Below, piece after piece: positions 1-64,000 of a stretch of 64,000 nt of DNA. The notes beneath the pieces were generated by a model. That model had not been told where the DNA came from. It worked only from the letters and a program-made list of their open reading frames with translations, and did no database searches. Positions within the stretch are counted from its first letter, which is position 1. Every line of letters begins with the position of its first letter. Position numbers and translations under genes: made by a program. This DNA is from Rosettibacter firmus (GTDB taxonomy: Bacteria > Bacteroidota > Ignavibacteria > Ignavibacteriales > Melioribacteraceae): assembly GCF_036860695.1 (NCBI RefSeq), contig NZ_JAYKGJ010000004.1, positions 1 to 64,000 of the forward strand, written 5' to 3'.

Positions 1-1663
1 CAAAGAGATAAGATTGGCAGAGATAATCACAATTCCACTATGGTTCGATTCATACACTTAGAACAAGTTATACTCCAACATCGGGTGCAGAATCACAATT
101 CCACTATGGTTCGATTCATACTACACTGAAACAATACAAGAAGTCCAAACAGATTTAATCACAATTCCACTATGGTTCGATTCATACTTGTAAAAGCTTT
201 TGGAGGTTTACAAAACCAAAGATTATCACAATTCCACTATGGTTCGATTCATACCAGTACGTACGCGGCACCAGTTGGTTTGATGAAAACATCACAATTC
301 CACTATGGTTCGATTCATACATCTTAAATGCTTTAGAAAGAATGCTTACTTACAATAAATCACAATTCCACTATGGTTCGATTCATACTCAATTTGCTAA
401 TGTATTATATAGAAAGTTTTTTGATGATCACAATTCCACTATGGTTCGATTCATACAATAATTGTTTGCATAAATTTAATATCAAAAAATTAAATCACAA
501 TTCCACTATGGTTCGATTCATACCGTTTCAAAGAGGAAATTTCTAATAAACTGATAGATAATCACAATTCCACTATGGTTCGATTCATACTCTGTGAAGT
601 TATGTAATAGTTTATTAGCAATTCAAAAATCACAATTCCACTATGGTTCGATTCATACAATACTGAAGTTTTTACATATTGCATCAACCTTATTGCATCA
701 CAATTCCACTATGGTTCGATTCATACCTTGGAGGTTAACATGAGATACAAAAGATTTCTTGTATCACAATTCCACTATGGTTCGATTCATACAATAGAAT
801 TCTCAAGATGATAATTAATTCCCGCCTGCATCACAATTCCACTATGGTTCGATTCATACGATTTACAGTTAAATAAAGTTAATCTCCCCGATAATATCAC
901 AATTCCACTATGGTTCGATTCATACTAGAATTATTAATTGGTAGGTATTTTCAACAACAAGAAATCACAATTCCACTATGGTTCGATTCATACGATTAAG
1001 CAGTGGAAATTACTATAGGGGCAAGTTATGATCACAATTCCACTATGGTTCGATTCATACTCTATGAAGTTACAATAAATTATAATAACTAAATGGAATC
1101 ACAATTCCACTATGGTTCGATTCATACAGATATAAAATGGCTTCGTGAAAAATGGAACGAGGGCTATCACAATTCCACTATGGTTCGATTCATACGACAA
1201 AGTATGTAACAATCGAAATCTATCGTAAACATATCACAATTCCACTATGGTTCGATTCATACCTTGAAAATAATATTGATAAAGAAATAAAAGAAGTTAA
1301 TCACAATTCCACTATGGTTCGATTCATACTGAAAAAAGTGCACCTCCCACAAATAGTCTCCAATAGATCACAATTCCACTATGGTTCGATTCATACAAAA
1401 ATAATCTTTTTTATGTCTATGACAAGAAAGTGATCACAATTCCACTATGGTTCGATTCATACCAATGAAACTGACAAACAGAAAAATCATTAATATGTTA
1501 TCACAATTCCACTATGGTTCGATTCATACCTGTTACAAGAATTTCTTCGTTAAAGGAGGTTTTTCTTATCACAATTCCACTATGGTTCGATTCATACGGA
1601 GACATTTGGGTATTGTAAAGCGGGGCAAACTATATCACAATTCCACTATGGTTCGATTCATAC
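1..1663 (-). CRISPR. CRISPR array, 25 repeats visible, left end outside window
   Basis: Twenty-five 30-nt direct repeats start at 26, 92, 158, 225, 291, 359, 427, 494, 561, 629, 697, 763, 830, 896, 964, 1031, 1098, 1166, 1233, 1300, 1367, 1433, 1500, 1568 and 1634. On the plus strand each begins ATCACAATTCCAC and ends GATTCATAC. I see no mismatch in any copy. The 24 complete spacers are 36-38 nt; bases 1-25 are part of another spacer, so the array runs past the left edge. On the minus strand the repeat ends in TGGAATTGTGAT, resembling the ATTGAAA(C/T) 3' ends of subtype I-B/III repeats. This suggests leftward transcription and a leader on the right (inference). The repeat has little internal dyad symmetry. 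cas genes are not in this window, so the subtype is not established. Confidence 0.98.
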
Positions 1664-2052
1664 TGTCTATTTTAATTGCAAAAATATGCATTTTCGTTTT
1701 AAAATCAAGCTATAACGAATTTAAAATTTCCTTGAACCTCATTTTATTTAAAAACCCCGGGGGGTTCAAGTTTTGATTTCAGTCTGTTTTCAAATATTTT
1801 TAAAAGAGTTCCCGATTTTTCTAAAATTTTTCTCGAGATTCAAAAATTTTCCTTCGTTTTTAATCTGTTTTCTAAACTTTTAAAATCACTATTTTTGAAC
1901 TTTTTCTGAATTATAAATTTTAATCATTACTTTTTTTTTTCATATAATTGCTGAAACTTACATTTATTATAATTTGAGTACATTAATATAAAGGCAGTCC
2001 ACTAAACTACAGTGAACTGCCCGACTTTGGTTTTAAACCAGTAGAGTAAATT
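1664..2052 (-). promoter_or_regulatory. Probable CRISPR leader, then the 3' flank of the cytochrome gene
   Basis: This gene-free stretch separates the last CRISPR repeat from the stop codon of the cytochrome gene. It is very AT-rich, with long T runs on the plus strand (A runs on the minus strand, for example 1931-1940), as is usual for CRISPR leaders. On the minus strand a TATAAT hexamer lies at 1966-1971 without a convincing -35. An 8-bp inverted repeat (CTTGAACC 1731-1738, GGTTCAAG 1763-1770) encloses a CCCCGGGG palindrome at 1755-1762; it could be an integration or leader-anchoring element, or a weak terminator. The right end carries the cytochrome terminator. The leader assignment rests on repeat orientation and base composition only. 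Confidence 0.6.
1993..2021 (-). terminator. Rho-independent terminator of the cytochrome gene
   Basis: A hairpin with arms at 1993-2003 (GGCAGTCCACT) and 2011-2021 (AGTGAACTGCC) has one mismatched position and a 7-nt loop. On the minus strand it is followed by TTTATATT. It lies about 30 nt past the stop of the cytochrome gene. Confidence 0.7.
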
Positions 2053-3174
2053 TTATTTTATCAAATTCATTTTTCTTGTTAATTGAAATTGTCCAGCTGT
2101 CATTCTTGCAAAATAAATTCCACTTGAAACTTTATTACCAAAATTATCTGTACCATTCCATTCAACAGCATAAGTACCGGGATTTAATAAATCATAATCA
2201 ACCAATCTTTTTACTTCTTTTCCCATTATATCATAAACAATTAGAGAAACTTTTTCTGCTTTAGGAATAGCAAATTGAATTTTAGTTGAAGGGTTAAATG
2301 GATTAGGATAATTCTGTAATAATTTGTAATCGTCTGGTATATTTGTTTCTGTTTGTATTAATCCGGAAACATTGTGAGGATCTCCATGGCATGGTTCACA
2401 ATTCATTTGAGTCATAACATTATTAAATGCTGCTGTTCCATGGCATCCCTGGCACTGAGTAACATATGAATGTGTAACATAAGTTGATGTGAAAGTTTGA
2501 GCAAAGAATGCATTTAATATTTCAGCAGTTTTTGCTGCAACATCTCCTGCCAGACGAGCACATCTTTCTTTTCTTTCTATGTCGCTAACTTTTTTCTTTG
2601 CAATATTACACCATTGACTAACAGAAGCATGACAAAGTGGACTTCCACTAACACTTTGAGGTAAAACATCATTATACTTTTTATCAATATATTTTCCATC
2701 TACTGCAGCTTGATTGGCTGCATTTGTTGGGATAGCTTCTGAAGATCCCCATCCCCAGATTTCGTTAATTAATTTACCTGAATCGGCTTTAGAAGTAACA
2801 AGACTTATGATAGCGGCGGCACCATTTAATGCACCACATAATGTTCCCCAGCCATTTCCACCGCCACGTCCAAACAACATAACTTCAACTGGCATTGTTG
2901 TCCACGGTTCGCCAATCTTTTCTCTCAATGCTTCTACAAAAGCCCCAAATACTCCAGAGGCACAGTCCTTATCGTTCCAGTATAAATGATGTGCTCTTAT
3001 TCTTACATCTTCTGGATCTAAAGTTTGATAAGGCCATGGCCAGGTATAATCTTTTGGACTTGCTAAAATTTTTCCGCCAGCTAAAGCATTTAAGCCCACA
3101 ACACCTGCTAATGCACCAACTGCATATTTTGATGTGTTTGTTAGAAATTCTTTTCTTGTAATTTCTTTTGACAT
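2053..3174 (-). CDS. Split-Soret-like multihaem cytochrome c with a T9SS sorting domain
   Basis: A 373-residue secreted haem protein. Residues 1-38 form a signal-like N-terminus with a Tat-like TRKEFL motif lacking a full twin arginine, then a hydrophobic Ala/Gly/Val stretch. The middle shows cysteine/glycine motifs (CASG near 71, LCGALNGA near 112) resembling the C_GCAxxG_C_C redox family and split-Soret cytochromes. Two c-type haem sites follow: CQGCH (241-245) and CEPCH (259-263). About the last 88 residues match the type IX secretion (Por) C-terminal sorting domain: LLQNYPNPFNPSTK, then the SSGIYFARMTAG and LTRKM ends. The start is the ATG at 3174 because GGGAGGAAATAAT sits directly before it; a TTG at 3207 in the same frame has no such site. 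The gene lies 29 nt after a TPR gene and ends at a hairpin terminator. Family and T9SS calls are confident; surface location and electron-transfer role are inferred. Confidence 0.85.
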   Translation of the reverse strand: MSKEITRKEFLTNTSKYAVGALAGVVGLNALAGGKILASPKDYTWPWPYQTLDPEDVRIRAHHLYWNDKDCASGVFGAFVEALREKIGEPWTTMPVEVMLFGRGGGNGWGTLCGALNGAAAIISLVTSKADSGKLINEIWGWGSSEAIPTNAANQAAVDGKYIDKKYNDVLPQSVSGSPLCHASVSQWCNIAKKKVSDIERKERCARLAGDVAAKTAEILNAFFAQTFTSTYVTHSYVTQCQGCHGTAAFNNVMTQMNCEPCHGDPHNVSGLIQTETNIPDDYKLLQNYPNPFNPSTKIQFAIPKAEKVSLIVYDIMGKEVKRLVDYDLLNPGTYAVEWNGTDNFGNKVSSGIYFARMTAGQFQLTRKMNLIK

Positions 3175-3203
3175 ATTATTTCCTCCCATTTTTGTATTAA
3201 CAA

Positions 3204-3635
3204 TCAAATTGTGTTCTTGATCTTCTTTATTATAGATAATACTCTTTCATCTGAACTATCTATTGCATATGCTTCTTCAAAATATTTTAGTGATTTTTGT
3301 TTATCACAATAAAGCCATAAAATTCCCAGTTCAATAAAAAACCAGTATTTATTATTATATAATGATTGGTTATCTTCTAATTTTTTTACTAAATCCGGGC
3401 AGGGACAATCTTCTTTCTCTGGATCTGTATTAATTATAAAATCAATATCTTGTTCAACTAACGAGTAAAATAGATTGAGAGCTTTTGTTAATTCATCAAC
3501 CTGAGTATAACAGATGATTAGTTTTTTCCTGGCTCTTTTGTCGTCGGGATTTACTAAAAGAAAATTCTCCAGTTCATCAATTGCTGAGGAGTAATCCCGA
3601 ATAAGAAAATGATAATTTCCTAACATCTCGCTCAT
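3204..3635 (-). CDS. Small TPR-repeat protein
   Basis: A 143-residue protein without signal peptide or membrane segment. It has at least two helical hairpins of TPR type (about residues 10-50 with DYSSAIDELENFLLVNPDD, and 95-130 with KSLKYFEEAYAIDSSDE), and a CPCP motif near residue 78. It is the first gene after the sigma-54-type promoter candidate and lies just upstream of the cytochrome gene, so it probably serves as a scaffold or maturation partner of that protein (inference). No ribosome binding site precedes the ATG at 3635; an ATG three codons in is an alternative start. Exact function unknown. Confidence 0.75.
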   Translation of the reverse strand: MSEMLGNYHFLIRDYSSAIDELENFLLVNPDDKRARKKLIICYTQVDELTKALNLFYSLVEQDIDFIINTDPEKEDCPCPDLVKKLEDNQSLYNNKYWFFIELGILWLYCDKQKSLKYFEEAYAIDSSDERVLSIIKKIKNTI

Positions 3636-3648
3636 AATAATTTATTAA

Positions 3649-3664
3649 CACAAAATGCTTGCCA
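3649..3664 (-). promoter_or_regulatory. Candidate sigma-54 (-24/-12) promoter
   Basis: On the minus strand the bases read TGGCAAGCATTTTGTG, compared with the sigma-54 consensus TGGCAC-N5-TTGCA. The -24 TGGCA is perfect and the spacing to the -12 element is correct, but the -12 GC is GT. It is the only GG-N10-GY arrangement in this intergenic region. The predicted start of transcription falls only about 3 nt before the first ATG of the TPR gene. That very short leader lowers confidence, or points to the second ATG. Confidence 0.45.
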
Positions 3665-3746
3665 TTATTTTTTTAATATTAATAAGAGAATTTTTTAGCT
3701 TTTTGAATATTTGAAATGATAGAAAGAGTGAGTGATTTAATCTCGA

Positions 3747-3765
3747 TGTTGCATGAATTGCAACA
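3747..3765. promoter_or_regulatory. Operator palindrome 1 (activator binding site)
   Basis: TGTTGCATGAATTGCAACA is a perfect 7-bp dyad (TGTTGCA/TGCAACA) with a 5-bp centre. It lies about 85-100 bp upstream of the candidate -24 element, a normal distance for an enhancer-binding protein site. The adjacent sigma-54 activator gene is the obvious candidate binder (inference). Confidence 0.75.
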
Positions 3766-3813
3766 AATATTGTAAGATGTTTAATAATAATAAATTAGGA
3801 TTGTGAAATACTC

Positions 3814-3829
3814 TGTTGCATTTGCAACA
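3814..3829. promoter_or_regulatory. Operator palindrome 2 (activator binding site)
   Basis: TGTTGCATTTGCAACA is a perfect 7-bp dyad with the same TGTTGCA half site as the palindrome at 3747 and a 2-bp centre. It starts a few bases past the stop of the sigma-54 activator gene. The centres of the two sites are 65.5 bp apart, about six helical turns, so both could present activator on one DNA face. Confidence 0.75.
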
Positions 3830-3832
3830 CAT

Positions 3833-5152
3833 TTACAATTGATTCTTTTTCAACCAACGCCACAATGTTGAACGATTCACTCCAAGTATTTCTGCTACTT
3901 TCGACTTGTTCCACTTGTTGGCTTCTAAAAGCTTTAATAAATCTATAGTATCAATTTTATTATTTCTTAAAACCTTTTCCAAACATTCATCATCTGAATT
4001 ATATTCCAATACCTGCCCTGGTAAATTACACAATGTTATCATATGTTCATCTTTTGTTTTAATTACAGCAAATTCAATTACATTTTCTAACTCTCGAACA
4101 TTTCCAGGCCAGTGATATTTTATTAAAACATCTAAAGCATGTCGATCGATATCAATAATATCTTTATTATAAAGTAAATTAAACTTCTTGATAAAATATT
4201 TGATCAAAAAAGGAATATCTTCTTTTCTTTCTCTTAATGGTGGAATTTCAATTGGAATAACATTTAATCGATAGTATAAATCTTCTCTAAATTTGCCCTG
4301 TTTAGTTGCTTCCTTAATATTAACATTAGTTGCAGCTATAATTCTTACATCTACTCTTCGTGTTATAGATTCACCTAATCGTTCAAAAGTTCCATTTTGA
4401 ATAACTCTTAATAATTGTGCCTGCGTTTGAAGAGGCATTTCTGCAATTTCATCTAAAAAGATTGTGCCTTTATCAGCCAGTTCAAATCTTCCAATGCGAT
4501 CTTTAATAGCATCAGTAAAAGCTCCTTTTGCATGACCAAATAATTCACTTGCAAGTAATGCTGGAGGTAATACAGCACAATTTACTTTTACATATTTTTC
4601 ATTTTTTCTTTTACTTGTTAGTTGAATTGCATCGGCAATCATTTCTTTTCCAGTTCCAGTCTCTCCCTGAATTAAAACATTGGCATCTGTGTAAGCAATT
4701 TCCTGTATTAAATTAAATATATTCACCATCGAGCGACTTTGTCCCACAATTCCATAAAAATGTTCTTCATAATCACCGATGTTTTTTTCTTTAAAGGAAG
4801 GAGTAATATCTCTAAAAGATATTATGCCACCAACAGGTTCATCGTTATCATTTTTTATTATAGAGGCATTAAGTTTAACAAGTTTAATGGTGCCTTCTTT
4901 TGTTTTTAACTTGGTTCTTAAATCGTAAATATTATCTCCGAGTTTTATTGCTCTTGCTACTGGACAATTACCAATGCACAAATCCGATTGAAAAATATTT
5001 CGACAAAATTTTCCAATTACTTCACTGTTTTTAAAGCCAGTAATTTTCTCGGCTGATTTATTAATAAAATTTATTTTGAAGTTCTTATCTACAGTAAAAA
5101 TACCTTCGGCTAATGAATTTAGTATGCTGCTTTTTAAATCATTTTCTATCAT
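3833..5152 (-). CDS. Sigma-54-dependent activator with cysteine-bearing PAS domain
   Basis: A 439-residue enhancer-binding protein. Residues about 5-120 form a PAS domain with a cysteine cluster (Cys50, Cys59, Cys63: FCRNIF...LCIGNCP), suggesting redox, metal or ligand sensing. The AAA+ domain has Walker A GETGTGKE (163-170), the sigma-54 contact loop as GAFTDA (210-215, where GAFTGA is canonical) and Walker B IFLDEI (231-236). The C-terminus (about 400-439) is a Fis-type helix-turn-helix (NKSKVAEILGVNRSTLWRWL). There is no receiver domain, so signalling is probably direct. The gene precedes, in the same direction, two palindromes, a candidate -24/-12 promoter and the TPR-cytochrome pair, its likely targets. 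Confidence 0.9.
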   Translation of the reverse strand: MIENDLKSSILNSLAEGIFTVDKNFKINFINKSAEKITGFKNSEVIGKFCRNIFQSDLCIGNCPVARAIKLGDNIYDLRTKLKTKEGTIKLVKLNASIIKNDNDEPVGGIISFRDITPSFKEKNIGDYEEHFYGIVGQSRSMVNIFNLIQEIAYTDANVLIQGETGTGKEMIADAIQLTSKRKNEKYVKVNCAVLPPALLASELFGHAKGAFTDAIKDRIGRFELADKGTIFLDEIAEMPLQTQAQLLRVIQNGTFERLGESITRRVDVRIIAATNVNIKEATKQGKFREDLYYRLNVIPIEIPPLRERKEDIPFLIKYFIKKFNLLYNKDIIDIDRHALDVLIKYHWPGNVRELENVIEFAVIKTKDEHMITLCNLPGQVLEYNSDDECLEKVLRNNKIDTIDLLKLLEANKWNKSKVAEILGVNRSTLWRWLKKNQL

Positions 5153-5332
5153 ATTAAGTTATTAATATCTCATTTTCTATTTATAAAAATAACAAAAATA
5201 TCTTATTAACAACATTGTCAAGATTTGTATCTGATAACTTCAAATGCACTGTAAAAACTAAATAAAAAATTTCAATTGCAATTCATTAATATTATTAATT
5301 AATTTATTTCCAAATTTAAGAGTGAATAAAAA

Positions 5333-6652
5333 ATGCTTAATAATTATTTCCAGCTGGAGAAAAATAATACTGATTTAAAAACAGAAACTTTAGCGGGAAT
5401 CACTACATTCTTAGCATCAATGTATATTATTATTGTAAACCCTTCAATCATTTCTGCAACAGGAATGCCATTCGAAGGAGTTTTGACAGCAACAATACTG
5501 GTAAGTTCTTTCAGCAGCATTATGATGGGGATATATGCGAATAATCCAATTTTGATTGCACCTGGAATGGGAATAAATGCCTTTTTTACATATTCGGTTG
5601 TTTTAGGAATGGGAATTAAATGGGAAGTTGCACTTGGAATTGTTTTCTGGTCGGGAGTAATATTTCTAATATTGTCTATTCTGAATATCAGAGTATTAAT
5701 TTTAAAATCAATTCCAAAACAAATTAGATTTGGTATTTCTGCTGGCATTGGATTATTCATCACACTAATTGGTTTTACAAATGCAAAATTTATAGTAAGT
5801 AATCCAGCCACTTTAATTAGTATGGGGAAAATAGATACTGTATCAATTACTTTTTTAATAGGATTGATGATTACTTCTTTTTTAGTTACTAAAAGATTAA
5901 AAGGGGCTCTTGTGCTGGGAATAATCATAACTACATTATTAACAATTCCAATAGGAAGAATTTATGGTGATGCTACTGCTAATTTTGGAACTACTACACT
6001 TGTTACCTGGAAAGGATTATTTTCTATGCCAGATTTTAGTTTACTCTTCAAACTTGATCTGATTGAATCTCTAAATTACATCTATATCCCTGTTATATTT
6101 TCATTTTTATTTGTTGATATGTTCGATTCAATTGCTACTTTTATTGGAGTAGCAGAAGCTGGAAATTTATTAGATGAATCTGGTGAACCAAGAAGAATTA
6201 AGGAATCTCTAATAGTCGATGCAATTGCTACAACAATTTCGGGATTGTTTGGCACAAGCTCTGGAACAAGTTATATTGAATCTGCAGCGGGAGTAGAAGA
6301 AGGGGGCAGGACAGGTCTTACTGCATTAATAGCAGGCTTATTGTTTTTACCTTTTATGTTCTTCTCTCCTTTATTATCAATTATACCACCAATAGCAACA
6401 GCACCTGCACTGATTCTTGTAGGTGTTTTTATGATGAAACCAATTTCAAAAATAAAATGGGATAACTTTGATGATTCTATTCCAGCATTTTTAGGTATGG
6501 TGTTAATCCCTTTAACAAATTCAATAACTAATGGAATTATCTGGAGTTTTATTTCTTGGACTATAATTAAATTAGCTCTTGGCAAGAAAGAAGAAGTTAC
6601 ATTAATTTTAATTGTAATAGATATATTTGCTGTTTTATCACTGATTATATAG
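5333..6652 (+). CDS. AzgA/NCS2-family purine (hypoxanthine/guanine/adenine) permease
   Basis: A 439-residue polytopic inner-membrane transporter of the usual length for the AzgA-like branch of NCS2. Recognisable motifs are IAPGMGINAFFTYSVV (about 75-90), FVDMFDSIATFIGVAEA (about 260-275) and GTSSGTSYIESAAGVEEGGRTGL (about 307-330). The family takes up purine bases with protons. It is monocistronic, divergent from the sigma-54 activator. I see no purine riboswitch in the 180 bp upstream. Which purine is carried cannot be read from the sequence. The AMP nucleosidase a short way downstream would also feed adenine into salvage. Confidence 0.9.
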   Translation: MLNNYFQLEKNNTDLKTETLAGITTFLASMYIIIVNPSIISATGMPFEGVLTATILVSSFSSIMMGIYANNPILIAPGMGINAFFTYSVVLGMGIKWEVALGIVFWSGVIFLILSILNIRVLILKSIPKQIRFGISAGIGLFITLIGFTNAKFIVSNPATLISMGKIDTVSITFLIGLMITSFLVTKRLKGALVLGIIITTLLTIPIGRIYGDATANFGTTTLVTWKGLFSMPDFSLLFKLDLIESLNYIYIPVIFSFLFVDMFDSIATFIGVAEAGNLLDESGEPRRIKESLIVDAIATTISGLFGTSSGTSYIESAAGVEEGGRTGLTALIAGLLFLPFMFFSPLLSIIPPIATAPALILVGVFMMKPISKIKWDNFDDSIPAFLGMVLIPLTNSITNGIIWSFISWTIIKLALGKKEEVTLILIVIDIFAVLSLII

Positions 6653-6668
6653 AAAGATTATGAATTGA

Positions 6669-7103
6669 TCAATTAACACTCAATAATAAATATCCTGATT
6701 CTGTTTTTACAAATCTAAATTTTGTAATTAATTTTTCTTCATTACTCTTAAAAATTAATTCGGCATTATAAATATTCATATTGTTTTCTTTTGTTATGTC
6801 GACCTTACCAAATTCATAATTTGTACTTACCTGCATTAATGCAGAGATTTTTTTACAAATTCTTTTCACCTGATTTAATTCTTCTGCTACAACTGGATTG
6901 AAAGAAGTTTTATATTCACGGGTTTTATCTTCACCTGTATATGCAATAAGTTTTGCTGCTTTTTCAAATGATTTATCTTTGCTAAAGTTTAATAAGTTTA
7001 TAATTGTTTCTTTAATCAATTTCTCTTCTGAGCTTTGAGCAAATGAAATTTTAAATACTAAAGACATAATTAAGAGCAGAGTTATAAAAATATTTTTTTT
7101 CAT
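6669..7103 (-). CDS. Secreted small hypothetical protein
   Basis: A 144-residue protein with a clear signal peptide (MKKNIFITLLLIMSLVFKISFAQ), so probably periplasmic. The mature part of about 120 residues alternates helices with short strands and could be an NTF2/DUF4878-like fold, but no family is recognised with confidence. The start at 7103 is chosen because an AAGGTG ribosome binding site precedes it; a GTG three codons upstream is weaker. It lies 63 bp after the AMP nucleosidase stop and may be the last gene of that operon. Confidence 0.7.
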   Translation of the reverse strand: MKKNIFITLLLIMSLVFKISFAQSSEEKLIKETIINLLNFSKDKSFEKAAKLIAYTGEDKTREYKTSFNPVVAEELNQVKRICKKISALMQVSTNYEFGKVDITKENNMNIYNAELIFKSNEEKLITKFRFVKTESGYLLLSVN

Positions 7104-7166
7104 TTTAAGCACCTTTCTGAATTATCTTGTTTATTGAACATCACAAAATATAAATGGTTTCTTCTA

Positions 7167-7940
7167 TTAAAAAGTAAAATGTTTTATTTGTTCTCCTTTA
7201 GCACCAATTTCTGTCATAGCTTCAATACCAATATCAAGATGAACATCGGTATATAATTGTGTAACAAGTTTATCAGACTCTTCTGTTTTTATTCCTTCAG
7301 GAAACATTGGTAAATCCGAGACAAGCAACAATGCACCTCTTGCAATTTGATTTGCATAACCAACAATGAACAGAGTTGCAGTTTCCATATCGATTCCGAT
7401 AGCTCCAATCCTTTTTAAGTATTGCTTAAAATTCTCATCCCATTCCCACAATCTTCTATTTGTTGTATAAACAACACCAGTTCTATATTCCATATTACGA
7501 GCTACAATTTTATCTGAAACAAATTTATGAAGTTTGAAAGACGGTAATGCAGGAACTTCAGGGGGAAGATAATCATTACTTGTACCCTCGCCTCTTATTG
7601 CTGCAATTGGTAAAATAAAATTTCCAATTTCAGTGGAATGTTTAAGTCCACCACACTTCCCGAGAAATAATACACCTTTTGGATTTCTTGCAACGAGTAA
7701 ATCCATAATTGTAGCTGCATTTGCAGAACCAATACCAAAGTTTACTATTGTTAAGCCATTATTATTAGTAGCAGTTTGCATTGGTCTACCAATGCCTTTA
7801 ATATCGCAATTAAATCTTTCTGCAAATTTTATTACATAATTATAAAAATTTGTAAGCAGCAAATAATCACCAAATTCATCTATATTAGTTCCCGTATATC
7901 TGGGCAGCCAATTTTTTGCTATTTGATATTTAGTTTTCAT
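7167..7940 (-). CDS. amn: AMP nucleosidase (short Bacteroidetes-type)
   Basis: A 257-residue nucleoside-phosphorylase-fold enzyme of the short AMP nucleosidase group, which hydrolyses AMP to adenine and ribose 5-phosphate. Seen in the sequence: NFGIGSANAATIMDLL (about 68-83), the FLGKCGG substrate-site motif (about 92-98), ILPIAAIRGEGTSNDYLPPEVPALPSF, and the IGIDMETATLF motif (about 182-192) whose Met and Glu bind the ribose in this superfamily. Its ATG lies inside the last codons of the PAP2 gene (11-nt overlap), so they are translationally coupled. A related phosphorylase activity cannot be excluded. Confidence 0.88.
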   Translation of the reverse strand: MKTKYQIAKNWLPRYTGTNIDEFGDYLLLTNFYNYVIKFAERFNCDIKGIGRPMQTATNNNGLTIVNFGIGSANAATIMDLLVARNPKGVLFLGKCGGLKHSTEIGNFILPIAAIRGEGTSNDYLPPEVPALPSFKLHKFVSDKIVARNMEYRTGVVYTTNRRLWEWDENFKQYLKRIGAIGIDMETATLFIVGYANQIARGALLLVSDLPMFPEGIKTEESDKLVTQLYTDVHLDIGIEAMTEIGAKGEQIKHFTF

Positions 7941-8508
7941 AGTTATTTCCCTTTTTGTTCTTTCCTTCTAAATATTTTTCAATAAATTTCACTGGATACG
8001 AAAATAAAATTCCAAGAATAATTCCAATAATTGCACCTCCTAAAATATCAGAAGGATAGTGAACACCAACATATGGTCGCGATAAAGCAATTAGTGATGC
8101 AACACTAATTAAAATCCATTTATACTTAGGAAAAAGTTTACTAAAGAATAAAGCAACTGCAAAATTATTAACTGCGTGTGAAGAAGGAAATGAAAATGAA
8201 TTTGTACATCCAACCAATAAATTTACATCATTAAGAACATTGCAGGGTCTTATTCTTGCAAAAAGGTTTTTTAAATAAAAACTACTTAATTGGTCAGAAG
8301 TAATTACCAGTAAAATCAAAATGATAGAAGAAATTCTTCCTCTTTTTCCTCCTTTAATAATAAGTATAAGATACAATATTAGATAAGTAATGAACCAGTT
8401 TTTTACATCGGTTATAAATACAAAGAATTTATCGAATAATGTATTTGATAAAGTATGATTTATGAAATAAAATACTGCAAGATCTATTTGATAGAAAAAT
8501 TCACCCAT
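7930..8508 (-). CDS. PAP2-family membrane phosphatase
   Basis: A 192-residue membrane protein with about five or six hydrophobic segments and the three PAP2 signatures: KNLFARIRP (KX6RP), FPSSHAV (PSGH-type, with the catalytic His), and SRPYVGVHYPSDILGG (SRX5HX3D). The family dephosphorylates lipid pyrophosphates such as undecaprenyl-PP or phosphatidate on the periplasmic side; the substrate cannot be told here. It is the first gene of a short operon with amn. Confidence 0.9.
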   Translation of the reverse strand: MGEFFYQIDLAVFYFINHTLSNTLFDKFFVFITDVKNWFITYLILYLILIIKGGKRGRISSIILILLVITSDQLSSFYLKNLFARIRPCNVLNDVNLLVGCTNSFSFPSSHAVNNFAVALFFSKLFPKYKWILISVASLIALSRPYVGVHYPSDILGGAIIGIILGILFSYPVKFIEKYLEGKNKKGNNYEN

Positions 8509-8689
8509 TAAATTCCTCGAAAATAATTACAATTTAATTTTAATATCTATTTTTGGTTGAATTTTAATTATTTATTAAATTGTTAGTAAATAAAATATTT
8601 TATCAATAATTTTTGTGTTAATATTCAAATATTACACATTAAACTTACTCAAAAATTGTAATAAATTTTCGGGAAAATTAATTTAATAA

Positions 8690-10933
8690 GTGAGTAAAAC
8701 TATTACTACACGACAAGTACCAAAAACTCTTGAAATAAAAGTTCAAGAGTTTATTAAAGAAGAAAACAAAAGACAGTTAATACCCCCGTTCCGTTCAATA
8801 GCAACATTTGCAGCTACTGCTGGTGGAATCGCTTTAATATTCGAAGTTATCTATTTTGCAGAACATAGTTTACAACTTTATATTTCCCGTGTAACATCAG
8901 TTTTATTAGCACTTATTCTTCTTGCTTTATCATACACAAAATTAGGGAAAAAACATCCAGCAATACTTGTTCATATATTACTCCTTTCTATTGTAGCTTC
9001 GTTTGGTGTTATGATTTATTTTGAACCAGCAACTTTAGCTTTTAATTCTCACATTATTGGTTTAATTATTTTTACTGCAGCATTATTTCTAAGCTGGGAA
9101 GTTAAACATCAGGTTATTGTTGCTATTTACTATAACATTATTTTTATCTCTTCTGTTTTATCAAGCAGTCCTTCTATCTCTTCTATTTCTAATTTAATTG
9201 AATCTCTTGTTCTTGTTTTAATTATTAGTGTAATTGCAATAGTAGCAAGTTATATTAATTATAAGCTAAGACAGGAAGCACTTCTTAAAAGTTACGAAGT
9301 TGCGTTATCTGAAAAAAAATTTAGAAATATATTCGAAAATTCTACGGAAGGAGTATTTCAAATTTTACCCACAGGAAAATTTACAGCTGTTAATCCAGCC
9401 TTTGTAAAAATTTTGGGTTATACAACCGAAGACGATGTTTACAAACTAAACTTTATAGATAACTTATTTACAAGAAAAGCTGACTGGGATTTACTTCATA
9501 AATTACTCGAGAAACAGGGCAAGGTTCGTAATTATAGAGTTCAATTCTTAAAAAAAGATGGAACCGAAATTACAGTTCGCATCAATATTAGAATAACTGT
9601 AGATGAAGATGAAGATATAACTTATTATGAAGGGAGCATACAGGATATTACTCAACAAGTACATGCCGAAAATGAAAGGCAAAAAGCACTCGAAGCACTT
9701 CGACAGGAAAAATTAAAATCCGATATAGCTGCTCAAAAAGCACAACAGGAAAGCTATTATAAAACAAAGTTTCTTGCCAGTATGAGTCACGAAGTTCGAA
9801 CACCAATGAATTCTGTGATGGGCTTTTTAACTCTAATTGAAAATGATTTATTTGAAAGTAAAGAAGAATTAAAAACTTTTGCAAGAGATGCAAGATTAGC
9901 TGCAGAATCTCTCCTCGATATAATTAATAACATTTTAGATATCTCTAAAATTGAAGCAGGTAAAATGGAACTTGATATTGTGGAATTTGATATTCGAGAT
10001 GAAATTCATAAAGTTTATTCTATTATGGGACAAACTGCCAGACAGAAAGGAATTGAACTTGAAGAAGAAGTCGACCCCGAAATTCCAGAAAAAATTTATG
10101 GCGATCCAACAAGATATAGACAGATTGTTCTAAATTTAGTAGGCAATGCAATAAAGTTTACAGATGAAGGAAAAGTAAAAATAACAGTAACACAAAATTC
10201 AAGAACTATCAATACAGTAGAAATTATCACTTCTGTGGAAGATACCGGTCACGGAATCCCACCAGAAAAACTACCTCTTTTATTTGAACCATATGTTCAG
10301 GTAAAAAGTAAAAAAGATAGAAAAGAAGGTTCAGGTTTAGGACTGGTAATTTCTAAAGAATTTGTAAAGCTAATGGGCGGTGATATAAAAGTAGAAAGTA
10401 AAGTTGGAATAGGAAGTAAATTTTACTTCAATGCATTTTTCAAGTTACAGCCAGCTGATGAAAAAGAAAAATTATCAGTTGAAATTCCAGAAACTATTGA
10501 AACAAAAACTCAGGAAATTAAAACAGAAGAAAAATTATCAGAAAAGAAACAAAGAAAAAAATTATTGCTTGTTGAAGATAATCCTATCAGCCAAAACCTT
10601 GAAAGTAAAATACTTAGAGAAGTTGGTTATGATGTAGAAGCAGTCTCAAACGGTTATGAAGCTATCGAAGCAGTTAAATCTGGTTTATACGATTTAGTTT
10701 TAATGGATGTTGAAATGACCGATATGGACGGTATAACTGCTACTAAGAAAATAAGAGAGATTCCAGGTCACATTGGCCAAATTCCTATAATTGCTGTTAC
10801 AGCTCATTCAAGCATGAAAGATAGAGAAAAATGTTTAGCAGCAGGTATGAACGACTATATTTCTAAACCAATTAATATTCACTTCCTTAAACTTACAATC
10901 GACCAATGGCTTGAAAGACCATACAGAGACTAA
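8690..10933 (+). CDS. Hybrid sensor histidine kinase/response regulator
   Basis: A 747-residue inner-membrane kinase. About six transmembrane helices (residues 35-190) make an integral sensor with short loops. A PAS domain follows (about 205-325), then a dimerisation and phosphoacceptor helix with His367 in FLASMSHEVRTPMNS. The ATPase domain runs about 470-590 (N486 in LVGNAIKF; DTGHGIP; GSGLGL). The C-terminal receiver (about 623-745) has its phosphorylation Asp at 673 in LVLMDVEM. The start is GTG at 8690 with only a weak upstream purine stretch; no better in-frame ATG precedes the membrane region. No partner gene is adjacent, so the output passes through an unlinked HPt or regulator. The signal sensed is unknown. 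Confidence 0.93.
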   Translation: MSKTITTRQVPKTLEIKVQEFIKEENKRQLIPPFRSIATFAATAGGIALIFEVIYFAEHSLQLYISRVTSVLLALILLALSYTKLGKKHPAILVHILLLSIVASFGVMIYFEPATLAFNSHIIGLIIFTAALFLSWEVKHQVIVAIYYNIIFISSVLSSSPSISSISNLIESLVLVLIISVIAIVASYINYKLRQEALLKSYEVALSEKKFRNIFENSTEGVFQILPTGKFTAVNPAFVKILGYTTEDDVYKLNFIDNLFTRKADWDLLHKLLEKQGKVRNYRVQFLKKDGTEITVRINIRITVDEDEDITYYEGSIQDITQQVHAENERQKALEALRQEKLKSDIAAQKAQQESYYKTKFLASMSHEVRTPMNSVMGFLTLIENDLFESKEELKTFARDARLAAESLLDIINNILDISKIEAGKMELDIVEFDIRDEIHKVYSIMGQTARQKGIELEEEVDPEIPEKIYGDPTRYRQIVLNLVGNAIKFTDEGKVKITVTQNSRTINTVEIITSVEDTGHGIPPEKLPLLFEPYVQVKSKKDRKEGSGLGLVISKEFVKLMGGDIKVESKVGIGSKFYFNAFFKLQPADEKEKLSVEIPETIETKTQEIKTEEKLSEKKQRKKLLLVEDNPISQNLESKILREVGYDVEAVSNGYEAIEAVKSGLYDLVLMDVEMTDMDGITATKKIREIPGHIGQIPIIAVTAHSSMKDREKCLAAGMNDYISKPINIHFLKLTIDQWLERPYRD

Positions 10934-11014
10934 TGCTATTTTATCAGTAAAATATTTCTATTCAAATCTCAACTACTTTTTTTATATTTATAATGATAAA
11001 TGAAAGGAATAAAA

Positions 11015-11506
11015 ATGTACTTATATCCAACTCTTTTTACTTTACATATAATATTTGCAGGTGGATGGCTTATCAGTTTTATTTCAGATATATACTTAAA
11101 ATCATTATTAAATAAAAATAAAGGTCAAGATTATGAAATAAAATTCATTGACATCTATCTTACCCTAACAAATCTGAATGGAATTGTTAGTGCAACAGGA
11201 ATTTTGATTACAGGTATTTTAATTACTTTACTAAATCCTGTTTATACTTTTTTTCAGTTTACAGCAAATCACTGGCTTACTACTAAACAAATATTAATGG
11301 TAATTTCATTACTTTTAATATTTTTTTATATAATTCCAACTGCAAAAAAATTGAGAAAATTTATTCCTAAAAATTCAGATACAAAAATTCAACTAAACGA
11401 AGAAGGATATAATTACTTAAATACTATTTTTAGAATAAACAGGTTAATCAATTTAATAGTAATTATAAATTTTATACTTGCAATTACTCATCGATTCATA
11501 AATTAA
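11015..11506 (+). CDS. Four-helix integral membrane protein, uncharacterised
   Basis: A 163-residue inner-membrane protein with four hydrophobic helices. The first contains FTLHIIFAGGWLISF, which together with the helix spacing resembles DUF2269-type membrane proteins; the match is only suggestive. The start at 11015 has AAAGGA eight bases upstream, while the ATG at 11000 has no such site. It ends 9 bp before dxr and is probably cotranscribed with dxr and rseP. Confidence 0.75.
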   Translation: MYLYPTLFTLHIIFAGGWLISFISDIYLKSLLNKNKGQDYEIKFIDIYLTLTNLNGIVSATGILITGILITLLNPVYTFFQFTANHWLTTKQILMVISLLLIFFYIIPTAKKLRKFIPKNSDTKIQLNEEGYNYLNTIFRINRLINLIVIINFILAITHRFIN

Positions 11507-11515
11507 AATTGGTTT

Positions 11516-12661
11516 ATGAAAAAAATTTTGATCTTAGGTTCAACAGGTTCTATTGGTAAAAATGCTCTTGATATAATCAGAAATTTTAAAGAAGAATTTT
11601 CTGTCGTTGGTCTAACAGTAAATGATAATATTGATTTACTCGAAGAACAAATTAATGAATTCAATCCAGCTACAGTTGTAGTAAAAAACAATTTAAAAGC
11701 AAAAGAGTTAAGAGAACGAATTGGTACCAGATGCAGGATTTTAGAAGGAGAAGAAGGCTTATTAGAAATAACAAAATTCGAAGATTACGATATACTTCTT
11801 TCTGCAATTGTTGGTTTTGCTGGACTTAAACCTACAATCGAAGCCATAAAAAAAGGGAAAAGAATAGCTCTTGCTAATAAAGAAACACTGGTTGTGGCTG
11901 GAGAAATTATAATTAAACTTTCCAATCAGTATCACTCGGAAATTATTCCAGTTGATTCTGAACACAGTGCAATTTTTCAATGTCTGGTTGGTGAAGATAA
12001 AAAAGATATTAACAAAATTATATTAACTGCCTCTGGCGGTCCTTTCCTTAATAAAAGCAAAGAAGAGTTTGTTAATGTAACTATTGAAGAAGCATTGCAA
12101 CATCCCAACTGGAAAATGGGAAATAAAATTACCATCGATTCTGCCACCATGATGAATAAAGGTCTTGAAGTAATAGAAGCTTTCTGGTTATTTGGTTTAT
12201 CAAAAGATCAAATTGATATAGCCATTCATCCACAATCTATTATTCATTCGATGGTTGAGTTTAAAGATGGTTCAATTAAAGCACAGCTAAGCTTGCCAGA
12301 TATGAAACTTCCTATTCTTTATGCTTTTTCCTATCCTCATAGACTCAATTATTCCCAAATATTAACTGACATAAAAAAAATCGGACAACTTACATTTTTT
12401 GAACCAGATTTTGATAAATTTGTATGTCTAAAGCTGGCTTATGATGTAATAGAAGAAGGTGGTACTGCTCCATGCATTTTAAATGCAGCAAACGAAATGG
12501 CAGTCGAAAAATTTTTAAAAGGAAAAATTAAGTTTTCACAAATTCCTGAATTAATTAAAGAAGCTCTTGATGTAGTCAATAATCATAGCAATGCTACTTT
12601 AGAAAATATATTCGAAGCAGATTTTAGAACAAGAGAATTTATTAATAATAAATTTAAATAA
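11516..12661 (+). CDS. dxr: 1-deoxy-D-xylulose-5-phosphate reductoisomerase
   Basis: A 381-residue cytosolic enzyme of normal length. It converts DXP to 2-C-methyl-D-erythritol 4-phosphate with NADPH, the committed step of the MEP isoprenoid pathway. The N-terminal NADPH loop GSTGSIGKNALDII is at residues 8-21. ALANKETLVVAGE and PVDSEHSAIFQCL (metal and substrate binding) are in the middle, followed by TASGGPFLN, NWKMGNKITIDSATMMNKGLEVIEA and HPQSIIHSMVEF. It is followed 10 bp later by rseP, a common arrangement; the usual uppS and cdsA neighbours are absent. Confidence 0.98.
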   Translation: MKKILILGSTGSIGKNALDIIRNFKEEFSVVGLTVNDNIDLLEEQINEFNPATVVVKNNLKAKELRERIGTRCRILEGEEGLLEITKFEDYDILLSAIVGFAGLKPTIEAIKKGKRIALANKETLVVAGEIIIKLSNQYHSEIIPVDSEHSAIFQCLVGEDKKDINKIILTASGGPFLNKSKEEFVNVTIEEALQHPNWKMGNKITIDSATMMNKGLEVIEAFWLFGLSKDQIDIAIHPQSIIHSMVEFKDGSIKAQLSLPDMKLPILYAFSYPHRLNYSQILTDIKKIGQLTFFEPDFDKFVCLKLAYDVIEEGGTAPCILNAANEMAVEKFLKGKIKFSQIPELIKEALDVVNNHSNATLENIFEADFRTREFINNKFK

Positions 12662-12671
12662 GAGAAACTAA

Positions 12672-14024
12672 ATGGATTATATAATTTATTTTATCATTAC
12701 TGTTGCTATACTCGTATTTATACACGAATTCGGACACTTTGCTGCAGCAAAATTATCTAAGATGCGTGTTGATATTTTTGCTATTGGTTTTGGCAAAAGA
12801 TTGTTTGGCTGGAACAAATTAAATGGATTTTCATTTGGTGATTTACCAAAAGATTGGGATAGTCAGGGAAATACAGATTATCGTATTTGTTTATTCCCGC
12901 TTGGTGGCTATGTTAAAATTGCCGGTATGATCGATGAAAGTCTTGATACAAAATTTATAGCCAGCGAACCTCAACCATACGAATTTAGATCAAAGCCTAC
13001 TATTCATAAATTATTTGTAATCAGTGCCGGCGTCATAATGAATCTTATTCTCACATTAAGCATTTTCTGGGGAATAAACTATTTCATTGGAAAACAGGTA
13101 TTTAAAACAACAACTATTAATAAAATAGAAACTGGTAGCATAGCAGAAAAAATTGGATTTAAATCCTACGATAAAATCATTTCTATTAATAACAATCCAG
13201 TAAAAAACTGGGATGAAATTATAGAAAATATTTTTATTAAAAATAATCAGGATATAAATGTTAAGGCTCTTAGAAATAACGATACTGTAATATTTAGTTT
13301 TCCTAAAAAATTAATTGCAGAAAATTCTCAAAATGGATTGATCTTATTTCCTTATCCAACTCAACCTTACATTCAAGATGTTATGAAAAACTCTCCTGCC
13401 GAAGATGCAGGAATTAAACCCGGTGATATATTTATTTCGATTGCAGGTATCAAAGTTATTGATAGAGAACACGTTGTTGAAATTATCTCTTCAAATAAAG
13501 AAAAAGATATTGAAATAACTTTGCTCAGAAATAATGACACAATTAAAACCAGAGTAAATCCCGGAATTGAAGGAAAAATTGGTATTGCGGTAAGTGATAT
13601 TTACACTGGAGAGTTTGAATACAAAAAATATGGTATTATATCAGCTTTCACACACAGTATTGCTAATATTGGAAATTATACTGTTTTAACATTTGGAATG
13701 CTAAAGAAAGTAATCACTGGCAAAATACCTTTCAATCAGGCTTTTGGTGGTCCAGTAAAAATTGCACAGTATGCTGCCAAGTCAGCAGATTCAGGAACTA
13801 TTTCATTTCTTTATTTTCTTGCAATGCTCAGTTTAAGTTTAGCAATAATAAATATACTTCCTTTCCCTGCTTTAGATGGTGGACATTTTATAATAATTTT
13901 TCTTGAAGGTATCTTTAGAAGAGAATTACCAGTAAAAGTAAAAATTGCAATTCAAAATGCAGGTTTTATAATCTTACTTATACTAATGGCATTCATAATT
14001 TACAATGATTTAATAAGCTTATAA
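12672..14024 (+). CDS. rseP: RIP metalloprotease RseP (site-2 protease)
   Basis: A 450-residue intramembrane zinc protease. The first transmembrane helix carries the HEFGH zinc site (about residues 18-22) and the C-terminal membrane region carries the third ligand in FPALDGGHF (about 400). Between them lie two PDZ-like domains (about 145-210 and 225-300; SIAEKIGFKSYDKIISI and PAEDAGIKPGDIFISI). The family cleaves membrane-bound anti-sigma factors and remnant signal peptides. A possible in-window substrate class is the single-pass anti-sigma protein at 42898-43923, but that link is inference. Confidence 0.96.
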   Translation: MDYIIYFIITVAILVFIHEFGHFAAAKLSKMRVDIFAIGFGKRLFGWNKLNGFSFGDLPKDWDSQGNTDYRICLFPLGGYVKIAGMIDESLDTKFIASEPQPYEFRSKPTIHKLFVISAGVIMNLILTLSIFWGINYFIGKQVFKTTTINKIETGSIAEKIGFKSYDKIISINNNPVKNWDEIIENIFIKNNQDINVKALRNNDTVIFSFPKKLIAENSQNGLILFPYPTQPYIQDVMKNSPAEDAGIKPGDIFISIAGIKVIDREHVVEIISSNKEKDIEITLLRNNDTIKTRVNPGIEGKIGIAVSDIYTGEFEYKKYGIISAFTHSIANIGNYTVLTFGMLKKVITGKIPFNQAFGGPVKIAQYAAKSADSGTISFLYFLAMLSLSLAIINILPFPALDGGHFIIIFLEGIFRRELPVKVKIAIQNAGFIILLILMAFIIYNDLISL

Positions 14025-14055
14025 TTGTTTTTGTGATAATTAAAATTTCATTTCC

Positions 14056-14139
14056 ATACTTCTGAAAATTAAACCTTCCTTTCAGAACCCGACCTGCCAA
14101 AAGCAGGACTCAAGTGGGATGGAAAATTTTCAGAAGTAT
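14056..14139. repeat. 84-bp structured inverted-repeat element
   Basis: Perfect 15-bp inverted terminal arms (ATACTTCTGAAAATT at 14056-14070 and its complement at 14125-14139) enclose a GC-richer core. The core contains a second hairpin, CCTGC-CAAAA-GCAGG (14093-14107). The patch stands out from the roughly 30% GC background. It resembles a miniature inverted-repeat or repeated intergenic element, and could also act as a terminator after rseP. No second copy was found by eye in this window, and no target duplication is obvious. Confidence 0.6.
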
Positions 14140-14213
14140 TGAATCCTACCCCCTCAAATAATTTTACTTTTCAGCATTATTTTCTTTATCAATTAAACTA
14201 AAAAGGAGGTACA

Positions 14214-16028
14214 ATGAAACTGAAATATTTTCTGTTTGTTGCATTTATAATCATAAGTAACTTTAGAGTATTTTCACAAGAAAAAGAATATAAATTAGAT
14301 GAAGTAATTGTTTCTGCTAATCGTGTTCCGATTGAATATGCAAACTTAGCAAGAACTGTTACTGTAATTACAAACGATGAAATAAAAAATTTACCGGTAA
14401 ATAACGTTCAGGATTTACTGGAATATATAAATGCAATTGATTTAAAGACCAGAGGAAGCGAAGGTGTTCAGGCAGATGCTGGAATTAGAGGTGGTACATT
14501 TGAACAAACATTGATAATGATAGATGGCATAAAAATCAGTGATCCTCAAACCGGTCATCATAATTTAAACTTACCAATTACATTAAATAATATTGAAAGA
14601 ATAGAAATACTCAAAGGTCAGGGTTCAAGATTATTTGGAGCAAATGCATTTGGAGGAGCCATTAACATTATTACAAAAAAATCTAATAAAAAATCTCTTT
14701 CGCTATCAGGTTTAGCTGGAGAACACAATCTATATGAATTAAATTTATTTTCTTCTTATCCAATTGGTATAACTGGAAATAACTTTTCTGTTTCCAGAAA
14801 GAAATCAAATGGCTACAGAGAAAATACTGATTTTGATATTACTACATTTTCAATTGGACAAAATTTAAATTTCAGGAAAAGTGTTGTTAACTTTTTCTTT
14901 GGTTATGTTGATAAAAAATTTGGTGCTTATAATTTCTATTCCGATAGATTCCCAAATCAATGGGAACATACTACCACAAAACTTTTCAGTACTTCAGCTG
15001 AGTTTGGTAATAACAACTTAACTTTATCGCCAAAAATATTCTGGAGAAGAAATGATGATGATTATATACTGGATAAAAAAAATCCAGACTGGTATCATAA
15101 CATTCACAAAACTTATTCTTATGGTTTCGAAGTTCAGGCTTCTCTTAAATCTTCAATTGGAATTACAAGTATAGGGACAGAAATTACAAAAGATGAAATT
15201 AAAAGTAGCAATCTTGGATATCATAAAAGAAGTAGAGGTGGAATATTTGCCGAACAACTAATTAATTTTTCAAATGATATCTCTTTGTCAGCAGGAATTT
15301 TTATTTATAATTATACAAGCATAGGATGGAAATTCTGGCCAGGGATAGATTTATCTTATAAAATTTCAAAAACTTCTAAAATATTTGCATCTTATGGAAA
15401 AGCTTTCCGTATACCAACATTCACTGAACTTTATTATACAAGTCCAGCTAATATGGGAAATCCTAATTTAAAACACGAAGAAACTACAAACTACGAATTT
15501 GGTTTCTCATATTTTGGTAAAGCTTTCAATTCAGGAATTGCATTATTTATTAAAGATGGAAATAACATAATCGATTGGGGTAGATTATCAAAAGATTCAC
15601 CCTGGATAGTTGAGAATTTAGCCAATGTTAAAACATATGGAACAGAAATAAATTTGCAGATTTATCCAGCAAAAATAAATTCCGGGATTCCTGTAAATAA
15701 AATTGAGATTAATTATACTTATCTTTCTATGGATAGAACAACAGGTAAATATGAATCAAAGTATTTACTTGATTATTTAAGACATCAACTTATTTTAGGT
15801 ATTGGTTATAATTTACCATTCAATATCAATCATAACTGGTTCTTCAGATTTGAAGAAAGAATTAATTTTAGTCCTTACTGGATAGTAGATTCACAAATAA
15901 GTAAACAATTAAATCGATTCTTTTTATTTATAAGAGGAACAAATATATTTAATAAATCTCGTTCAGATTTTGCAGGATTGCCATTACCCGGTAGATGGAT
16001 CTCATTTGGTGTTAATTATAATTTATAA
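14214..16028 (+). CDS. TonB-dependent outer-membrane receptor, BtuB-like
   Basis: A 604-residue receptor with a signal peptide (MKLKYFLFVAFIIISNFRVFSQ). A TonB box-like LDEVIVSANRVP (about 28-39) is followed by a plug domain (about 40-160: VNNVQDLLEYI, GIRGGTFEQTLIMIDGIKISDP, RIEILKGQGSRLFGANAFGGAINI). A 22-strand-type barrel ends in ISFGVNYNL. The size and plug most resemble the BtuB branch, but there is no cobalamin riboswitch upstream, so the ligand is undetermined. A strong AAGGAGG ribosome binding site lies 6 nt before the ATG. It is monocistronic, with a strong terminator 8 nt after the stop. Confidence 0.92.
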   Translation: MKLKYFLFVAFIIISNFRVFSQEKEYKLDEVIVSANRVPIEYANLARTVTVITNDEIKNLPVNNVQDLLEYINAIDLKTRGSEGVQADAGIRGGTFEQTLIMIDGIKISDPQTGHHNLNLPITLNNIERIEILKGQGSRLFGANAFGGAINIITKKSNKKSLSLSGLAGEHNLYELNLFSSYPIGITGNNFSVSRKKSNGYRENTDFDITTFSIGQNLNFRKSVVNFFFGYVDKKFGAYNFYSDRFPNQWEHTTTKLFSTSAEFGNNNLTLSPKIFWRRNDDDYILDKKNPDWYHNIHKTYSYGFEVQASLKSSIGITSIGTEITKDEIKSSNLGYHKRSRGGIFAEQLINFSNDISLSAGIFIYNYTSIGWKFWPGIDLSYKISKTSKIFASYGKAFRIPTFTELYYTSPANMGNPNLKHEETTNYEFGFSYFGKAFNSGIALFIKDGNNIIDWGRLSKDSPWIVENLANVKTYGTEINLQIYPAKINSGIPVNKIEINYTYLSMDRTTGKYESKYLLDYLRHQLILGIGYNLPFNINHNWFFRFEERINFSPYWIVDSQISKQLNRFFLFIRGTNIFNKSRSDFAGLPLPGRWISFGVNYNL

Positions 16029-16035
16029 AAAAGAT

Positions 16036-16065
16036 CCCCCTTCGTAAATTTTTTGACGAAGGGGG
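16036..16065. terminator. Bidirectional rho-independent terminator
   Basis: A perfect 10-bp stem (CCCCCTTCGT 16036-16045, ACGAAGGGGG 16056-16065) with a 10-nt loop. TTTT follows on the plus strand and TCTTTTTT on the minus strand. It lies between the convergent TonB receptor and yraN genes, so it can stop both. Confidence 0.92.
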
Positions 16066-16112
16066 TTTTGTGTAGTTATACTAACCTCTGAGCAAAAAGA
16101 AATTTAATAAAA

Positions 16113-16469
16113 TTAAAAAACATCCATATAATGATTGATTACCGGTTTTTCATTTTGCAAATGTAATATTGAAATAACATCTATCCGGCACGATTGATTT
16201 TCAATCTTATTCTCATAAAGATATGCTTCTGCAGTTTTTCTAATTTGTGATTGTTTTTTCTTGGTAATTGAATCTTCAGGCATTCCATATTCCAGAGATT
16301 TTCTATACTTCACTTCTACAAATACAAGAGTATCCCGATCTTTTGCAATAATATCAATTTCACCGTGACCATAGTGATAATTCTTTTCAAGAATTTTATA
16401 ACCTCGTTCCAGTAAATAATTGCAGGCTATTTCTTCTCCCTCTTTGCCCTTCTTTACTTTATTAGTCAT
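16113..16469 (-). CDS. yraN: YraN/UPF0102 family putative endonuclease-fold protein
   Basis: A 118-residue protein matching the UPF0102 family over its whole length: GKEGEEIACNYLLERGYKILEKNYHYGHGEIDIIAKDRDTLVFVEVKYR. The GEID...VEVK spacing is the restriction-endonuclease-like active-site pattern of the family, whose function is not settled. It follows rnhB by 8 bp, the common order in many bacteria. Confidence 0.93.
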   Translation of the reverse strand: MTNKVKKGKEGEEIACNYLLERGYKILEKNYHYGHGEIDIIAKDRDTLVFVEVKYRKSLEYGMPEDSITKKKQSQIRKTAEAYLYENKIENQSCRIDVISILHLQNEKPVINHYMDVF

Positions 16470-16477
16470 AAGAATAT

Positions 16478-17098
16478 TTATTCAAAAATATTTTTTAAAA
16501 ATGTTTTTCTATGAAGTGGTGTTATACCGAAAGTTTTTACTGCTTCGATATGTTGTAAAGTTGGATAACCTTTATTCTTTTCCCATAAATATTCTGGATG
16601 CATAAGTGATGCTTCCTTCATAATTCTATCTCTTGTTACTTTTGCAATTATCGAAGCAGATGCTATTGCAAATGATTTTGAATCACCTTTCACAATAGTT
16701 TTAATGTCAATTTCATTATCATTTGAAAAAGATTTATTCCCATCAATAAGAATTAAATGTGGTTTTATTTTAAGGTTATCTACAGCAATTTTCATTGCTT
16801 TAAGTGATGCCTGCAAAATATTAATTTCATCAATTTCAATATGACTTACAATGCCAATAGAATAACTGATACAGTTTTGAATTATCCACTCAAAAAGTTC
16901 TTCACGCTTTTTTTCAGAAAGTTTTTTTGAATCATTGATTTGCGGATTGAATTTTTTTTTGTCAAATATCACTGCTGCTGCTACAACCGGACCTGCAATC
17001 GGACCACGTCCTGCCTCGTCAACTCCAGCAATTAATTTTACATTTGAGTTTATGAATGAGTTGTCAAACTTTTTTAGTGAGTTATATTTTTCAATCAT
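16478..17098 (-). CDS. rnhB: Ribonuclease HII
   Basis: A 206-residue cytosolic enzyme that cuts RNA in RNA-DNA hybrids, including single ribonucleotides in DNA. The N-terminal motif AGVDEAGRGPIAGPVVAAAV (about 24-43) supplies the catalytic Asp-Glu, LILIDGN (about 115-121) the third acidic residue, and KGDSKSFAIASASIIAKVTRDR (about 136-157) the conserved central helix. Length and motif order are normal. It is first of a two-gene unit with yraN. Confidence 0.97.
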   Translation of the reverse strand: MIEKYNSLKKFDNSFINSNVKLIAGVDEAGRGPIAGPVVAAAVIFDKKKFNPQINDSKKLSEKKREELFEWIIQNCISYSIGIVSHIEIDEINILQASLKAMKIAVDNLKIKPHLILIDGNKSFSNDNEIDIKTIVKGDSKSFAIASASIIAKVTRDRIMKEASLMHPEYLWEKNKGYPTLQHIEAVKTFGITPLHRKTFLKNIFE

Positions 17099-17231
17099 GA
17101 AGTATACAAACTAAATTATAATTTCTGATTTAAAATAAGCACAAAGATTTTTTCAAAAAACTCTAATAATTTTTTTGCATAAATAACTCAGCTATTCAAT
17201 AATGCATATAAAATTTATCCAGTAAATTTCA

Positions 17232-18980
17232 TTAAAATTCACTTATTATTCCAAAATGGATTTTGCCATTAGAAAATGAATCTCCTTTTCCAAGTGCAAA
17301 ACTTACACCTAAAAGACCAATTCCAGTTTCTATATTCATTCCAAAACCATAACCAATTTTAAAATCTTCTGATTTTGTCATATTAGAATTTCCTGATGTT
17401 GTAAAATAACCTGAATCTAAAAATATAAATGCATAGCTCTTATCTGTTAACAAATATCTATATTCAATATTTGACCAGATGACTCTATTGCCTGAGAATT
17501 GTTTTTCTCTATAACCTCTTAATGTTTTAGTACCACCGAGAAGATACATATCACTAATTTCAATTTCAGTGCCTGTAAGTTCACGCACATAAGTTTTTAA
17601 TGCTACTATCTGTTCTAAAAATATTTCTTTATAAAATTCAAAATCAATTTCCAATCTTTTTAATTCATGATTGGTTTTCATTTGTTGTGTAATATAATCT
17701 TTCGGTCCATTTATTTTTTTCATTGAATATTTATAAGAATTACTTAATAAAATCCCTCTTCTTGGTGAGTAATAGTTATCTCTTGAATCGATCTTAAATA
17801 TTATTCCAATTGTTGTAGAAAAAGAGTTATAAACAGTAAATACTTTATTAAATCTTTCAAATGGTATTGTAGATTGATTATTAAAGATTATAGAAGCCGA
17901 AAGTTCATCAGATACCAAATATTCTAAATTTATTCCATAATTATTTTGAGTATATGTTGTATCTTGAACTCTCTGGAATATGTTACCAGATAAATTTATT
18001 GGCAAACTAAAAAGCCATGGTTCTTTATACTGCAATTCAAATTCCTGAGTTTTTCTATTTTCTTTTTGCCATCTTATTAATGCTGCTCTTCCTGTACCAA
18101 AAAGATTCCTGAAGCTTAAGTTTAAGAAACCTGTAAAAAATCCTTTTTCTTTTTCCTGACCAGGGACATATCCAATCAAACCATCAAAATTATTTGTAAC
18201 TTTTTCTTTAATAGCAATTTTTAATACTCCTTCTTTTTTATTATTCAAATAAAAGAATGGTTTTTCAATTTGTTCAAAGTAATTTAGTTTATTCAATCTA
18301 TTTGTAATCTGATCAATTTTTTTCTGATTATATATATCACCAATATTTACTCCCAGTTCTCTTAAGACTACATAATCTTTTGTTTTTGAGTTACCATCAA
18401 TTTCAATTCGATTGATTGAGTATCTTTTTTCTCTCTCAATTATGATATCAATTTTAACATTGTTTCTATTAAGTAAAGTGTCGCGGTAAAAGTAAACAGA
18501 ATTAATTTTTATAGATGCAAAAGGGAAGCCATTGTTTTCGTAATAGTGAAGAATATTATCGAATGTTTGTTCTATTAAACTTCTACTGAAAATATTGCCG
18601 ATTAATTCTGAAAATGATTTTGATAGAAAAAGGGAATCAATTTCATCATAATTATATTTTATAAATGATATATATGCAGGTTCATTCTCATTAACATTGA
18701 TTATCAATTTTGTATTTAATGAATCAATTGAATATAATTTTACTTCAACTTCAGAATTATAATAACCCTGTTCAAAAAGTGTTTTTAAAATATTCTGTTT
18801 TATAGAATCACAAATGCCATCATAAATTTTTGTGCCCTTAGATATAGAACTCCATTTCAGATAATCTTTTTCATTAAATGCTTTATTCCCGTTTAATTCA
18901 ATTGAGCTAATAATTTGTGAGAAAGTAATACTGGAGACTAAAAAGAAAATAATTATAAAACTAATACCTGGGCGTATCAT
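17232..18980 (-). CDS. Omp85/BamA-TamA family outer-membrane protein
   Basis: A 582-residue protein with a signal peptide (MIRPGISFIIIFFLVSSITFSQ), two or three POTRA-like repeats (about 25-245; for example YSINRIEIDGNSKTKDYVVLRELGVNIGD) and a C-terminal 16-stranded surface-antigen barrel. Barrel features include GILLSNSYKYSM and YLLGGTKTLRGYREKQFSGN, the conserved loop-6 (R)GY region. It is shorter than BamA, so a TamA-like or accessory Omp85 role is more likely. It overlaps the 3' end of the PfkB gene by 20 nt, indicating coupling despite the unrelated function. Confidence 0.9.
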   Translation of the reverse strand: MIRPGISFIIIFFLVSSITFSQIISSIELNGNKAFNEKDYLKWSSISKGTKIYDGICDSIKQNILKTLFEQGYYNSEVEVKLYSIDSLNTKLIINVNENEPAYISFIKYNYDEIDSLFLSKSFSELIGNIFSRSLIEQTFDNILHYYENNGFPFASIKINSVYFYRDTLLNRNNVKIDIIIEREKRYSINRIEIDGNSKTKDYVVLRELGVNIGDIYNQKKIDQITNRLNKLNYFEQIEKPFFYLNNKKEGVLKIAIKEKVTNNFDGLIGYVPGQEKEKGFFTGFLNLSFRNLFGTGRAALIRWQKENRKTQEFELQYKEPWLFSLPINLSGNIFQRVQDTTYTQNNYGINLEYLVSDELSASIIFNNQSTIPFERFNKVFTVYNSFSTTIGIIFKIDSRDNYYSPRRGILLSNSYKYSMKKINGPKDYITQQMKTNHELKRLEIDFEFYKEIFLEQIVALKTYVRELTGTEIEISDMYLLGGTKTLRGYREKQFSGNRVIWSNIEYRYLLTDKSYAFIFLDSGYFTTSGNSNMTKSEDFKIGYGFGMNIETGIGLLGVSFALGKGDSFSNGKIHFGIISEF

Positions 18981-19929
18981 CTATAATTTTCATTTTCTTT
19001 CCGACAGATTCAACATGAATATAAGGTAAATATTTTTCATATTCTTCTTTTGTTACATTGCATGTAGCTAATTTAGTAGCATTTGCAATGCCCAATGCAG
19101 TTGCAATTTTTATAAATTCATCAAACACAAGAGAATGTTCTAAACCAAAAGCAATTCCTGCTGTAAATGCGTCGCCGCTTCCAGTTGAATCAATTACATC
19201 AACATTCGGGAACGAAATTTTATAAATAAAATCAAACTTGGCAGCATAAAACTGGTTGGCTCCATCGGTAAGAAAACTAAGTTTAATTCCTTTTGAATAG
19301 AGAGATTTTAAATAGTTAATTATTTCATCTTCTGAATGCAATTTAATTGATAAAGAATCTTCCACTTCAGATAAATTATTATGAACAACAGTAGGAGCTT
19401 CGTTTAAGCAATCTTCTAAATGATTTCCATAAGTATCGAGAATAGAAATTTTATCATATTTATTAGCAAGTCTAATTCCATACGGGAATATATCATCTGT
19501 TTCTTTACAGGGAGAGCTACCAGAAAAAACTACAATAGAAGAATTTTGAATCATTTTTTCTAATTTGATCTTGAATTCATTAACCTCATCAAAAGTAATA
19601 TGGCTATTTTCTCCAAAAAAAGTAGTGATTCTTTTTAAATCACTTTCAATTATTACATCAGCAAGACGGGTTTCGGATTTTGTTGATTGTACAGAGAAAT
19701 TAATTCTTTCTTCTGTTAAAATAGAACGCAAAACTTTTCCATTATTCCCGCCAAGAAAAGTGAGAGCTTGATTTTGTATTCCAAGAAAATTTAACTGTCT
19801 ACTTACATTAATTCCTTTTCCACCTGCAGCATAAGTTTCTTTAAGGCAACGGTTATTTCTTCCTAATTCTATGGAATTAAAAAATAATCTTCTTTCGAGA
19901 AGTGGATTAAGTGTTACAGTAAGTATCAT
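18961..19929 (-). CDS. PfkB-family hexose kinase, 1-phosphofructokinase-like
   Basis: A 322-residue ribokinase-fold sugar kinase. The N-terminus MILTVTLNPLLERRL matches the 1-phosphofructokinase/tagatose-6-phosphate kinase branch; AAGGKGINVSRQLNFLG (about 34-50) is the substrate lid signature; VDVIDSTGSGDAFTAGIAFG (about 240-259) contains the catalytic Asp and anion hole. No PTS fructose genes are adjacent, so the true substrate (fructose 1-phosphate, fructose 6-phosphate or tagatose 6-phosphate) is open. Confidence 0.9.
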   Translation of the reverse strand: MILTVTLNPLLERRLFFNSIELGRNNRCLKETYAAGGKGINVSRQLNFLGIQNQALTFLGGNNGKVLRSILTEERINFSVQSTKSETRLADVIIESDLKRITTFFGENSHITFDEVNEFKIKLEKMIQNSSIVVFSGSSPCKETDDIFPYGIRLANKYDKISILDTYGNHLEDCLNEAPTVVHNNLSEVEDSLSIKLHSEDEIINYLKSLYSKGIKLSFLTDGANQFYAAKFDFIYKISFPNVDVIDSTGSGDAFTAGIAFGLEHSLVFDEFIKIATALGIANATKLATCNVTKEEYEKYLPYIHVESVGKKMKIIDDTPRY

Positions 19930-19968
19930 TAAAATAATTTTTTTTAAGGTTAGTAATTTTAATTTACT

Positions 19969-21243
19969 TTATTGTCTATAACCAGGCCAACGGCTATAAT
20001 CAGGGTTAATCAATCTATAATCACCAAAGCCAGTTTGATCAACAAAGATAAATGAGCGATTTAATTCATAATAATCCCAAATTTCATAAGGTCTTGAATT
20101 TGGTTCAAGTGGATGACGTTCAACATAGCTTGGTGGACCAAAAGTAATATAAATCATTCCCATATCCGATCGCCAGCCTTCACGTCCCCAGCCTTTAAAA
20201 TTTTTATTTGCGTATTCTACTCTTCTGTAATATTCTTCTAAAATTGGATTTTCTTCCATATTTGGATTAGGTTTTTTCTTTTCCCAGAATGCAAGAAAGC
20301 GATTTAACTTTTCTTCGTAAGTATTACCACTTTTAATAAAATCAATTTCATTGGGTGTTGCAATATAAATCATCTGATCAATAGCTTTATTTAGATCAAC
20401 TATTGTTGAAGGAATTCCTGTTATAATTGAATAAAGTTTTTTTTCGGTTGATAAAAGTATATTGTGTTCTGCATCTGTAACATTAATTTTAAGATTATAA
20501 TCCCCTAATTTAAAATCAGTATTTTCTATGGTATAATAAATTGCGTTGGTGCCTGTTTTAATTTTGTATGTGTCTTTCTGTACAATAGAAGTATTATTTT
20601 TTAAGTCCTCAATTATATATTCCAGATTAATCTCTCTATCCTTAGCTGAGTAGACTTCAAAATAAAAAGGTAATGATTTGGTTTTATTTGTTACAGTTCT
20701 CGAAACATTAGGAACAATTTTTTTCCCATCTGGATCTTTAACTATATCTTTTACAAAAATAATATCACTTATTCCAAGAGTATCGGAAATATAATTTATC
20801 TTAATCAGATAATCCTTCGAATAACTTTTTCGTGAGTCTGCATCTTCGAGAATACAGGTGAGCAAATATTCACCTGGAGTAAAATCAAAAGTCTTGTAAG
20901 ATATGTTAAAATTATCCTTTGATATAGTATGCTGAAATTTATCTGTAACAACTTTTTCTTTCCATATTCTTTCAAATAGAATATTCTTTTTATCTTTATC
21001 ATAAAATATTAGTGATAAATTATAATTTGCACTGAAATTATTGTTTTGCTTAACAAATTGAATGTTAGAATAAGGAACCTGGATAAATACATCAAGGCGG
21101 GTTTTAGCAGGAGTTGTATCAACATAATTTGCAAAGTCAACAAAAAAAGCCTGTGATACTATAACATTTTCCCCTCTTGATGACTCCACCTGTGCTAATA
21201 AATAATTACCTAATAAAAATATGATTACAAATATTCTTTTCAT
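19969..21243 (-). CDS. GWxTD domain-containing secreted protein
   Basis: A 424-residue exported protein with a signal peptide (MKRIFVIIFLLGNYLLAQ), an N-terminal beta-rich region, and a C-terminal GWxTD-type domain. That domain (about 310-420) contains KGWGREGWRSDMGMIYITFGPP, YEIWDYYELNRSFIFVD and GFGDYRLI. The domain is found in Bacteroidetes, Chlorobi and Acidobacteria and has no established function. It precedes the PfkB gene and follows rimO with a 19-bp gap, so the three may be one transcript. Confidence 0.9.
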   Translation of the reverse strand: MKRIFVIIFLLGNYLLAQVESSRGENVIVSQAFFVDFANYVDTTPAKTRLDVFIQVPYSNIQFVKQNNNFSANYNLSLIFYDKDKKNILFERIWKEKVVTDKFQHTISKDNFNISYKTFDFTPGEYLLTCILEDADSRKSYSKDYLIKINYISDTLGISDIIFVKDIVKDPDGKKIVPNVSRTVTNKTKSLPFYFEVYSAKDREINLEYIIEDLKNNTSIVQKDTYKIKTGTNAIYYTIENTDFKLGDYNLKINVTDAEHNILLSTEKKLYSIITGIPSTIVDLNKAIDQMIYIATPNEIDFIKSGNTYEEKLNRFLAFWEKKKPNPNMEENPILEEYYRRVEYANKNFKGWGREGWRSDMGMIYITFGPPSYVERHPLEPNSRPYEIWDYYELNRSFIFVDQTGFGDYRLINPDYSRWPGYRQ

Positions 21244-21262
21244 TTTAATATTCCTTTACTCA

Positions 21263-22552
21263 CTATAATTTACCAAATAAATCATACTCATTGCAATCAT
21301 AAATTTGAGTACTGTAAAAATTTCCAACCTTCACATCCTGTTGATCTTTTTGAATATAAACTTCTCCATCTACTTCAGGTGCATCTTTTTCTGTTCTCCC
21401 GATATAGAAGTCATTATTTATATCATCAATTATTACTTTAAGTTCCTTTCCTAACAATTCTTTATTTTTATTTAATGAAATATCCTTCTGAATTTCCATT
21501 AATATTGCTTTTCTTTCTTCTTTAATTTCGGCTGGAATTGGATCTCCGAGTTCATAACTTACAGTATTTTCTTCCATTGAATAAGTAAAAACTCCAAATC
21601 TTTCGAACTTTGTTTCTTTTACGAAGTTGCAAAGCTCTTCAAAATCTTTTTCTGTTTCGTTCGGATATCCTACAATAAATGTTGTTCTTAAAGTTAAGTC
21701 TGGAATTTTTGTTCGTAACTTTTCAATTAATTCAATTGTTCTTTTTTTTGTAATTCCCCGTCTCATCGATTTAAGTACATTATCAGAAATATGTTGAAGT
21801 GGCAAATCAATATATTTACATACTTTAGGATTATCTGCTATCGTATCAATTAAACTTTCTGGAAAGTGTGATGGATAAGCATACATAATTCTTATCCATT
21901 CAATTCCTTCTATTGATGATAAATCATTTACCAATTCAGAAATATTTCTTTTTCCATAAAGGTCTATTCCATAATCTGTAGTATCCTGTCCAATAAGAAT
22001 TAATTCTTTAACACCTTTTGAAGATAGAAATTTTGCTTCCTGAATTAAATTTTCTTTTGGAATTGTTTTATGTTTTCCCCTCATTAAAGGTATAGCACAA
22101 AAAGAGCAGGGATGATCACAACCTTCTGATATTTTTAAATATGCATAATGTTTTGGTGGTGTTAAAAGTCTTTCACCTAAAAGTTCATATTTTAAATTAC
22201 CACCAAATTCTTTCAAAATGCTTTCATAAGCTTCCGTTCCAAAATATGAATCAACTTCAGGAATTTCTTTTTTTAATTCTTTAGCATATCTCTCAGAAAG
22301 ACATCCAATTACAACAACTTTCTTAATTTTCCCTTTGTTTTTTAATTCAACTGCTTCGAGTATTGTATTTATTGATTCTTCTTTTGCTGCTTCTATAAAT
22401 CCACACGTATTTATTATTACAGCATCTGCATCTTCAGGATCTTCTGTTAAATTTAGATTATTGATTTTAAGCTGATTCATTAACCGTTCTGAATCAACTG
22501 TATTCTTAGAGCAACCTAATGTTATTACAGAAATTTTATGTGACTTCTTCAT
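21263..22552 (-). CDS. rimO: Ribosomal protein S12 methylthiotransferase RimO
   Basis: A 429-residue radical-SAM enzyme that adds a methylthio group to an aspartate of ribosomal protein S12. It has the N-terminal UPF0004 domain with three cluster cysteines (TLGCSKN, INTCGFI, VIGCLSERY), the radical-SAM CDHPCSFCAIP motif, and a C-terminal TRAM-like domain (about 360-429). TLGCSKNTVDSERL and the PLMRGKHKT context mark RimO rather than MiaB. The start is ATG at 22552, with AAGGA close upstream; an in-frame TTG eight codons earlier is less likely. Confidence 0.96.
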   Translation of the reverse strand: MKKSHKISVITLGCSKNTVDSERLMNQLKINNLNLTEDPEDADAVIINTCGFIEAAKEESINTILEAVELKNKGKIKKVVVIGCLSERYAKELKKEIPEVDSYFGTEAYESILKEFGGNLKYELLGERLLTPPKHYAYLKISEGCDHPCSFCAIPLMRGKHKTIPKENLIQEAKFLSSKGVKELILIGQDTTDYGIDLYGKRNISELVNDLSSIEGIEWIRIMYAYPSHFPESLIDTIADNPKVCKYIDLPLQHISDNVLKSMRRGITKKRTIELIEKLRTKIPDLTLRTTFIVGYPNETEKDFEELCNFVKETKFERFGVFTYSMEENTVSYELGDPIPAEIKEERKAILMEIQKDISLNKNKELLGKELKVIIDDINNDFYIGRTEKDAPEVDGEVYIQKDQQDVKVGNFYSTQIYDCNEYDLFGKL

Positions 22553-22757
22553 AATCCTTATTTTTTTGTTGCACAAAGATAAACAAATAATACTGTAGAA
22601 ATTAATGGTTTCAAAGTCCCTCTGTTAATAATCTTAACATTCATATAAATTAGCTTTTTACATAATAATAATTAAAATATATATTTTAAAAAATGTCCAC
22701 TACTTATTTACCAATAGCATTACTATATTTATAACATAAAAATTAAATAATGAGTTT

Positions 22758-24101
22758 ATGAATAATCCCGATATAAGAATTGGTATACTCAGTAATAATG
22801 AAATTCAATTTGATTTATATGGTATATTCTATGAAAATACGACTAATAAAAAATTCAGTGGTAGATTAACTGCTGTACTAAAAGACAATGAAATTAGTTT
22901 AATACAAAATTCACAAGTAATCTTTTCTGCAGAAGAAATTACACTTTATCCAAACGATATCGACACAGAATCATTTGTTCTCCACAATGTTACAATCGGG
23001 AAAGAATTCCACTGGGAAAAAAAAGAAAGACAAAGATTCAGAGGCACATTAAAATTCATAATCGAAAACAATTTTATAACTGCCATAAATATTTTACCAC
23101 TTGAAGATTATCTTGTAAGTGTTATCTCTTCTGAAATGAGTGCTAACTGTTCTTTAGAATTATTAAAAGCACATTCAATAATTTCACGCAGCTGGGTTTT
23201 AGCACAATTAGAAAAATCAAAAAACTATTCTCAATCAATAAATGAAATAATAACAGAAACAGAAATAATAAGATGGTATCAAAAGAATGATCATATAAAT
23301 TATGACTTTTGTGCAGATGATCATTGTCAACGTTATCAAGGTATTTCGAGAATTATTAATGATAAAGTATATGAAGCTGTTGAACTTACACGAGGTTTAG
23401 TTTTAATGTATGACAATAAAATTTGTGATACAAGATTTTCAAAATGTTGCGGTGGAATTACTGAATCATATGAAAATGTATGGGAACCAGAAAGATATCA
23501 TTATCTTGTACCTGTTTATGATTACAAATTTGAAAAAGAAGGTGTTGCTTACGATCTAACCAGTGAAGAAAATGCAGAGTCCTGGTTAAAAACTTCTCCA
23601 CATGCTTTTTGTAACACAACAAATGAAAAAATATTGTCGCAAGTACTTAATCAATATGATCAGCTTAATAGTATCTCAATTGAGAATAATTATTTTAGAT
23701 GGAAAGTTGAATATTCACAAGAAGAATTATCTGATATTATTAAATCTAAAACTGGATTCGACTTTGGATATATAAAAAATCTTATGCCTATCGAACGAGG
23801 ATATTCAGGAAGAATTATTCGACTAAAAATTGAGGGAACAAAAAAATCATTAATAATTGGAAAAGAACTTGAGATAAGAAGAGTCTTATCCAGAACACAT
23901 CTTTATAGTTCTGCATTTTTTGTAATAAAAGAAAATATTGTAGATGATATACCACAAAAATTTATACTAAAAGGAGGCGGATGGGGTCACGGTGTTGGTT
24001 TATGCCAGATTGGTGCTGCTGTTATGAGCGAAATGGGTTATCAGTTTGATGAAATTTTATCTCATTATTATAAAGGAGCAAAAATAAAAAAGATTTATTG
24101 A
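22758..24101 (+). CDS. SpoIID/LytB-domain protein
   Basis: A 447-residue protein with a SpoIID/LytB domain (about 110-447). Seen: LPLEDYLVSVISSEMSANCSLELLKAHSIISRSWVLAQL (given here in overview; catalytic Glu is in SSEM), and the C-terminal GGGWGHGVGLCQIGA with HYYKGAKIKKIY. In Bacillus, SpoIID is a lytic transglycosylase acting on denuded peptidoglycan. Unusually, this protein begins MNNPDIRIGILSN with no signal peptide. Its stop overlaps the start of the next glycosyltransferase (TGATG), so both are coupled; a role in envelope polymer turnover or glycan synthesis is inferred. Confidence 0.9.
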   Translation: MNNPDIRIGILSNNEIQFDLYGIFYENTTNKKFSGRLTAVLKDNEISLIQNSQVIFSAEEITLYPNDIDTESFVLHNVTIGKEFHWEKKERQRFRGTLKFIIENNFITAINILPLEDYLVSVISSEMSANCSLELLKAHSIISRSWVLAQLEKSKNYSQSINEIITETEIIRWYQKNDHINYDFCADDHCQRYQGISRIINDKVYEAVELTRGLVLMYDNKICDTRFSKCCGGITESYENVWEPERYHYLVPVYDYKFEKEGVAYDLTSEENAESWLKTSPHAFCNTTNEKILSQVLNQYDQLNSISIENNYFRWKVEYSQEELSDIIKSKTGFDFGYIKNLMPIERGYSGRIIRLKIEGTKKSLIIGKELEIRRVLSRTHLYSSAFFVIKENIVDDIPQKFILKGGGWGHGVGLCQIGAAVMSEMGYQFDEILSHYYKGAKIKKIY

Positions 24102-25228
24102 TGAAAATTCTCAAAACATGCTTATCAAAAAGCTGGGGCGGTCTGGAAATGTATGCACTCCAGACAGTCAAACAATTAATCAAACATGGTGTTAATGCTG
24201 AATTATTATGTTATCCTGATTCCAGAATTTATAGTGAAGCAATTTCTGAAGGAATTACAACGCATACATCAAAGTTCAATGGTTACTTTCATCCATTTGA
24301 AATAATAAAAACAAGTTCGCTTTTGAAAAATAACTACGACATCATACACTGCGGTGCTTCTAAAGATTTATGGTTAATAGTTCCTTCTTTGCAATTAGCT
24401 AATATGAATACACCTTTAATTCTTTCAAAACAAATGGGTTCATACATAATTAAAAAAGATTTTCTTCATAAATGGATTTATAAAAGACTTGATTATGCAC
24501 TTGCAATAAGCAGTGTGATTGCAAAAAATTTAGAAGAAACTACTCCATTAACAAAGAATAAAATTTTACTTTTGCACAATGCAATAGATACAGAAAAATT
24601 TAATCCTGAGTTAATAAATTCTACACTGGTAAGAAAAGAATTTAGTATTTATGATGATGAAATATTAATCGGTATGATGGCAAGGTTCAGTCCAGGAAAA
24701 GGTCACGAAGAATTTTTATATGCAGCAAATGATTTAATAAAGAAGTATGATAAAATAAAATTTATGATAGTTGGCGAAGCAAGTAAAGGTGAAGAAGAAT
24801 ACGAAAAAGAAATTAAAATACTTGCAAAAAGACTTGGCTTGAATAACAAACTAATTTTTACAGGTTTTCGAAAAGATACACCAGAAGTACTTGCTGCAAT
24901 GGATATTTTTGTTTTTCCATCACATGCAGAAGCTTTTGGCATTGCATTAGCCGAAGCATTAAGCATGGGAAAACCTTCTGTCTGCTCTAACTCCGATGGT
25001 GTTCTGGATATTGCTGTTGATGGAGAAACTTCTTTACTTTTTGAAAAACAAAACTGGAAAGATTTATCTAATAAAATCGAAAAATTAATTCTTAATCCAG
25101 ATTTAAGAATAAAATTTGGTAAGGCTGCAAGAAATCGTGCTATAAAATTATTTGATCTCGAAGTGTTTACAAAAAAATTAATCGATATTTATAAAAGGAC
25201 TATAGAAGAAAGGAGTAATCGAAAATAG
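24101..25228 (+). CDS. Glycosyltransferase family 4 (GT-B fold)
   Basis: A 375-residue cytosolic or membrane-associated GT-B enzyme. The N-terminal acceptor half starts KILKTCLSKSWGGLEMYALQTVKQL (in-text motif WGGLEMY). The C-terminal donor half has MMARFSPGKGHEEFL, KLIFTGFRKDTPEVLAAMDIFVFPSHAEAFGIALAEAL, in which the EAFGIALAEA motif is the GT4 nucleotide-sugar signature. The ATG at 24101 overlaps the SpoIID-like stop; an adjoining TTG is an alternative start. The sugar and acceptor are unknown; an LPS-type or surface polysaccharide is likely. Confidence 0.93.
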   Translation: MKILKTCLSKSWGGLEMYALQTVKQLIKHGVNAELLCYPDSRIYSEAISEGITTHTSKFNGYFHPFEIIKTSSLLKNNYDIIHCGASKDLWLIVPSLQLANMNTPLILSKQMGSYIIKKDFLHKWIYKRLDYALAISSVIAKNLEETTPLTKNKILLLHNAIDTEKFNPELINSTLVRKEFSIYDDEILIGMMARFSPGKGHEEFLYAANDLIKKYDKIKFMIVGEASKGEEEYEKEIKILAKRLGLNNKLIFTGFRKDTPEVLAAMDIFVFPSHAEAFGIALAEALSMGKPSVCSNSDGVLDIAVDGETSLLFEKQNWKDLSNKIEKLILNPDLRIKFGKAARNRAIKLFDLEVFTKKLIDIYKRTIEERSNRK

Positions 25229-25229
25229 A

Positions 25230-27323
25230 ATGACATTTCTTAACCCTGCTATATTATTTGGTTTAATCGCAACTTCAATTCCTATTATTCTTCATTTTAT
25301 AAATCTACGTAAATTAAAAAAAGTAGAATTTAGTACATTATTGTTTTTAAAACAATTACAAAAATCAAGAATAAGAAAAATAAAAATTAAGCAATGGTTA
25401 CTTCTTCTATTAAGAATATTAATAATTGTATTTTTAGTTTTTGCTTTTGCAAGACCAACACTTAAAAATGCTTCTTTCTCCAAAGGTGCTGCCAAAACAA
25501 CAGCTGTATTTCTAATTGATAACACATTCAGTATGTCTGTAGTTACAAATTCTGGTTCATATTTTAATATCTCAAAACAGATAGCAAAAAACTTATTAAA
25601 TAATTTTAATGCAAAAGACGAAATAATTATTCTACCCTTTGTTAACAATACAGGTATAGAAATAAAACCCAGCTCAAATTTTGACATTGTAAGAAAAACA
25701 ATCGACGAACTTCAATTATCATATCAAACAAACACTTTAAATAATGTATTAACCAGAGCATCACAAATTCTATACGAATCAAAAAATTTAAATAAAGAAA
25801 TTTACATACTTACCGATTTACAAAAAGATAGAATTTATAATTCTCCAGCTGAAATAATGAATCTTTCCCATCTTCTTAAGAATGTCAATATTTATTTAAT
25901 TGATGTACACGAAAAAGAAATTAAAAATCTTGGGATAGAAGACTTTAAAGTAAATAACCAGATTTATGAAAAAAATAAAAACATCAGTTTTTCTTCTGTT
26001 ATAAAAAATTATTCTAACACTAAAGCAACAAATGTTGTTGTTTCTTTATTCATGAATGGGAAAAGAAGTGCACAGCAAAGTATTAACTTAAATCCTTATG
26101 AATCTCAAATCGTCAATTTTGAAACCACATTAATTGATACAGGATTGGTTACAGCAACAGTTGAATTAGAAGATGATGATATAGTTTATGATAATAAATG
26201 TTATACTGCTTTATACGTTCCATCAAATATTAAAATATTAATTCTCACTGACTATAATGACGACGCAAAGTTTATCAAGCTTGCTTTATTAAATCAAAAT
26301 GGAAATTTATTTCAAATAACTGAAAAAGATTTATCAACAATATCATCTACAAAATTAGAAGATTTCGATGCAGTATTCATAATTGGTTCAAATAAAATCA
26401 GTGATAAGGAAAAATTAAAAAAGTATATTGAAAATGGTGGAGCAGTAACAATAATGCCTGGTTCAAATAGTTCGTTAGAATCATTAAAAAGTCTTTATAA
26501 ATATCTAAATTTATCTGAACCAATAAATTTTTCAGGAAATTTAAATTCTTTTGATTCCTTTACTTTATTCAACAAAGTAGAGCTGGAACATCCACTATTT
26601 GAAAATTTATTTGAAGATAAAAGCAAAGTAAAAGTTGAATCACCAGAAATTTATTATTATTTAAAAACACAAACTGGTTCTACTGGAAGAATTATTATTT
26701 CTCTGATTGATAACTCACCATTTTTAAGTGAATATAAAATTGGAAATGGCAGAGTGTTAAACTTTAATATTTCACCAACATTAAGCTGGAGTAATTTCCC
26801 TCTTAAATCTCTATTTGCTCCTTTAATTAATAAGATTGTTTTTTACATGTCATCAAAAATTAAATATGAACAAAATCATCATGCAGGAGATGAACTGGTA
26901 GTAAATATACAATCAAGAGAATCAAATTTGATTAAAGTAATTAATCCTAAAAATATAGAAGAATTTATAAATACAGATTCTCTTATCAACAAAAATTATC
27001 TTAGTTATAATAAAACCGATTTAGCTGGTGTTTATAAATTTTACTCCAATCAAAAATTAATTGATTATTTTTCTGTTAATCACGATGCAAAAGAATCTGT
27101 TGCTGAATACGAACCAGCTAATAAATTTAAGGAATACTTAGAAAGAATTGGTTTTAAAGGCAATTTTGCAAATGTTACGCCAGATAAAGATTATACAAGA
27201 ATAATCAATCAAACAAGATATGGTGTGGAACTCTGGAAATACTTTTTAATATTTGCCTTTATTATTACGATACTGGAAATGTTTATTTCAAAAAACTCAA
27301 AAAAAGATATGATAGAAAATTGA
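25230..27323 (+). CDS. BatA-type double-TM and VWA-like membrane protein
   Basis: A 697-residue protein. Residues 1-80 are the BatA N-terminal double-transmembrane module (MTFLNPAILFGL, IPIILHFINLRK, QWLLLLLRILIIVFLVFAFARPTL). A von Willebrand-like domain follows (about 85-250), with a MIDAS-type start LIDNTFSMS. A long periplasm-facing region and a C-terminal transmembrane helix (about 670-690) complete it. These are common in Bacteroidetes/Chlorobi as part of aerotolerance or MoxR-linked complexes, but no moxR or batB gene is adjacent. It starts one base after the glycosyltransferase stop. Confidence 0.88.
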   Translation: MTFLNPAILFGLIATSIPIILHFINLRKLKKVEFSTLLFLKQLQKSRIRKIKIKQWLLLLLRILIIVFLVFAFARPTLKNASFSKGAAKTTAVFLIDNTFSMSVVTNSGSYFNISKQIAKNLLNNFNAKDEIIILPFVNNTGIEIKPSSNFDIVRKTIDELQLSYQTNTLNNVLTRASQILYESKNLNKEIYILTDLQKDRIYNSPAEIMNLSHLLKNVNIYLIDVHEKEIKNLGIEDFKVNNQIYEKNKNISFSSVIKNYSNTKATNVVVSLFMNGKRSAQQSINLNPYESQIVNFETTLIDTGLVTATVELEDDDIVYDNKCYTALYVPSNIKILILTDYNDDAKFIKLALLNQNGNLFQITEKDLSTISSTKLEDFDAVFIIGSNKISDKEKLKKYIENGGAVTIMPGSNSSLESLKSLYKYLNLSEPINFSGNLNSFDSFTLFNKVELEHPLFENLFEDKSKVKVESPEIYYYLKTQTGSTGRIIISLIDNSPFLSEYKIGNGRVLNFNISPTLSWSNFPLKSLFAPLINKIVFYMSSKIKYEQNHHAGDELVVNIQSRESNLIKVINPKNIEEFINTDSLINKNYLSYNKTDLAGVYKFYSNQKLIDYFSVNHDAKESVAEYEPANKFKEYLERIGFKGNFANVTPDKDYTRIINQTRYGVELWKYFLIFAFIITILEMFISKNSKKDMIEN

Positions 27324-27379
27324 GTTGATTTAGATAATATATGATTTATAAATTAAAACTGGTGATTTAAAACAATAAG

Positions 27380-28645
27380 ATGATTGAAGTAAAAAGAGAA
27401 GAAAGAGAAAGAGCAATATTAATTGCTTTATCGACAGGAGCTTATACAGAAGAACAAGTAGAAGAACATCTTGACGAATTAGAATTACTTGCCGACACAG
27501 CTGGTGCCGACACAATATTCAAAATAACACAAGAAAAATCGAAACCAGATCCTGCATATTTCATAGGAAGAGGGAAAGCAGAAGAAATTGCTCAACTAAT
27601 ACAGGTTAATGATATTCAACTAATAATTTTTGATGATGACTTAAATCCAACACAGGTACGTAACCTCGAAAAATTATTTGGAAGAAAAGTTTTAGACAGA
27701 AGTGGTTTAATTCTCGATATTTTTGCTTCGCATGCAAAAACAAAAGAAGCAAAAACACAAGTTGAATTAGCTCAGTTACAATATATGTTGCCTCGATTAA
27801 CAAGGGCATGGACTCACCTCTCCAAACAGTACGGTGGAATCGGTACAAAAGGTCCAGGCGAAAAACAAATTGAAACCGATAGAAGAATAATCAGAACAAG
27901 AATAAGTAAATTAAAAGAATATCTTAAAAAAATTGAGTCTCAACAGGAAACCAAAAGTTCATCTCATAAAAAGTTTGTAACAGCAGCACTTGTAGGTTAC
28001 ACCAATGCAGGTAAATCAACTTTATTGAATAGATTAACAAATGCAAATGTGCTTGCAGAAAATAAACTTTTTGCTACTCTTGATTCAACAACACGTGCCT
28101 GCGAACTGGAGAAAAACAAAAAAATTCTTCTTAGTGATACTGTTGGATTTATACGAAAATTACCACATCATTTAATTGCTTCTTTTAAAAGTACATTGAA
28201 TGTTGTTAGAGATGCAGATATTATTCTTCATGTAATTGATATTACCAATCCATATTTCGAAGAACATATAAAAGTTGTAGAAAATACTTTAGAACAACTT
28301 GGTTGCGAAAAGAAGATTCAAATAAAAATATTTAATAAAATTGATTTACTAAAAGAAAAAAGCATACTCAATACAATTAATCAGAGATTTCCAAATAGTT
28401 TATTCATATCAGCTGAAAGGGGAATCGGGATTACAAATTTAAAAGATTTGCTACTCGATTACTATGAAGCAAATTTTAATGAATACCAGCTCAAGTTAAA
28501 ACATAATCAATCAAAAAATATTTCAATTATTTATGAACTTGCTGAAGTTTATGATACCATTTATAAAGATGATTATATATTACTTAAATATCGAGCCAGC
28601 AAACCAATTCAAAATAAAATAATAAAATTGGTTAATCACAATTAA
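27380..28645 (+). CDS. hflX: Ribosome-associated GTPase HflX
   Basis: A 421-residue cytosolic GTPase that splits stalled or hibernating ribosomes. The N-terminal HflX domain contains PDPAYFIGRGKAEEIAQL and FDDDLNPTQVRNLEK; a conserved glycine-rich linker GGIGTKGPGEKQIETDRR follows. The G domain has GYTNAGKSTLLNRL (P loop, about 208-221), the switch region FATLDSTTR, DTVGFIRKLPHHL and NKIDLL (G4). Length and motif order are typical. It is 56 bp after the BatA-like gene on the same strand. Confidence 0.97.
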   Translation: MIEVKREERERAILIALSTGAYTEEQVEEHLDELELLADTAGADTIFKITQEKSKPDPAYFIGRGKAEEIAQLIQVNDIQLIIFDDDLNPTQVRNLEKLFGRKVLDRSGLILDIFASHAKTKEAKTQVELAQLQYMLPRLTRAWTHLSKQYGGIGTKGPGEKQIETDRRIIRTRISKLKEYLKKIESQQETKSSSHKKFVTAALVGYTNAGKSTLLNRLTNANVLAENKLFATLDSTTRACELEKNKKILLSDTVGFIRKLPHHLIASFKSTLNVVRDADIILHVIDITNPYFEEHIKVVENTLEQLGCEKKIQIKIFNKIDLLKEKSILNTINQRFPNSLFISAERGIGITNLKDLLLDYYEANFNEYQLKLKHNQSKNISIIYELAEVYDTIYKDDYILLKYRASKPIQNKIIKLVNHN

Positions 28646-28744
28646 ATTATAATTTATGCTTTTTTGCCCTCAAATAAATTCTCACATCACTTCATTTTTA
28701 ATGTTCCTTCAGATATTAAAATCAAAAATTAATTTAGGTATTAT

Positions 28745-30304
28745 ATGAAACTAATAATAGATGGCAAATCACTTACATTGAACAGTATAGAAAATTTCCT
28801 TTTAAATAATATCAATATTGAATTATCAAAAGAAGCAAAAAAGAAAATAATAAAAACAAGCAAATTAATAGATGAATGGGTTAAAGATGGCAAAGTTATT
28901 TATGGAGTAACAACTGGATTTGGTGCTTTCTCAAATGTTCGAATTAATAATAGAGATATTGAAAAGCTACAGGAAAATTTAATTGTAAGTCATACTTCGG
29001 GAGTTGGTGAATATTTGCCACCGCATATTGTAAAACTAATGATGTTATTAAGAGTTAATGCTCTTGCAAGTGGATACTCAGGGATAAAAATTAATACGCT
29101 GCAATTACTTATTGATATGATAAACAATAATATTATTCCAATTATTCCTTCACAAGGATCAGTTGGTTCAAGTGGCGATCTTGCCCCACTTGCTCACCTT
29201 GTATCAGCTATGATTGGGAAAGGAAAAGTTCAATTACTTAAAAATGTTTTAAATAATGAATTCATTGACAGGAGAAAAATTATTTCATCTAAAACTGCAT
29301 TTAAAAAATTTGGACTTCGACCGATTCGATTAGCTGCTAAAGAAGGATTAGCATTAATAAATGGCACTCAGATGATGACAGCTTACGGAGCTTATATTTG
29401 TATTGAAGCTCATAAACTTAAAAAACTTGCTGATATTGCTGCTGCTTTATCTCACGAAGCATTGCGTGCAACCGATTCTGCTTTCGATTTAAGATTGCAT
29501 AAGTTAAGACCTTATAAAGGCCAAATAAATGTTGCACAAAATTTAAATGCCTTATTAAAAAATAGTGAAATAAGAAAATCTCATAAAGATAACGATCCAA
29601 GAGTTCAGGATGCATATTCTCTAAGATGTATTCCACAAATTCATGGTGCTGTGAGAGATGCAATTGATTTTATAAGTTCACAAATTGAAATAGAAATAAA
29701 CTCAGTTAATGATAATCCGATTATCTTTCCTGAAGAAAAAGAATATATAAGTGGTGGAAATTTTCATGGTGAACCTATTGCAATACCACTCGATTTTATG
29801 GCAATTGCTCTTTCAGAATTAGCAAGTATTTCTGAGAGAAGGATTGATAGATTAGTAAATGGTTCATCAGAAAAATTACCAAAATTTCTTGCACATATTG
29901 AGGGATTAAATTCAGGCTACATGATGCTTCAATATACTGCGGCAGCATTGGTTTCAGAGAACAAAGTTCTTTCACATCCAGCAAGTGTGGATTCAATTCC
30001 AACATCTGCTAATAAAGAAGATATTAATTCAATGGGCTCAATATCTGCAAGGAAATGCTATCAGGTTTTAAAAAATACTCAAACTGTAATTGCCCTCGAA
30101 TTATTGACTGCTGCACAGGCACTCGAATTTCTAAAGCCTCTGAAATGTGGAATTGGAACAAATATAGCTTACAATACAATTCGAAAATTTATTCCACCAC
30201 TAAAAAATGATAGACTAATAAAAAATGATATTGATAAAATATTAGAACTGGTAAAAAGCGGAATAATTTTATCTGAAGTTGAAAAGGTGATAAGTCTTAA
30301 ATAA
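28745..30304 (+). CDS. hutH: Histidine ammonia-lyase
   Basis: A 519-residue aromatic amino-acid lyase converting histidine to urocanate and ammonia. The electrophilic MIO group forms from the tripeptide in GSVGSSGDLAPLAHL (about 139-153); here it reads Ser-Ser-Gly where HAL normally has Ala-Ser-Gly, a tolerated variation in the family signature. YGVTTGFG supplies the active-site Tyr. The Ser-His pair in LIVSHTSGVGE favours histidine over tyrosine or phenylalanine. NDNPII and EALRATDSAFD are also conserved. No hutU, hutI or hutG lies nearby, so histidine catabolism would need genes elsewhere. It is probably monocistronic. Confidence 0.93.
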   Translation: MKLIIDGKSLTLNSIENFLLNNINIELSKEAKKKIIKTSKLIDEWVKDGKVIYGVTTGFGAFSNVRINNRDIEKLQENLIVSHTSGVGEYLPPHIVKLMMLLRVNALASGYSGIKINTLQLLIDMINNNIIPIIPSQGSVGSSGDLAPLAHLVSAMIGKGKVQLLKNVLNNEFIDRRKIISSKTAFKKFGLRPIRLAAKEGLALINGTQMMTAYGAYICIEAHKLKKLADIAAALSHEALRATDSAFDLRLHKLRPYKGQINVAQNLNALLKNSEIRKSHKDNDPRVQDAYSLRCIPQIHGAVRDAIDFISSQIEIEINSVNDNPIIFPEEKEYISGGNFHGEPIAIPLDFMAIALSELASISERRIDRLVNGSSEKLPKFLAHIEGLNSGYMMLQYTAAALVSENKVLSHPASVDSIPTSANKEDINSMGSISARKCYQVLKNTQTVIALELLTAAQALEFLKPLKCGIGTNIAYNTIRKFIPPLKNDRLIKNDIDKILELVKSGIILSEVEKVISLK

Positions 30305-30382
30305 AATTTATAATTAACAATTAATTTTATTAATTCATAAAAAAGTATTAAATAATAAAAAGAAGTTGGAGTTAATTTAAAA

Positions 30383-30418
30383 GGCAGGGATGCTAAATAG
30401 ATTTTTGCATGCCCTGCC
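30383..30418. terminator. Bidirectional terminator between hutH and serC
   Basis: The stem GGCAGGGATGC (30383-30393) pairs with GCATGCCCTGCC (30407-30418) with a single-base bulge and a 13-nt loop. TTTT follows on the plus strand and TTTTAAA on the minus strand. It is placed between two convergent genes. Confidence 0.85.
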
Positions 30419-30426
30419 GTTTTGTA

Positions 30427-31512
30427 TTAATTATTCTTCCTAAATTCTTCCATAAATGTTACAAGTGTTTCTACACCTTTTTTAGGGAAAGCATTATAAA
30501 TTGAAGCACGAATTCCACCAACACTTCTATGACCTTTCAAACCATCAAGATCTCTTTTCTTTGCTTCTTCAATAAATTTCTTTTCCAATTCTTCGTTTGG
30601 TAATCTAAATGTTACATTCATAAGTGATCTATCTTCAGGGACAACGGTTCCTCTATAAAATCCATCACTTGAATCTATTGCATCATATAATATTTTTGCC
30701 TTTTCTACATTTCTCTTATACATTTCATCAAGACCGCCCATATTTAATAACCATTTAAATACCAGTCCAGCAATATAAATACCAAATGTTGCTGGAGTGT
30801 TATAAAGAGAATTATTTTCAACATGAACTTTATAATTCAAGTAAGTGTGAAGTTCGTCAGAAGATCTTTCCAGTAAATCTTTTCGAATAATTACAAGAGT
30901 TACACCAGCAGGTCCAATATTCTTTTGTGCTCCTGCATAAATTAATCCATACTTATTCACATCTATTTTTTTATGAAGGATGTCTGACGATGCATCACAT
31001 ACCAGAGGAACATTTCCCACTTCTGGTTCTGTTTTCCATTGAGTACCATAAATTGTATTATTCGATGTAAAGTGCACATAAGAAGCATCAGGATCTAATT
31101 TTAGTTCAGACTGTTTTGGTAAACGTGAAAAGTTTTCACTTTCAGTTGAAGCAGCTATGTTTACAGTGCCAACTCTTTTAGCTTCTTTCATCGCTTTTTT
31201 TGCCCAGGAACCTGTAATAATATAATCAGCTTTATTTTTTGGTGGCATTAAATTTAAAGGCACCATAGAGAACTGAAGTGTAGCTCCTCCCTGAAGAAAT
31301 AAAACTGCATAATTATCATTGATATCAAGAAGTTTTCTTAAATCTGCTTCTGCTTCTTTAATTATCTGTTCAAATATTTTACCGCGATGACTCATTTCCA
31401 TTACACTCATACCGGTTCCCTTATAAGAAAATAGATCCTTCTGAGCTTCGAGTAATACTTCTTCTGGTAACACAGCTGGACCAGCACTAAAGTTATAAAT
31501 TCTTTTTTCCAT
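30427..31512 (-). CDS. serC: Phosphoserine aminotransferase
   Basis: A 361-residue PLP enzyme of serine (and pyridoxal phosphate) synthesis, converting 3-phosphohydroxypyruvate and glutamate to phosphoserine. The start motif is YNFSAGPAVLPEEVLLEAQ; LFLQGGATLQFSMVPLNL binds cofactor phosphate; GLIYAGAQKNIGPAGVT (about 190-206) contains the Schiff-base lysine; GHRSVGGIRASIYNAFP closes the active site. Normal length. AGAGGAATAAT precedes the ATG. It lies directly downstream of a DUF1015 gene, an association frequent in Bacteroidetes and relatives. Confidence 0.98.
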   Translation of the reverse strand: MEKRIYNFSAGPAVLPEEVLLEAQKDLFSYKGTGMSVMEMSHRGKIFEQIIKEAEADLRKLLDINDNYAVLFLQGGATLQFSMVPLNLMPPKNKADYIITGSWAKKAMKEAKRVGTVNIAASTESENFSRLPKQSELKLDPDASYVHFTSNNTIYGTQWKTEPEVGNVPLVCDASSDILHKKIDVNKYGLIYAGAQKNIGPAGVTLVIIRKDLLERSSDELHTYLNYKVHVENNSLYNTPATFGIYIAGLVFKWLLNMGGLDEMYKRNVEKAKILYDAIDSSDGFYRGTVVPEDRSLMNVTFRLPNEELEKKFIEEAKKRDLDGLKGHRSVGGIRASIYNAFPKKGVETLVTFMEEFRKNN

Positions 31513-31548
31513 ATTATTCCTCTTTTATTTATTGTATCATAATAATTT

Positions 31549-32781
31549 TTATATTAAATGAATTAACAAACCATCTCTCAGTTTTGGTTCAAACCATGTT
31601 GATTTTGGTGGCATAATTTCATCAGCATCAGAAAGATTCATTAAATCATCCACTGTTACTGGATACAATGAAAATGCAACTTCGGCATTTCCATTATTTA
31701 CATGTCTTTCTAATTCTTCTGTCCCTCTAATACCTCCAATAAAATCGATGTTTTTATCTGTACGTGGATCTTCAATACCGAGAACAGGATTTAATAAATA
31801 ATTCTGTAAAATACTAACATCAAGATTATCTGTAACTTTATTTGTTGTTTTTATATTACTATTTGCTTTCAACAAATACCATTTTTTATTTAAGTACATA
31901 CAAAAAGTTTTAGGTTCTACTGGTTCTTTCTGATTGGTTTCTGTAATTGTAAAGTTATGTTTAATCTTACTTAAAAAATCATCTTTATTCATATTTAATT
32001 TATGAATTATTCTATTATATGGCATTATTCTCAATTGATTTGCCGGGAAAAGAACGGCAAGAAAATAATTATATTCTTCATCACCAGTGTGATGTGGATT
32101 TTGAGCTTTTTTAATTTTTTGAACCCGGCTTGCACTTGCAGCACGATGATGTCCATCAGCTATATAAAGATTTTTAACCTTTGATATTTCTTCAATGATT
32201 ACTTCACTTATATCATCTGTTAAAATCCATATTGTGTGCCTTATGCCATCTATAGCAGTAAAATCATAAATTGGATTTGATTTACTTATAAAGTTATTTA
32301 CAATATTATCTATATTTGGAACAGGACGATAAGTTAAAAATACAGGTCCGGTTTGTGCCTCAGTAAAAAGAATATGATTTGTTCTATCATCTTCTTTATC
32401 TTTTCTGGTTTTTTCATGCTTTTTAATAACATTATTATCATAATCTTCAACTGAAAAAGTAGCTGCAAGACCTACCTGAGAGTGATTCCCCATAATTAAA
32501 CGATAAACATAGATACATGGTTTTTCTTCAACAATTAAAGGGGCTTCATTTTTTAATCGTTCTAAATTTTCTTTTGCTTTTTTATATACATCTTCAGAAT
32601 AAACATTTTCGACTTCTGGCATTTCTATTTCTGCACGTGTAACTCTAAGGAAACTCAAAGGATTCCCTTTAGCTAAATTTGATGCTTCTTCTCTGCTTAC
32701 AACATCATAAGGAACACTTGCTACAAGATGAGCTACTTTTTCGTTTGGTCTTAATGCTTTAAAGGGACGAATAATTGCCAT
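31549..32781 (-). CDS. DUF1015 family protein
   Basis: A 410-residue cytosolic protein beginning MAIIRPFKALRPNEK and containing VPYDVVSREEA, NHILFTEAQTGPVFLTY and the strongly conserved YIADGHHRAASA motif with DRTNHI upstream. These are DUF1015 hallmarks. The His/Asp cluster suggests a metal- or nucleotide-dependent enzyme, but no function is established. The start at 32781 follows a GGAG site; an upstream in-frame start (32814) lacks one. It is paired with serC, so a link to serine metabolism is plausible (inference). Confidence 0.93.
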   Translation of the reverse strand: MAIIRPFKALRPNEKVAHLVASVPYDVVSREEASNLAKGNPLSFLRVTRAEIEMPEVENVYSEDVYKKAKENLERLKNEAPLIVEEKPCIYVYRLIMGNHSQVGLAATFSVEDYDNNVIKKHEKTRKDKEDDRTNHILFTEAQTGPVFLTYRPVPNIDNIVNNFISKSNPIYDFTAIDGIRHTIWILTDDISEVIIEEISKVKNLYIADGHHRAASASRVQKIKKAQNPHHTGDEEYNYFLAVLFPANQLRIMPYNRIIHKLNMNKDDFLSKIKHNFTITETNQKEPVEPKTFCMYLNKKWYLLKANSNIKTTNKVTDNLDVSILQNYLLNPVLGIEDPRTDKNIDFIGGIRGTEELERHVNNGNAEVAFSLYPVTVDDLMNLSDADEIMPPKSTWFEPKLRDGLLIHLI

Positions 32782-32908
32782 ATTAACTCCAAAAAGGTAA
32801 ATTTTAAAATGCAAAATAGCATATAAAGGTATTATTGTAAAACAGAAAAGAAATATTTAAGGAATATTTTATAATTATAAATTATTATTAATATTTATAC
32901 ATATTTAA

Positions 32909-33364
32909 TCAGGTATGATTTTGTGATATAGTTAAGCCCAACTTTTTCAACAAACTACCCATAATTTTTTGTTCTTCCTGTGTAAGAACCGACATTAATT
33001 GAGTAATATATTCAGCATGAGAGTAAAATACTTTATCAAATAATTCTTTCCCTTCTTTTGTTAATTGTACAATAATTGCTCGTCTATCTTCTTTACTATG
33101 AACTCTTTCTATTAAACCCATTTTTTCTACATTATCAAGAACAAGAGTCATATTACCACCAGTTACAAGCATTTTTTTACAAATCTCCCCTACCTTTAGT
33201 GGTCCAAGATGACCCAGTACTTCAATTACTGCAAATTGTGGTTGAGTTAATCCATAGGTTCTTATGTTTTCTGCAATTTTTCTATTAAAAGATGCATATG
33301 CTCTTGCTAATTTAATCCACGTATTAAGTGCAAGATCTATTTTTTTACCATATCGTTTTTTCAT
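32909..33364 (-). CDS. MarR-family transcriptional regulator
   Basis: A 151-residue winged-helix DNA-binding protein. Helices precede the recognition region KVGEICKKMLVTGGNMTLVLDNVEKMGLIER, followed by the wing HSKEDRRAIIVQLTKEGKELFDKV. That is the MarR pattern (SKEDRR). It probably represses its own promoter or neighbouring genes such as the divergent DUF2203 gene; no clear palindrome was identified in the 206 bp between them. Confidence 0.93.
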   Translation of the reverse strand: MKKRYGKKIDLALNTWIKLARAYASFNRKIAENIRTYGLTQPQFAVIEVLGHLGPLKVGEICKKMLVTGGNMTLVLDNVEKMGLIERVHSKEDRRAIIVQLTKEGKELFDKVFYSHAEYITQLMSVLTQEEQKIMGSLLKKLGLTISQNHT

Positions 33365-33570
33365 AGTTCAGACCCAATTAAAAAATAAATTTACTTAAAA
33401 TATACTAATCCAAAATAATATTAAATATCAGTGCGTGCAATTATAATACTGGCATTATTTATGAACTAATGTACCATCTTCTTTTGTTTTATAAAATGAA
33501 ATTTCTTTTAAGTTCTATTTGTGATTAATTATATTTAGTTATAAATTATTACTAAAGATTAGAGGTAATA

Positions 33571-33948
33571 TTGGAAACAAAGGTTAAATATTTTACTCCA
33601 GAAGAAGCAAAAAAATCTCTTCCTCTTGTAAAAAGAATAGTAAGAGATATTTTAAATACAGCTTATGAAATTCGGATGATAACTTATTTCAATGGTGGAA
33701 AATATGAAGGTAATTTGCAGATAGAAATTTTAAAAGAAAAAATTAATAACTACATAAAAGAACTTGAAGAAATTGGTTGTACATTTAAAGATTGGGATTT
33801 TGAAATAGGACTGGTTGATTTCCCCTCAATTATTAATGGAGAAGAAGTTTACCTTTGCTGGCGTAGTGACGAGGATGATATTAAATTTTATCATGGCATA
33901 AACGAAGGCTACACAGGTAGAAAACCCATCCCTGAAGATTACCTATAA
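33571..33948 (+). CDS. DUF2203 family protein
   Basis: A 125-residue soluble protein. FTPEEAKKSLPLVKRIVRDI at the start, an ELEEIGC(T)FKDWDFEIGLVDFPS centre and EEVYLCWRSDEDDIKFYHGINEGYTGRKPI at the end match DUF2203 along its length. Function unknown. The start codon is TTG at 33571, supported by AGAGGT eight bases before it and by the family's usual N-terminus just behind it. Confidence 0.9.
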   Translation: METKVKYFTPEEAKKSLPLVKRIVRDILNTAYEIRMITYFNGGKYEGNLQIEILKEKINNYIKELEEIGCTFKDWDFEIGLVDFPSIINGEEVYLCWRSDEDDIKFYHGINEGYTGRKPIPEDYL

Positions 33949-33969
33949 TTTCAGATTACTTCTGAAATT
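33947..33969. terminator. AT-rich hairpin, weak terminator candidate
   Basis: A perfect 9-bp inverted repeat (AATTTCAGA / TCTGAAATT) with a 5-nt loop overlaps the stop codon of the DUF2203 gene, 29 bp from the stop of the convergent OsmC gene. The stem is AT-rich and the following T run is poor, so termination is uncertain. Confidence 0.4.
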
Positions 33970-33997
33970 CTTATCAAAAAATATTTATTACAATAAA

Positions 33998-34429
33998 CTA
34001 CTCTTGAGATTCTTCAATTCTATAGGAATGAGTTATTTGAACTGCTTTTTGAAGCATTGCAGTTACACTACAATAAGTTTTTTGAGATAACTCAATTGCT
34101 CTTTCAACTGCATCTACAGGAATATTCTTACCATAAAAAACATATTCAAGATGTATTTTAGTAAAAACCTGAGGATGTGTTTCCTGTACTTCTGCAGAAA
34201 TATTCATTTGAAAACCATCTAATTTCACTTTCTTTTTTTGAAGTATAACTGCAACATCACTCCCTGTACATCCACCCAATGCAATTAACAATAATTCTTT
34301 TGGTCTTATTGCCGCATTACTACCACCAAATTGTTCTGGTCCATCCATTACTACCCAATGATTTGAATCTGTTTTACCAATAAATGTTACACCCTGTATA
34401 TGTTTTACAATTGCATTTTTAGTAGCCAT
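33998..34429 (-). CDS. OsmC-family peroxiredoxin-like protein
   Basis: A 143-residue OsmC-fold protein. Both reactive cysteines are present: ALGGCTGSDVAVIL (about Cys54) and KTYCSVTAML (about Cys119), the pair that reduces organic hydroperoxides in OsmC/Ohr proteins. The PKELLLIALGGC context is closest to the general OsmC/YhfA group, so the substrate may not be a peroxide. A GGAG site precedes the ATG. It appears monocistronic. Confidence 0.92.
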   Translation of the reverse strand: MATKNAIVKHIQGVTFIGKTDSNHWVVMDGPEQFGGSNAAIRPKELLLIALGGCTGSDVAVILQKKKVKLDGFQMNISAEVQETHPQVFTKIHLEYVFYGKNIPVDAVERAIELSQKTYCSVTAMLQKAVQITHSYRIEESQE

Positions 34430-34568
34430 TAAAATTCTCCATAACTTTATTTTTTAATTAATATGATGATAATTATCTTCTAAAGATTCAAAAAAATAAT
34501 TATCCCATGCCAGTTATATTCTTCACTGGTTCATTAATAATTCATTAACAAAATGTTTTAATAAGGAA

Positions 34569-34790
34569 CTATTTTTTAATGAGATATAAAATTAGAGAAA
34601 TTATAATGCTCAAAATTATTGATGTAACTATGGGGAAATAAAAAGTAAAATTTTTCCCTTTAATTATTATATCACCTGGTAATCTGCCAACGAATGGAAT
34701 CTTTCCCCATAGAATCATAAATAATCCTAATAAGATAATTAAAGCACCACCAAATATTAACAGTTTACCAAGTGTTTGAAATTCATTCAT
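34569..34790 (-). CDS. DUF2905 small membrane protein
   Basis: A 73-residue protein with two transmembrane helices separated by the conserved GKIPFVGRLPGDIIIKGKNFTFYFPIVTSI segment that defines DUF2905. Function unknown. It starts 17 bp after the stop of the giant fusion gene and is likely the last gene of that operon. Confidence 0.9.
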   Translation of the reverse strand: MNEFQTLGKLLIFGGALIILLGLFMILWGKIPFVGRLPGDIIIKGKNFTFYFPIVTSIILSIIISLILYLIKK

Positions 34791-34807
34791 ATTGTTGCTA
34801 TTAATTT

Positions 34808-37800
34808 TTATCCATTTTCTCCTGCAATACGAGCAATTTGTAAAAGATAAAATCTTAGTAACTCCTGATTTTTCGTGCTTAATGGTTGATCTTCAATTTT
34901 GATAATAGATTCAACTTCTTTTAGTGCACGAATTATATTAATTGGTACTTCTGTTAAACCTTGAGATATTATTGAAAGATATTCAAAAGCAGCTGTTAAA
35001 AATTGCTGCATATTATCATCAAATGATGCTTTAGTTAGTAACTTGGGAGATATTTTTATCTTCTGTGGATTAAACAATATTTCTTTTACAGGAACATTTG
35101 CCTGAAGTGAATTCAATGCTATAGCTAATTCAACAAAACTCTCTACTCTCTGGTAGATTGGCTCTTCAAGAAATTCCCATATTTTTGCTCTCCACTCTGA
35201 AATTTTTACTGGAATTAGAAGTAATCTTTCGACTTCTTTTACCCATTTAGCATCAACTTTTCCACTTATTTGACTCAATAATTTTTCAATATCTGTATTA
35301 AAAAGTTCTGGTTGTAATAATACTGCTACATCAGGTCTGAGTGTTGGTAGTAAATCAGGAATAAATTTATTTTCATCAAAAAACTCTGTAACATTCAAAC
35401 CATGTCTTCTTAACAATTCTTTCTGGAAAAAGTATAAATATTTATTGAGAGAATCCATATCTTCTCTTAAAGCAATAAGTGCACTATTACCCGCTGGAAA
35501 AGCTTTTTCGAGTTTGTTAAGATAAATTAAATCGATATCCTGATAGATTCTTAATGTATGAAGAATTTCATAAACTGGTAAATTTGGAAGAATTCTATCT
35601 GAAATTAAAGATTCAGTTTCTCCTTCTGGAAATTCTTTTTGAGAAAAATTATTTAATGCTCGGAATAATCCTGTTGTTAATTGATTAATCCCGAGTATCA
35701 TTGTTTGAGATTGATTATGAGCTATTGCTCTTAATAAACTTCCATAGCGACTTAATGGAATTGTACCAGCAATTCTTTCAAGTATTTTTTGACCAATTAA
35801 TTCTCCAGCATTTTGTCCTGGTCTTACTGTTGGTCTATCTCTTAAAGCAGGAATTGTTCTTCCAATAAAATAAGAAATAATATGAATGCCAACTACATCT
35901 TCTTCTCTACCATATAAAATTTGTCTAAAGTTCTCGGTATAAATATTAAGAAATACATCATAAATAGAATCTTTTTTCCCGATTGTTAATCTTTCTAATT
36001 CCTGTAAACCCCTTGTTTTGTATTGTAATCTGGTTTCTGAGAGTGGTTCACCAGCTCTTAAAATTTCTTCTCTATAAAATTTCTGAGTTTCTTTTACGTG
36101 ATAAATTAACTGAGCAAAATTATGTACTGGAAGATATCGTACTTTTTCTGATATATTACTTTGAAATGTTAATAAATCCTTACAGGAGTAAACACCCATT
36201 AATGGAGTCGAAGCATACTCAGTACTTCTTTTGGTTGATGCTTCAAGATATTTTGAAAATCTTTTATTAGCATCTTCAGATTCAACAAATAATGGTTTTC
36301 CTACTTCCTGTGAATAATATCCACCCTGTCTTTGCATTGGTTCACCACTTCCCATTTTCATTCTAACTTTACCTATCAAGTTGTGAGAAGCAAGCCATTT
36401 CATCAGTTCAAATTTTGCTGTTTTGTAGAGATACATACTGTTTGGTTGTCCAACCTGTTGACTTAGATCTGAACCAGCAACAAAGATTTCAGTAATAATT
36501 TCTGCAAAACGTTCGTGTGTTTCCTGATTCATTCTTCTACTTTGAAGTGAATATTCCCAGACTTTATTTAAATAATTCTCAAGATTTTTTACCGATTCCA
36601 AATCTTCAAACAATGGAACTATCCATATGTTAGGTATTTCTATATTATTATTTTCTCTAAGTATCTGTTCTCTTTTAGAATATAATTTACGATCCAGAGA
36701 TATTAATGCTTCTGGTTTTGTTGTCATACTTACCTGAATAGCCAATACCATTCCAGGATTTCCGTATCTTCCTGATATTTCATTTATTTCGTTTATATTA
36801 TGAACTGTAGTATCTATTGCAAATTGATCCTGTGCAGTTATTAATTTCTGATGAATTCTGGGAGTTACAACAAATCTCTTTAATAGATCTCGGTACATTC
36901 CAGCTTCTAAGAAGAATTCTTTATTTTTAATATTTCTTTGAATAATTGGTATTAATGAATACAAAGTTTTTCTTAATTGTTTATTCAAAGCAAAATAATG
37001 TTCGAGTGTTTCTCTTCGTCTATGACGTAGTTCTAACATTTTTCTTTCGAGACGGTCGTTATGACGCCACATTTTAGTAAGTGGATCTTCAGCAAGATGT
37101 AATTTAATTCCAAGTTTTCTTAATCCACTCATCTCGATATTAAAAGGCAGTGTTCCCCTGTATCTTTTTTCCAGTTGATGAGTAAGCAATGTGATTTGAT
37201 TTAATAGATCAGCAAACTTTTTATTGCTTTGTGGTAATTTTTTAATCTCTTCAACTAAATAGCTATCAATATTAATTGTTCTGTCAATATTTAAAATCAT
37301 TTCAAGAATTTTTGCCTGTCTTACAACATTTTCCATTAAAATAGCAGAAACAAGACTGTGTCCCTGACCCGAAGGTCTATTACTACCATCCCAATCACCC
37401 CAGAACGATAAGAACACTTCAAAAGGTGAATCTGTATGAAGAGCCATATAATTTTCTACTGCCAATAAAGAATTTAAATCAAGGATTAATTCCTGTGGTT
37501 CTTCACTCGAAATAATTGGTACATTCTGACCAAAATATTCTTTAACAATTTCACTTTTTAATTTTTCAAATAATTCTGAACTGATATTGTGATTTTTTAT
37601 TAAAGCATCAATTAATTTCTCGAATAGTTGTTCTGTTTTAATAGAATACATTTGTGTAGGATGAACAGTTCTATCATACAATCGTTTTTGAAAAGCTTCT
37701 TTTCTTCTCTGCAAATCATCCTTGTAAAATTCTCTTTCTAAAATTTCTGTTATATTTTTTCCGTCGTGTGCAAAAGAGAAATTAATAAATTCATTAATTA

Positions 37801-40417
37801 TGGTTGCTCTATCTTCATATCTTTTTCTAAACAATGAAAGTCGTTCAGGTAAATATTCTTTAAGGAAATATTTATAATTTTTTTCAATATCAATTTCTTT
37901 GTTCAAATATTTTACAGTATCATAAAAATATGTTTTAATATTATTCTTAATCTCTTTTTCTATGGAATCCCATTTTTGTAAATCATAAGTAGTATCTATT
38001 ATTTTTTTAACTCCAAGCGGAATTACATTAAATTCTCTTTTGTTATAATTAGAAGCTTCTTCGTCAATGAGTCTATTTAAATCAATCAAAACTCTTCGTG
38101 TTTTTTTCAATAAATTTTCTGCAGTATCTGTACCACCCAGAGTTAATCGGAATGTTTTTCTTCCTGCATCAAAACCTTTTTCGGTTCTGGCAAAAGTTGA
38201 GAGTGGAACTACACCTATTCCCTGTCTTGCTAATCCAGAAGACAACCAATCCAGAGAAAGTCCAGCAGGTAATTTTTCAATTATCATTTGTGGATACATA
38301 CTTCCAGAAGGGGGAGTAATTGAAATTTTATATTTGTTTCTTACTTCAGGTAAATTTTCTACAGCGTCTAATAAGGCTTTACTTCTTTCTTTGAAAATTT
38401 TATTTCTTAATCGATAATATGAATCAATTATTTCTGCATTATTACGATAAAACAAATAAGATAAAAATATTGCTGCAATGTTTGGTTTTATTGTTGAATT
38501 TATTTTTTTCAATCTATTAAAAATTTCTTTATGACGAATTTCTGCTACAGATAATCTTGCACCAGCAAATGAATCTGTTTTAGACATTGAATGGATTGTA
38601 ATTATATAATCAGCTTGTTTTCTGGTAATATATCCTTCTCTTAAAAGTTCATCACTCAGCTGTCGAATAGTTTTTATTTGTTTAAGATCTTCTGATGGAG
38701 TAACGTTTTGATAAGATAAATCATCAATTATCAATATATCATTTTCAAGAAGCCATTTAATAAGATTTTTAATTTTATCTTCATTAAAAATTTTACCTGT
38801 AGCATTATGTGGATTATTAATAACTATTGCACCATAACTATTCCATTTATTATCCATTATTAATTTTTCTTTGACAGCATTTTTTATCTTCTCTACATCA
38901 ATATCATAATCATCTGTAAGAGAAACCACTTCAACTTTTGGGAAACAATGTTCATAAGTCCAGCTTAAATCTGGTATTATAACTTCTTTTATTCCGCAGT
39001 GGAAACCAAGTAAACTTAATGCAGTTCGAGATGAGCCACTTATTACCAGACAATTTTCTTTTTGATATTCTGGATGATAATTGAGAAAAGAGCTCAGGTA
39101 ACTATTGATTAGTTCATTATAAAAATCTTCGGAATTAATGTTTTTAAATAATTCATCAAGTAAATCAAGAGCATTTATATCTATTAATTTATCATAAATA
39201 TAATCATTAATGTTTTTCAGTTTGAAATTATCATTTAAATTGATTTTATATATGTGTTTTTCAAGAATATTTTCAATTGTTCTACTCTGTCTTAAAATAA
39301 TTTCTTCTGTTCTTTTTTCTAAGTTTTTAATTTTATCGTAAATAACTCTGAATCCTGTTTCTTTAATAAGTGGTTTTTCATATTCGGCTTCTACAACAAT
39401 ATCATCAAATTTCTCATCGTTATTTAATTCCTGTAGATTTTCTTTTAGGATAAAAGCGAGTAATTCGATTTCTGTTGAAGAAGGAGTTCCCTTTAATTGA
39501 AAATGTATTGTTTCTAAAACTTTTATAAAATCTGGATTACCAAGCACAAAATTTAGAGCAATATTTCCAAGATTTTTTGATAGTACTTTTGGTGATATAA
39601 TTCTAATTACTCTACTCATCATTTTAGCTTCGCGGGCAAGCGATAGATGATTTGGGGCATCGTTTGCTTCTACAAAAAATAGTGGATAATCCAGACTTAA
39701 TTCACGTAGCTGTCGTCTTGTAGTTTCGTTTGTAATTTCCCCCAATAAAAGAAAATTAGGTTTATCTAAATTCTCTTTTAATTTACTTTCAAGTAATGAT
39801 ATTAAATTTTCTTCATCAGTAAGATTATAAAACCTCAGATTTTCAAATTCATATAAATGTTCAGGTAGATTGATATTATACAAAAAAATATTAGCTGGAA
39901 GGTATAATAGATATTCTGATATCGAATGAAAAAATATTCTCAATGTTTCATATATACCGCCAGATGTAATTATTATTTCTCTTTTTCCTGTTTTATCACC
40001 AATATCATATGTTAATGGTTCGTGTTGTTTATTGACGAGCCAATCATTAAAGTAATTAATTATAAAGTGTGGATTTGTTCTAACGAAACCACCACGAGGT
40101 GAATAAGGTGCACTTTTTTCAATTAAACGCACTAAAAATTCTAATTTTGATTTATCTTTTACATCCCTGCCTAATTTTTCTAATATATTATCAAGATTTT
40201 TAATTGATATTACTTCTTCTTTAATATCAATTCCCAGTGCCATTCTAAGATATGCAGAATATAACCTTTCATCCTGAACAGGATTCCCTATATGAAAATT
40301 AACTCTATCTTCTGGTGGAACATTTGAAGCAACTGTAGCTTCGCTTATTTCAGAAACTTTAGCAGCTTTTACTGGTTTTAACTGAAAAATATTTATTGAA
40401 TTTTTTACAGTCATCAT
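34808..40417 (-). CDS. Giant fusion: tandem aminotransferase-like regions plus PEP-carboxylase-like region
   Basis: A 1869-residue cytosolic protein without signal peptide. Residues about 50-330 look like a degenerate fold-type-I aminotransferase (SPRGGFVRTNP, IIITSGGIYETLR, SPKVLSKNLGNIALNFVLG). Residues about 420-790 form a fuller one: ISGSSRTALSLLGFH, VINNPHNATGKIF, ILIIDDLSYQ, and the PLP motif SMSKTDSFAGARLSV with Lys613. From about 830 it resembles phosphoenolpyruvate carboxylase: DRTVHPTQ (His919, like the TAHPT motif), WGDWDGSN (1006-1013), VPLFEDLESV (1267-1276), VAGSDLS (1313-1319) and LLRAIAHNQSQTM (about 1561-1573). The usual GRGG loop and the DIRQ region are altered (GSGEPMQRQGG; KLHLAEDP), so carboxylase activity is doubtful. 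If active it could channel PEP to oxaloacetate to aspartate. The gene overlaps the SPFH gene by one base (TAATG). Confidence 0.8.
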   Translation of the reverse strand: MMTVKNSINIFQLKPVKAAKVSEISEATVASNVPPEDRVNFHIGNPVQDERLYSAYLRMALGIDIKEEVISIKNLDNILEKLGRDVKDKSKLEFLVRLIEKSAPYSPRGGFVRTNPHFIINYFNDWLVNKQHEPLTYDIGDKTGKREIIITSGGIYETLRIFFHSISEYLLYLPANIFLYNINLPEHLYEFENLRFYNLTDEENLISLLESKLKENLDKPNFLLLGEITNETTRRQLRELSLDYPLFFVEANDAPNHLSLAREAKMMSRVIRIISPKVLSKNLGNIALNFVLGNPDFIKVLETIHFQLKGTPSSTEIELLAFILKENLQELNNDEKFDDIVVEAEYEKPLIKETGFRVIYDKIKNLEKRTEEIILRQSRTIENILEKHIYKINLNDNFKLKNINDYIYDKLIDINALDLLDELFKNINSEDFYNELINSYLSSFLNYHPEYQKENCLVISGSSRTALSLLGFHCGIKEVIIPDLSWTYEHCFPKVEVVSLTDDYDIDVEKIKNAVKEKLIMDNKWNSYGAIVINNPHNATGKIFNEDKIKNLIKWLLENDILIIDDLSYQNVTPSEDLKQIKTIRQLSDELLREGYITRKQADYIITIHSMSKTDSFAGARLSVAEIRHKEIFNRLKKINSTIKPNIAAIFLSYLFYRNNAEIIDSYYRLRNKIFKERSKALLDAVENLPEVRNKYKISITPPSGSMYPQMIIEKLPAGLSLDWLSSGLARQGIGVVPLSTFARTEKGFDAGRKTFRLTLGGTDTAENLLKKTRRVLIDLNRLIDEEASNYNKREFNVIPLGVKKIIDTTYDLQKWDSIEKEIKNNIKTYFYDTVKYLNKEIDIEKNYKYFLKEYLPERLSLFRKRYEDRATIINEFINFSFAHDGKNITEILEREFYKDDLQRRKEAFQKRLYDRTVHPTQMYSIKTEQLFEKLIDALIKNHNISSELFEKLKSEIVKEYFGQNVPIISSEEPQELILDLNSLLAVENYMALHTDSPFEVFLSFWGDWDGSNRPSGQGHSLVSAILMENVVRQAKILEMILNIDRTINIDSYLVEEIKKLPQSNKKFADLLNQITLLTHQLEKRYRGTLPFNIEMSGLRKLGIKLHLAEDPLTKMWRHNDRLERKMLELRHRRRETLEHYFALNKQLRKTLYSLIPIIQRNIKNKEFFLEAGMYRDLLKRFVVTPRIHQKLITAQDQFAIDTTVHNINEINEISGRYGNPGMVLAIQVSMTTKPEALISLDRKLYSKREQILRENNNIEIPNIWIVPLFEDLESVKNLENYLNKVWEYSLQSRRMNQETHERFAEIITEIFVAGSDLSQQVGQPNSMYLYKTAKFELMKWLASHNLIGKVRMKMGSGEPMQRQGGYYSQEVGKPLFVESEDANKRFSKYLEASTKRSTEYASTPLMGVYSCKDLLTFQSNISEKVRYLPVHNFAQLIYHVKETQKFYREEILRAGEPLSETRLQYKTRGLQELERLTIGKKDSIYDVFLNIYTENFRQILYGREEDVVGIHIISYFIGRTIPALRDRPTVRPGQNAGELIGQKILERIAGTIPLSRYGSLLRAIAHNQSQTMILGINQLTTGLFRALNNFSQKEFPEGETESLISDRILPNLPVYEILHTLRIYQDIDLIYLNKLEKAFPAGNSALIALREDMDSLNKYLYFFQKELLRRHGLNVTEFFDENKFIPDLLPTLRPDVAVLLQPELFNTDIEKLLSQISGKVDAKWVKEVERLLLIPVKISEWRAKIWEFLEEPIYQRVESFVELAIALNSLQANVPVKEILFNPQKIKISPKLLTKASFDDNMQQFLTAAFEYLSIISQGLTEVPINIIRALKEVESIIKIEDQPLSTKNQELLRFYLLQIARIAGENG

Positions 40418-41403
40418 TAATCTTCTTTACTCTTCTTTTTTTGGTTTAGTTGTTCATAATTATTCAAATAACTTTGCAGAAATTTCTGGAATAAACCAAT
40501 CAATTCTCCCCCCTGAGATATTTCATTAGGAGAAAGAGTTACAATAGTTCTTGCATTTTTTAAAGATTGACTTGCTTCTGCCAATCTTGCTGCCTGTGGA
40601 GTTAAAATCAGTAACTCAGGATTCTTCTTTAGTATTTCAAGTTCTTCTTTCTCGTAATCAAGTTCCAATCTTTTTCTTTTCAACTCATCCATTACTTTTT
40701 TATCAGAAATTTCAGATTCTTTTTCCAGTTCCACTTTTTTCAAATCATATTTTTTAAGTTCAAGTTCATTTTCCATAATTGCAATTTCTTCATCAGCTTT
40801 TAATTTTGCTTTGGCTGCCGAAATTCTTGCTTTTTGATTCAACAATTCTGTTTGTTCAAAAATTCTTGCGGATTCCTGTTGTTTAATTGCATCTGCAATT
40901 TTAGAATCTACAATTTCTATTGATTGGATTGAAATGGAAATAATATCCAGACCAAAAGTTTCTTTGCTAATATTTACCTTACTCATTAAGTGATTATAAA
41001 TTTTTTCTGATGTCAATTCTTCTATTCCAAATCTTTCGGTAAACTCTCTTACAAAGCTATGAATCAAAGTTTCTAATTCTTTTGTTGCTTTTTGTACAGC
41101 AGACTTATTCCATCCACCTGTTTTAATCAAAGAATTAATATTTTCCTGTGATAGTGTAACCGCAATTGATAATTTAACTTTAATATCTAAACTACCTTTT
41201 GCAGTTGCATCTATATTTAATTGAGATGAATAAATTGTCCTTGGTAAAACTAAACTGAAATGACGAGGATAAAATCTCCCTTTACGAAATATTATTTTAC
41301 CTTCTTTTTCTGCGAGAACTAATTCATCTGGCTTTCTAATTCTCAGCTCGTATGATAAAAGCAAAATTAATATCAGTACTATTATCAATACAACTAATAT
41401 CAT
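40417..41403 (-). CDS. SPFH/band-7 domain membrane protein
   Basis: A 328-residue protein with one N-terminal transmembrane helix (residues 2-20), an SPFH domain (about 25-185; FGLDIISISIQSIEIVDSKIADAI is the typical domain end) and a long charged coiled coil (about 185-265: EQTELLNQKARISAAKAKLKADEE onward). The layout is stomatin/flotillin-like and such proteins oligomerise on membranes as scaffolds. A strong AGGAG site precedes the ATG. It is translationally coupled to the giant fusion gene, suggesting it anchors or organises that protein (inference). Confidence 0.88.
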   Translation of the reverse strand: MILVVLIIVLILILLLSYELRIRKPDELVLAEKEGKIIFRKGRFYPRHFSLVLPRTIYSSQLNIDATAKGSLDIKVKLSIAVTLSQENINSLIKTGGWNKSAVQKATKELETLIHSFVREFTERFGIEELTSEKIYNHLMSKVNISKETFGLDIISISIQSIEIVDSKIADAIKQQESARIFEQTELLNQKARISAAKAKLKADEEIAIMENELELKKYDLKKVELEKESEISDKKVMDELKRKRLELDYEKEELEILKKNPELLILTPQAARLAEASQSLKNARTIVTLSPNEISQGGELIGLFQKFLQSYLNNYEQLNQKKKSKED

Positions 41404-41735
41404 ATTTTTTCTCCTGTTATTTATTATTTGTTTTTAATTTATAATCACTATTTGATATAATAAGTTCGAATGGATAAGAGTATAAATGAAGAAATGTAAC
41501 TAAAACTTATAAACAATGTAATATTTTTTTTATAATTATGTAAGGTTTTACTAATATTTTTTATCGAATAACTTGCATATCTTTTCTAAAGTGCTTGTTT
41601 TATTAAATAGTTTCCATCTCCTTGTATTTATAGCTATAGTAAACCAATAATATTTTAGATTTGTTCATTAGTTATTATCATTATTCCTTTAAAATAATTT
41701 ATTAAATTTAGTTTGTAAATATTATAATTCAATTT
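41404..41735. other. Divergent intergenic region, no gene seen
   Basis: 332 bp between the divergent SPFH and PspC-domain genes. It is very AT-rich with stop codons in all frames. It must hold both promoters, but I could not pick out a specific promoter, operator, RNA or repeat with confidence. The ribosome binding site of the SPFH gene is at its left edge. Confidence 0.5.
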
Positions 41736-42413
41736 ATGGACGAAAAAGAAATTCCAAATATTTTTGATGACAGTCAACCTGATTATGATAGAAAAAACTT
41801 TAAAGCCATCGAAAGGTCAAGAAGTGATTATATTATATCAGGATTGTGTGCTGGTCTGGGCAAATATTTTAATATTGATGCATCATATATTAGATTGTTT
41901 GGCATATTGAGTTTATTAATAGGTTTCCTTCCTGTTTATTTTTATTTAATTGCCACTTTAATATTTCCCCCTGAAACTTCAAAGCAAACCATTAGTGATG
42001 AAGATAAACTTAGAATAAACAAAAAAAATTCTTATACACTACTTGGTGGAACATTAATGTATATAAGTTTAGTATGGCTATTGATCAGTACTGGAATAAT
42101 GAAAAAGGAAGAATTACTTTATTTCGATTCTATACTGAAGAATTTGACTTTATTAGTTTTTGGCGTTTACTTAATTTCAAAAAATTTTCACGAAAGTGTT
42201 TATAATAATAGATCCATTGCTTCTAATGAAAAAAGAATAATTCTGGGAGTATGCAATACTTTAAGTAATTATCTGAAAATTGATGTAATAATTATTAGAG
42301 GATTCTTTATAGTAGGCAGTTTGATTAGCACAGGTATTCTAATATTATTATACTTATTTCTCTACCTGATTTTAAAATCCAGAAAGGTCATTATTAATGA
42401 AACTCAATTATAA
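41736..42413 (+). CDS. Membrane protein with two PspC domains
   Basis: A 225-residue protein with two PspC-type units. The first spans about residues 25-80 (RSRSDYIISGLCAGLGKYFNIDASYIRLFGIL, then a transmembrane helix). The second spans about 160-220 (NEKRIILGVCNTLSNYLKIDVIIIRGFFIVG, then a helix). Two further helices lie between them. PspC is a phage-shock envelope-stress factor that can act with PspA/PspB; no other psp gene is here. The internal duplication suggests a self-contained pair. It overlaps the next gene by 17 nt. Confidence 0.9.
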   Translation: MDEKEIPNIFDDSQPDYDRKNFKAIERSRSDYIISGLCAGLGKYFNIDASYIRLFGILSLLIGFLPVYFYLIATLIFPPETSKQTISDEDKLRINKKNSYTLLGGTLMYISLVWLLISTGIMKKEELLYFDSILKNLTLLVFGVYLISKNFHESVYNNRSIASNEKRIILGVCNTLSNYLKIDVIIIRGFFIVGSLISTGILILLYLFLYLILKSRKVIINETQL

Positions 42414-42897
42414 AATTTTGACAGGCATATCATTAGCAACTTATGGAATTTTATCCCTATTAAGTAATGGAATAATAAACTTACACAATAAAGTGATAAT
42501 TGGTATTACACTTATTATTTATGCCCTGCCTTCAATCTATATCTCATTAAATTTAAGTAAAAGAAATATGATTGTGGTTTCATCAATAGCCTTTTTTGTG
42601 GGAATTATTTTTCTGCTTGATAACTCTTATAAAATTTATTCCCAGACAACTTTAATTTTCCTTTTAACATTTATTGTTGGTTCAATATTTTTCCTATTAT
42701 TTATAGACAATCCAGAAGAAAAATATTTACTGATTACAAGTATCTTTTTATTTATAATTTCTTATCCTGCTGTAAAATTGTTTGAATATATTAATGATAG
42801 TTTATTCTTTTATTATTACAATAGAATAGAAAATATTATCTCGCCTGTGATATTACTTTTAATAGCTGTTAATATTTTTATAAAAAGGAATGATTGA
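42397..42897 (+). CDS. Small polytopic membrane protein
   Basis: A 166-residue protein with about five hydrophobic helices and short loops; no family is recognised. AAAGG lies upstream of its ATG, inside the end of the PspC gene (17-nt overlap), so it is coupled to it. The two probably act together in the inner membrane. Its stop abuts the stop of the convergent anti-sigma gene with no intergenic space. Confidence 0.75.
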   Translation: MKLNYKILTGISLATYGILSLLSNGIINLHNKVIIGITLIIYALPSIYISLNLSKRNMIVVSSIAFFVGIIFLLDNSYKIYSQTTLIFLLTFIVGSIFFLLFIDNPEEKYLLITSIFLFIISYPAVKLFEYINDSLFFYYYNRIENIISPVILLLIAVNIFIKRND

Positions 42898-43923
42898 TTA
42901 TTTAGACTTACCAGTTTGAGGAAAATTACCAATAAGATAATTTTGTGCTGAGGGAGTTGGTGAACCTGTACTGGATTCAATAGTAACTTTTAAAAATTCT
43001 ATATTTTCCTTAGGTATAAATGGGAATGAGTTTATATGTATATATTCATTACTGCCTGGATTATAAACTCCCATTGAATAAGAAATTCCTTTGCTTACTG
43101 CCCACAATTGATATGCTTGATTTGGAGGAAGTGGTTTAACATTTTTAAATTGTATTAATCCTTCTCGAACATCAAATGAAAGAAATACTCTCGCCATTGC
43201 TTTATCATTTGGATCAACACTATTCAAGTTTACGATTATTACATCTTTGTAATTAAAAAATTCTATAAATGAAAGATAATTGTTTATAAAATTATTTGTC
43301 CTGCTAAGTTCACCTCTAAACAAAGTGATATCATGATTTAATTCTTCAATTTGCCTATTTAACGATTCAATGGAAGTAAAAGAATAATAACTTAGAATTG
43401 AAAACAAAACTATTGTAATCAATAAAGCAATCCAGCCTATAATACTACCAGATTTCTCTTTTACATGCGGTAATGTTTGTTGAGGTGTAATATATTGAAG
43501 TGGTTTTTCTGGAATAACCGAGCCATTAATTTTTGCTTGTTTTTCTTTCTCTTTTTCTTCTTCTTTAACTATTGTAGACTTTGTAAGATTTGACAATTGA
43601 AAAGTTGGCTTTTGTGGTTTTTCTGCATAGTTATTAAATGTTTTGCCCATCAAAGTTTTTCTTCGTTCTTCTCGTATTCTTGTTTTAATTTCATCCTGCA
43701 GGCTAATTAATTTTTTTGCAACTTCATCTTTAAGTGATTCCTTTGGAGTTTCTATCTCCAGAATTGTAGGTATGAGTGATACAATATTTTGCAATTCACC
43801 CAGTGCACCTTCAGGGAGTTCGCCACCATTATCAACATAATCTTTAAACTGTATAAAATTTTCTTTATCCATACAGCCAATTGCAAAAGCTGCAATCATT
43901 TCATGTACAGCAGTATCAGACAT
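42898..43923 (-). CDS. Anti-sigma factor, RskA-type
   Basis: A 341-residue single-pass inner-membrane protein. Residues 1-90 form the cytosolic anti-sigma domain (VHEMIAAFAIGCMDKENFIQFKDYV) without the His/Cys zinc motif. A charged linker leads to a transmembrane helix at about 160-182. The periplasmic C-terminus (about 215-340) matches the anti-sigma-K/RskA domain: FKNVKPLPPNQAYQLWAVSKG. It lies 4 bp after the ECF sigma gene and is its cognate inhibitor by context. Release may involve regulated proteolysis, for which the RseP at 12672 is a candidate (inference). Confidence 0.92.
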   Translation of the reverse strand: MSDTAVHEMIAAFAIGCMDKENFIQFKDYVDNGGELPEGALGELQNIVSLIPTILEIETPKESLKDEVAKKLISLQDEIKTRIREERRKTLMGKTFNNYAEKPQKPTFQLSNLTKSTIVKEEEKEKEKQAKINGSVIPEKPLQYITPQQTLPHVKEKSGSIIGWIALLITIVLFSILSYYSFTSIESLNRQIEELNHDITLFRGELSRTNNFINNYLSFIEFFNYKDVIIVNLNSVDPNDKAMARVFLSFDVREGLIQFKNVKPLPPNQAYQLWAVSKGISYSMGVYNPGSNEYIHINSFPFIPKENIEFLKVTIESSTGSPTPSAQNYLIGNFPQTGKSK

Positions 43924-43927
43924 CGAT

Positions 43928-44506
43928 TTACTCCTTTGTCAAATTATCTCTAAAGCTGTGAAGTGCATTCATAACTTTACTTCTAACAGTTTCAACAGGT
44001 ACATTTAATTTATCTGCAATTTCATCAATAGTATATCCTTCATAATAGGCTAAATGAAGAACATATTTTTGTGTATCTGTTAATTTGGATAAAGCTCTTT
44101 CTACTTTGGGCTGCAAACTCATTGCTGTATTTAAATCGAGGCTATCCATATCTGGTAAAAATGTTGGAATTATAAAATAATCTTCATAATCATCATCATA
44201 AACTTGAGATGCAGAAAGTGAATTTCTACTTCTTCGCAAAGTATCAACAGCTTTATTTCGTGCAAGTGTTACAAGCCAGCTATAAACATTCCCATGTCTA
44301 AAATCAAATTTGCTTGTTTTACGCCAGACAATAACAAAAACATCAACCAGAACTTTTTCAGCCGTTGATTCATCCATCACAATTTTTTTAATGATTGTGT
44401 ATAAGAGTGGTGAATATCTATCGTACAATTCTTCGAGAGCACGTGATTCAAAATTTGCTATCTGTTGCATTAATTCTAAATCTGTTAGCTCAGTGAACTT
44501 GCCCAT
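43928..44506 (-). CDS. ECF sigma factor, RskA/SigK-type
   Basis: A 192-residue extracytoplasmic-function sigma factor. Region 2 (about 25-95) has LYDRYSPLLYTIIKKI, DVFVIVWRKTSKFDFRHGNVYSWLVTLARNKAVDTLRR. Region 4 (about 135-190) has LSKLTDTQKYVLHLAYYEGYTIDEIADKLNVPVETVRSKVMNAL. AGAAGGAAT precedes the ATG. The following gene is its anti-sigma. It likely autoregulates the pair and an envelope- or oxidative-stress regulon; the targets cannot be read from the window. Confidence 0.96.
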   Translation of the reverse strand: MGKFTELTDLELMQQIANFESRALEELYDRYSPLLYTIIKKIVMDESTAEKVLVDVFVIVWRKTSKFDFRHGNVYSWLVTLARNKAVDTLRRSRNSLSASQVYDDDYEDYFIIPTFLPDMDSLDLNTAMSLQPKVERALSKLTDTQKYVLHLAYYEGYTIDEIADKLNVPVETVRSKVMNALHSFRDNLTKE

Positions 44507-44712
44507 GTAATTCCTTCTGGAATATTATTATCAAAACTAAAATTACTTATGCAAAATTACAATAAATTTATTGAAAACTTTTATGATATAATTACAAACT
44601 AAACCAGTATTTTTCATATACCAAAACCAGAGGTAAAGCTATTGACGTCCAAAAATGCTAATCTTTCTTTTTATTATATTTGTTAACATTATTTAATTAA
44701 ATTATAGTTAAT

Positions 44713-47325
44713 ATGACATCCAGCGAAATAAGACAACAATTTTTAGATTTCTTTGCATCTAAAGGTCATAAAATAGTACCAAGTGCTCCTGTTGTTCCTC
44801 AGGGAGATCCTACTTTACTTTTTACTAATGCAGGAATGAATCAATTCAAGGATGTATTTTTAGGCATTGGAACACGCGATTATAAAAGAGCTGCTGATAC
44901 ACAAAAGTGCATTCGTGTTTCAGGAAAACATAATGACCTTGAAGAAGTTGGACACGATACTTATCACCATACATTTTTTGAGATGCTTGGAAACTGGTCT
45001 TTTGGAGATTATTATAAACGAGAAGCAATCCAGTGGGCATGGGAATTATTAACTGAAGTCTGGAAACTTCCAAAAGAAAGACTATGGGCAACTGTTTTTA
45101 GAACTGACGATGAAGCATACAATTTATGGAAAGAAGTAACAGATATAAATCCAGACCACATTTTAAGATTTGACGAAAAAGATAATTTCTGGGAAATGGG
45201 TGAAACCGGTCCATGTGGTCCCTGCTCAGAAATTCATATCAACTTAAGTGATGATTATAACAATCCTAAATGGGTTAACGCAGGTAAACCTGAATGCATA
45301 GAAATATGGAATCTTGTTTTCATTCAATATAATCGTGATGAAAATGGCAAATTACACGAATTGCCTTCCAAACATGTTGATACAGGTATGGGATTCGAAA
45401 GAATAACAGCTGTGCTTCAGGGCAAAAAATCAAATTATGACACAGATATTTTTACCCCAATAATAAATTCAATTGAAAAACTCTCGGGTCTAAAATATGA
45501 TTACAATCTTCCTGCAGAGGACAAATCAATTAATGGACTTAATAATGTAGCAATGAGAGTTATTGCTGATCATATCAGAACTTTAACATTTGCTATTGCA
45601 GATGGAGCAACACCAAGTAATGATGGTCGCGGATATGTTTTAAGAAGAATTTTAAGAAGAGCTGCTCGTTATGGAAGGAAGTTGAACTTGAAAGAACCAT
45701 TTTTATATAAGCTTGTTGATGTTGTCGCCAATCAATTTATTAATGTTTTCCCAGAAGTAAAAGAAAATCAATCAAAAATTGAAAAAGTAATTAAAGCAGA
45801 AGAGGAAAGCTTTAATATTACTCTCGATAGAGGAATTGAACTTTTTGAAAATCTGATAGATAAGCTTAAAAAGAAAAATGAAAAAGTTATACCCGGTAAC
45901 GAAGTCTTCAAACTTTATGATACTTATGGTTTTCCTGTTGACCTAACAAATGTTATGGCAAGAGAAAATGGTTTTACAATTGATGAGAATGGCTTCAATA
46001 AATTAATGGAAGAACAGAAACAACGTGCACGAAAATCTACAAAAGAAAAACTTTCTTCTGTTAATATTATAATAAATTCAACAGACGATTTTCAAATATC
46101 ATCAAATAATCCCACAGAATTTACAGGTTACGATGAATTAAAAACCAATGCTACAATTATTGGAATTAAAAATGAAAATGAAAAATCATTTATTATTCTG
46201 GATAAATCTCCATTTTATGTTGAATCAGGTGGTCAGGTTAGTGATACAGGTAATATAACAATCAACGATACACATCTACCAGTTATAAATCTCACAAAAA
46301 TTAATAACCAAATTATTCATATCACAGAAAATGAATCTAATATTAAACTAAGTGTTGGCGACAAAGTAATTGCTACAGTTGATGAAAAAAGAAGATGGGA
46401 TATTATGCGTAATCACTCTGCGACTCATTTTCTACATAAAGCATTACGAGAAATTTTAGGAACACATGTTCAACAATCAGGATCGTATGTTGGTCCGGAT
46501 AGATTACGATTCGATTTCAGCCACTTCCAGAAATTAACAGAATCTGAACTCGAAGCAATTGAATCATTAATTAATGAAAAGCTAAGAGAAAATTTACCTC
46601 TCATACATTATCGCAACATTCCATTTGACGAAGCCAAAAATATGGGTGCGTTAATGTTTTTTGGTGATAAATATGGCGATAAAGTTAATGTAGTTCAGTT
46701 TGGTAATTATACAATGGAATTTTGCGGTGGAACTCATGTAAAGAACAGTTCACAGATAGGTCTACTAAAAATTATAAGTGAATCTTCCATTGCAAGTGGA
46801 ATTAGAAGAATTGAAGCAGTTACTGGAGCTGGTGTAGAAAAATTCATAAAAGAACTCGAATCAAAAATTATTAAAAATGAAGAGCTATACGAAAAAGTGC
46901 TTGATGAAAAAAAGAAACTCGAAAAGGAATTAAGTGAACTAAAACTAAAAGAAAAATTAACACTCATCGATACAATAATTAAAAATCCCAATGATGTAAA
47001 TGGAATAAAAATTTACAAAGGAAAAGTAATTGCAGAAAATATGGATGAACTAAAATCAATGGGAGATGAATTAAGAAATAAAATTAAAAGTGGAATCGGA
47101 TTATTAATCTCTGAAATAGACAAAAAAGTAGGAATAGTATGTGTTGTATCAGATGATTTGATTAAGGATAAAAAATTCTCGGCTGGAAAGATAGTGGGAG
47201 AAGTTGCAAAAATTATTGGCGGGGGTGGCGGCGGTAGACCTCATTTAGCCACTGCTGGCGGAAAAGAGATAAATAAAATAAACGATGCTCTAAATTCTAT
47301 TGAAAAAATTATTTCACAAATATAA
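44713..47325 (+). CDS. alaS: Alanyl-tRNA synthetase
   Basis: An 870-residue class II synthetase of normal length. Catalytic core: FLDFFASKGHKIVPSAPVVP at the N-terminus, LFTNAGMNQFKDVFLG (motif 2 area) and GRGYVLRRILRRAARYGR. The editing domain has HSATHFLHKAL (about 575-585) and FCGGTHV (about 673-679), the zinc-binding His/Cys sites for hydrolysing mischarged Ser/Gly-tRNA. The C-terminal DHHA1 domain ends in GGGGGGRPHLATAGG. It is monocistronic, divergent from the sigma gene. Confidence 0.98.
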   Translation: MTSSEIRQQFLDFFASKGHKIVPSAPVVPQGDPTLLFTNAGMNQFKDVFLGIGTRDYKRAADTQKCIRVSGKHNDLEEVGHDTYHHTFFEMLGNWSFGDYYKREAIQWAWELLTEVWKLPKERLWATVFRTDDEAYNLWKEVTDINPDHILRFDEKDNFWEMGETGPCGPCSEIHINLSDDYNNPKWVNAGKPECIEIWNLVFIQYNRDENGKLHELPSKHVDTGMGFERITAVLQGKKSNYDTDIFTPIINSIEKLSGLKYDYNLPAEDKSINGLNNVAMRVIADHIRTLTFAIADGATPSNDGRGYVLRRILRRAARYGRKLNLKEPFLYKLVDVVANQFINVFPEVKENQSKIEKVIKAEEESFNITLDRGIELFENLIDKLKKKNEKVIPGNEVFKLYDTYGFPVDLTNVMARENGFTIDENGFNKLMEEQKQRARKSTKEKLSSVNIIINSTDDFQISSNNPTEFTGYDELKTNATIIGIKNENEKSFIILDKSPFYVESGGQVSDTGNITINDTHLPVINLTKINNQIIHITENESNIKLSVGDKVIATVDEKRRWDIMRNHSATHFLHKALREILGTHVQQSGSYVGPDRLRFDFSHFQKLTESELEAIESLINEKLRENLPLIHYRNIPFDEAKNMGALMFFGDKYGDKVNVVQFGNYTMEFCGGTHVKNSSQIGLLKIISESSIASGIRRIEAVTGAGVEKFIKELESKIIKNEELYEKVLDEKKKLEKELSELKLKEKLTLIDTIIKNPNDVNGIKIYKGKVIAENMDELKSMGDELRNKIKSGIGLLISEIDKKVGIVCVVSDDLIKDKKFSAGKIVGEVAKIIGGGGGGRPHLATAGGKEINKINDALNSIEKIISQI

Positions 47326-47420
47326 TTTTTATATCAAATACTCATTTATACATTATTGCACTCAACGATTTTAACTGCTATTTTTTTTATATTGTTCAAG
47401 TACAATTAAAATTGCTTATT

Positions 47421-48761
47421 ATGAAAGATTATAAAATATTAATTGCCGACGACGATGAAACATTATGCTACCTTCTAAAAGAAGAACTTGTTAATGAAGG
47501 TTACAATGTTGATGTAGTATATGATGGTAAAGATGCAATTGAAAACCTCAAGAAAAAGCAATATGATGTTCTATTACTTGATCTTGAAATGCGTGAAGTT
47601 CATGGCGAAAAAGTTTTAAATTATGTTAACGATAATCATCCTTCCACACAGGTAATTGTTCTTACTGCAAAATCTGACATACGAACAGCAATTGATTGTA
47701 TCAAACAGGGAGCTTACGATTTTATCACCAAACCATATGAATTCGGTCAATTATGTGTTACAATAGAAAGAGCAATTGAACATAAAAATTTAATTCTTCG
47801 TAATAAAATTCTTTCTTCAAAAGTTCAGGCATTTCAAACCAATATTATTGGCGAAAGTGATAGTATAAAAGAAGTAATTCGACTTGCAGAAAGAGCAGCC
47901 AAATCCGATTCAAACATTTTACTCGAAGGAGAAACCGGTACAGGAAAAGAATTATTTGCCGAGTTTATACATAAAAACTCAAATAGAGCTGATAAACCTT
48001 TTGTTGCAATTAATTGTGCATCGTTACCAGATCAATTAATAGAAAGTGAACTGTTTGGTTATGAAAAAGGGGCTTTTACAGATGCTAAAACTTCCAAACA
48101 GGGATTGGTTGAAATTGCAAACGGCGGCACATTGTTTTTAGATGAAATTGGTGAACTGAGTTTAACTCTTCAACCAAAATTACTCCGTTTTCTCGAAAAT
48201 GGTGAATTCAGAAGAATTGGTGGAATTACTAATTTGAGTTCTTCTGTAAGAGTTATTGGAGCAACAAACAAAAATTTAATGGAAGAAGCTGAAAAGAAAA
48301 ATTTTAGACGGGATCTTCTTTTCAGATTAAATGTAATCACTCTGAAAATTCCTCCTTTAAGAGAAAGACAGAATGATGTATTACTTTTAGCTGAATACTT
48401 CTTACAAAAAAAATCTCCAATACGAGCCACAAAAAAATTATCGGAAGAAGCTAAAAAGGAATTAATGAGATACAATTTTCCTGGAAATGTAAGAGAACTT
48501 GAACATATGATAGAAAGAGCCATTATTTTTTCTGATGGCGATATTATCTATCCACGCGACCTTAATATTCCCAAAGATGATTTTGACTTTACCAACTTTG
48601 TTAAAGATGATGGAACTATTATGACACTCGAAGAAGTAGAAAAAATTCACATTAAAAAAGCACTCGATGCTTTCAAATGGAATCGCGAAAATACTGCTCG
48701 TGCTTTAGGTATAAGTCAAAAAACTCTTTATTCAAAAATTATCAAGTATAAATTGAAATAA
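47421..48761 (+). CDS. NtrC-family response regulator
   Basis: A 446-residue sigma-54 activator. The receiver (1-120) has IADDDE and phosphoacceptor Asp54 (LLLDLEM). The AAA+ domain (about 140-365) has GETGTGKELFAE (Walker A), ELFGYEKGAFTDAK (loop GAFTDA) and GGTLFLDEIGEL (Walker B). A C-terminal Fis helix-turn-helix follows (WNRENTARALGISQKTLYSKI). The ATG at 47421 is preferred over an in-frame TTG three codons earlier. One base after its stop comes a soluble histidine kinase, probably its partner. Target promoters are not evident here. Confidence 0.95.
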   Translation: MKDYKILIADDDETLCYLLKEELVNEGYNVDVVYDGKDAIENLKKKQYDVLLLDLEMREVHGEKVLNYVNDNHPSTQVIVLTAKSDIRTAIDCIKQGAYDFITKPYEFGQLCVTIERAIEHKNLILRNKILSSKVQAFQTNIIGESDSIKEVIRLAERAAKSDSNILLEGETGTGKELFAEFIHKNSNRADKPFVAINCASLPDQLIESELFGYEKGAFTDAKTSKQGLVEIANGGTLFLDEIGELSLTLQPKLLRFLENGEFRRIGGITNLSSSVRVIGATNKNLMEEAEKKNFRRDLLFRLNVITLKIPPLRERQNDVLLLAEYFLQKKSPIRATKKLSEEAKKELMRYNFPGNVRELEHMIERAIIFSDGDIIYPRDLNIPKDDFDFTNFVKDDGTIMTLEEVEKIHIKKALDAFKWNRENTARALGISQKTLYSKIIKYKLK

Positions 48762-48762
48762 A

Positions 48763-49854
48763 ATGCAAACAGAAAATAAAAGTTTGCTAATAAATCATCT
48801 TGCTCACGATATAAATAATATTTTAACACGCATCTTAAACAGTGTTGAACTTCTCAAAAAGAAAATTTCTAATTATAACGAAGTAAGTGCTTTATTGAAT
48901 AATATTGAAAATGGTACTCATATAATTTCGGAATTAATTGAAGATACTGTATGGGAATCGAAGAATAAAACTCCAAGAAAAAAACGAATTAATCTAAATA
49001 CTCTTATTAACGATCTTGTTAATTCATTCATTGTTCATTTAAAAGATAGAATAAATTTTATCTTAAAACTTGATCAAAACCTTTATCCAATTGAAGGAAA
49101 ATATATAGACTTCTATAGAGTTCTTCTCAATCTTATTACCAATGCAGTTGAATCAATAAAAGAAACTGGAACTATTACTATTTCTACAACAAACTTAGAA
49201 TCAAAATTTATAAATGAAGACGAGCTGAAACTTTTTAATAATCAATCATTTATACAAATTAAAATTGCAGATTCTGGGACAGGCATTGAATCATCTGTTA
49301 TCCCTTTTATTTTTGATGAGAACTTTTCTACAAAAGGTAAATCGAAAAATCGTGGTTTTGGTTTAACCATAGTTAATAATATTATTAAAAATTATAATGG
49401 CTCAATAAAACTTAAAAGTGAAATTAATAAAGGAACAGAATTCTGTATTACTTTACCAGCAATAAAAATCAAAACTCTAAAAAACAATAAAGAGAAAAAA
49501 ACAATTCTGATTGCAGAAGATGAAATTATTCTTCAAGAATTATTAACCGAATTATTAGAATCTTATAATTATGATGTAATTACAGTCTCTAATGGAAATG
49601 AAGTTATTACTCAATTAAATTCCAGAACAATTCCCGATATTCTAATTATTGATCAGAATATGCCCGATATGGATGGAATTCTATGCATAAAGAAAGTTAA
49701 AGAACTATATCAAGATCTTCCTGTAATTTTAGCAACAGGTTCACAAAGTAATTTTATGGATGATCCCGAATTAAATCAAATTATAAATCGCATCATTACT
49801 AAGCCTTACAACATTGAAGAACTTGTTTCAATAATCAAAGAACTGCTGGATTAA
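48763..49854 (+). CDS. Soluble histidine kinase with C-terminal receiver
   Basis: A 363-residue cytosolic protein with no sensor or membrane segment. The phosphoacceptor is His15 in HLAHDINNILTR at the extreme N-terminus. An ATPase domain follows (about 115-232: LLNLITNAVESI, IADSGTGI, KSKNRGFGLTI). A receiver (about 246-363) has Asp297 in ILIIDQNMPDMDG. With the kinase starting at residue 1 the input must come from a partner protein. It starts one base after the NtrC-type gene stop. The order regulator-then-kinase and the extra receiver suggest a phosphorelay or feedback sink. Confidence 0.92.
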   Translation: MQTENKSLLINHLAHDINNILTRILNSVELLKKKISNYNEVSALLNNIENGTHIISELIEDTVWESKNKTPRKKRINLNTLINDLVNSFIVHLKDRINFILKLDQNLYPIEGKYIDFYRVLLNLITNAVESIKETGTITISTTNLESKFINEDELKLFNNQSFIQIKIADSGTGIESSVIPFIFDENFSTKGKSKNRGFGLTIVNNIIKNYNGSIKLKSEINKGTEFCITLPAIKIKTLKNNKEKKTILIAEDEIILQELLTELLESYNYDVITVSNGNEVITQLNSRTIPDILIIDQNMPDMDGILCIKKVKELYQDLPVILATGSQSNFMDDPELNQIINRIITKPYNIEELVSIIKELLD

Positions 49855-49863
49855 TTTTAAATA

Positions 49864-50571
49864 ATGAATAAAATACTATTGCCAGGAACAAAATATCAGC
49901 TAAAATTTTTATTTGAAAATCTCAAAGATTCACCAGAAAATATTCTTGTAATTGGTGCAGCGAGTGAAATTATTGCCAGTGAAATTTCGAACAAATACAA
50001 AGTAAAAATAAATTTAATAGTTGATGATTACGAATCATTCATAAATTCTCGCATTTCACTGGGAAACAATGATAATGTGAATATTATTTTGATGGATTAT
50101 GAAACTACAGATTTTAATAATGACCAGTTTGATTTGATTTATGCTCAAGCATCAATATCACTAACTAATAGAAATAAAATCATTAAAGAAATTAAACGAG
50201 TATTAAAACCACGTGGTTATTTTTGTGTGGGAGAATTAGTCTCTCTGAAAAAAGAAACTCCTAAATTTATGCAAGACATTTATGAAGCATCAAATTTATT
50301 ACCATTATACATCGAAGATATAAACAAATATTACAGCGAGAGAAATTTCCAGGTTTTAAAAACTCTTGATTTATCAAACACATTAAAAGAATATTACCTG
50401 ACTACTTTAGATAAATTGAAAACTGAAAAAGAAAAATTAGACGAAAAAGAGAAAGCTTATTATAAAAAATTATTAAATAGATTCAGTCACGAATCAAATG
50501 CATATTTGAAATTAGGCGGAAATAAATATCTTGGTTTTGTTTCATTATTACTACAAAAAGGTGAAGCTTGA
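49864..50571 (+). CDS. SAM-methyltransferase-like protein
   Basis: A 235-residue soluble protein with a class I methyltransferase outline: ENILVIGAASEIIASEI in the position of motif I (the usual GxGxG is degenerate), MDYETTDFNNDQFDLIYAQASISL (motif post-I/II) and EIKRVLKPRGYFCVGELVSL. The C-terminal 80 residues are helical and lysine-rich. The eroded SAM loop leaves activity uncertain. It is 9 bp after the kinase gene and its stop overlaps the next rRNA methyltransferase start, so its role may lie in that unit. Confidence 0.75.
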   Translation: MNKILLPGTKYQLKFLFENLKDSPENILVIGAASEIIASEISNKYKVKINLIVDDYESFINSRISLGNNDNVNIILMDYETTDFNNDQFDLIYAQASISLTNRNKIIKEIKRVLKPRGYFCVGELVSLKKETPKFMQDIYEASNLLPLYIEDINKYYSERNFQVLKTLDLSNTLKEYYLTTLDKLKTEKEKLDEKEKAYYKKLLNRFSHESNAYLKLGGNKYLGFVSLLLQKGEA

Positions 50572-52013
50572 AAAAGGGAGATTTAATAGAACTTGAAATA
50601 ACAGATTACGCTTTTGAAGGCAAAGGCATTGCTAAAATAGTAAAAGAAATTCATTCTCAAACTGAAGATAATCCCAAAAAATTTGTGATATTTATTGACA
50701 GCTCGTACCCTGGCGATAAAATAATCGCACAATTAAATAAAATTAAAAAATCTTACGCCGAAGGGAAAATAAAAGAAATTATTTCAAAATCTCCTTATAG
50801 AGTAAATCCAGAATGTAAATATTTTGGTGTTTGTGGTGGATGCAAACAACAGGATCTCGATTATAAAATGCAATTAAAATATAAAGAAGAACAGGTAAAA
50901 GATATTTTTGAAAGATTAGGTGGATTCTCCAATTTTGAAATTAATCCTATAATTCCTTCTGATAAAATATTTTTCTATAGAAATAAAATGGAGTTCTCTT
51001 TTGCAAATAAAAGATGGCTCACAGAAAACGAAATATCAACTATGCAGGAATTAAAAGATAAAAATTTTGCTCTCGGATTACACATTCCAAACTATTTTGA
51101 TAAAGTTCTTGATATTGACGAATGCTTATTACAATCACAATTAAGCAATAATATATTGAATTTAACAAGGGATTTCTTTAAAAATAAAAACGCCACAATT
51201 TATTCAACTTACACTCACACTGGATATTTGAGAAATTTAATAATCAGACAATCTACTCATACAAATGATGTTATGGTAAACCTTGTAACATCTGAAGAGA
51301 ATGATGAATTAATGCTTGAATACAAAAATGAATTACTAATGTCATTTCCAGAAATAACAACGATAGTTAATAATATAAACATAAAAAAATCTCAGGTTGC
51401 AACTGGCGATTACGAAATTGTTTATTATGGTTCTGGTTTCATCTACGATTATATAGGAGATTACAAATTTAGAATAAGTGCTAATTCATTCTTTCAAACA
51501 AATACAACACAAGCTGAAAAACTCTACAACGTTGCACTGGATTTTGCTTCGTTTAGTGGAAATGAAATTGTGTACGATTTATTTTCAGGTGCGGGCACAA
51601 TTCCAGTATTCATTTCAAAGTATGTTAAAGAAGTTTTTGGATTTGAAAGTGTTGCTTCTGCAATAAACGATGCTCACGTAAATATTGAATTAAATAATAT
51701 TACAAATTTTAAACCACTTCTTGTGGATCTTAATAAATCTTTCATCCCTTTAATTAAACAACAAAATTTACCTTCTCCAGATGTTATAATAATTGATCCA
51801 CCTCGAAGTGGAATGAATCCCAAAACTATTAATGATATTCTGAAATTAAAACCAGATAAAATAATTTATATAAGTTGTAATCCTGCAACACAGGCAAGAG
51901 ATTTGAAGTTACTTTGTGAGAATACATATAAATTAACAAGAATACAACCTGTGGATATGTTCCCTCACACTTATCATATTGAAAATGTGGCTCTAATAGA
52001 AAAAACAAATTAA
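50568..52013 (+). CDS. rlmD: 23S rRNA (uracil-C5)-methyltransferase, RlmD/RumA family
   Basis: A 481-residue TrmA-family enzyme that makes 5-methyluridine in 23S rRNA. It has an N-terminal TRAM domain (about 1-75), a [4Fe-4S] cysteine set (CKYFGVCGGCKQQDLDYKMQL, about 86-106; last cysteine in ECLLQ), the SAM loop YDLFSGAGTIPVFI, IIIDPPRSGMNPK and the catalytic Cys in YISCNPATQARDL. The start is TTG at 50568 inside the preceding stop, supported by AAAAGGTGA. RlmD and RlmCD-type paralogues are hard to separate, so target U1939 or U747 is open. Confidence 0.93.
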   Translation: MKKGDLIELEITDYAFEGKGIAKIVKEIHSQTEDNPKKFVIFIDSSYPGDKIIAQLNKIKKSYAEGKIKEIISKSPYRVNPECKYFGVCGGCKQQDLDYKMQLKYKEEQVKDIFERLGGFSNFEINPIIPSDKIFFYRNKMEFSFANKRWLTENEISTMQELKDKNFALGLHIPNYFDKVLDIDECLLQSQLSNNILNLTRDFFKNKNATIYSTYTHTGYLRNLIIRQSTHTNDVMVNLVTSEENDELMLEYKNELLMSFPEITTIVNNINIKKSQVATGDYEIVYYGSGFIYDYIGDYKFRISANSFFQTNTTQAEKLYNVALDFASFSGNEIVYDLFSGAGTIPVFISKYVKEVFGFESVASAINDAHVNIELNNITNFKPLLVDLNKSFIPLIKQQNLPSPDVIIIDPPRSGMNPKTINDILKLKPDKIIYISCNPATQARDLKLLCENTYKLTRIQPVDMFPHTYHIENVALIEKTN

Positions 52014-52032
52014 TTCTATTAACGAGTTTAAT

Positions 52033-52581
52033 ATGAAAGAAATTAAGGAAAAAATTGAATATATATTCAGAAATTCCAGCTCACCCGATGAATTATTTGA
52101 TGCATTTACCGAAGCTATTAGATTCAGAATAAATGACATTGAAGTTTATAAAATCTTACTTGCTAACCCAGTATTATCTTTAGACGAAATTAAAATGTAT
52201 GCAGAAAAACTTATAAGAGAATTTAATGATCAACAATTTCAAATCAGCATGTGGACAGCAAAAGTATTCGAAAATTTACAGAGTAATTTTGATTATCTTG
52301 AAAGTGCATTACATTATTACACAAAAGCTATTCAACATAAACCAGAATCATATGAACCATTTTTAGGAATGATTAAACTGTATAATTTTGAAATTGAACT
52401 TCCAACAAATAAAAAAATACTCCAGATAATCGAAGATAACTTAGAACCTGTTAAAATAAAAAGTAAGATATATTTTGCTCTTTCAAATTTATACAGACGA
52501 TTAGGCGATAAACAAAAAGAAGCAAAATATGCAGCACTTGGCGAGAAAGCTATGGAATCTGAAATGAATGAAGATTGGTAG
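52033..52581 (+). CDS. TPR-type helical protein
   Basis: A 182-residue soluble protein made of paired helices. NFDYLESALHYYTKAIQHKPESYEPFLGMIKL and a C-terminal KIYFALSNLYRRLGDKQKEAKYAALGEKAM unit read as tetratricopeptide repeats. No signal peptide. It lies 19 bp after rlmD and is probably cotranscribed. Function unknown. Confidence 0.78.
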   Translation: MKEIKEKIEYIFRNSSSPDELFDAFTEAIRFRINDIEVYKILLANPVLSLDEIKMYAEKLIREFNDQQFQISMWTAKVFENLQSNFDYLESALHYYTKAIQHKPESYEPFLGMIKLYNFEIELPTNKKILQIIEDNLEPVKIKSKIYFALSNLYRRLGDKQKEAKYAALGEKAMESEMNEDW

Positions 52582-52636
52582 TTTAGCTTAAAGAAATAAA
52601 ATCAATACTTCCGTTCAACAATTTAGAAAATCATTT

Positions 52637-55330
52637 TTAATAATAATACCCAATTGTGAAATAGAAAAAAGTATCGCCCCACACAATAGTTTTTTTAGGA
52701 AATGTGTTTTTAATATTAAAACTTTTCCCGAAGGAAAAATCTGCTGGTCCAACTGGAGTTTGAAATGAAATTGTTCCACCAATACCGTGTCGTAAATCTT
52801 TAAATCTAATTTCTTCTTTTTGAGACCAGATTGAACCAAGATCATATCTCATACTTAAATAAGTTGTAAAAAATAATTTTACTGGCAATTTATATCTATA
52901 TCCAAATGATGTAAGAAAAATTTGTCTTCCACGATATTCATATTCTCTCATACCAAAAAATGAATTCTGTCCACCAAGAGAAAACTGTTGACTGAGTGGT
53001 AAAGTTTTATCGCCAAAACCAAGAACTGTTCTGAAAATAAATGTATGATCTTTAATTACGCTAAAAGTATTTTTATAATCAAAATAAAATTTTGAATAAC
53101 CAATATCGCCACCAAGTGCAGTTTGTGCAGTTTCATAAAATGTTTTAACCAGAAAACCTTCGGTGGGAAATGGATAATCATTTTGCGAATCAATCGATAA
53201 TGTAAATCTAAGACCAGATATAATTGATTTATAAGCCTGAGTTACAGAACCAGATTTATTTTTAATTTGATCCTGCTGAAATCTTGCTTCTATTAAAAGA
53301 TTACCAAATCTTTTAACCTGAGCACCTATACCAAACGATCCACCATAAAATATTTGTCTATATTCACCAGCTTTATTTCTTACAATTCTATTAAAAGCAG
53401 CATTATCATCATTATAAACATTAACATCATTAAATTCATAAAATGCACGAACTTTATAAGTCAAATAAGTATCAAAAACTCTATTGGCTTTGTGTTCAAA
53501 AATATATGAACGAGTCCTAATGCCTGCAGAAATTATTGCCCCCATTTCAGTTCCAGTGCCATTAAAATTTTCATCACGAATATCAACAGAAGCCTGTGAA
53601 TAATTTTCATTATCTATTTTGAATCCAAAACGCACTATGCTTGATGGTTTTTCAATTAACCGAATACGAATATTATTTTTTTCTTCACTGTTTTCATTTA
53701 ATAATTCTACCTGTTCAAATAAGTTCGTACCACGAAGATTCGATAGACCTGCTTTTGCTACATCATATTTAAAGTAATCGCCTTTCTTTAAAGAAAATTC
53801 ACGTGTTATAATTCTCTCATTAGTTTTATCATTCCCTTCCACAATAAGTGTATCAATTTTCCCTTCATTAATTTTAATAAGAAGTTTATGAGATTCTTCT
53901 ATAAATTCCACTTTTTCTATACTCGCAAGTGAGTAACCCATCGAACGATAAAGTTGTAATATTTTTAATAATGTATTGAATACTGAATCTGGATTAAAAG
54001 ATTTACCCAAAAGTGGATTTAATATATCCGTGAAATTCTGTGCAGTTAATATTGAATCTCCACTCAATTCATAGTTTTCAATTACAGGATAAGGAATAGT
54101 AAATAACTCGACTAATGTTTTATTGTCATCTTTAGTGATTAACCAGAATAGATCTTTGTAATTTCTGATTCGCTGGATTAAATAAAGTTTATATAAAAGA
54201 TCTTTATTGCTAATAATTAAATATTGTTTAGCTCCAATAATCGAATCTAATGATGCATCATTAGTATTAATAAAAACATCTGTAAAATACTCTTCCTTTA
54301 TTTTTAATTTTTCCTTAAATCTTTTTTCAAATTCTCTTTCAATTTTACCAATGACATTTTTTGTAGCATTGTACCCTTCATTAATCAACTCACTTAGCTT
54401 ACTGAAATCTGTATTTTTTCTTCCTTTCAAATCTGGTTGTATTACAAAATCCGATGATTCAAGTTGTTGTTCGTTTAATATTTGCATTGGGATACTGATT
54501 AATTGATCAGCAATTACCCAAGGATAATTCAATTCACTTTCTTTATAAAGGGGACTCACAGTATTTACAGTTACAACGATATCAGCTCCAAGTCTGCGTG
54601 TTTCTTTAGCTGGGATATTTGCTACTAAGCCACCATCCACAAGATTAAAATTCCCTTTTTTAACAGGTGGAAGAAGAAGTGTTACACTTGAACTTGCTTG
54701 CATTGCCAGTCCAAGAGGTGGTTCATCAAGAATAATTTCTTTTCCAGAGACTAAATCTGTAGCAATTGCTCTGAACTTATAAAGTAGTTCATCAAAATTT
54801 TTATGAGGTTTAACCGGAGCATTTAAAGCAAGAAGATTTAAATAATTTGCACCACGTTGACCGGAAATTATTGACTTTGGAATGAGTGGTTTTAATCCCT
54901 GGAGTCTGAATGATACTACAGCTTTATCTTGAGTAATTTTTTGATCAATAAATAATTCATTTCTATTAGTTTGTTCAATAGAAAAGAAGTCGCTCCAGTT
55001 AGTTGATTTTACAATTGAATCAAGTTCATCAAAACTATAACCTGAAGAATAAAGTCCACCAACTATACTTCCCATACTTGTTCCAACAATAATATCAATT
55101 GGAATATTTTTTTCTTCGAGTGCTTTTAGTACCCCAAGCTGAGAAATTGCACGAGCTCCACCACCACTCAATGCAATTCCAATTCTGGGAAGATTTTCTG
55201 GTATCTTTTTGGTTAATCCAAATGGTAAATTTTTATCGATAAAATTTAAGCGTAAAGTATCTTTTGACTGTGCAAAAAGAAGTTGTCCACTAATAATTAT
55301 AATTAAAAAAAACTTATTAAATATATTCAC
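52637..55330 (-). CDS. Patatin-like phospholipase with POTRA and Omp85 barrel (PlpD-like)
   Basis: An 897-residue outer-membrane protein with a signal peptide. The patatin domain (about 40-290) has the oxyanion GGGARA turn, the nucleophile in GTSMGS and the catalytic Asp in DGGLVAN. POTRA-like repeats (about 410-560) and a C-terminal surface-antigen barrel (about 570-897; FSLGGQNSFFGMREYEYRG) follow. This matches the PlpD/type Vd architecture. The start is taken as GTG at 55330, with GGAAA upstream and a signal peptide beginning directly; a TTG four codons earlier is possible. It follows yidC in the same direction. Confidence 0.93.
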   Translation of the reverse strand: MNIFNKFFLIIIISGQLLFAQSKDTLRLNFIDKNLPFGLTKKIPENLPRIGIALSGGGARAISQLGVLKALEEKNIPIDIIVGTSMGSIVGGLYSSGYSFDELDSIVKSTNWSDFFSIEQTNRNELFIDQKITQDKAVVSFRLQGLKPLIPKSIISGQRGANYLNLLALNAPVKPHKNFDELLYKFRAIATDLVSGKEIILDEPPLGLAMQASSSVTLLLPPVKKGNFNLVDGGLVANIPAKETRRLGADIVVTVNTVSPLYKESELNYPWVIADQLISIPMQILNEQQLESSDFVIQPDLKGRKNTDFSKLSELINEGYNATKNVIGKIEREFEKRFKEKLKIKEEYFTDVFINTNDASLDSIIGAKQYLIISNKDLLYKLYLIQRIRNYKDLFWLITKDDNKTLVELFTIPYPVIENYELSGDSILTAQNFTDILNPLLGKSFNPDSVFNTLLKILQLYRSMGYSLASIEKVEFIEESHKLLIKINEGKIDTLIVEGNDKTNERIITREFSLKKGDYFKYDVAKAGLSNLRGTNLFEQVELLNENSEEKNNIRIRLIEKPSSIVRFGFKIDNENYSQASVDIRDENFNGTGTEMGAIISAGIRTRSYIFEHKANRVFDTYLTYKVRAFYEFNDVNVYNDDNAAFNRIVRNKAGEYRQIFYGGSFGIGAQVKRFGNLLIEARFQQDQIKNKSGSVTQAYKSIISGLRFTLSIDSQNDYPFPTEGFLVKTFYETAQTALGGDIGYSKFYFDYKNTFSVIKDHTFIFRTVLGFGDKTLPLSQQFSLGGQNSFFGMREYEYRGRQIFLTSFGYRYKLPVKLFFTTYLSMRYDLGSIWSQKEEIRFKDLRHGIGGTISFQTPVGPADFSFGKSFNIKNTFPKKTIVWGDTFFYFTIGYYY

Positions 55331-55349
55331 AGCGGTTTCCAAACTGGAA

Positions 55350-57194
55350 TTATTTTCTCTTTTGAGTTGCTTTCTTTTGAGCTTGAGCCTGTTTTTCTGC
55401 TGCTTCCATCATTCTTGCCATAAAACCCTTTTTCTTCTTATTCTCAGCTACTGGCACAAGTTGAACATCATCTTTCTTTTTATTTATATAATATTGTTGA
55501 GCAATCGATAACAAATTGAACATAAAGTAGTAAAGATTCAATCCAGATGGAAAACCCATAAACATTAATGTAAACATCACTGGCATTATATAAACAAGAG
55601 CCTTTTGCGAAGGATCTTTTACACTTTGCTTCTGTTGAATAAACATTGTTATACCAAGAAGTAGTGCAAGTCCACTTACAATATCAATGTTGAATAAAGG
55701 AATTTTAAATGGAAGTTTATAAATTTTATCTGGTGCAGATAAATTATCTATCCACCATACAAAAGGTTGTTGTCTTATATCTATCACATTATTAAATAAG
55801 CTCCACAATGCAATTAATATTGGCATCTGTAAAAGAATAGGTAAACAACCACCCATTGGATTAATTCCATATGTAGAATAAAGTTTCATTGTTTCTTTTT
55901 GAATTCTTTGAGGGTCATCTTTATATTTTTCTTTAATCTCATTAATCTTTGGTTGAAGCAATTGCATCTTCTTCATCGATTTCATACTCTGACGTGTAAG
56001 AGGATGCAAAGCAAACTTTATAATAATTGAAAGAACAATTATTACCAATCCATAATTTGGAATAAACTTATGTAAAAACTGAAGTAATGGAAGAAGAATA
56101 TATTCAGAAATTGGTCGAATAATAAATTTCAAACCAAAAAAGCTTCCAAAGTCTACAATAATTTCAAAATTTCTTCCATAACTTTTAAGTACATCATAAT
56201 CTATTGGTCCAAGATATAGTTTAAAGGAATCTTTTTGATATTTCTGATTTTTGAAAGGAACTTTCAAACTCATACTATAATATTCACGAACACCATCGAG
56301 AATCTTCTTATGATATCCTTCGATGTAAGCACCACCATCATCACTTGGATTTTCTGGTGAAAGTATAACAGTAAAATATTTATTTCTAATAGCTGTCCAA
56401 TCGACTTTACCATTTATATCTTTTGTATATTTTTCATTTTCATGTGTAGCATCAATTATTGTTTGTTCTTCGCCAGCATAAACACTTGCATTAGAATGAT
56501 TTGCTTCGTCAACAGAATTTTTTTCTGTAAAGTTAATTCCATTATTCCATACCAAATCATATCTATAACTACTAATAACATCATCATAATTTTCAAACTC
56601 AATGTCCACATCGGCTGCATAATTATTTCCATAAAAAGTAAAATTCTTTTTTATTGTTTTATTGTTAGCTGTAGTAAAAGTATATGTTAAGGAAAGAGAA
56701 TCGTTTCCATTTAATTTGTAATAATAATTATTCAGATTAGGATCAAAATCAATATTGGAAGTGTTAATTAGTTTTCCTTCCTTAGTTACAAAAATTATAT
56801 TTAAATCACCACCCTGTTTTTGATTAACTAATTGAACATGACGATTATAAAAATCCGATTTATCAAATTCTTTATGATACCAGGTTTCATATTTTTTCAA
56901 ATAATATTTTCTAATTTTTCCACCTCGAGATGTTAACTCGATTTTTGCTAAATCAGTTTCAATAGTAATAATTCTTTCTGGTTTTGTTATAAGTGTTGTG
57001 TCGTTTGTGGAAGTTACAGATAAATTTTCTTTATCAATTAATTCTTCCTGATTAAGTTTAGTATCCTCTTTTTGAACTTTAGTAGTATCTGCAATTTGTT
57101 TTTGTGGAGGTGGTGGTGTGGGAGTATTCCAGTATAACCACAGTATTAAAATAATTCCAATTAAAATAAAACCAATTGTTGATTGTTTATCCAT
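55350..57194 (-). CDS. yidC: Membrane protein insertase YidC
   Basis: A 614-residue inner-membrane insertase. An N-terminal anchor (GFILIGIILILWLYW, about 8-22) is followed by a Pro-rich and Lys-rich linker, a large periplasmic beta-sandwich (about 75-350) and the Oxa1/YidC core (about 370-575) with five helices: LHKFIPNYGLVIIVLSIIIKF, LHPLTRQSMKSMKKMQLLQPKI and GGCLPILLQMPILIALWSLF. It ends in a basic tail. AAAGG precedes the ATG. It lies in the conserved rpmH-rnpA-yidD-yidC order. Confidence 0.98.
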   Translation of the reverse strand: MDKQSTIGFILIGIILILWLYWNTPTPPPPQKQIADTTKVQKEDTKLNQEELIDKENLSVTSTNDTTLITKPERIITIETDLAKIELTSRGGKIRKYYLKKYETWYHKEFDKSDFYNRHVQLVNQKQGGDLNIIFVTKEGKLINTSNIDFDPNLNNYYYKLNGNDSLSLTYTFTTANNKTIKKNFTFYGNNYAADVDIEFENYDDVISSYRYDLVWNNGINFTEKNSVDEANHSNASVYAGEEQTIIDATHENEKYTKDINGKVDWTAIRNKYFTVILSPENPSDDGGAYIEGYHKKILDGVREYYSMSLKVPFKNQKYQKDSFKLYLGPIDYDVLKSYGRNFEIIVDFGSFFGLKFIIRPISEYILLPLLQFLHKFIPNYGLVIIVLSIIIKFALHPLTRQSMKSMKKMQLLQPKINEIKEKYKDDPQRIQKETMKLYSTYGINPMGGCLPILLQMPILIALWSLFNNVIDIRQQPFVWWIDNLSAPDKIYKLPFKIPLFNIDIVSGLALLLGITMFIQQKQSVKDPSQKALVYIMPVMFTLMFMGFPSGLNLYYFMFNLLSIAQQYYINKKKDDVQLVPVAENKKKKGFMARMMEAAEKQAQAQKKATQKRK

Positions 57195-57209
57195 TATTCA
57201 ACCTTTATA

Positions 57210-57419
57210 TTATTCAAGTGGATCATAACCGCCTTTATTAAACGGATTACATCTTAAAATTCGCCAAATAGCTTTGATACCTCCCTTCAGAAGACCATAT
57301 TTTGATAATGATTCAACAGCATATTGAGAGCATGTTGGATAAAATCGACATGATGAAGGGAAAAGTGGCGAAATTAATTTTTGATAGATTTTAATTAAAT
57401 ATATAAATATAAATCGCAT
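57210..57419 (-). CDS. yidD: Membrane protein insertion efficiency factor YidD
   Basis: A 69-residue protein matching YidD over its full length: [35 protein letters not shown] with the two conserved Cys, then [17 protein letters not shown]. The family aids YidC-dependent insertion. It begins one base after the rnpA stop. Confidence 0.97.
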
Positions 57420-57420
57420 T

Positions 57421-57819
57421 TCAAATTCTTAACTTAATCTTATTCATCAAATCTACAATATCGGGCATAATATTGCTTAATTTAATTTTTTTATTCTTAG
57501 CTTCATTTAAAGTATTCGATGCAAAAATAATATACAATCCAATTTTTTTTTCTAAGCAGAGAGGGATTAAAATTTGTTTATTAAGACGATACGATTCACG
57601 TAAAAGTCTTTTAAGCCGATTTCTCCAGACTGCTTTACCAGTTTTTCTTGATACAGCAAAAGCTGTTTTTACTCCAATATAATCAGAGTCTTTATTAATA
57701 TAAAAAATTGCTTTTATGATAGATGATGAAGAATAAATAGTTTCGCCTTTTGTATAGACTAACTCAATTTCTTTCTTCTTCTTGATTCTTTCTTTTGCAG
57801 AAAGACCAAATTGTTTCAA
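57421..57819 (-). CDS. rnpA: Ribonuclease P protein component
   Basis: A 132-residue basic protein binding the RNase P RNA in 5' tRNA processing. [26 protein letters not shown] starts it; the RNR-type motif is [21 protein letters not shown] (about 68-88). The start is TTG at 57819 because a strong GAGGAGGT lies just upstream. A second in-frame TTG at 57849 would add ten residues that read through this ribosome binding site. It follows rpmH by 35 bp. Confidence 0.95.
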
Positions 57820-57854
57820 ATTGACCTCCTCGCAATTTATGCGAGGCAAATTTA

Positions 57855-58001
57855 TTAGCGTTCGTCACTAACTGTTAATTTTTTTCTCCCTTTTGCTCTT
57901 CTTCTTGCAAGAACTTTTCTGCCATTTTTTGTTGACATTCTTTCACGAAATCCATGTGTATTTTTTCTTTTTCTAATACTTGGTTGATAAGTTCTTTTCA
58001 T
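57855..58001 (-). CDS. rpmH: Ribosomal protein L34
   Basis: A 48-residue very basic protein, readable on the minus strand as [18 protein letters not shown], then [20 protein letters not shown] and KKLTVSDER. This is canonical L34. AAGGT lies 6 nt before the ATG at 58001. It heads the rpmH-rnpA-yidD-yidC cluster. dnaA, often divergent from rpmH, is absent. Confidence 0.98.
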
Positions 58002-58500
58002 GATTTACCTTAATTTCATTTGAAAGTGTGCAAAATTACTGAATTTGTGCATAATAACCAAAAGAAAGGGATCAAATTCATTCTTCAGGCGGGATTAACG
58101 GGAAGCGGAAATCCCAGTGAACAGCCCAGCCAACTATCCACCAGAATAACCGCTCCCTATAATTTTGTAATTGCATAAATACATCATATATAAAATTACT
58201 ATTTGCGTGCCAGATTTTGTTTAATAATTTCATTAATATCACAACATCTTTTATAAAATTATGTCTCAAAAAGAAAATCTTATCTTTTTTATACACTTAG
58301 AACAAATTGTTTTAAGATTATTTATTTTTCCAGCCCATTTTTATTTTAAAACTATAAAGAATTGGAATTCAATAGTTTGATATATATCAATAATTACGCA
58401 AGACAATAACTTTTATAAAATATTATTTCAAAGTAACTTTTTGAATGATGACCAGTCTAAATGCTAAGAAAAAAGATAAATCAAGTAAATAGAGCAGATT
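58002..58500. other. Intergenic region with a GC-rich structured patch
   Basis: 499 bp between rpmH (minus) and the DUF5916 gene (plus). Most is AT-rich and should hold both promoters. About 58082-58160 is distinctly richer in GC and contains a GGGATT/AATCCC dyad (58091-58096, 58110-58115). An open frame on the minus strand (58078-58296) would end in WDFRFPLIPPEE but has no ribosome binding site and reads through low-complexity DNA, so I do not call a gene. The patch may be a repeated intergenic element. A single DnaA-box match (58046-58054) is not enough for an origin. Confidence 0.5.
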
Positions 58501-61149
58501 ATGAAAAAAAACTTTTTACTTTTATTCATCATTACACCATTAATATTCTTAAATGCTGGTAGAACAACCACAGATAAAGTTGTTCCTGCATTAAAAGTAG
58601 AAAAAATAGAAATTAAATTAGATGGTAAACTTGATGAACCCATCTGGCAAACTATACCGATTAAAGGTTTTACACAACGAGACCCTAACGAAGGACAACC
58701 CGCATCCGAAGAAACACACGTCTGGATAGCATATGATGATGAAAACATTTATGTAGCAGCAAGATGCTTTGATTCTCAACCCGAATTAATTGATGCCAGT
58801 TTAACTCGTAGAGATAATTATATACTTTCAGATTGGTTCGGCTTTTATGTTGATCCTTTTAATGATAAAAAAAATGGTTACTTTTTTGTAGTTAATGCTG
58901 GTGGTTCAATCATGGATGGCGTGTTATTTAACGATAGCTGGGATGATGATTCGTGGGATGGAATATGGGAAGCAAAAACTCAGATTGATGATAAAGGATG
59001 GACTGTTGAAATGAAAATTCCATTTTCTCAGCTGAGATTTAAGAAGTCTGATAAAATGCAATGGGGAATTAATTTCGCAAGAGAGATTAAAAGAAAAAAT
59101 GAACGTTCTTATTTTATAATGGTACCTAAAAATGAAAGTGGATTCGTATCACGATTTGCTATTCTTGATGGACTTAATGGAATTAAACCAAAACAACGCT
59201 TTGAAATTTTTCCTTACATTGTTCAAAAAGCTCAATATCTTGTTCACGATGCAAACGATCCATTTTATAAAAGTAATCAATATAAGACTGCAATTGGTGC
59301 AGATTTTAAAATTGGATTGGGAAGTAACTTAAACATTGATGCAACAATAAATCCAGATTTTGGTCAGGTTGAAGTTGACCCTGCTGTTATAAATCTAACT
59401 GCCTTCGAATCATATTTCGAAGAAAAAAGACCATTCTTTATTGAAGGCTCAAACATTTTTTATTTCGGTATTGGTGGAGCTAATAATAATTGGGGTTTCA
59501 ATTTTGGCTGGCCAGAACTTTTTTATTCAAGAAGAATTGGAAGACGACCACAAGGTAATGTATCTGACAACGAGTTTGTAAACTATCCTTCTGAAACAAG
59601 AATAATCGGTGCTGCCAAACTTACAGGCAAATTAGATGAAACAACTTCGATTGGTGCAATCAGTGCAATAACAGAAAGAACTTATGCAACACTCTTCAAT
59701 AAAGGAATTAAATATGAAGAAGAAGTTGAACCTTTAACACACTATGGAGTTTTTAGATCTAAGAAAGAATTCAATAATGGAAATCAGGCATTGGGAGTAA
59801 TGTTCACATCTGTAAATAGAGATTTACAAAATAATTCACTAAAAAATATTTTATCTAAAAATGCTTATACATTTGGCATTGATGGATGGACATTCTTAGA
59901 TGAATCAAAAGTATATGTTTTAACAGGAGCTTTTGCCGCAAGTTATGTTGAAGGTACAAAAGATTTTATAACTGAATTACAAAAGAAACCTTATAGATAT
60001 TTTCAAAGACCCGATGCTATTAAATATAAAATTGATTCTTCAAAAACATCTCTTGCAGGTTATTACGGAAGATTAATGCTAAATAAACAGGAAGGAAATT
60101 TCTATATAAATGCTGCACTTGGGGCTGTATCTCCTGGTTTTGAACAAAATGACCTTGGATTTCAGTGGATGGCAGATAGAATTAATGCACACATTGTTTT
60201 AGGTTACAGATGGTTTAATCCAGAAGGTATTTTCAGATCCAAACATATTTATATGGCTCATACAAGATCTTATAATTTCGATGGAAATATTACCTCAAAT
60301 TTTATATGGTATCGAATAGGTGGTACATTTACAAATTATTATACACTGGTAATGGGAGGAAATTATCAAGCTGAAACTTATAATGTATCTTTAACCAGAG
60401 GAGGCCCATTAGCAAAGAATCCTGCAGAATGGAATATCTGGCTTTATGCTGAAACTGATGAAAGAAAAAAAATCAAACTTGAATTAGAAAGTGTTTATGG
60501 TCAAGATAAATTAGGTGGATTATATAAGGAAATAAAATTAAATCTTGATTGGAAACCAAATTCACAAATAAAAATAAGTTTTGGACCTTCCTATTCTTAT
60601 TCAATTAACCCAACACAATGGATAAATAATTTCGAAGACCAGTACGCAGTAAATACTTATCAATACAGATATGTATTTGGAAAAATTATTCAAAATACTT
60701 TATCAACAAACATTAGACTTAATTGGACTTTTACACCTAAACTAAGTCTGCAAGTATACTTACAACCATTCTTTGCTGTTGGTGATTATCAAGAATTTAA
60801 AGAGCTCTCCAAACCTAAAAGTCTGTCATATCTAATTTATGGACAAAATAACTCTACAATAAATTACAACGAAATCAATAACGAATACGAAGTTGATCCC
60901 GATGGTAATGGTCCTGCAACAACTTTTAAATTCGGAAATCCTGATTTTAATTATAAATCAATTAGAGGAACAGCTGTATTAAGATGGGAAATAAAGCCCG
61001 GTTCAATTTTATATCTTGTCTGGTCTCATAATCAAACTAATGATAGTAATCCTGGTGAATTTAATTTAAAAAGAGATTTTAAAAACTTATGGAAATCTGA
61101 TGGAGACAATATTTTTCTGATAAAATTCTCTTATTGGTTTAATATTTAA
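58501..61149 (+). CDS. DUF5916/CBM9-like outer-membrane protein
   Basis: An 882-residue exported protein. After a signal peptide (MKKNFLLLFIITPLIFLNAG) comes a carbohydrate-binding-module-9-like domain (about 35-210): LDGKLDEPIWQTIPIKGFTQ, EETHVWIAYDDENIYVAARCFDSQPE. DUF5916 follows (about 230-880): NIDATINPDFGQVEVDPAVINLTAFESYFEEKRPFFIEGSNIF, then many amphipathic strands typical of an outer-membrane barrel, ending in FLIKFSYWFNI. It is common in Bacteroidetes and relatives; a role in surface glycan or peptide handling is assumed rather than known. Probably monocistronic or with the following aminotransferase (61 bp gap). Confidence 0.9.
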   Translation: MKKNFLLLFIITPLIFLNAGRTTTDKVVPALKVEKIEIKLDGKLDEPIWQTIPIKGFTQRDPNEGQPASEETHVWIAYDDENIYVAARCFDSQPELIDASLTRRDNYILSDWFGFYVDPFNDKKNGYFFVVNAGGSIMDGVLFNDSWDDDSWDGIWEAKTQIDDKGWTVEMKIPFSQLRFKKSDKMQWGINFAREIKRKNERSYFIMVPKNESGFVSRFAILDGLNGIKPKQRFEIFPYIVQKAQYLVHDANDPFYKSNQYKTAIGADFKIGLGSNLNIDATINPDFGQVEVDPAVINLTAFESYFEEKRPFFIEGSNIFYFGIGGANNNWGFNFGWPELFYSRRIGRRPQGNVSDNEFVNYPSETRIIGAAKLTGKLDETTSIGAISAITERTYATLFNKGIKYEEEVEPLTHYGVFRSKKEFNNGNQALGVMFTSVNRDLQNNSLKNILSKNAYTFGIDGWTFLDESKVYVLTGAFAASYVEGTKDFITELQKKPYRYFQRPDAIKYKIDSSKTSLAGYYGRLMLNKQEGNFYINAALGAVSPGFEQNDLGFQWMADRINAHIVLGYRWFNPEGIFRSKHIYMAHTRSYNFDGNITSNFIWYRIGGTFTNYYTLVMGGNYQAETYNVSLTRGGPLAKNPAEWNIWLYAETDERKKIKLELESVYGQDKLGGLYKEIKLNLDWKPNSQIKISFGPSYSYSINPTQWINNFEDQYAVNTYQYRYVFGKIIQNTLSTNIRLNWTFTPKLSLQVYLQPFFAVGDYQEFKELSKPKSLSYLIYGQNNSTINYNEINNEYEVDPDGNGPATTFKFGNPDFNYKSIRGTAVLRWEIKPGSILYLVWSHNQTNDSNPGEFNLKRDFKNLWKSDGDNIFLIKFSYWFNI

Positions 61150-61210
61150 AAAGAATTTTAATAAATTAAAATATATTTCAAACACATTTAAGAAAAAGAA
61201 TTTAATTAAT

Positions 61211-62413
61211 ATGGCATTAAAATTATCCAGACGAGTAGAAAGAATAGAAATTTCGCCAACAATGAAAATTTCACAACTTGCTATAGAAATGAAAGCTCGT
61301 GGCGAAAACTTAATTGATTTAAGCGTTGGAGAACCAGATTTTCCAACACCAGAAAACATTAAAGAAGAAGGAATAAATTCTATAAAAAATAATTTTACAA
61401 AATACACTATAAATTCTGGAATAATTGAACTAAGAAGAGCAATCTCAGAAAAATTTAAAAGAGAACATAACCTTGATTATAAACCAGAAGAAATAATAGT
61501 TTCATCAGGTGCAAAACAAAGTATTTTTAATACCATAATGTCATTGGTAGATGATGACGATGAAGTGATTATACCTTCCCCTTATTATGTTTCTTATCCG
61601 CATATGGTTTCTCTGGCAAATGGTAAGTCAATAATAATTGAAACAAAAGAAGAGAATGGATTTAAAATTACAAGCGAACTATTAAGCCAAGCTATAACTT
61701 CAAAGACTAAATTGTTGATTTTATGTAATCCTTCCAATCCAACAGGTACTGCATATTCTAAAAAAGAGCTGGAAGAACTTATTCCAGTTCTTGAAGAAAA
61801 TGATTTTTATATTCTATCTGATGAGATTTATGAAAAGCTCGTATATGATGATTTTAAATTTATCAGCATTGCTTCTTTAAGTGAAAAAATTAAAAACAAA
61901 ACTGTTATAATTAATGGTCATTCAAAATCATACTCGATGACTGGCTGGAGAATTGGATATGCTGCAGGTCCAATTGAAATTATAAAAGCAATGAATAAAA
62001 TCCAGAGTCATAGCACATCGAATGCATCATCAATTTCACAAAGAGCAGCTCTTGCTGCTTTACTTGGTCCTCAAGATTATGTTGAATTTTCCAGAAATGA
62101 ATTTCAAAAAAGAAGAGATATTCTTTATAACGAGCTAACATCAATCAATGGAATTAAATGCTATAAACCACAGGGAGCTTTTTATTTATTCCCCAATGTA
62201 TCTTTTTATTTTGGCAAACATAGTGGAAACATAACTATTAACAACTCATTTGATTTAGCACTTTATCTTTTAAATCAAGCCAAAGTAGCAGTAGTTCCTG
62301 GAAGTGTTTTTGGTGCAGAAGGATACATAAGATTATCATATTCAACATCTGTAGAAAATTTAATTGAAGGTGCAAAAAGAATAAAAGAAGCTTTACAAAG
62401 ATTAGTAAGTTAA
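61211..62413 (+). CDS. Class I aminotransferase (aspartate aminotransferase-like, subgroup Ib)
   Basis: A 400-residue cytosolic PLP enzyme. The N-terminus LSRRVERIEISPTMKISQLAIEMKARGENLIDLSVGEPDFPTPENI is typical of subgroup Ib. VSSGAKQSIFN contacts PLP phosphate; LCNPSNPTGT holds the cofactor-ring Asn; YDDFKF and NGHSKSYSMTGWRIGY (about 235-250) contain the Schiff-base Lys; FRIGYI-type Arg is in EGYIRLSYSTS. Likely aspartate or another broad aminotransferase; the substrate cannot be fixed by sequence reading. Confidence 0.93.
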   Translation: MALKLSRRVERIEISPTMKISQLAIEMKARGENLIDLSVGEPDFPTPENIKEEGINSIKNNFTKYTINSGIIELRRAISEKFKREHNLDYKPEEIIVSSGAKQSIFNTIMSLVDDDDEVIIPSPYYVSYPHMVSLANGKSIIIETKEENGFKITSELLSQAITSKTKLLILCNPSNPTGTAYSKKELEELIPVLEENDFYILSDEIYEKLVYDDFKFISIASLSEKIKNKTVIINGHSKSYSMTGWRIGYAAGPIEIIKAMNKIQSHSTSNASSISQRAALAALLGPQDYVEFSRNEFQKRRDILYNELTSINGIKCYKPQGAFYLFPNVSFYFGKHSGNITINNSFDLALYLLNQAKVAVVPGSVFGAEGYIRLSYSTSVENLIEGAKRIKEALQRLVS

Positions 62414-62434
62414 CAGCTGATTTAATTTAAAGAA

Positions 62435-63799
62435 CTATCGAATCCAGACTGTTTTTATATTTACAAATTCTTTAATTCCATAATGAGAAAGTTCTCTTCC
62501 ATATCCAGAATTTTTAACTCCACCGAAAGGCAATCTCGGATCACTTTTTACCATACCATTAATAAATACAGAACCTGCTTCGATTTGGCGAGCAAGTTTT
62601 CTGGCTTTCTCAATATTATTTGTCCACAACGAAGCACCAAGACCATATTTGGTATCGTTGGCAATTTCAATAGCTTCGTTATCATCTTTTACTTTTATTA
62701 AAGCTGCTACTGGACCAAATATTTCTTCTTCATAAGCAGGCATTCCTTTTTTAACATTAGCAAGTACAGTTGGTTCAAAGAACAAACTTTCTGAATCTAT
62801 TCTTTTACCTCCACATAAAATTACTGCTCCATTTTCCACCGAATTTTTGACCTGATATTCAAGTTCAATTAATAAATCTTCTCGTGCAATTGGTCCAAGT
62901 TCTGTTGTTTCTTCCATTGGATTACCAACTTTAACTTTCGACATCAAATCAACAAATTTTTTCTCAAATTCATCATAAACTTTTTCAACAACAATAAATC
63001 TTTTTGCTGCAATGCAACTCTGACCATTATTAATTAATCTCGCATTTACTCCTGTTTTAACAGCTAAATCAATATCAGCATCTTCAAGAATTATAAATGG
63101 ATCGCTACCACCTAATTCCATTACAGATTTTTTTAAAAACTTACCACAATATCCTGCAACCTGTCTACCAGCATATTCGCTACCAGTTAATGTTACAGCT
63201 TTAACTTTTGGATGATTGATAATTTCTTCGACATCCGAAGGATTAATCAGAACAGTTCTGAATAAATTTTGTGGAAATTGAGCATCTTTAAATATTTTCT
63301 CAATTGCTAAAGCACACATTGGAACATTAGAAGCGTGTTTTAGTAAACATGCATTACCTGCCATTAAAGCAGGGACTGCAAATCTAAATACCTGCCAGAA
63401 TGGAAAATTCCATGGCATTATTGCAAATATTATTCCGAGCGGATCAAATTGAATATAACTTTCTGATGCATCTGTTTGAATATATTCTTTCTGTAAAAAA
63501 TCTTCTGCATTTTCTGAATAATATTCACAAACCCATGCACACTTTTCTATTTCTGATATTGCTTGAGTTATTGGTTTTCCCATTTCTGTTACAATAATTT
63601 TAGCATACTCTCTTTTATTCTCTTTTAAAATCTTTGCAACATTTTTCATCAATATACTTCGTTCATAAAATGAAGTTTCTTTCCAGTATTGAAATGCATT
63701 TTGAACATCATCTATTAAATTAAAAACTATTTCCAGAGAATATTCTTCAAAAACTTTTTCAACTTTTTTTGTTGATGGATTAATTGATTTAATTGCCAT
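62435..63799 (-). CDS. NAD(P)-dependent aldehyde dehydrogenase, succinate-semialdehyde type
   Basis: A 454-residue aldehyde dehydrogenase. FAIMPWNFPFWQVFRFAVPALMAGNACLLKHASNVP forms the cofactor pocket, TLTGSEYAGRQVA the Rossmann turn, and VMELGGSDPFIIL the general-base Glu. The nucleophile is the Cys in NNGQSCIAAKRFIV, and EEEIFGPVAALIKV is the Glu-Phe-Gly-Pro motif. Length and motif wording match the Sad/GabD-like succinate-semialdehyde branch, but other aldehydes are possible. A GGGGGG run precedes the ATG. It is convergent with the aminotransferase gene. Confidence 0.93.
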   Translation of the reverse strand: MAIKSINPSTKKVEKVFEEYSLEIVFNLIDDVQNAFQYWKETSFYERSILMKNVAKILKENKREYAKIIVTEMGKPITQAISEIEKCAWVCEYYSENAEDFLQKEYIQTDASESYIQFDPLGIIFAIMPWNFPFWQVFRFAVPALMAGNACLLKHASNVPMCALAIEKIFKDAQFPQNLFRTVLINPSDVEEIINHPKVKAVTLTGSEYAGRQVAGYCGKFLKKSVMELGGSDPFIILEDADIDLAVKTGVNARLINNGQSCIAAKRFIVVEKVYDEFEKKFVDLMSKVKVGNPMEETTELGPIAREDLLIELEYQVKNSVENGAVILCGGKRIDSESLFFEPTVLANVKKGMPAYEEEIFGPVAALIKVKDDNEAIEIANDTKYGLGASLWTNNIEKARKLARQIEAGSVFINGMVKSDPRLPFGGVKNSGYGRELSHYGIKEFVNIKTVWIR

Positions 63800-63930
63800 T
63801 TTACCCCCCAGAAAATTTAAAACAAATATAATCAGTAAGCTTCGATTTTAGTATAAAAATTTTGTAAGTTATAAGAAAAATAATTCAAATATAAACATGA
63901 TAAATTACCTCAATTAAATAATTATTCTTT

Positions 63931-64000
63931 ATGAAAAAATCTAAACCTAAAACTTTTGTTCTCGACACAAATGTTATTTTACACGATCCAACCTGCATTC
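63931..64000 (+). CDS. PhoH-family protein with N-terminal PIN domain (5' fragment)
   Basis: The first 23 codons are in the window: MKKSKPKTFVLDTNVILHDP then TCI, cut by the right edge. FVLDTNVILHDP is the start of the PIN nuclease domain of PIN-PhoH (YlaK-like) proteins, which carry a PhoH ATPase behind it. The identification rests on this short motif and cannot be confirmed further here. Confidence 0.75.
   Translation, partial: MKKSKPKTFVLDTNVILHDPTCI

Follow-up and report, generated by a model that had tools for sequence, protein, structure and literature searches.

What does a bacterium gain by joining aminotransferase-like domains and a diverged phosphoenolpyruvate carboxylase (PEPC) in one polypeptide of 1869 residues? 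The question is raised by a gene in the 64,000-nucleotide stretch of Rosettibacter firmus DNA analysed here as a whole (the window). The reading that we favour, to which we assign a probability of about 0.4, is that the gene encodes a membrane-docked carboxylase-aminotransferase belonging to a two-gene metabolic module.

An earlier note, made from the sequence, had described one uninterrupted gene with two aminotransferase-like regions and a PEPC-like half. The single ATG-started frame on the minus strand bears this out, and the quoted motifs are found at the quoted residues (K613 in SMSKTDSFAGARLSV, H919 in TVHPTQ, WGDWDGSN from 1006, VPLFEDLESV from 1267 and GSGEPMQRQGG at 1356–1366). The three-part domain reading was correct, and profiles and predicted structures now support it (Table 1). 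What the note missed is the gene immediately upstream, coding for an SPFH/Band-7-like protein, which is the strongest new clue.

Table 1. Features of the fusion gene and its partner, with positions in the window and the basis of each assignment.
Feature	Position	Strand	Basis
Fusion gene, 1869 aa	34808..40417	minus	Single uninterrupted ORF from ATG (40417) to stop codon (34808-34810)
Part A, residues 1-330, degenerate fold-type-I aminotransferase	39428..40417	minus	hhalign and AF2 model
Tyr105 in YxPxGG, proposed equivalent of Tyr70 of the second subunit	40103..40105	minus	60/60; aligns with aminotransferase YAPADG
Lys309 in LKGTP, proposed to anchor the distal carboxylate, close in the loop to the position of Arg292 of the second subunit	39491..39493	minus	60/60; hhalign loop register
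Linker, residues 331-404, partly low-confidence, long helix	39206..39427	minus	AF2 model
Part B, residues 405-795, catalytic class I/II aminotransferase domain, own N-terminal segment absent	38033..39205	minus	PF00155, hhalign
Lys613, PLP lysine	38579..38581	minus	60/60; register from hhalign
Part C, residues 796-1869, PEPC-fold domain	34811..38032	minus	AF2 model, Foldseek, VIA
His919, E. coli PEPC His138	37661..37663	minus	60/60
Glu1271, E. coli Glu506, metal ligand	36605..36607	minus	60/60; hhalign register
Asp1317, E. coli Asp543, metal ligand	36467..36469	minus	60/60; hhalign register
Altered glycine loop GSGEPMQRQGG, residues 1356-1366	36320..36352	minus	Arg1363 = Arg587 kept; Arg581 position Ser
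Arg1528, E. coli Arg699	35834..35836	minus	60/60; mapped by eye
Arg1563 in LLRAI, E. coli Arg713 in LRAI	35729..35731	minus	60/60; mapped by eye
SPFH/Band-7-like partner gene, 328 aa, one N-terminal hydrophobic segment	40417..41403	minus	Directly upstream, 1-base overlap with fusion gene

The frame is a real gene, because 12 of 57 other related genomes share its architecture, in one piece in 11 of them and split across contigs in the twelfth. With the window's own genome included, the fusion is carried by 13 of 58 related genomes, 12 times as one open frame of 1837–1922 residues and once contig-split; the weaker matches in the other related genomes cover part B alone, mostly at 23–38% identity and in frames about as long as an ordinary aminotransferase. 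In named genomes, 129 fusion loci were confirmed by a scan, the best 80 of which were kept, and in 62 of these 80 the frame is uninterrupted and longer than 1800 residues, at 43–75% identity. After removal of a wrong-strand frame (L122) from the 61 sequences kept, the alignment holds 60 sequences, window included; its invariant positions, the catalytic motifs among them, number 86 of 800 in the N-terminal half and 131 of 1075 in the C-terminal half. The promoter and terminator scan gave results at chance level, and literature searches among open-licence papers found no published description of such a fusion system.

The aminotransferase half

Part A consists of the N-terminal segment and large domain of an aminotransferase, without the PLP lysine and without the C-terminal small domain. 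Its residues 16–330 align by hhalign with aminotransferase residues 10–290 (E 0.0021, at a probability of only 13%), and in this register the position of the PLP lysine is occupied by proline in 40 of the 60 sequences and by lysine in 7. Part B is the catalytic domain. Pfam PF00155 covers residues 441–764 with 66.2 bits (cut-off 19.7) and is matched by all 60 aligned sequences at E up to 0.1, while hhalign pairs part B with aminotransferase residues 44–383 (E 7e-19, probability 99%). Residues K613, N538, D566, Y569, R621 and R757, which we take to correspond to Lys258, Asn194, Asp222, Tyr225, Arg266 and Arg386 of the aminotransferase, respectively, are each present in 60 of 60 sequences. Aligned directly with each other, A and B match weakly (E 0.016).

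The AF2 model of residues 1–800 (mean pLDDT 88.7, pTM 0.86) has fold-type-I aminotransferases as its top structural matches, in agreement with the PLP fold proposed for part B; LysN (2egy) scores Z 29.5 over 376 aligned residues with an rmsd of 3.1. This match, for which the end points alone are given, spans model residues 5 to 785 and skips about 400 residues in between, which would be mostly part A. A match of this span to a single aminotransferase, with 376 residues aligned, is expected if part A supplies the N-terminal segment that part B is missing. Residues 1–800 look like an in-chain pseudo-dimer, in which A has no PLP lysine and B keeps the PLP-site residues that were checked; this putative geometry is drawn from the span of the structural match and from the profile alignment. 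Both regions of the earlier note are aminotransferase-like, and A is indeed degenerate, but they appear to be complementary parts of one pseudo-dimeric enzyme rather than two aminotransferases.

In aspartate aminotransferase, Tyr70 and Arg292 cross the dimer interface, and Tyr105 and Lys309 of part A are their candidate counterparts, judging from the aligned motifs. The PLP site in B would be completed by the dead part A, standing in for the second subunit of a homodimer, with the FHIGNP segment, Tyr105 and probably Lys309 reaching the active site of B. Part B resembles the class I/II fold-type-I aminotransferases (PF00155; LysN 2egy and the Thermus and Thermotoga aspartate aminotransferases) in being complete at the checked PLP-site residues. 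The ordinary enzyme is a homodimer, whereas in the fusion one chain appears to replace the dimer, with the dead A as the proposed interface donor. According to PMC9309667, class I/II aminotransferases require a homodimer with the active site at the interface; if the pseudo-dimer holds, the fusion offers a single-chain solution to the same arrangement.

One relative carries the aminotransferase half by itself. In genome G054, which also has a copy of the fusion, a stand-alone A+B gene of 652 residues (L053:1858-3816, minus strand; 36% identical over B) without the PEPC half lies downstream of a prephenate-dehydrogenase-like gene and a DAHP synthase gene; in NCBIfam the DAHP synthase scores over the cut-off and the prephenate-dehydrogenase-like gene under the cut-offs. 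This setting suggests that A+B is a working aminotransferase, the stand-alone form of which has perhaps been recruited to tyrosine synthesis. The longer open frames from 294 genomes of the class yielded no further gene of this kind; some of the shorter frames are probably truncated at contig ends.

The PEPC-fold half and its active site

Sequence searches did not detect PEPC in part C. The window protein has no PF00311 or PF14010 match in Pfam; for the whole protein, Pfam, PDB sequence searches and the 25 of 47 NCBIfam families listed named aminotransferase-type (PLP) families alone, and a profile of the C-terminal half run against PDB sequences gave a single chance match (E 0.48). The fusions of two relatives match PF00311 with 20.1 and 18.4 bits (E 7.2e-5 and 4.9e-4), below the cut-off of 22.4. 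At E up to 0.1, PF00311 matches 3 of 44 sequences and PF14010 4 of 44, which is little above noise, as the unrelated family ANG-1 matches 7 of 44 at a similar E-value. Alignment by hhalign with ordinary PEPC profiles was at most suggestive (P 0.099 with 12 sequences and 0.023 with 38).

Sequence detection having failed, the assignment of a PEPC fold was decided by fold search with the predicted structure. The AF2 model of residues 795–1869 has a mean pLDDT of 85.3 and a pTM of 0.87. All 50 Foldseek rows listed for it are PEPCs (E 9e-12 to 7e-9), with low TM-scores (0.28–0.38 by query and 0.33–0.53 by target), as expected if the chain is long, flexed and diverged or if the match is partial. PEPCs take the first 23 of 50 VIA entries, from Z 23.1 (8cj8; 639 aligned residues, rmsd 5.8) to Z 18.8 (E. 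coli, 1jqn), and include the archaeal-type enzyme 3odm (Z 21.9, 485 aligned, rmsd 3.4). The best non-PEPC fold reaches Z 14.7, and a second E. coli PEPC entry (1fiy, Z 14.6) does no better; the folds ranking next are the barrels of malyl-CoA lyase and malate synthase. The PEPC barrel proposed for the C-terminal half is thus what the predicted model matches best.

Active-site positions were mapped through the E. coli alignment of an ordinary relative, with hhalign used for the region of E506, D543, K546 and R587 and the remainder placed by eye. Glu506 and Asp543 are the metal ligands of E. coli PEPC, and for residues other than His138, His579 and Arg587 the PEPC roles used here are general background. 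In addition to the residues in Table 1, the equivalent of Arg587 (R1363) is kept in 59 of the 60 sequences, with one gap, and R1694 in all 60. Three positions are replaced: Lys546 by Q1320 (60/60), His579 by methionine or leucine at 1355 (58/60) and Arg581 by S1357 (54/60). The DIRQ strand, which carries Arg396, reads TPRIHQ, and R1187 (60/60) may stand in for that arginine. The altered GRGG loop and the missing DIRQ, both pointed out in the earlier note, are real and, across the 60 sequences, family-wide. The replacing residues are themselves conserved in the family, with E1359 in 60 sequences, M1361 in 57 and Q1362 in 59 alongside Q1320, S1357 and R1187; loop residues 1359–1361 have a pLDDT below 50 in the model. 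His138, His579 and Arg587 have been reported as important for E. coli PEPC (PMC11832675). With PEPC (PF00311; archaeal type PF14010, 3odm) the fusion has in common the fold and the equivalents of His138, Glu506, Asp543, Arg587, Arg699 and Arg713, and it differs in the replacement of Lys546, His579, Arg581 and DIRQ, in the fused aminotransferase and in the paired SPFH-like gene.

The substrate of this site is uncertain because Lys546, His579 and Arg581 are replaced; together with the change from DIRQ to TPRIHQ, this means that PEP may not be the substrate. In the favoured reading the fusion product would be a single chain with two active sites, the barrel of which, keeping the catalytic histidine, the metal ligands and three PEP-site arginines, would carboxylate PEP or a close analogue. 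The product would be a four-carbon 2-oxo acid, which the aminotransferase would convert to an amino acid, to aspartate if the oxo acid is oxaloacetate. The channel from PEPC to aspartate suggested in the earlier note is possible and unproven, and what speaks against it is that several PEP-site residues are replaced and that an ordinary PEPC is kept by 16 of 50 fusion genomes.

The 50 fusion genomes come from several phyla, and in some of the 16 the ordinary PEPC is present as pieces at contig ends. Among the related genomes an ordinary PEPC is found in 3 of 13 with the fusion and 16 of 45 without (p 0.51). In the phylum sample it is present in 1 of the 15 genomes that carry the fusion, compared with 275 of the 380 that do not (Fisher p 3e-7), a difference confounded by ancestry. 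In the window's own genome neither PF00311 nor PF02436 is matched, and there are two ATP-PEPCK matches. A role of the fusion as a general replacement for PEPC was considered and rejected, since genomes with both enzymes exist.

A close rival to the coupled carboxylase-aminotransferase, and a quite plausible one, is that the PEPC-fold half is catalytic on a different substrate. It would be a carboxylase, lyase or phosphotransfer enzyme dependent on a metal, and part B would aminate the oxo acid that it produces; the module would then make an amino acid or an amino-lipid precursor at the membrane. The family-specific conserved replacements in the PEP-binding region favour it, as do the coexistence with ordinary PEPC and the lyase and synthase barrels among the next-best folds. 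Against it, the six equivalents shared with E. coli PEPC make up most of the PEP and metal apparatus, and the best structural matches are PEPCs and not the smaller lyases.

That the PEPC-fold half has instead become a non-catalytic sensor or regulator, responding for example to aspartate or PEP levels and acting on the aminotransferase or on the SPFH-like partner, is unlikely. PEPC is an allosterically regulated enzyme, three PEP-site residues have been lost, and the Pfam PEPC models match few of the sequences, and those weakly. However, the catalytic histidine and both metal ligands are present in 60 of 60 sequences, and the C-terminal half is more conserved than the N-terminal half (79% against 68% to the nearest relative).

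The membrane partner, neighbourhood and distribution

Of 58 related genomes, the 13 with the fusion, and no others, also have the partner gene; the chance of identical sets would be 3e-13 if the two were independent, a figure to be read with the relatedness of the genomes, which are not independent draws. Among the best 80 loci, 69 have it upstream in the same orientation; the distance is no more than 250 bases in 63 and no more than 650 in all 69 except L129, where the fusion frame is broken. A wider count of 72 in 84 loci takes in four loci from outside the named genomes, two of which appear to duplicate named ones. The contig begins inside the fusion gene in nine of the 11 loci without an upstream partner, and there the partner may simply lie on the next contig; L095 and L122 are real exceptions. 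A search of these eleven genomes found a partner copy in eight, including those of L095 and L122, where it is inside another contig, and none in three.

Of 47 partner sequences, 26 match PF01145 (Band_7) with E-values of at most 0.1, the best being 3.8e-11, and the window copy has no Pfam match of its own and no PDB sequence match. By hydropathy alone, all 8 partners sampled from the 47 have their maximum in the first 35 residues. In the N-terminal hydrophobic segment, and for the 26 sequences also in the Band_7 match, the partner family is like SPFH/Band-7 proteins (flotillins, stomatins, HflK/C). NfeD is often reported as the operon partner of SPFH proteins (PMC13086221), whereas here the partner is an enzyme. 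In two Bryobacteraceae (L221 and L222), the partner gene is located away from the fusion and follows a gene for a protein of 656–675 residues that gives the impression of a B12-binding radical SAM-like protein.

The co-occurrence of fusion and membrane-scaffold protein suggests a two-gene system that has not been described. The SPFH-like protein, through its N-terminal membrane segment, would dock the fusion enzyme at the membrane. A more specific version, in which an SPFH-like protein of membrane microdomains carries, as a horizontally mobile machine, an enzyme that builds an oxo acid, by carboxylation or otherwise, in the remodelled PEPC barrel and then aminates it in the pseudo-dimeric aminotransferase, the product being something other than bulk aspartate, is put forward tentatively. 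If the favoured reading is true, this would be a natural fusion that joins a carboxylase fold to transamination in one chain; it would also add to the PEPC fold another branch, one whose active site has changed, and provide an SPFH-like protein with a client of its own.

Besides the partner, no consistent metabolic neighbour was seen in the neighbour scans. These covered 55 of the 68 nearest genes on the downstream side and 46 of 91 on the upstream side. The genes were chosen as longest frames, and where loci are rich in G+C some of them are perhaps spurious; with an E-value limit of 1e-8, no family recurred in more than two downstream or more than three upstream scanned genes. The large neighbour clusters other than the partner include frames antisense to the partner and common gene families. 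Beside the operon, positions 41736-44506 of the window hold a PspC gene, a gene without assignment, an anti-sigma-like gene (RskA_C) and an ECF sigma factor gene; PspC is absent from the 25 families listed in the neighbour scans of other loci.

These PspC and sigma factor genes, together with the patchy distribution of the fusion, could be taken to indicate an anti-phage defence or stress module assembled from enzyme folds and an SPFH-like protein, and an SPFH protein of Bacillus subtilis has been linked to the phage-shock system (PMC8581546). Such a module is very improbable: in PADLOC neither the fusion protein nor the partner of the window has a match at E up to 0.1, and the neighbouring families are mostly ordinary metabolic and housekeeping genes.

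The labels found among the best 80 of 129 loci, full-length relatives included, comprise among others Ignavibacteria or Melioribacteraceae, Bacteroidota, Chloroflexota (Anaerolineae), Acidobacteriota, Calditrichota and KSB1, and the architecture is constant under five phylum labels, which are the submitters' own and refer to bins that may be contaminated. A quick tree was made from 49 of the 60 aligned rows, with L002-L012 left out. In this tree the Chloroflexota form one supported clade amid Ignavibacteriota and Bacteroidota rows, and the Acidobacteriota rows need at least three changes. The pattern fits several transfers, with bin contamination as another possible source, and the two-gene module has probably passed from phylum to phylum. 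The records of the 80 named relatives listed all derive from metagenomes, but an assembly artefact or a chance joining of genes is refuted by the same stop-free architecture in many independent assemblies, including the single-contig genome G009. In the phylum sample, the fusion frame is broken in the assemblies of G114 (L149, L151) and G391 (L150, L152), through either decay or assembly error.

Other aminotransferase genes lie close to the fusion in places. In the window, positions 30427-32814 hold a DUF1015 gene followed by a class V aminotransferase gene on the same (minus) strand. In a few loci with different labels (L105:13693-14910, L070:9839-11056, L124:14819-16051 and L110:6781-9141) a class I aminotransferase-like gene is found downstream of the fusion, and in two loci it starts 89 and 113 bases after it.
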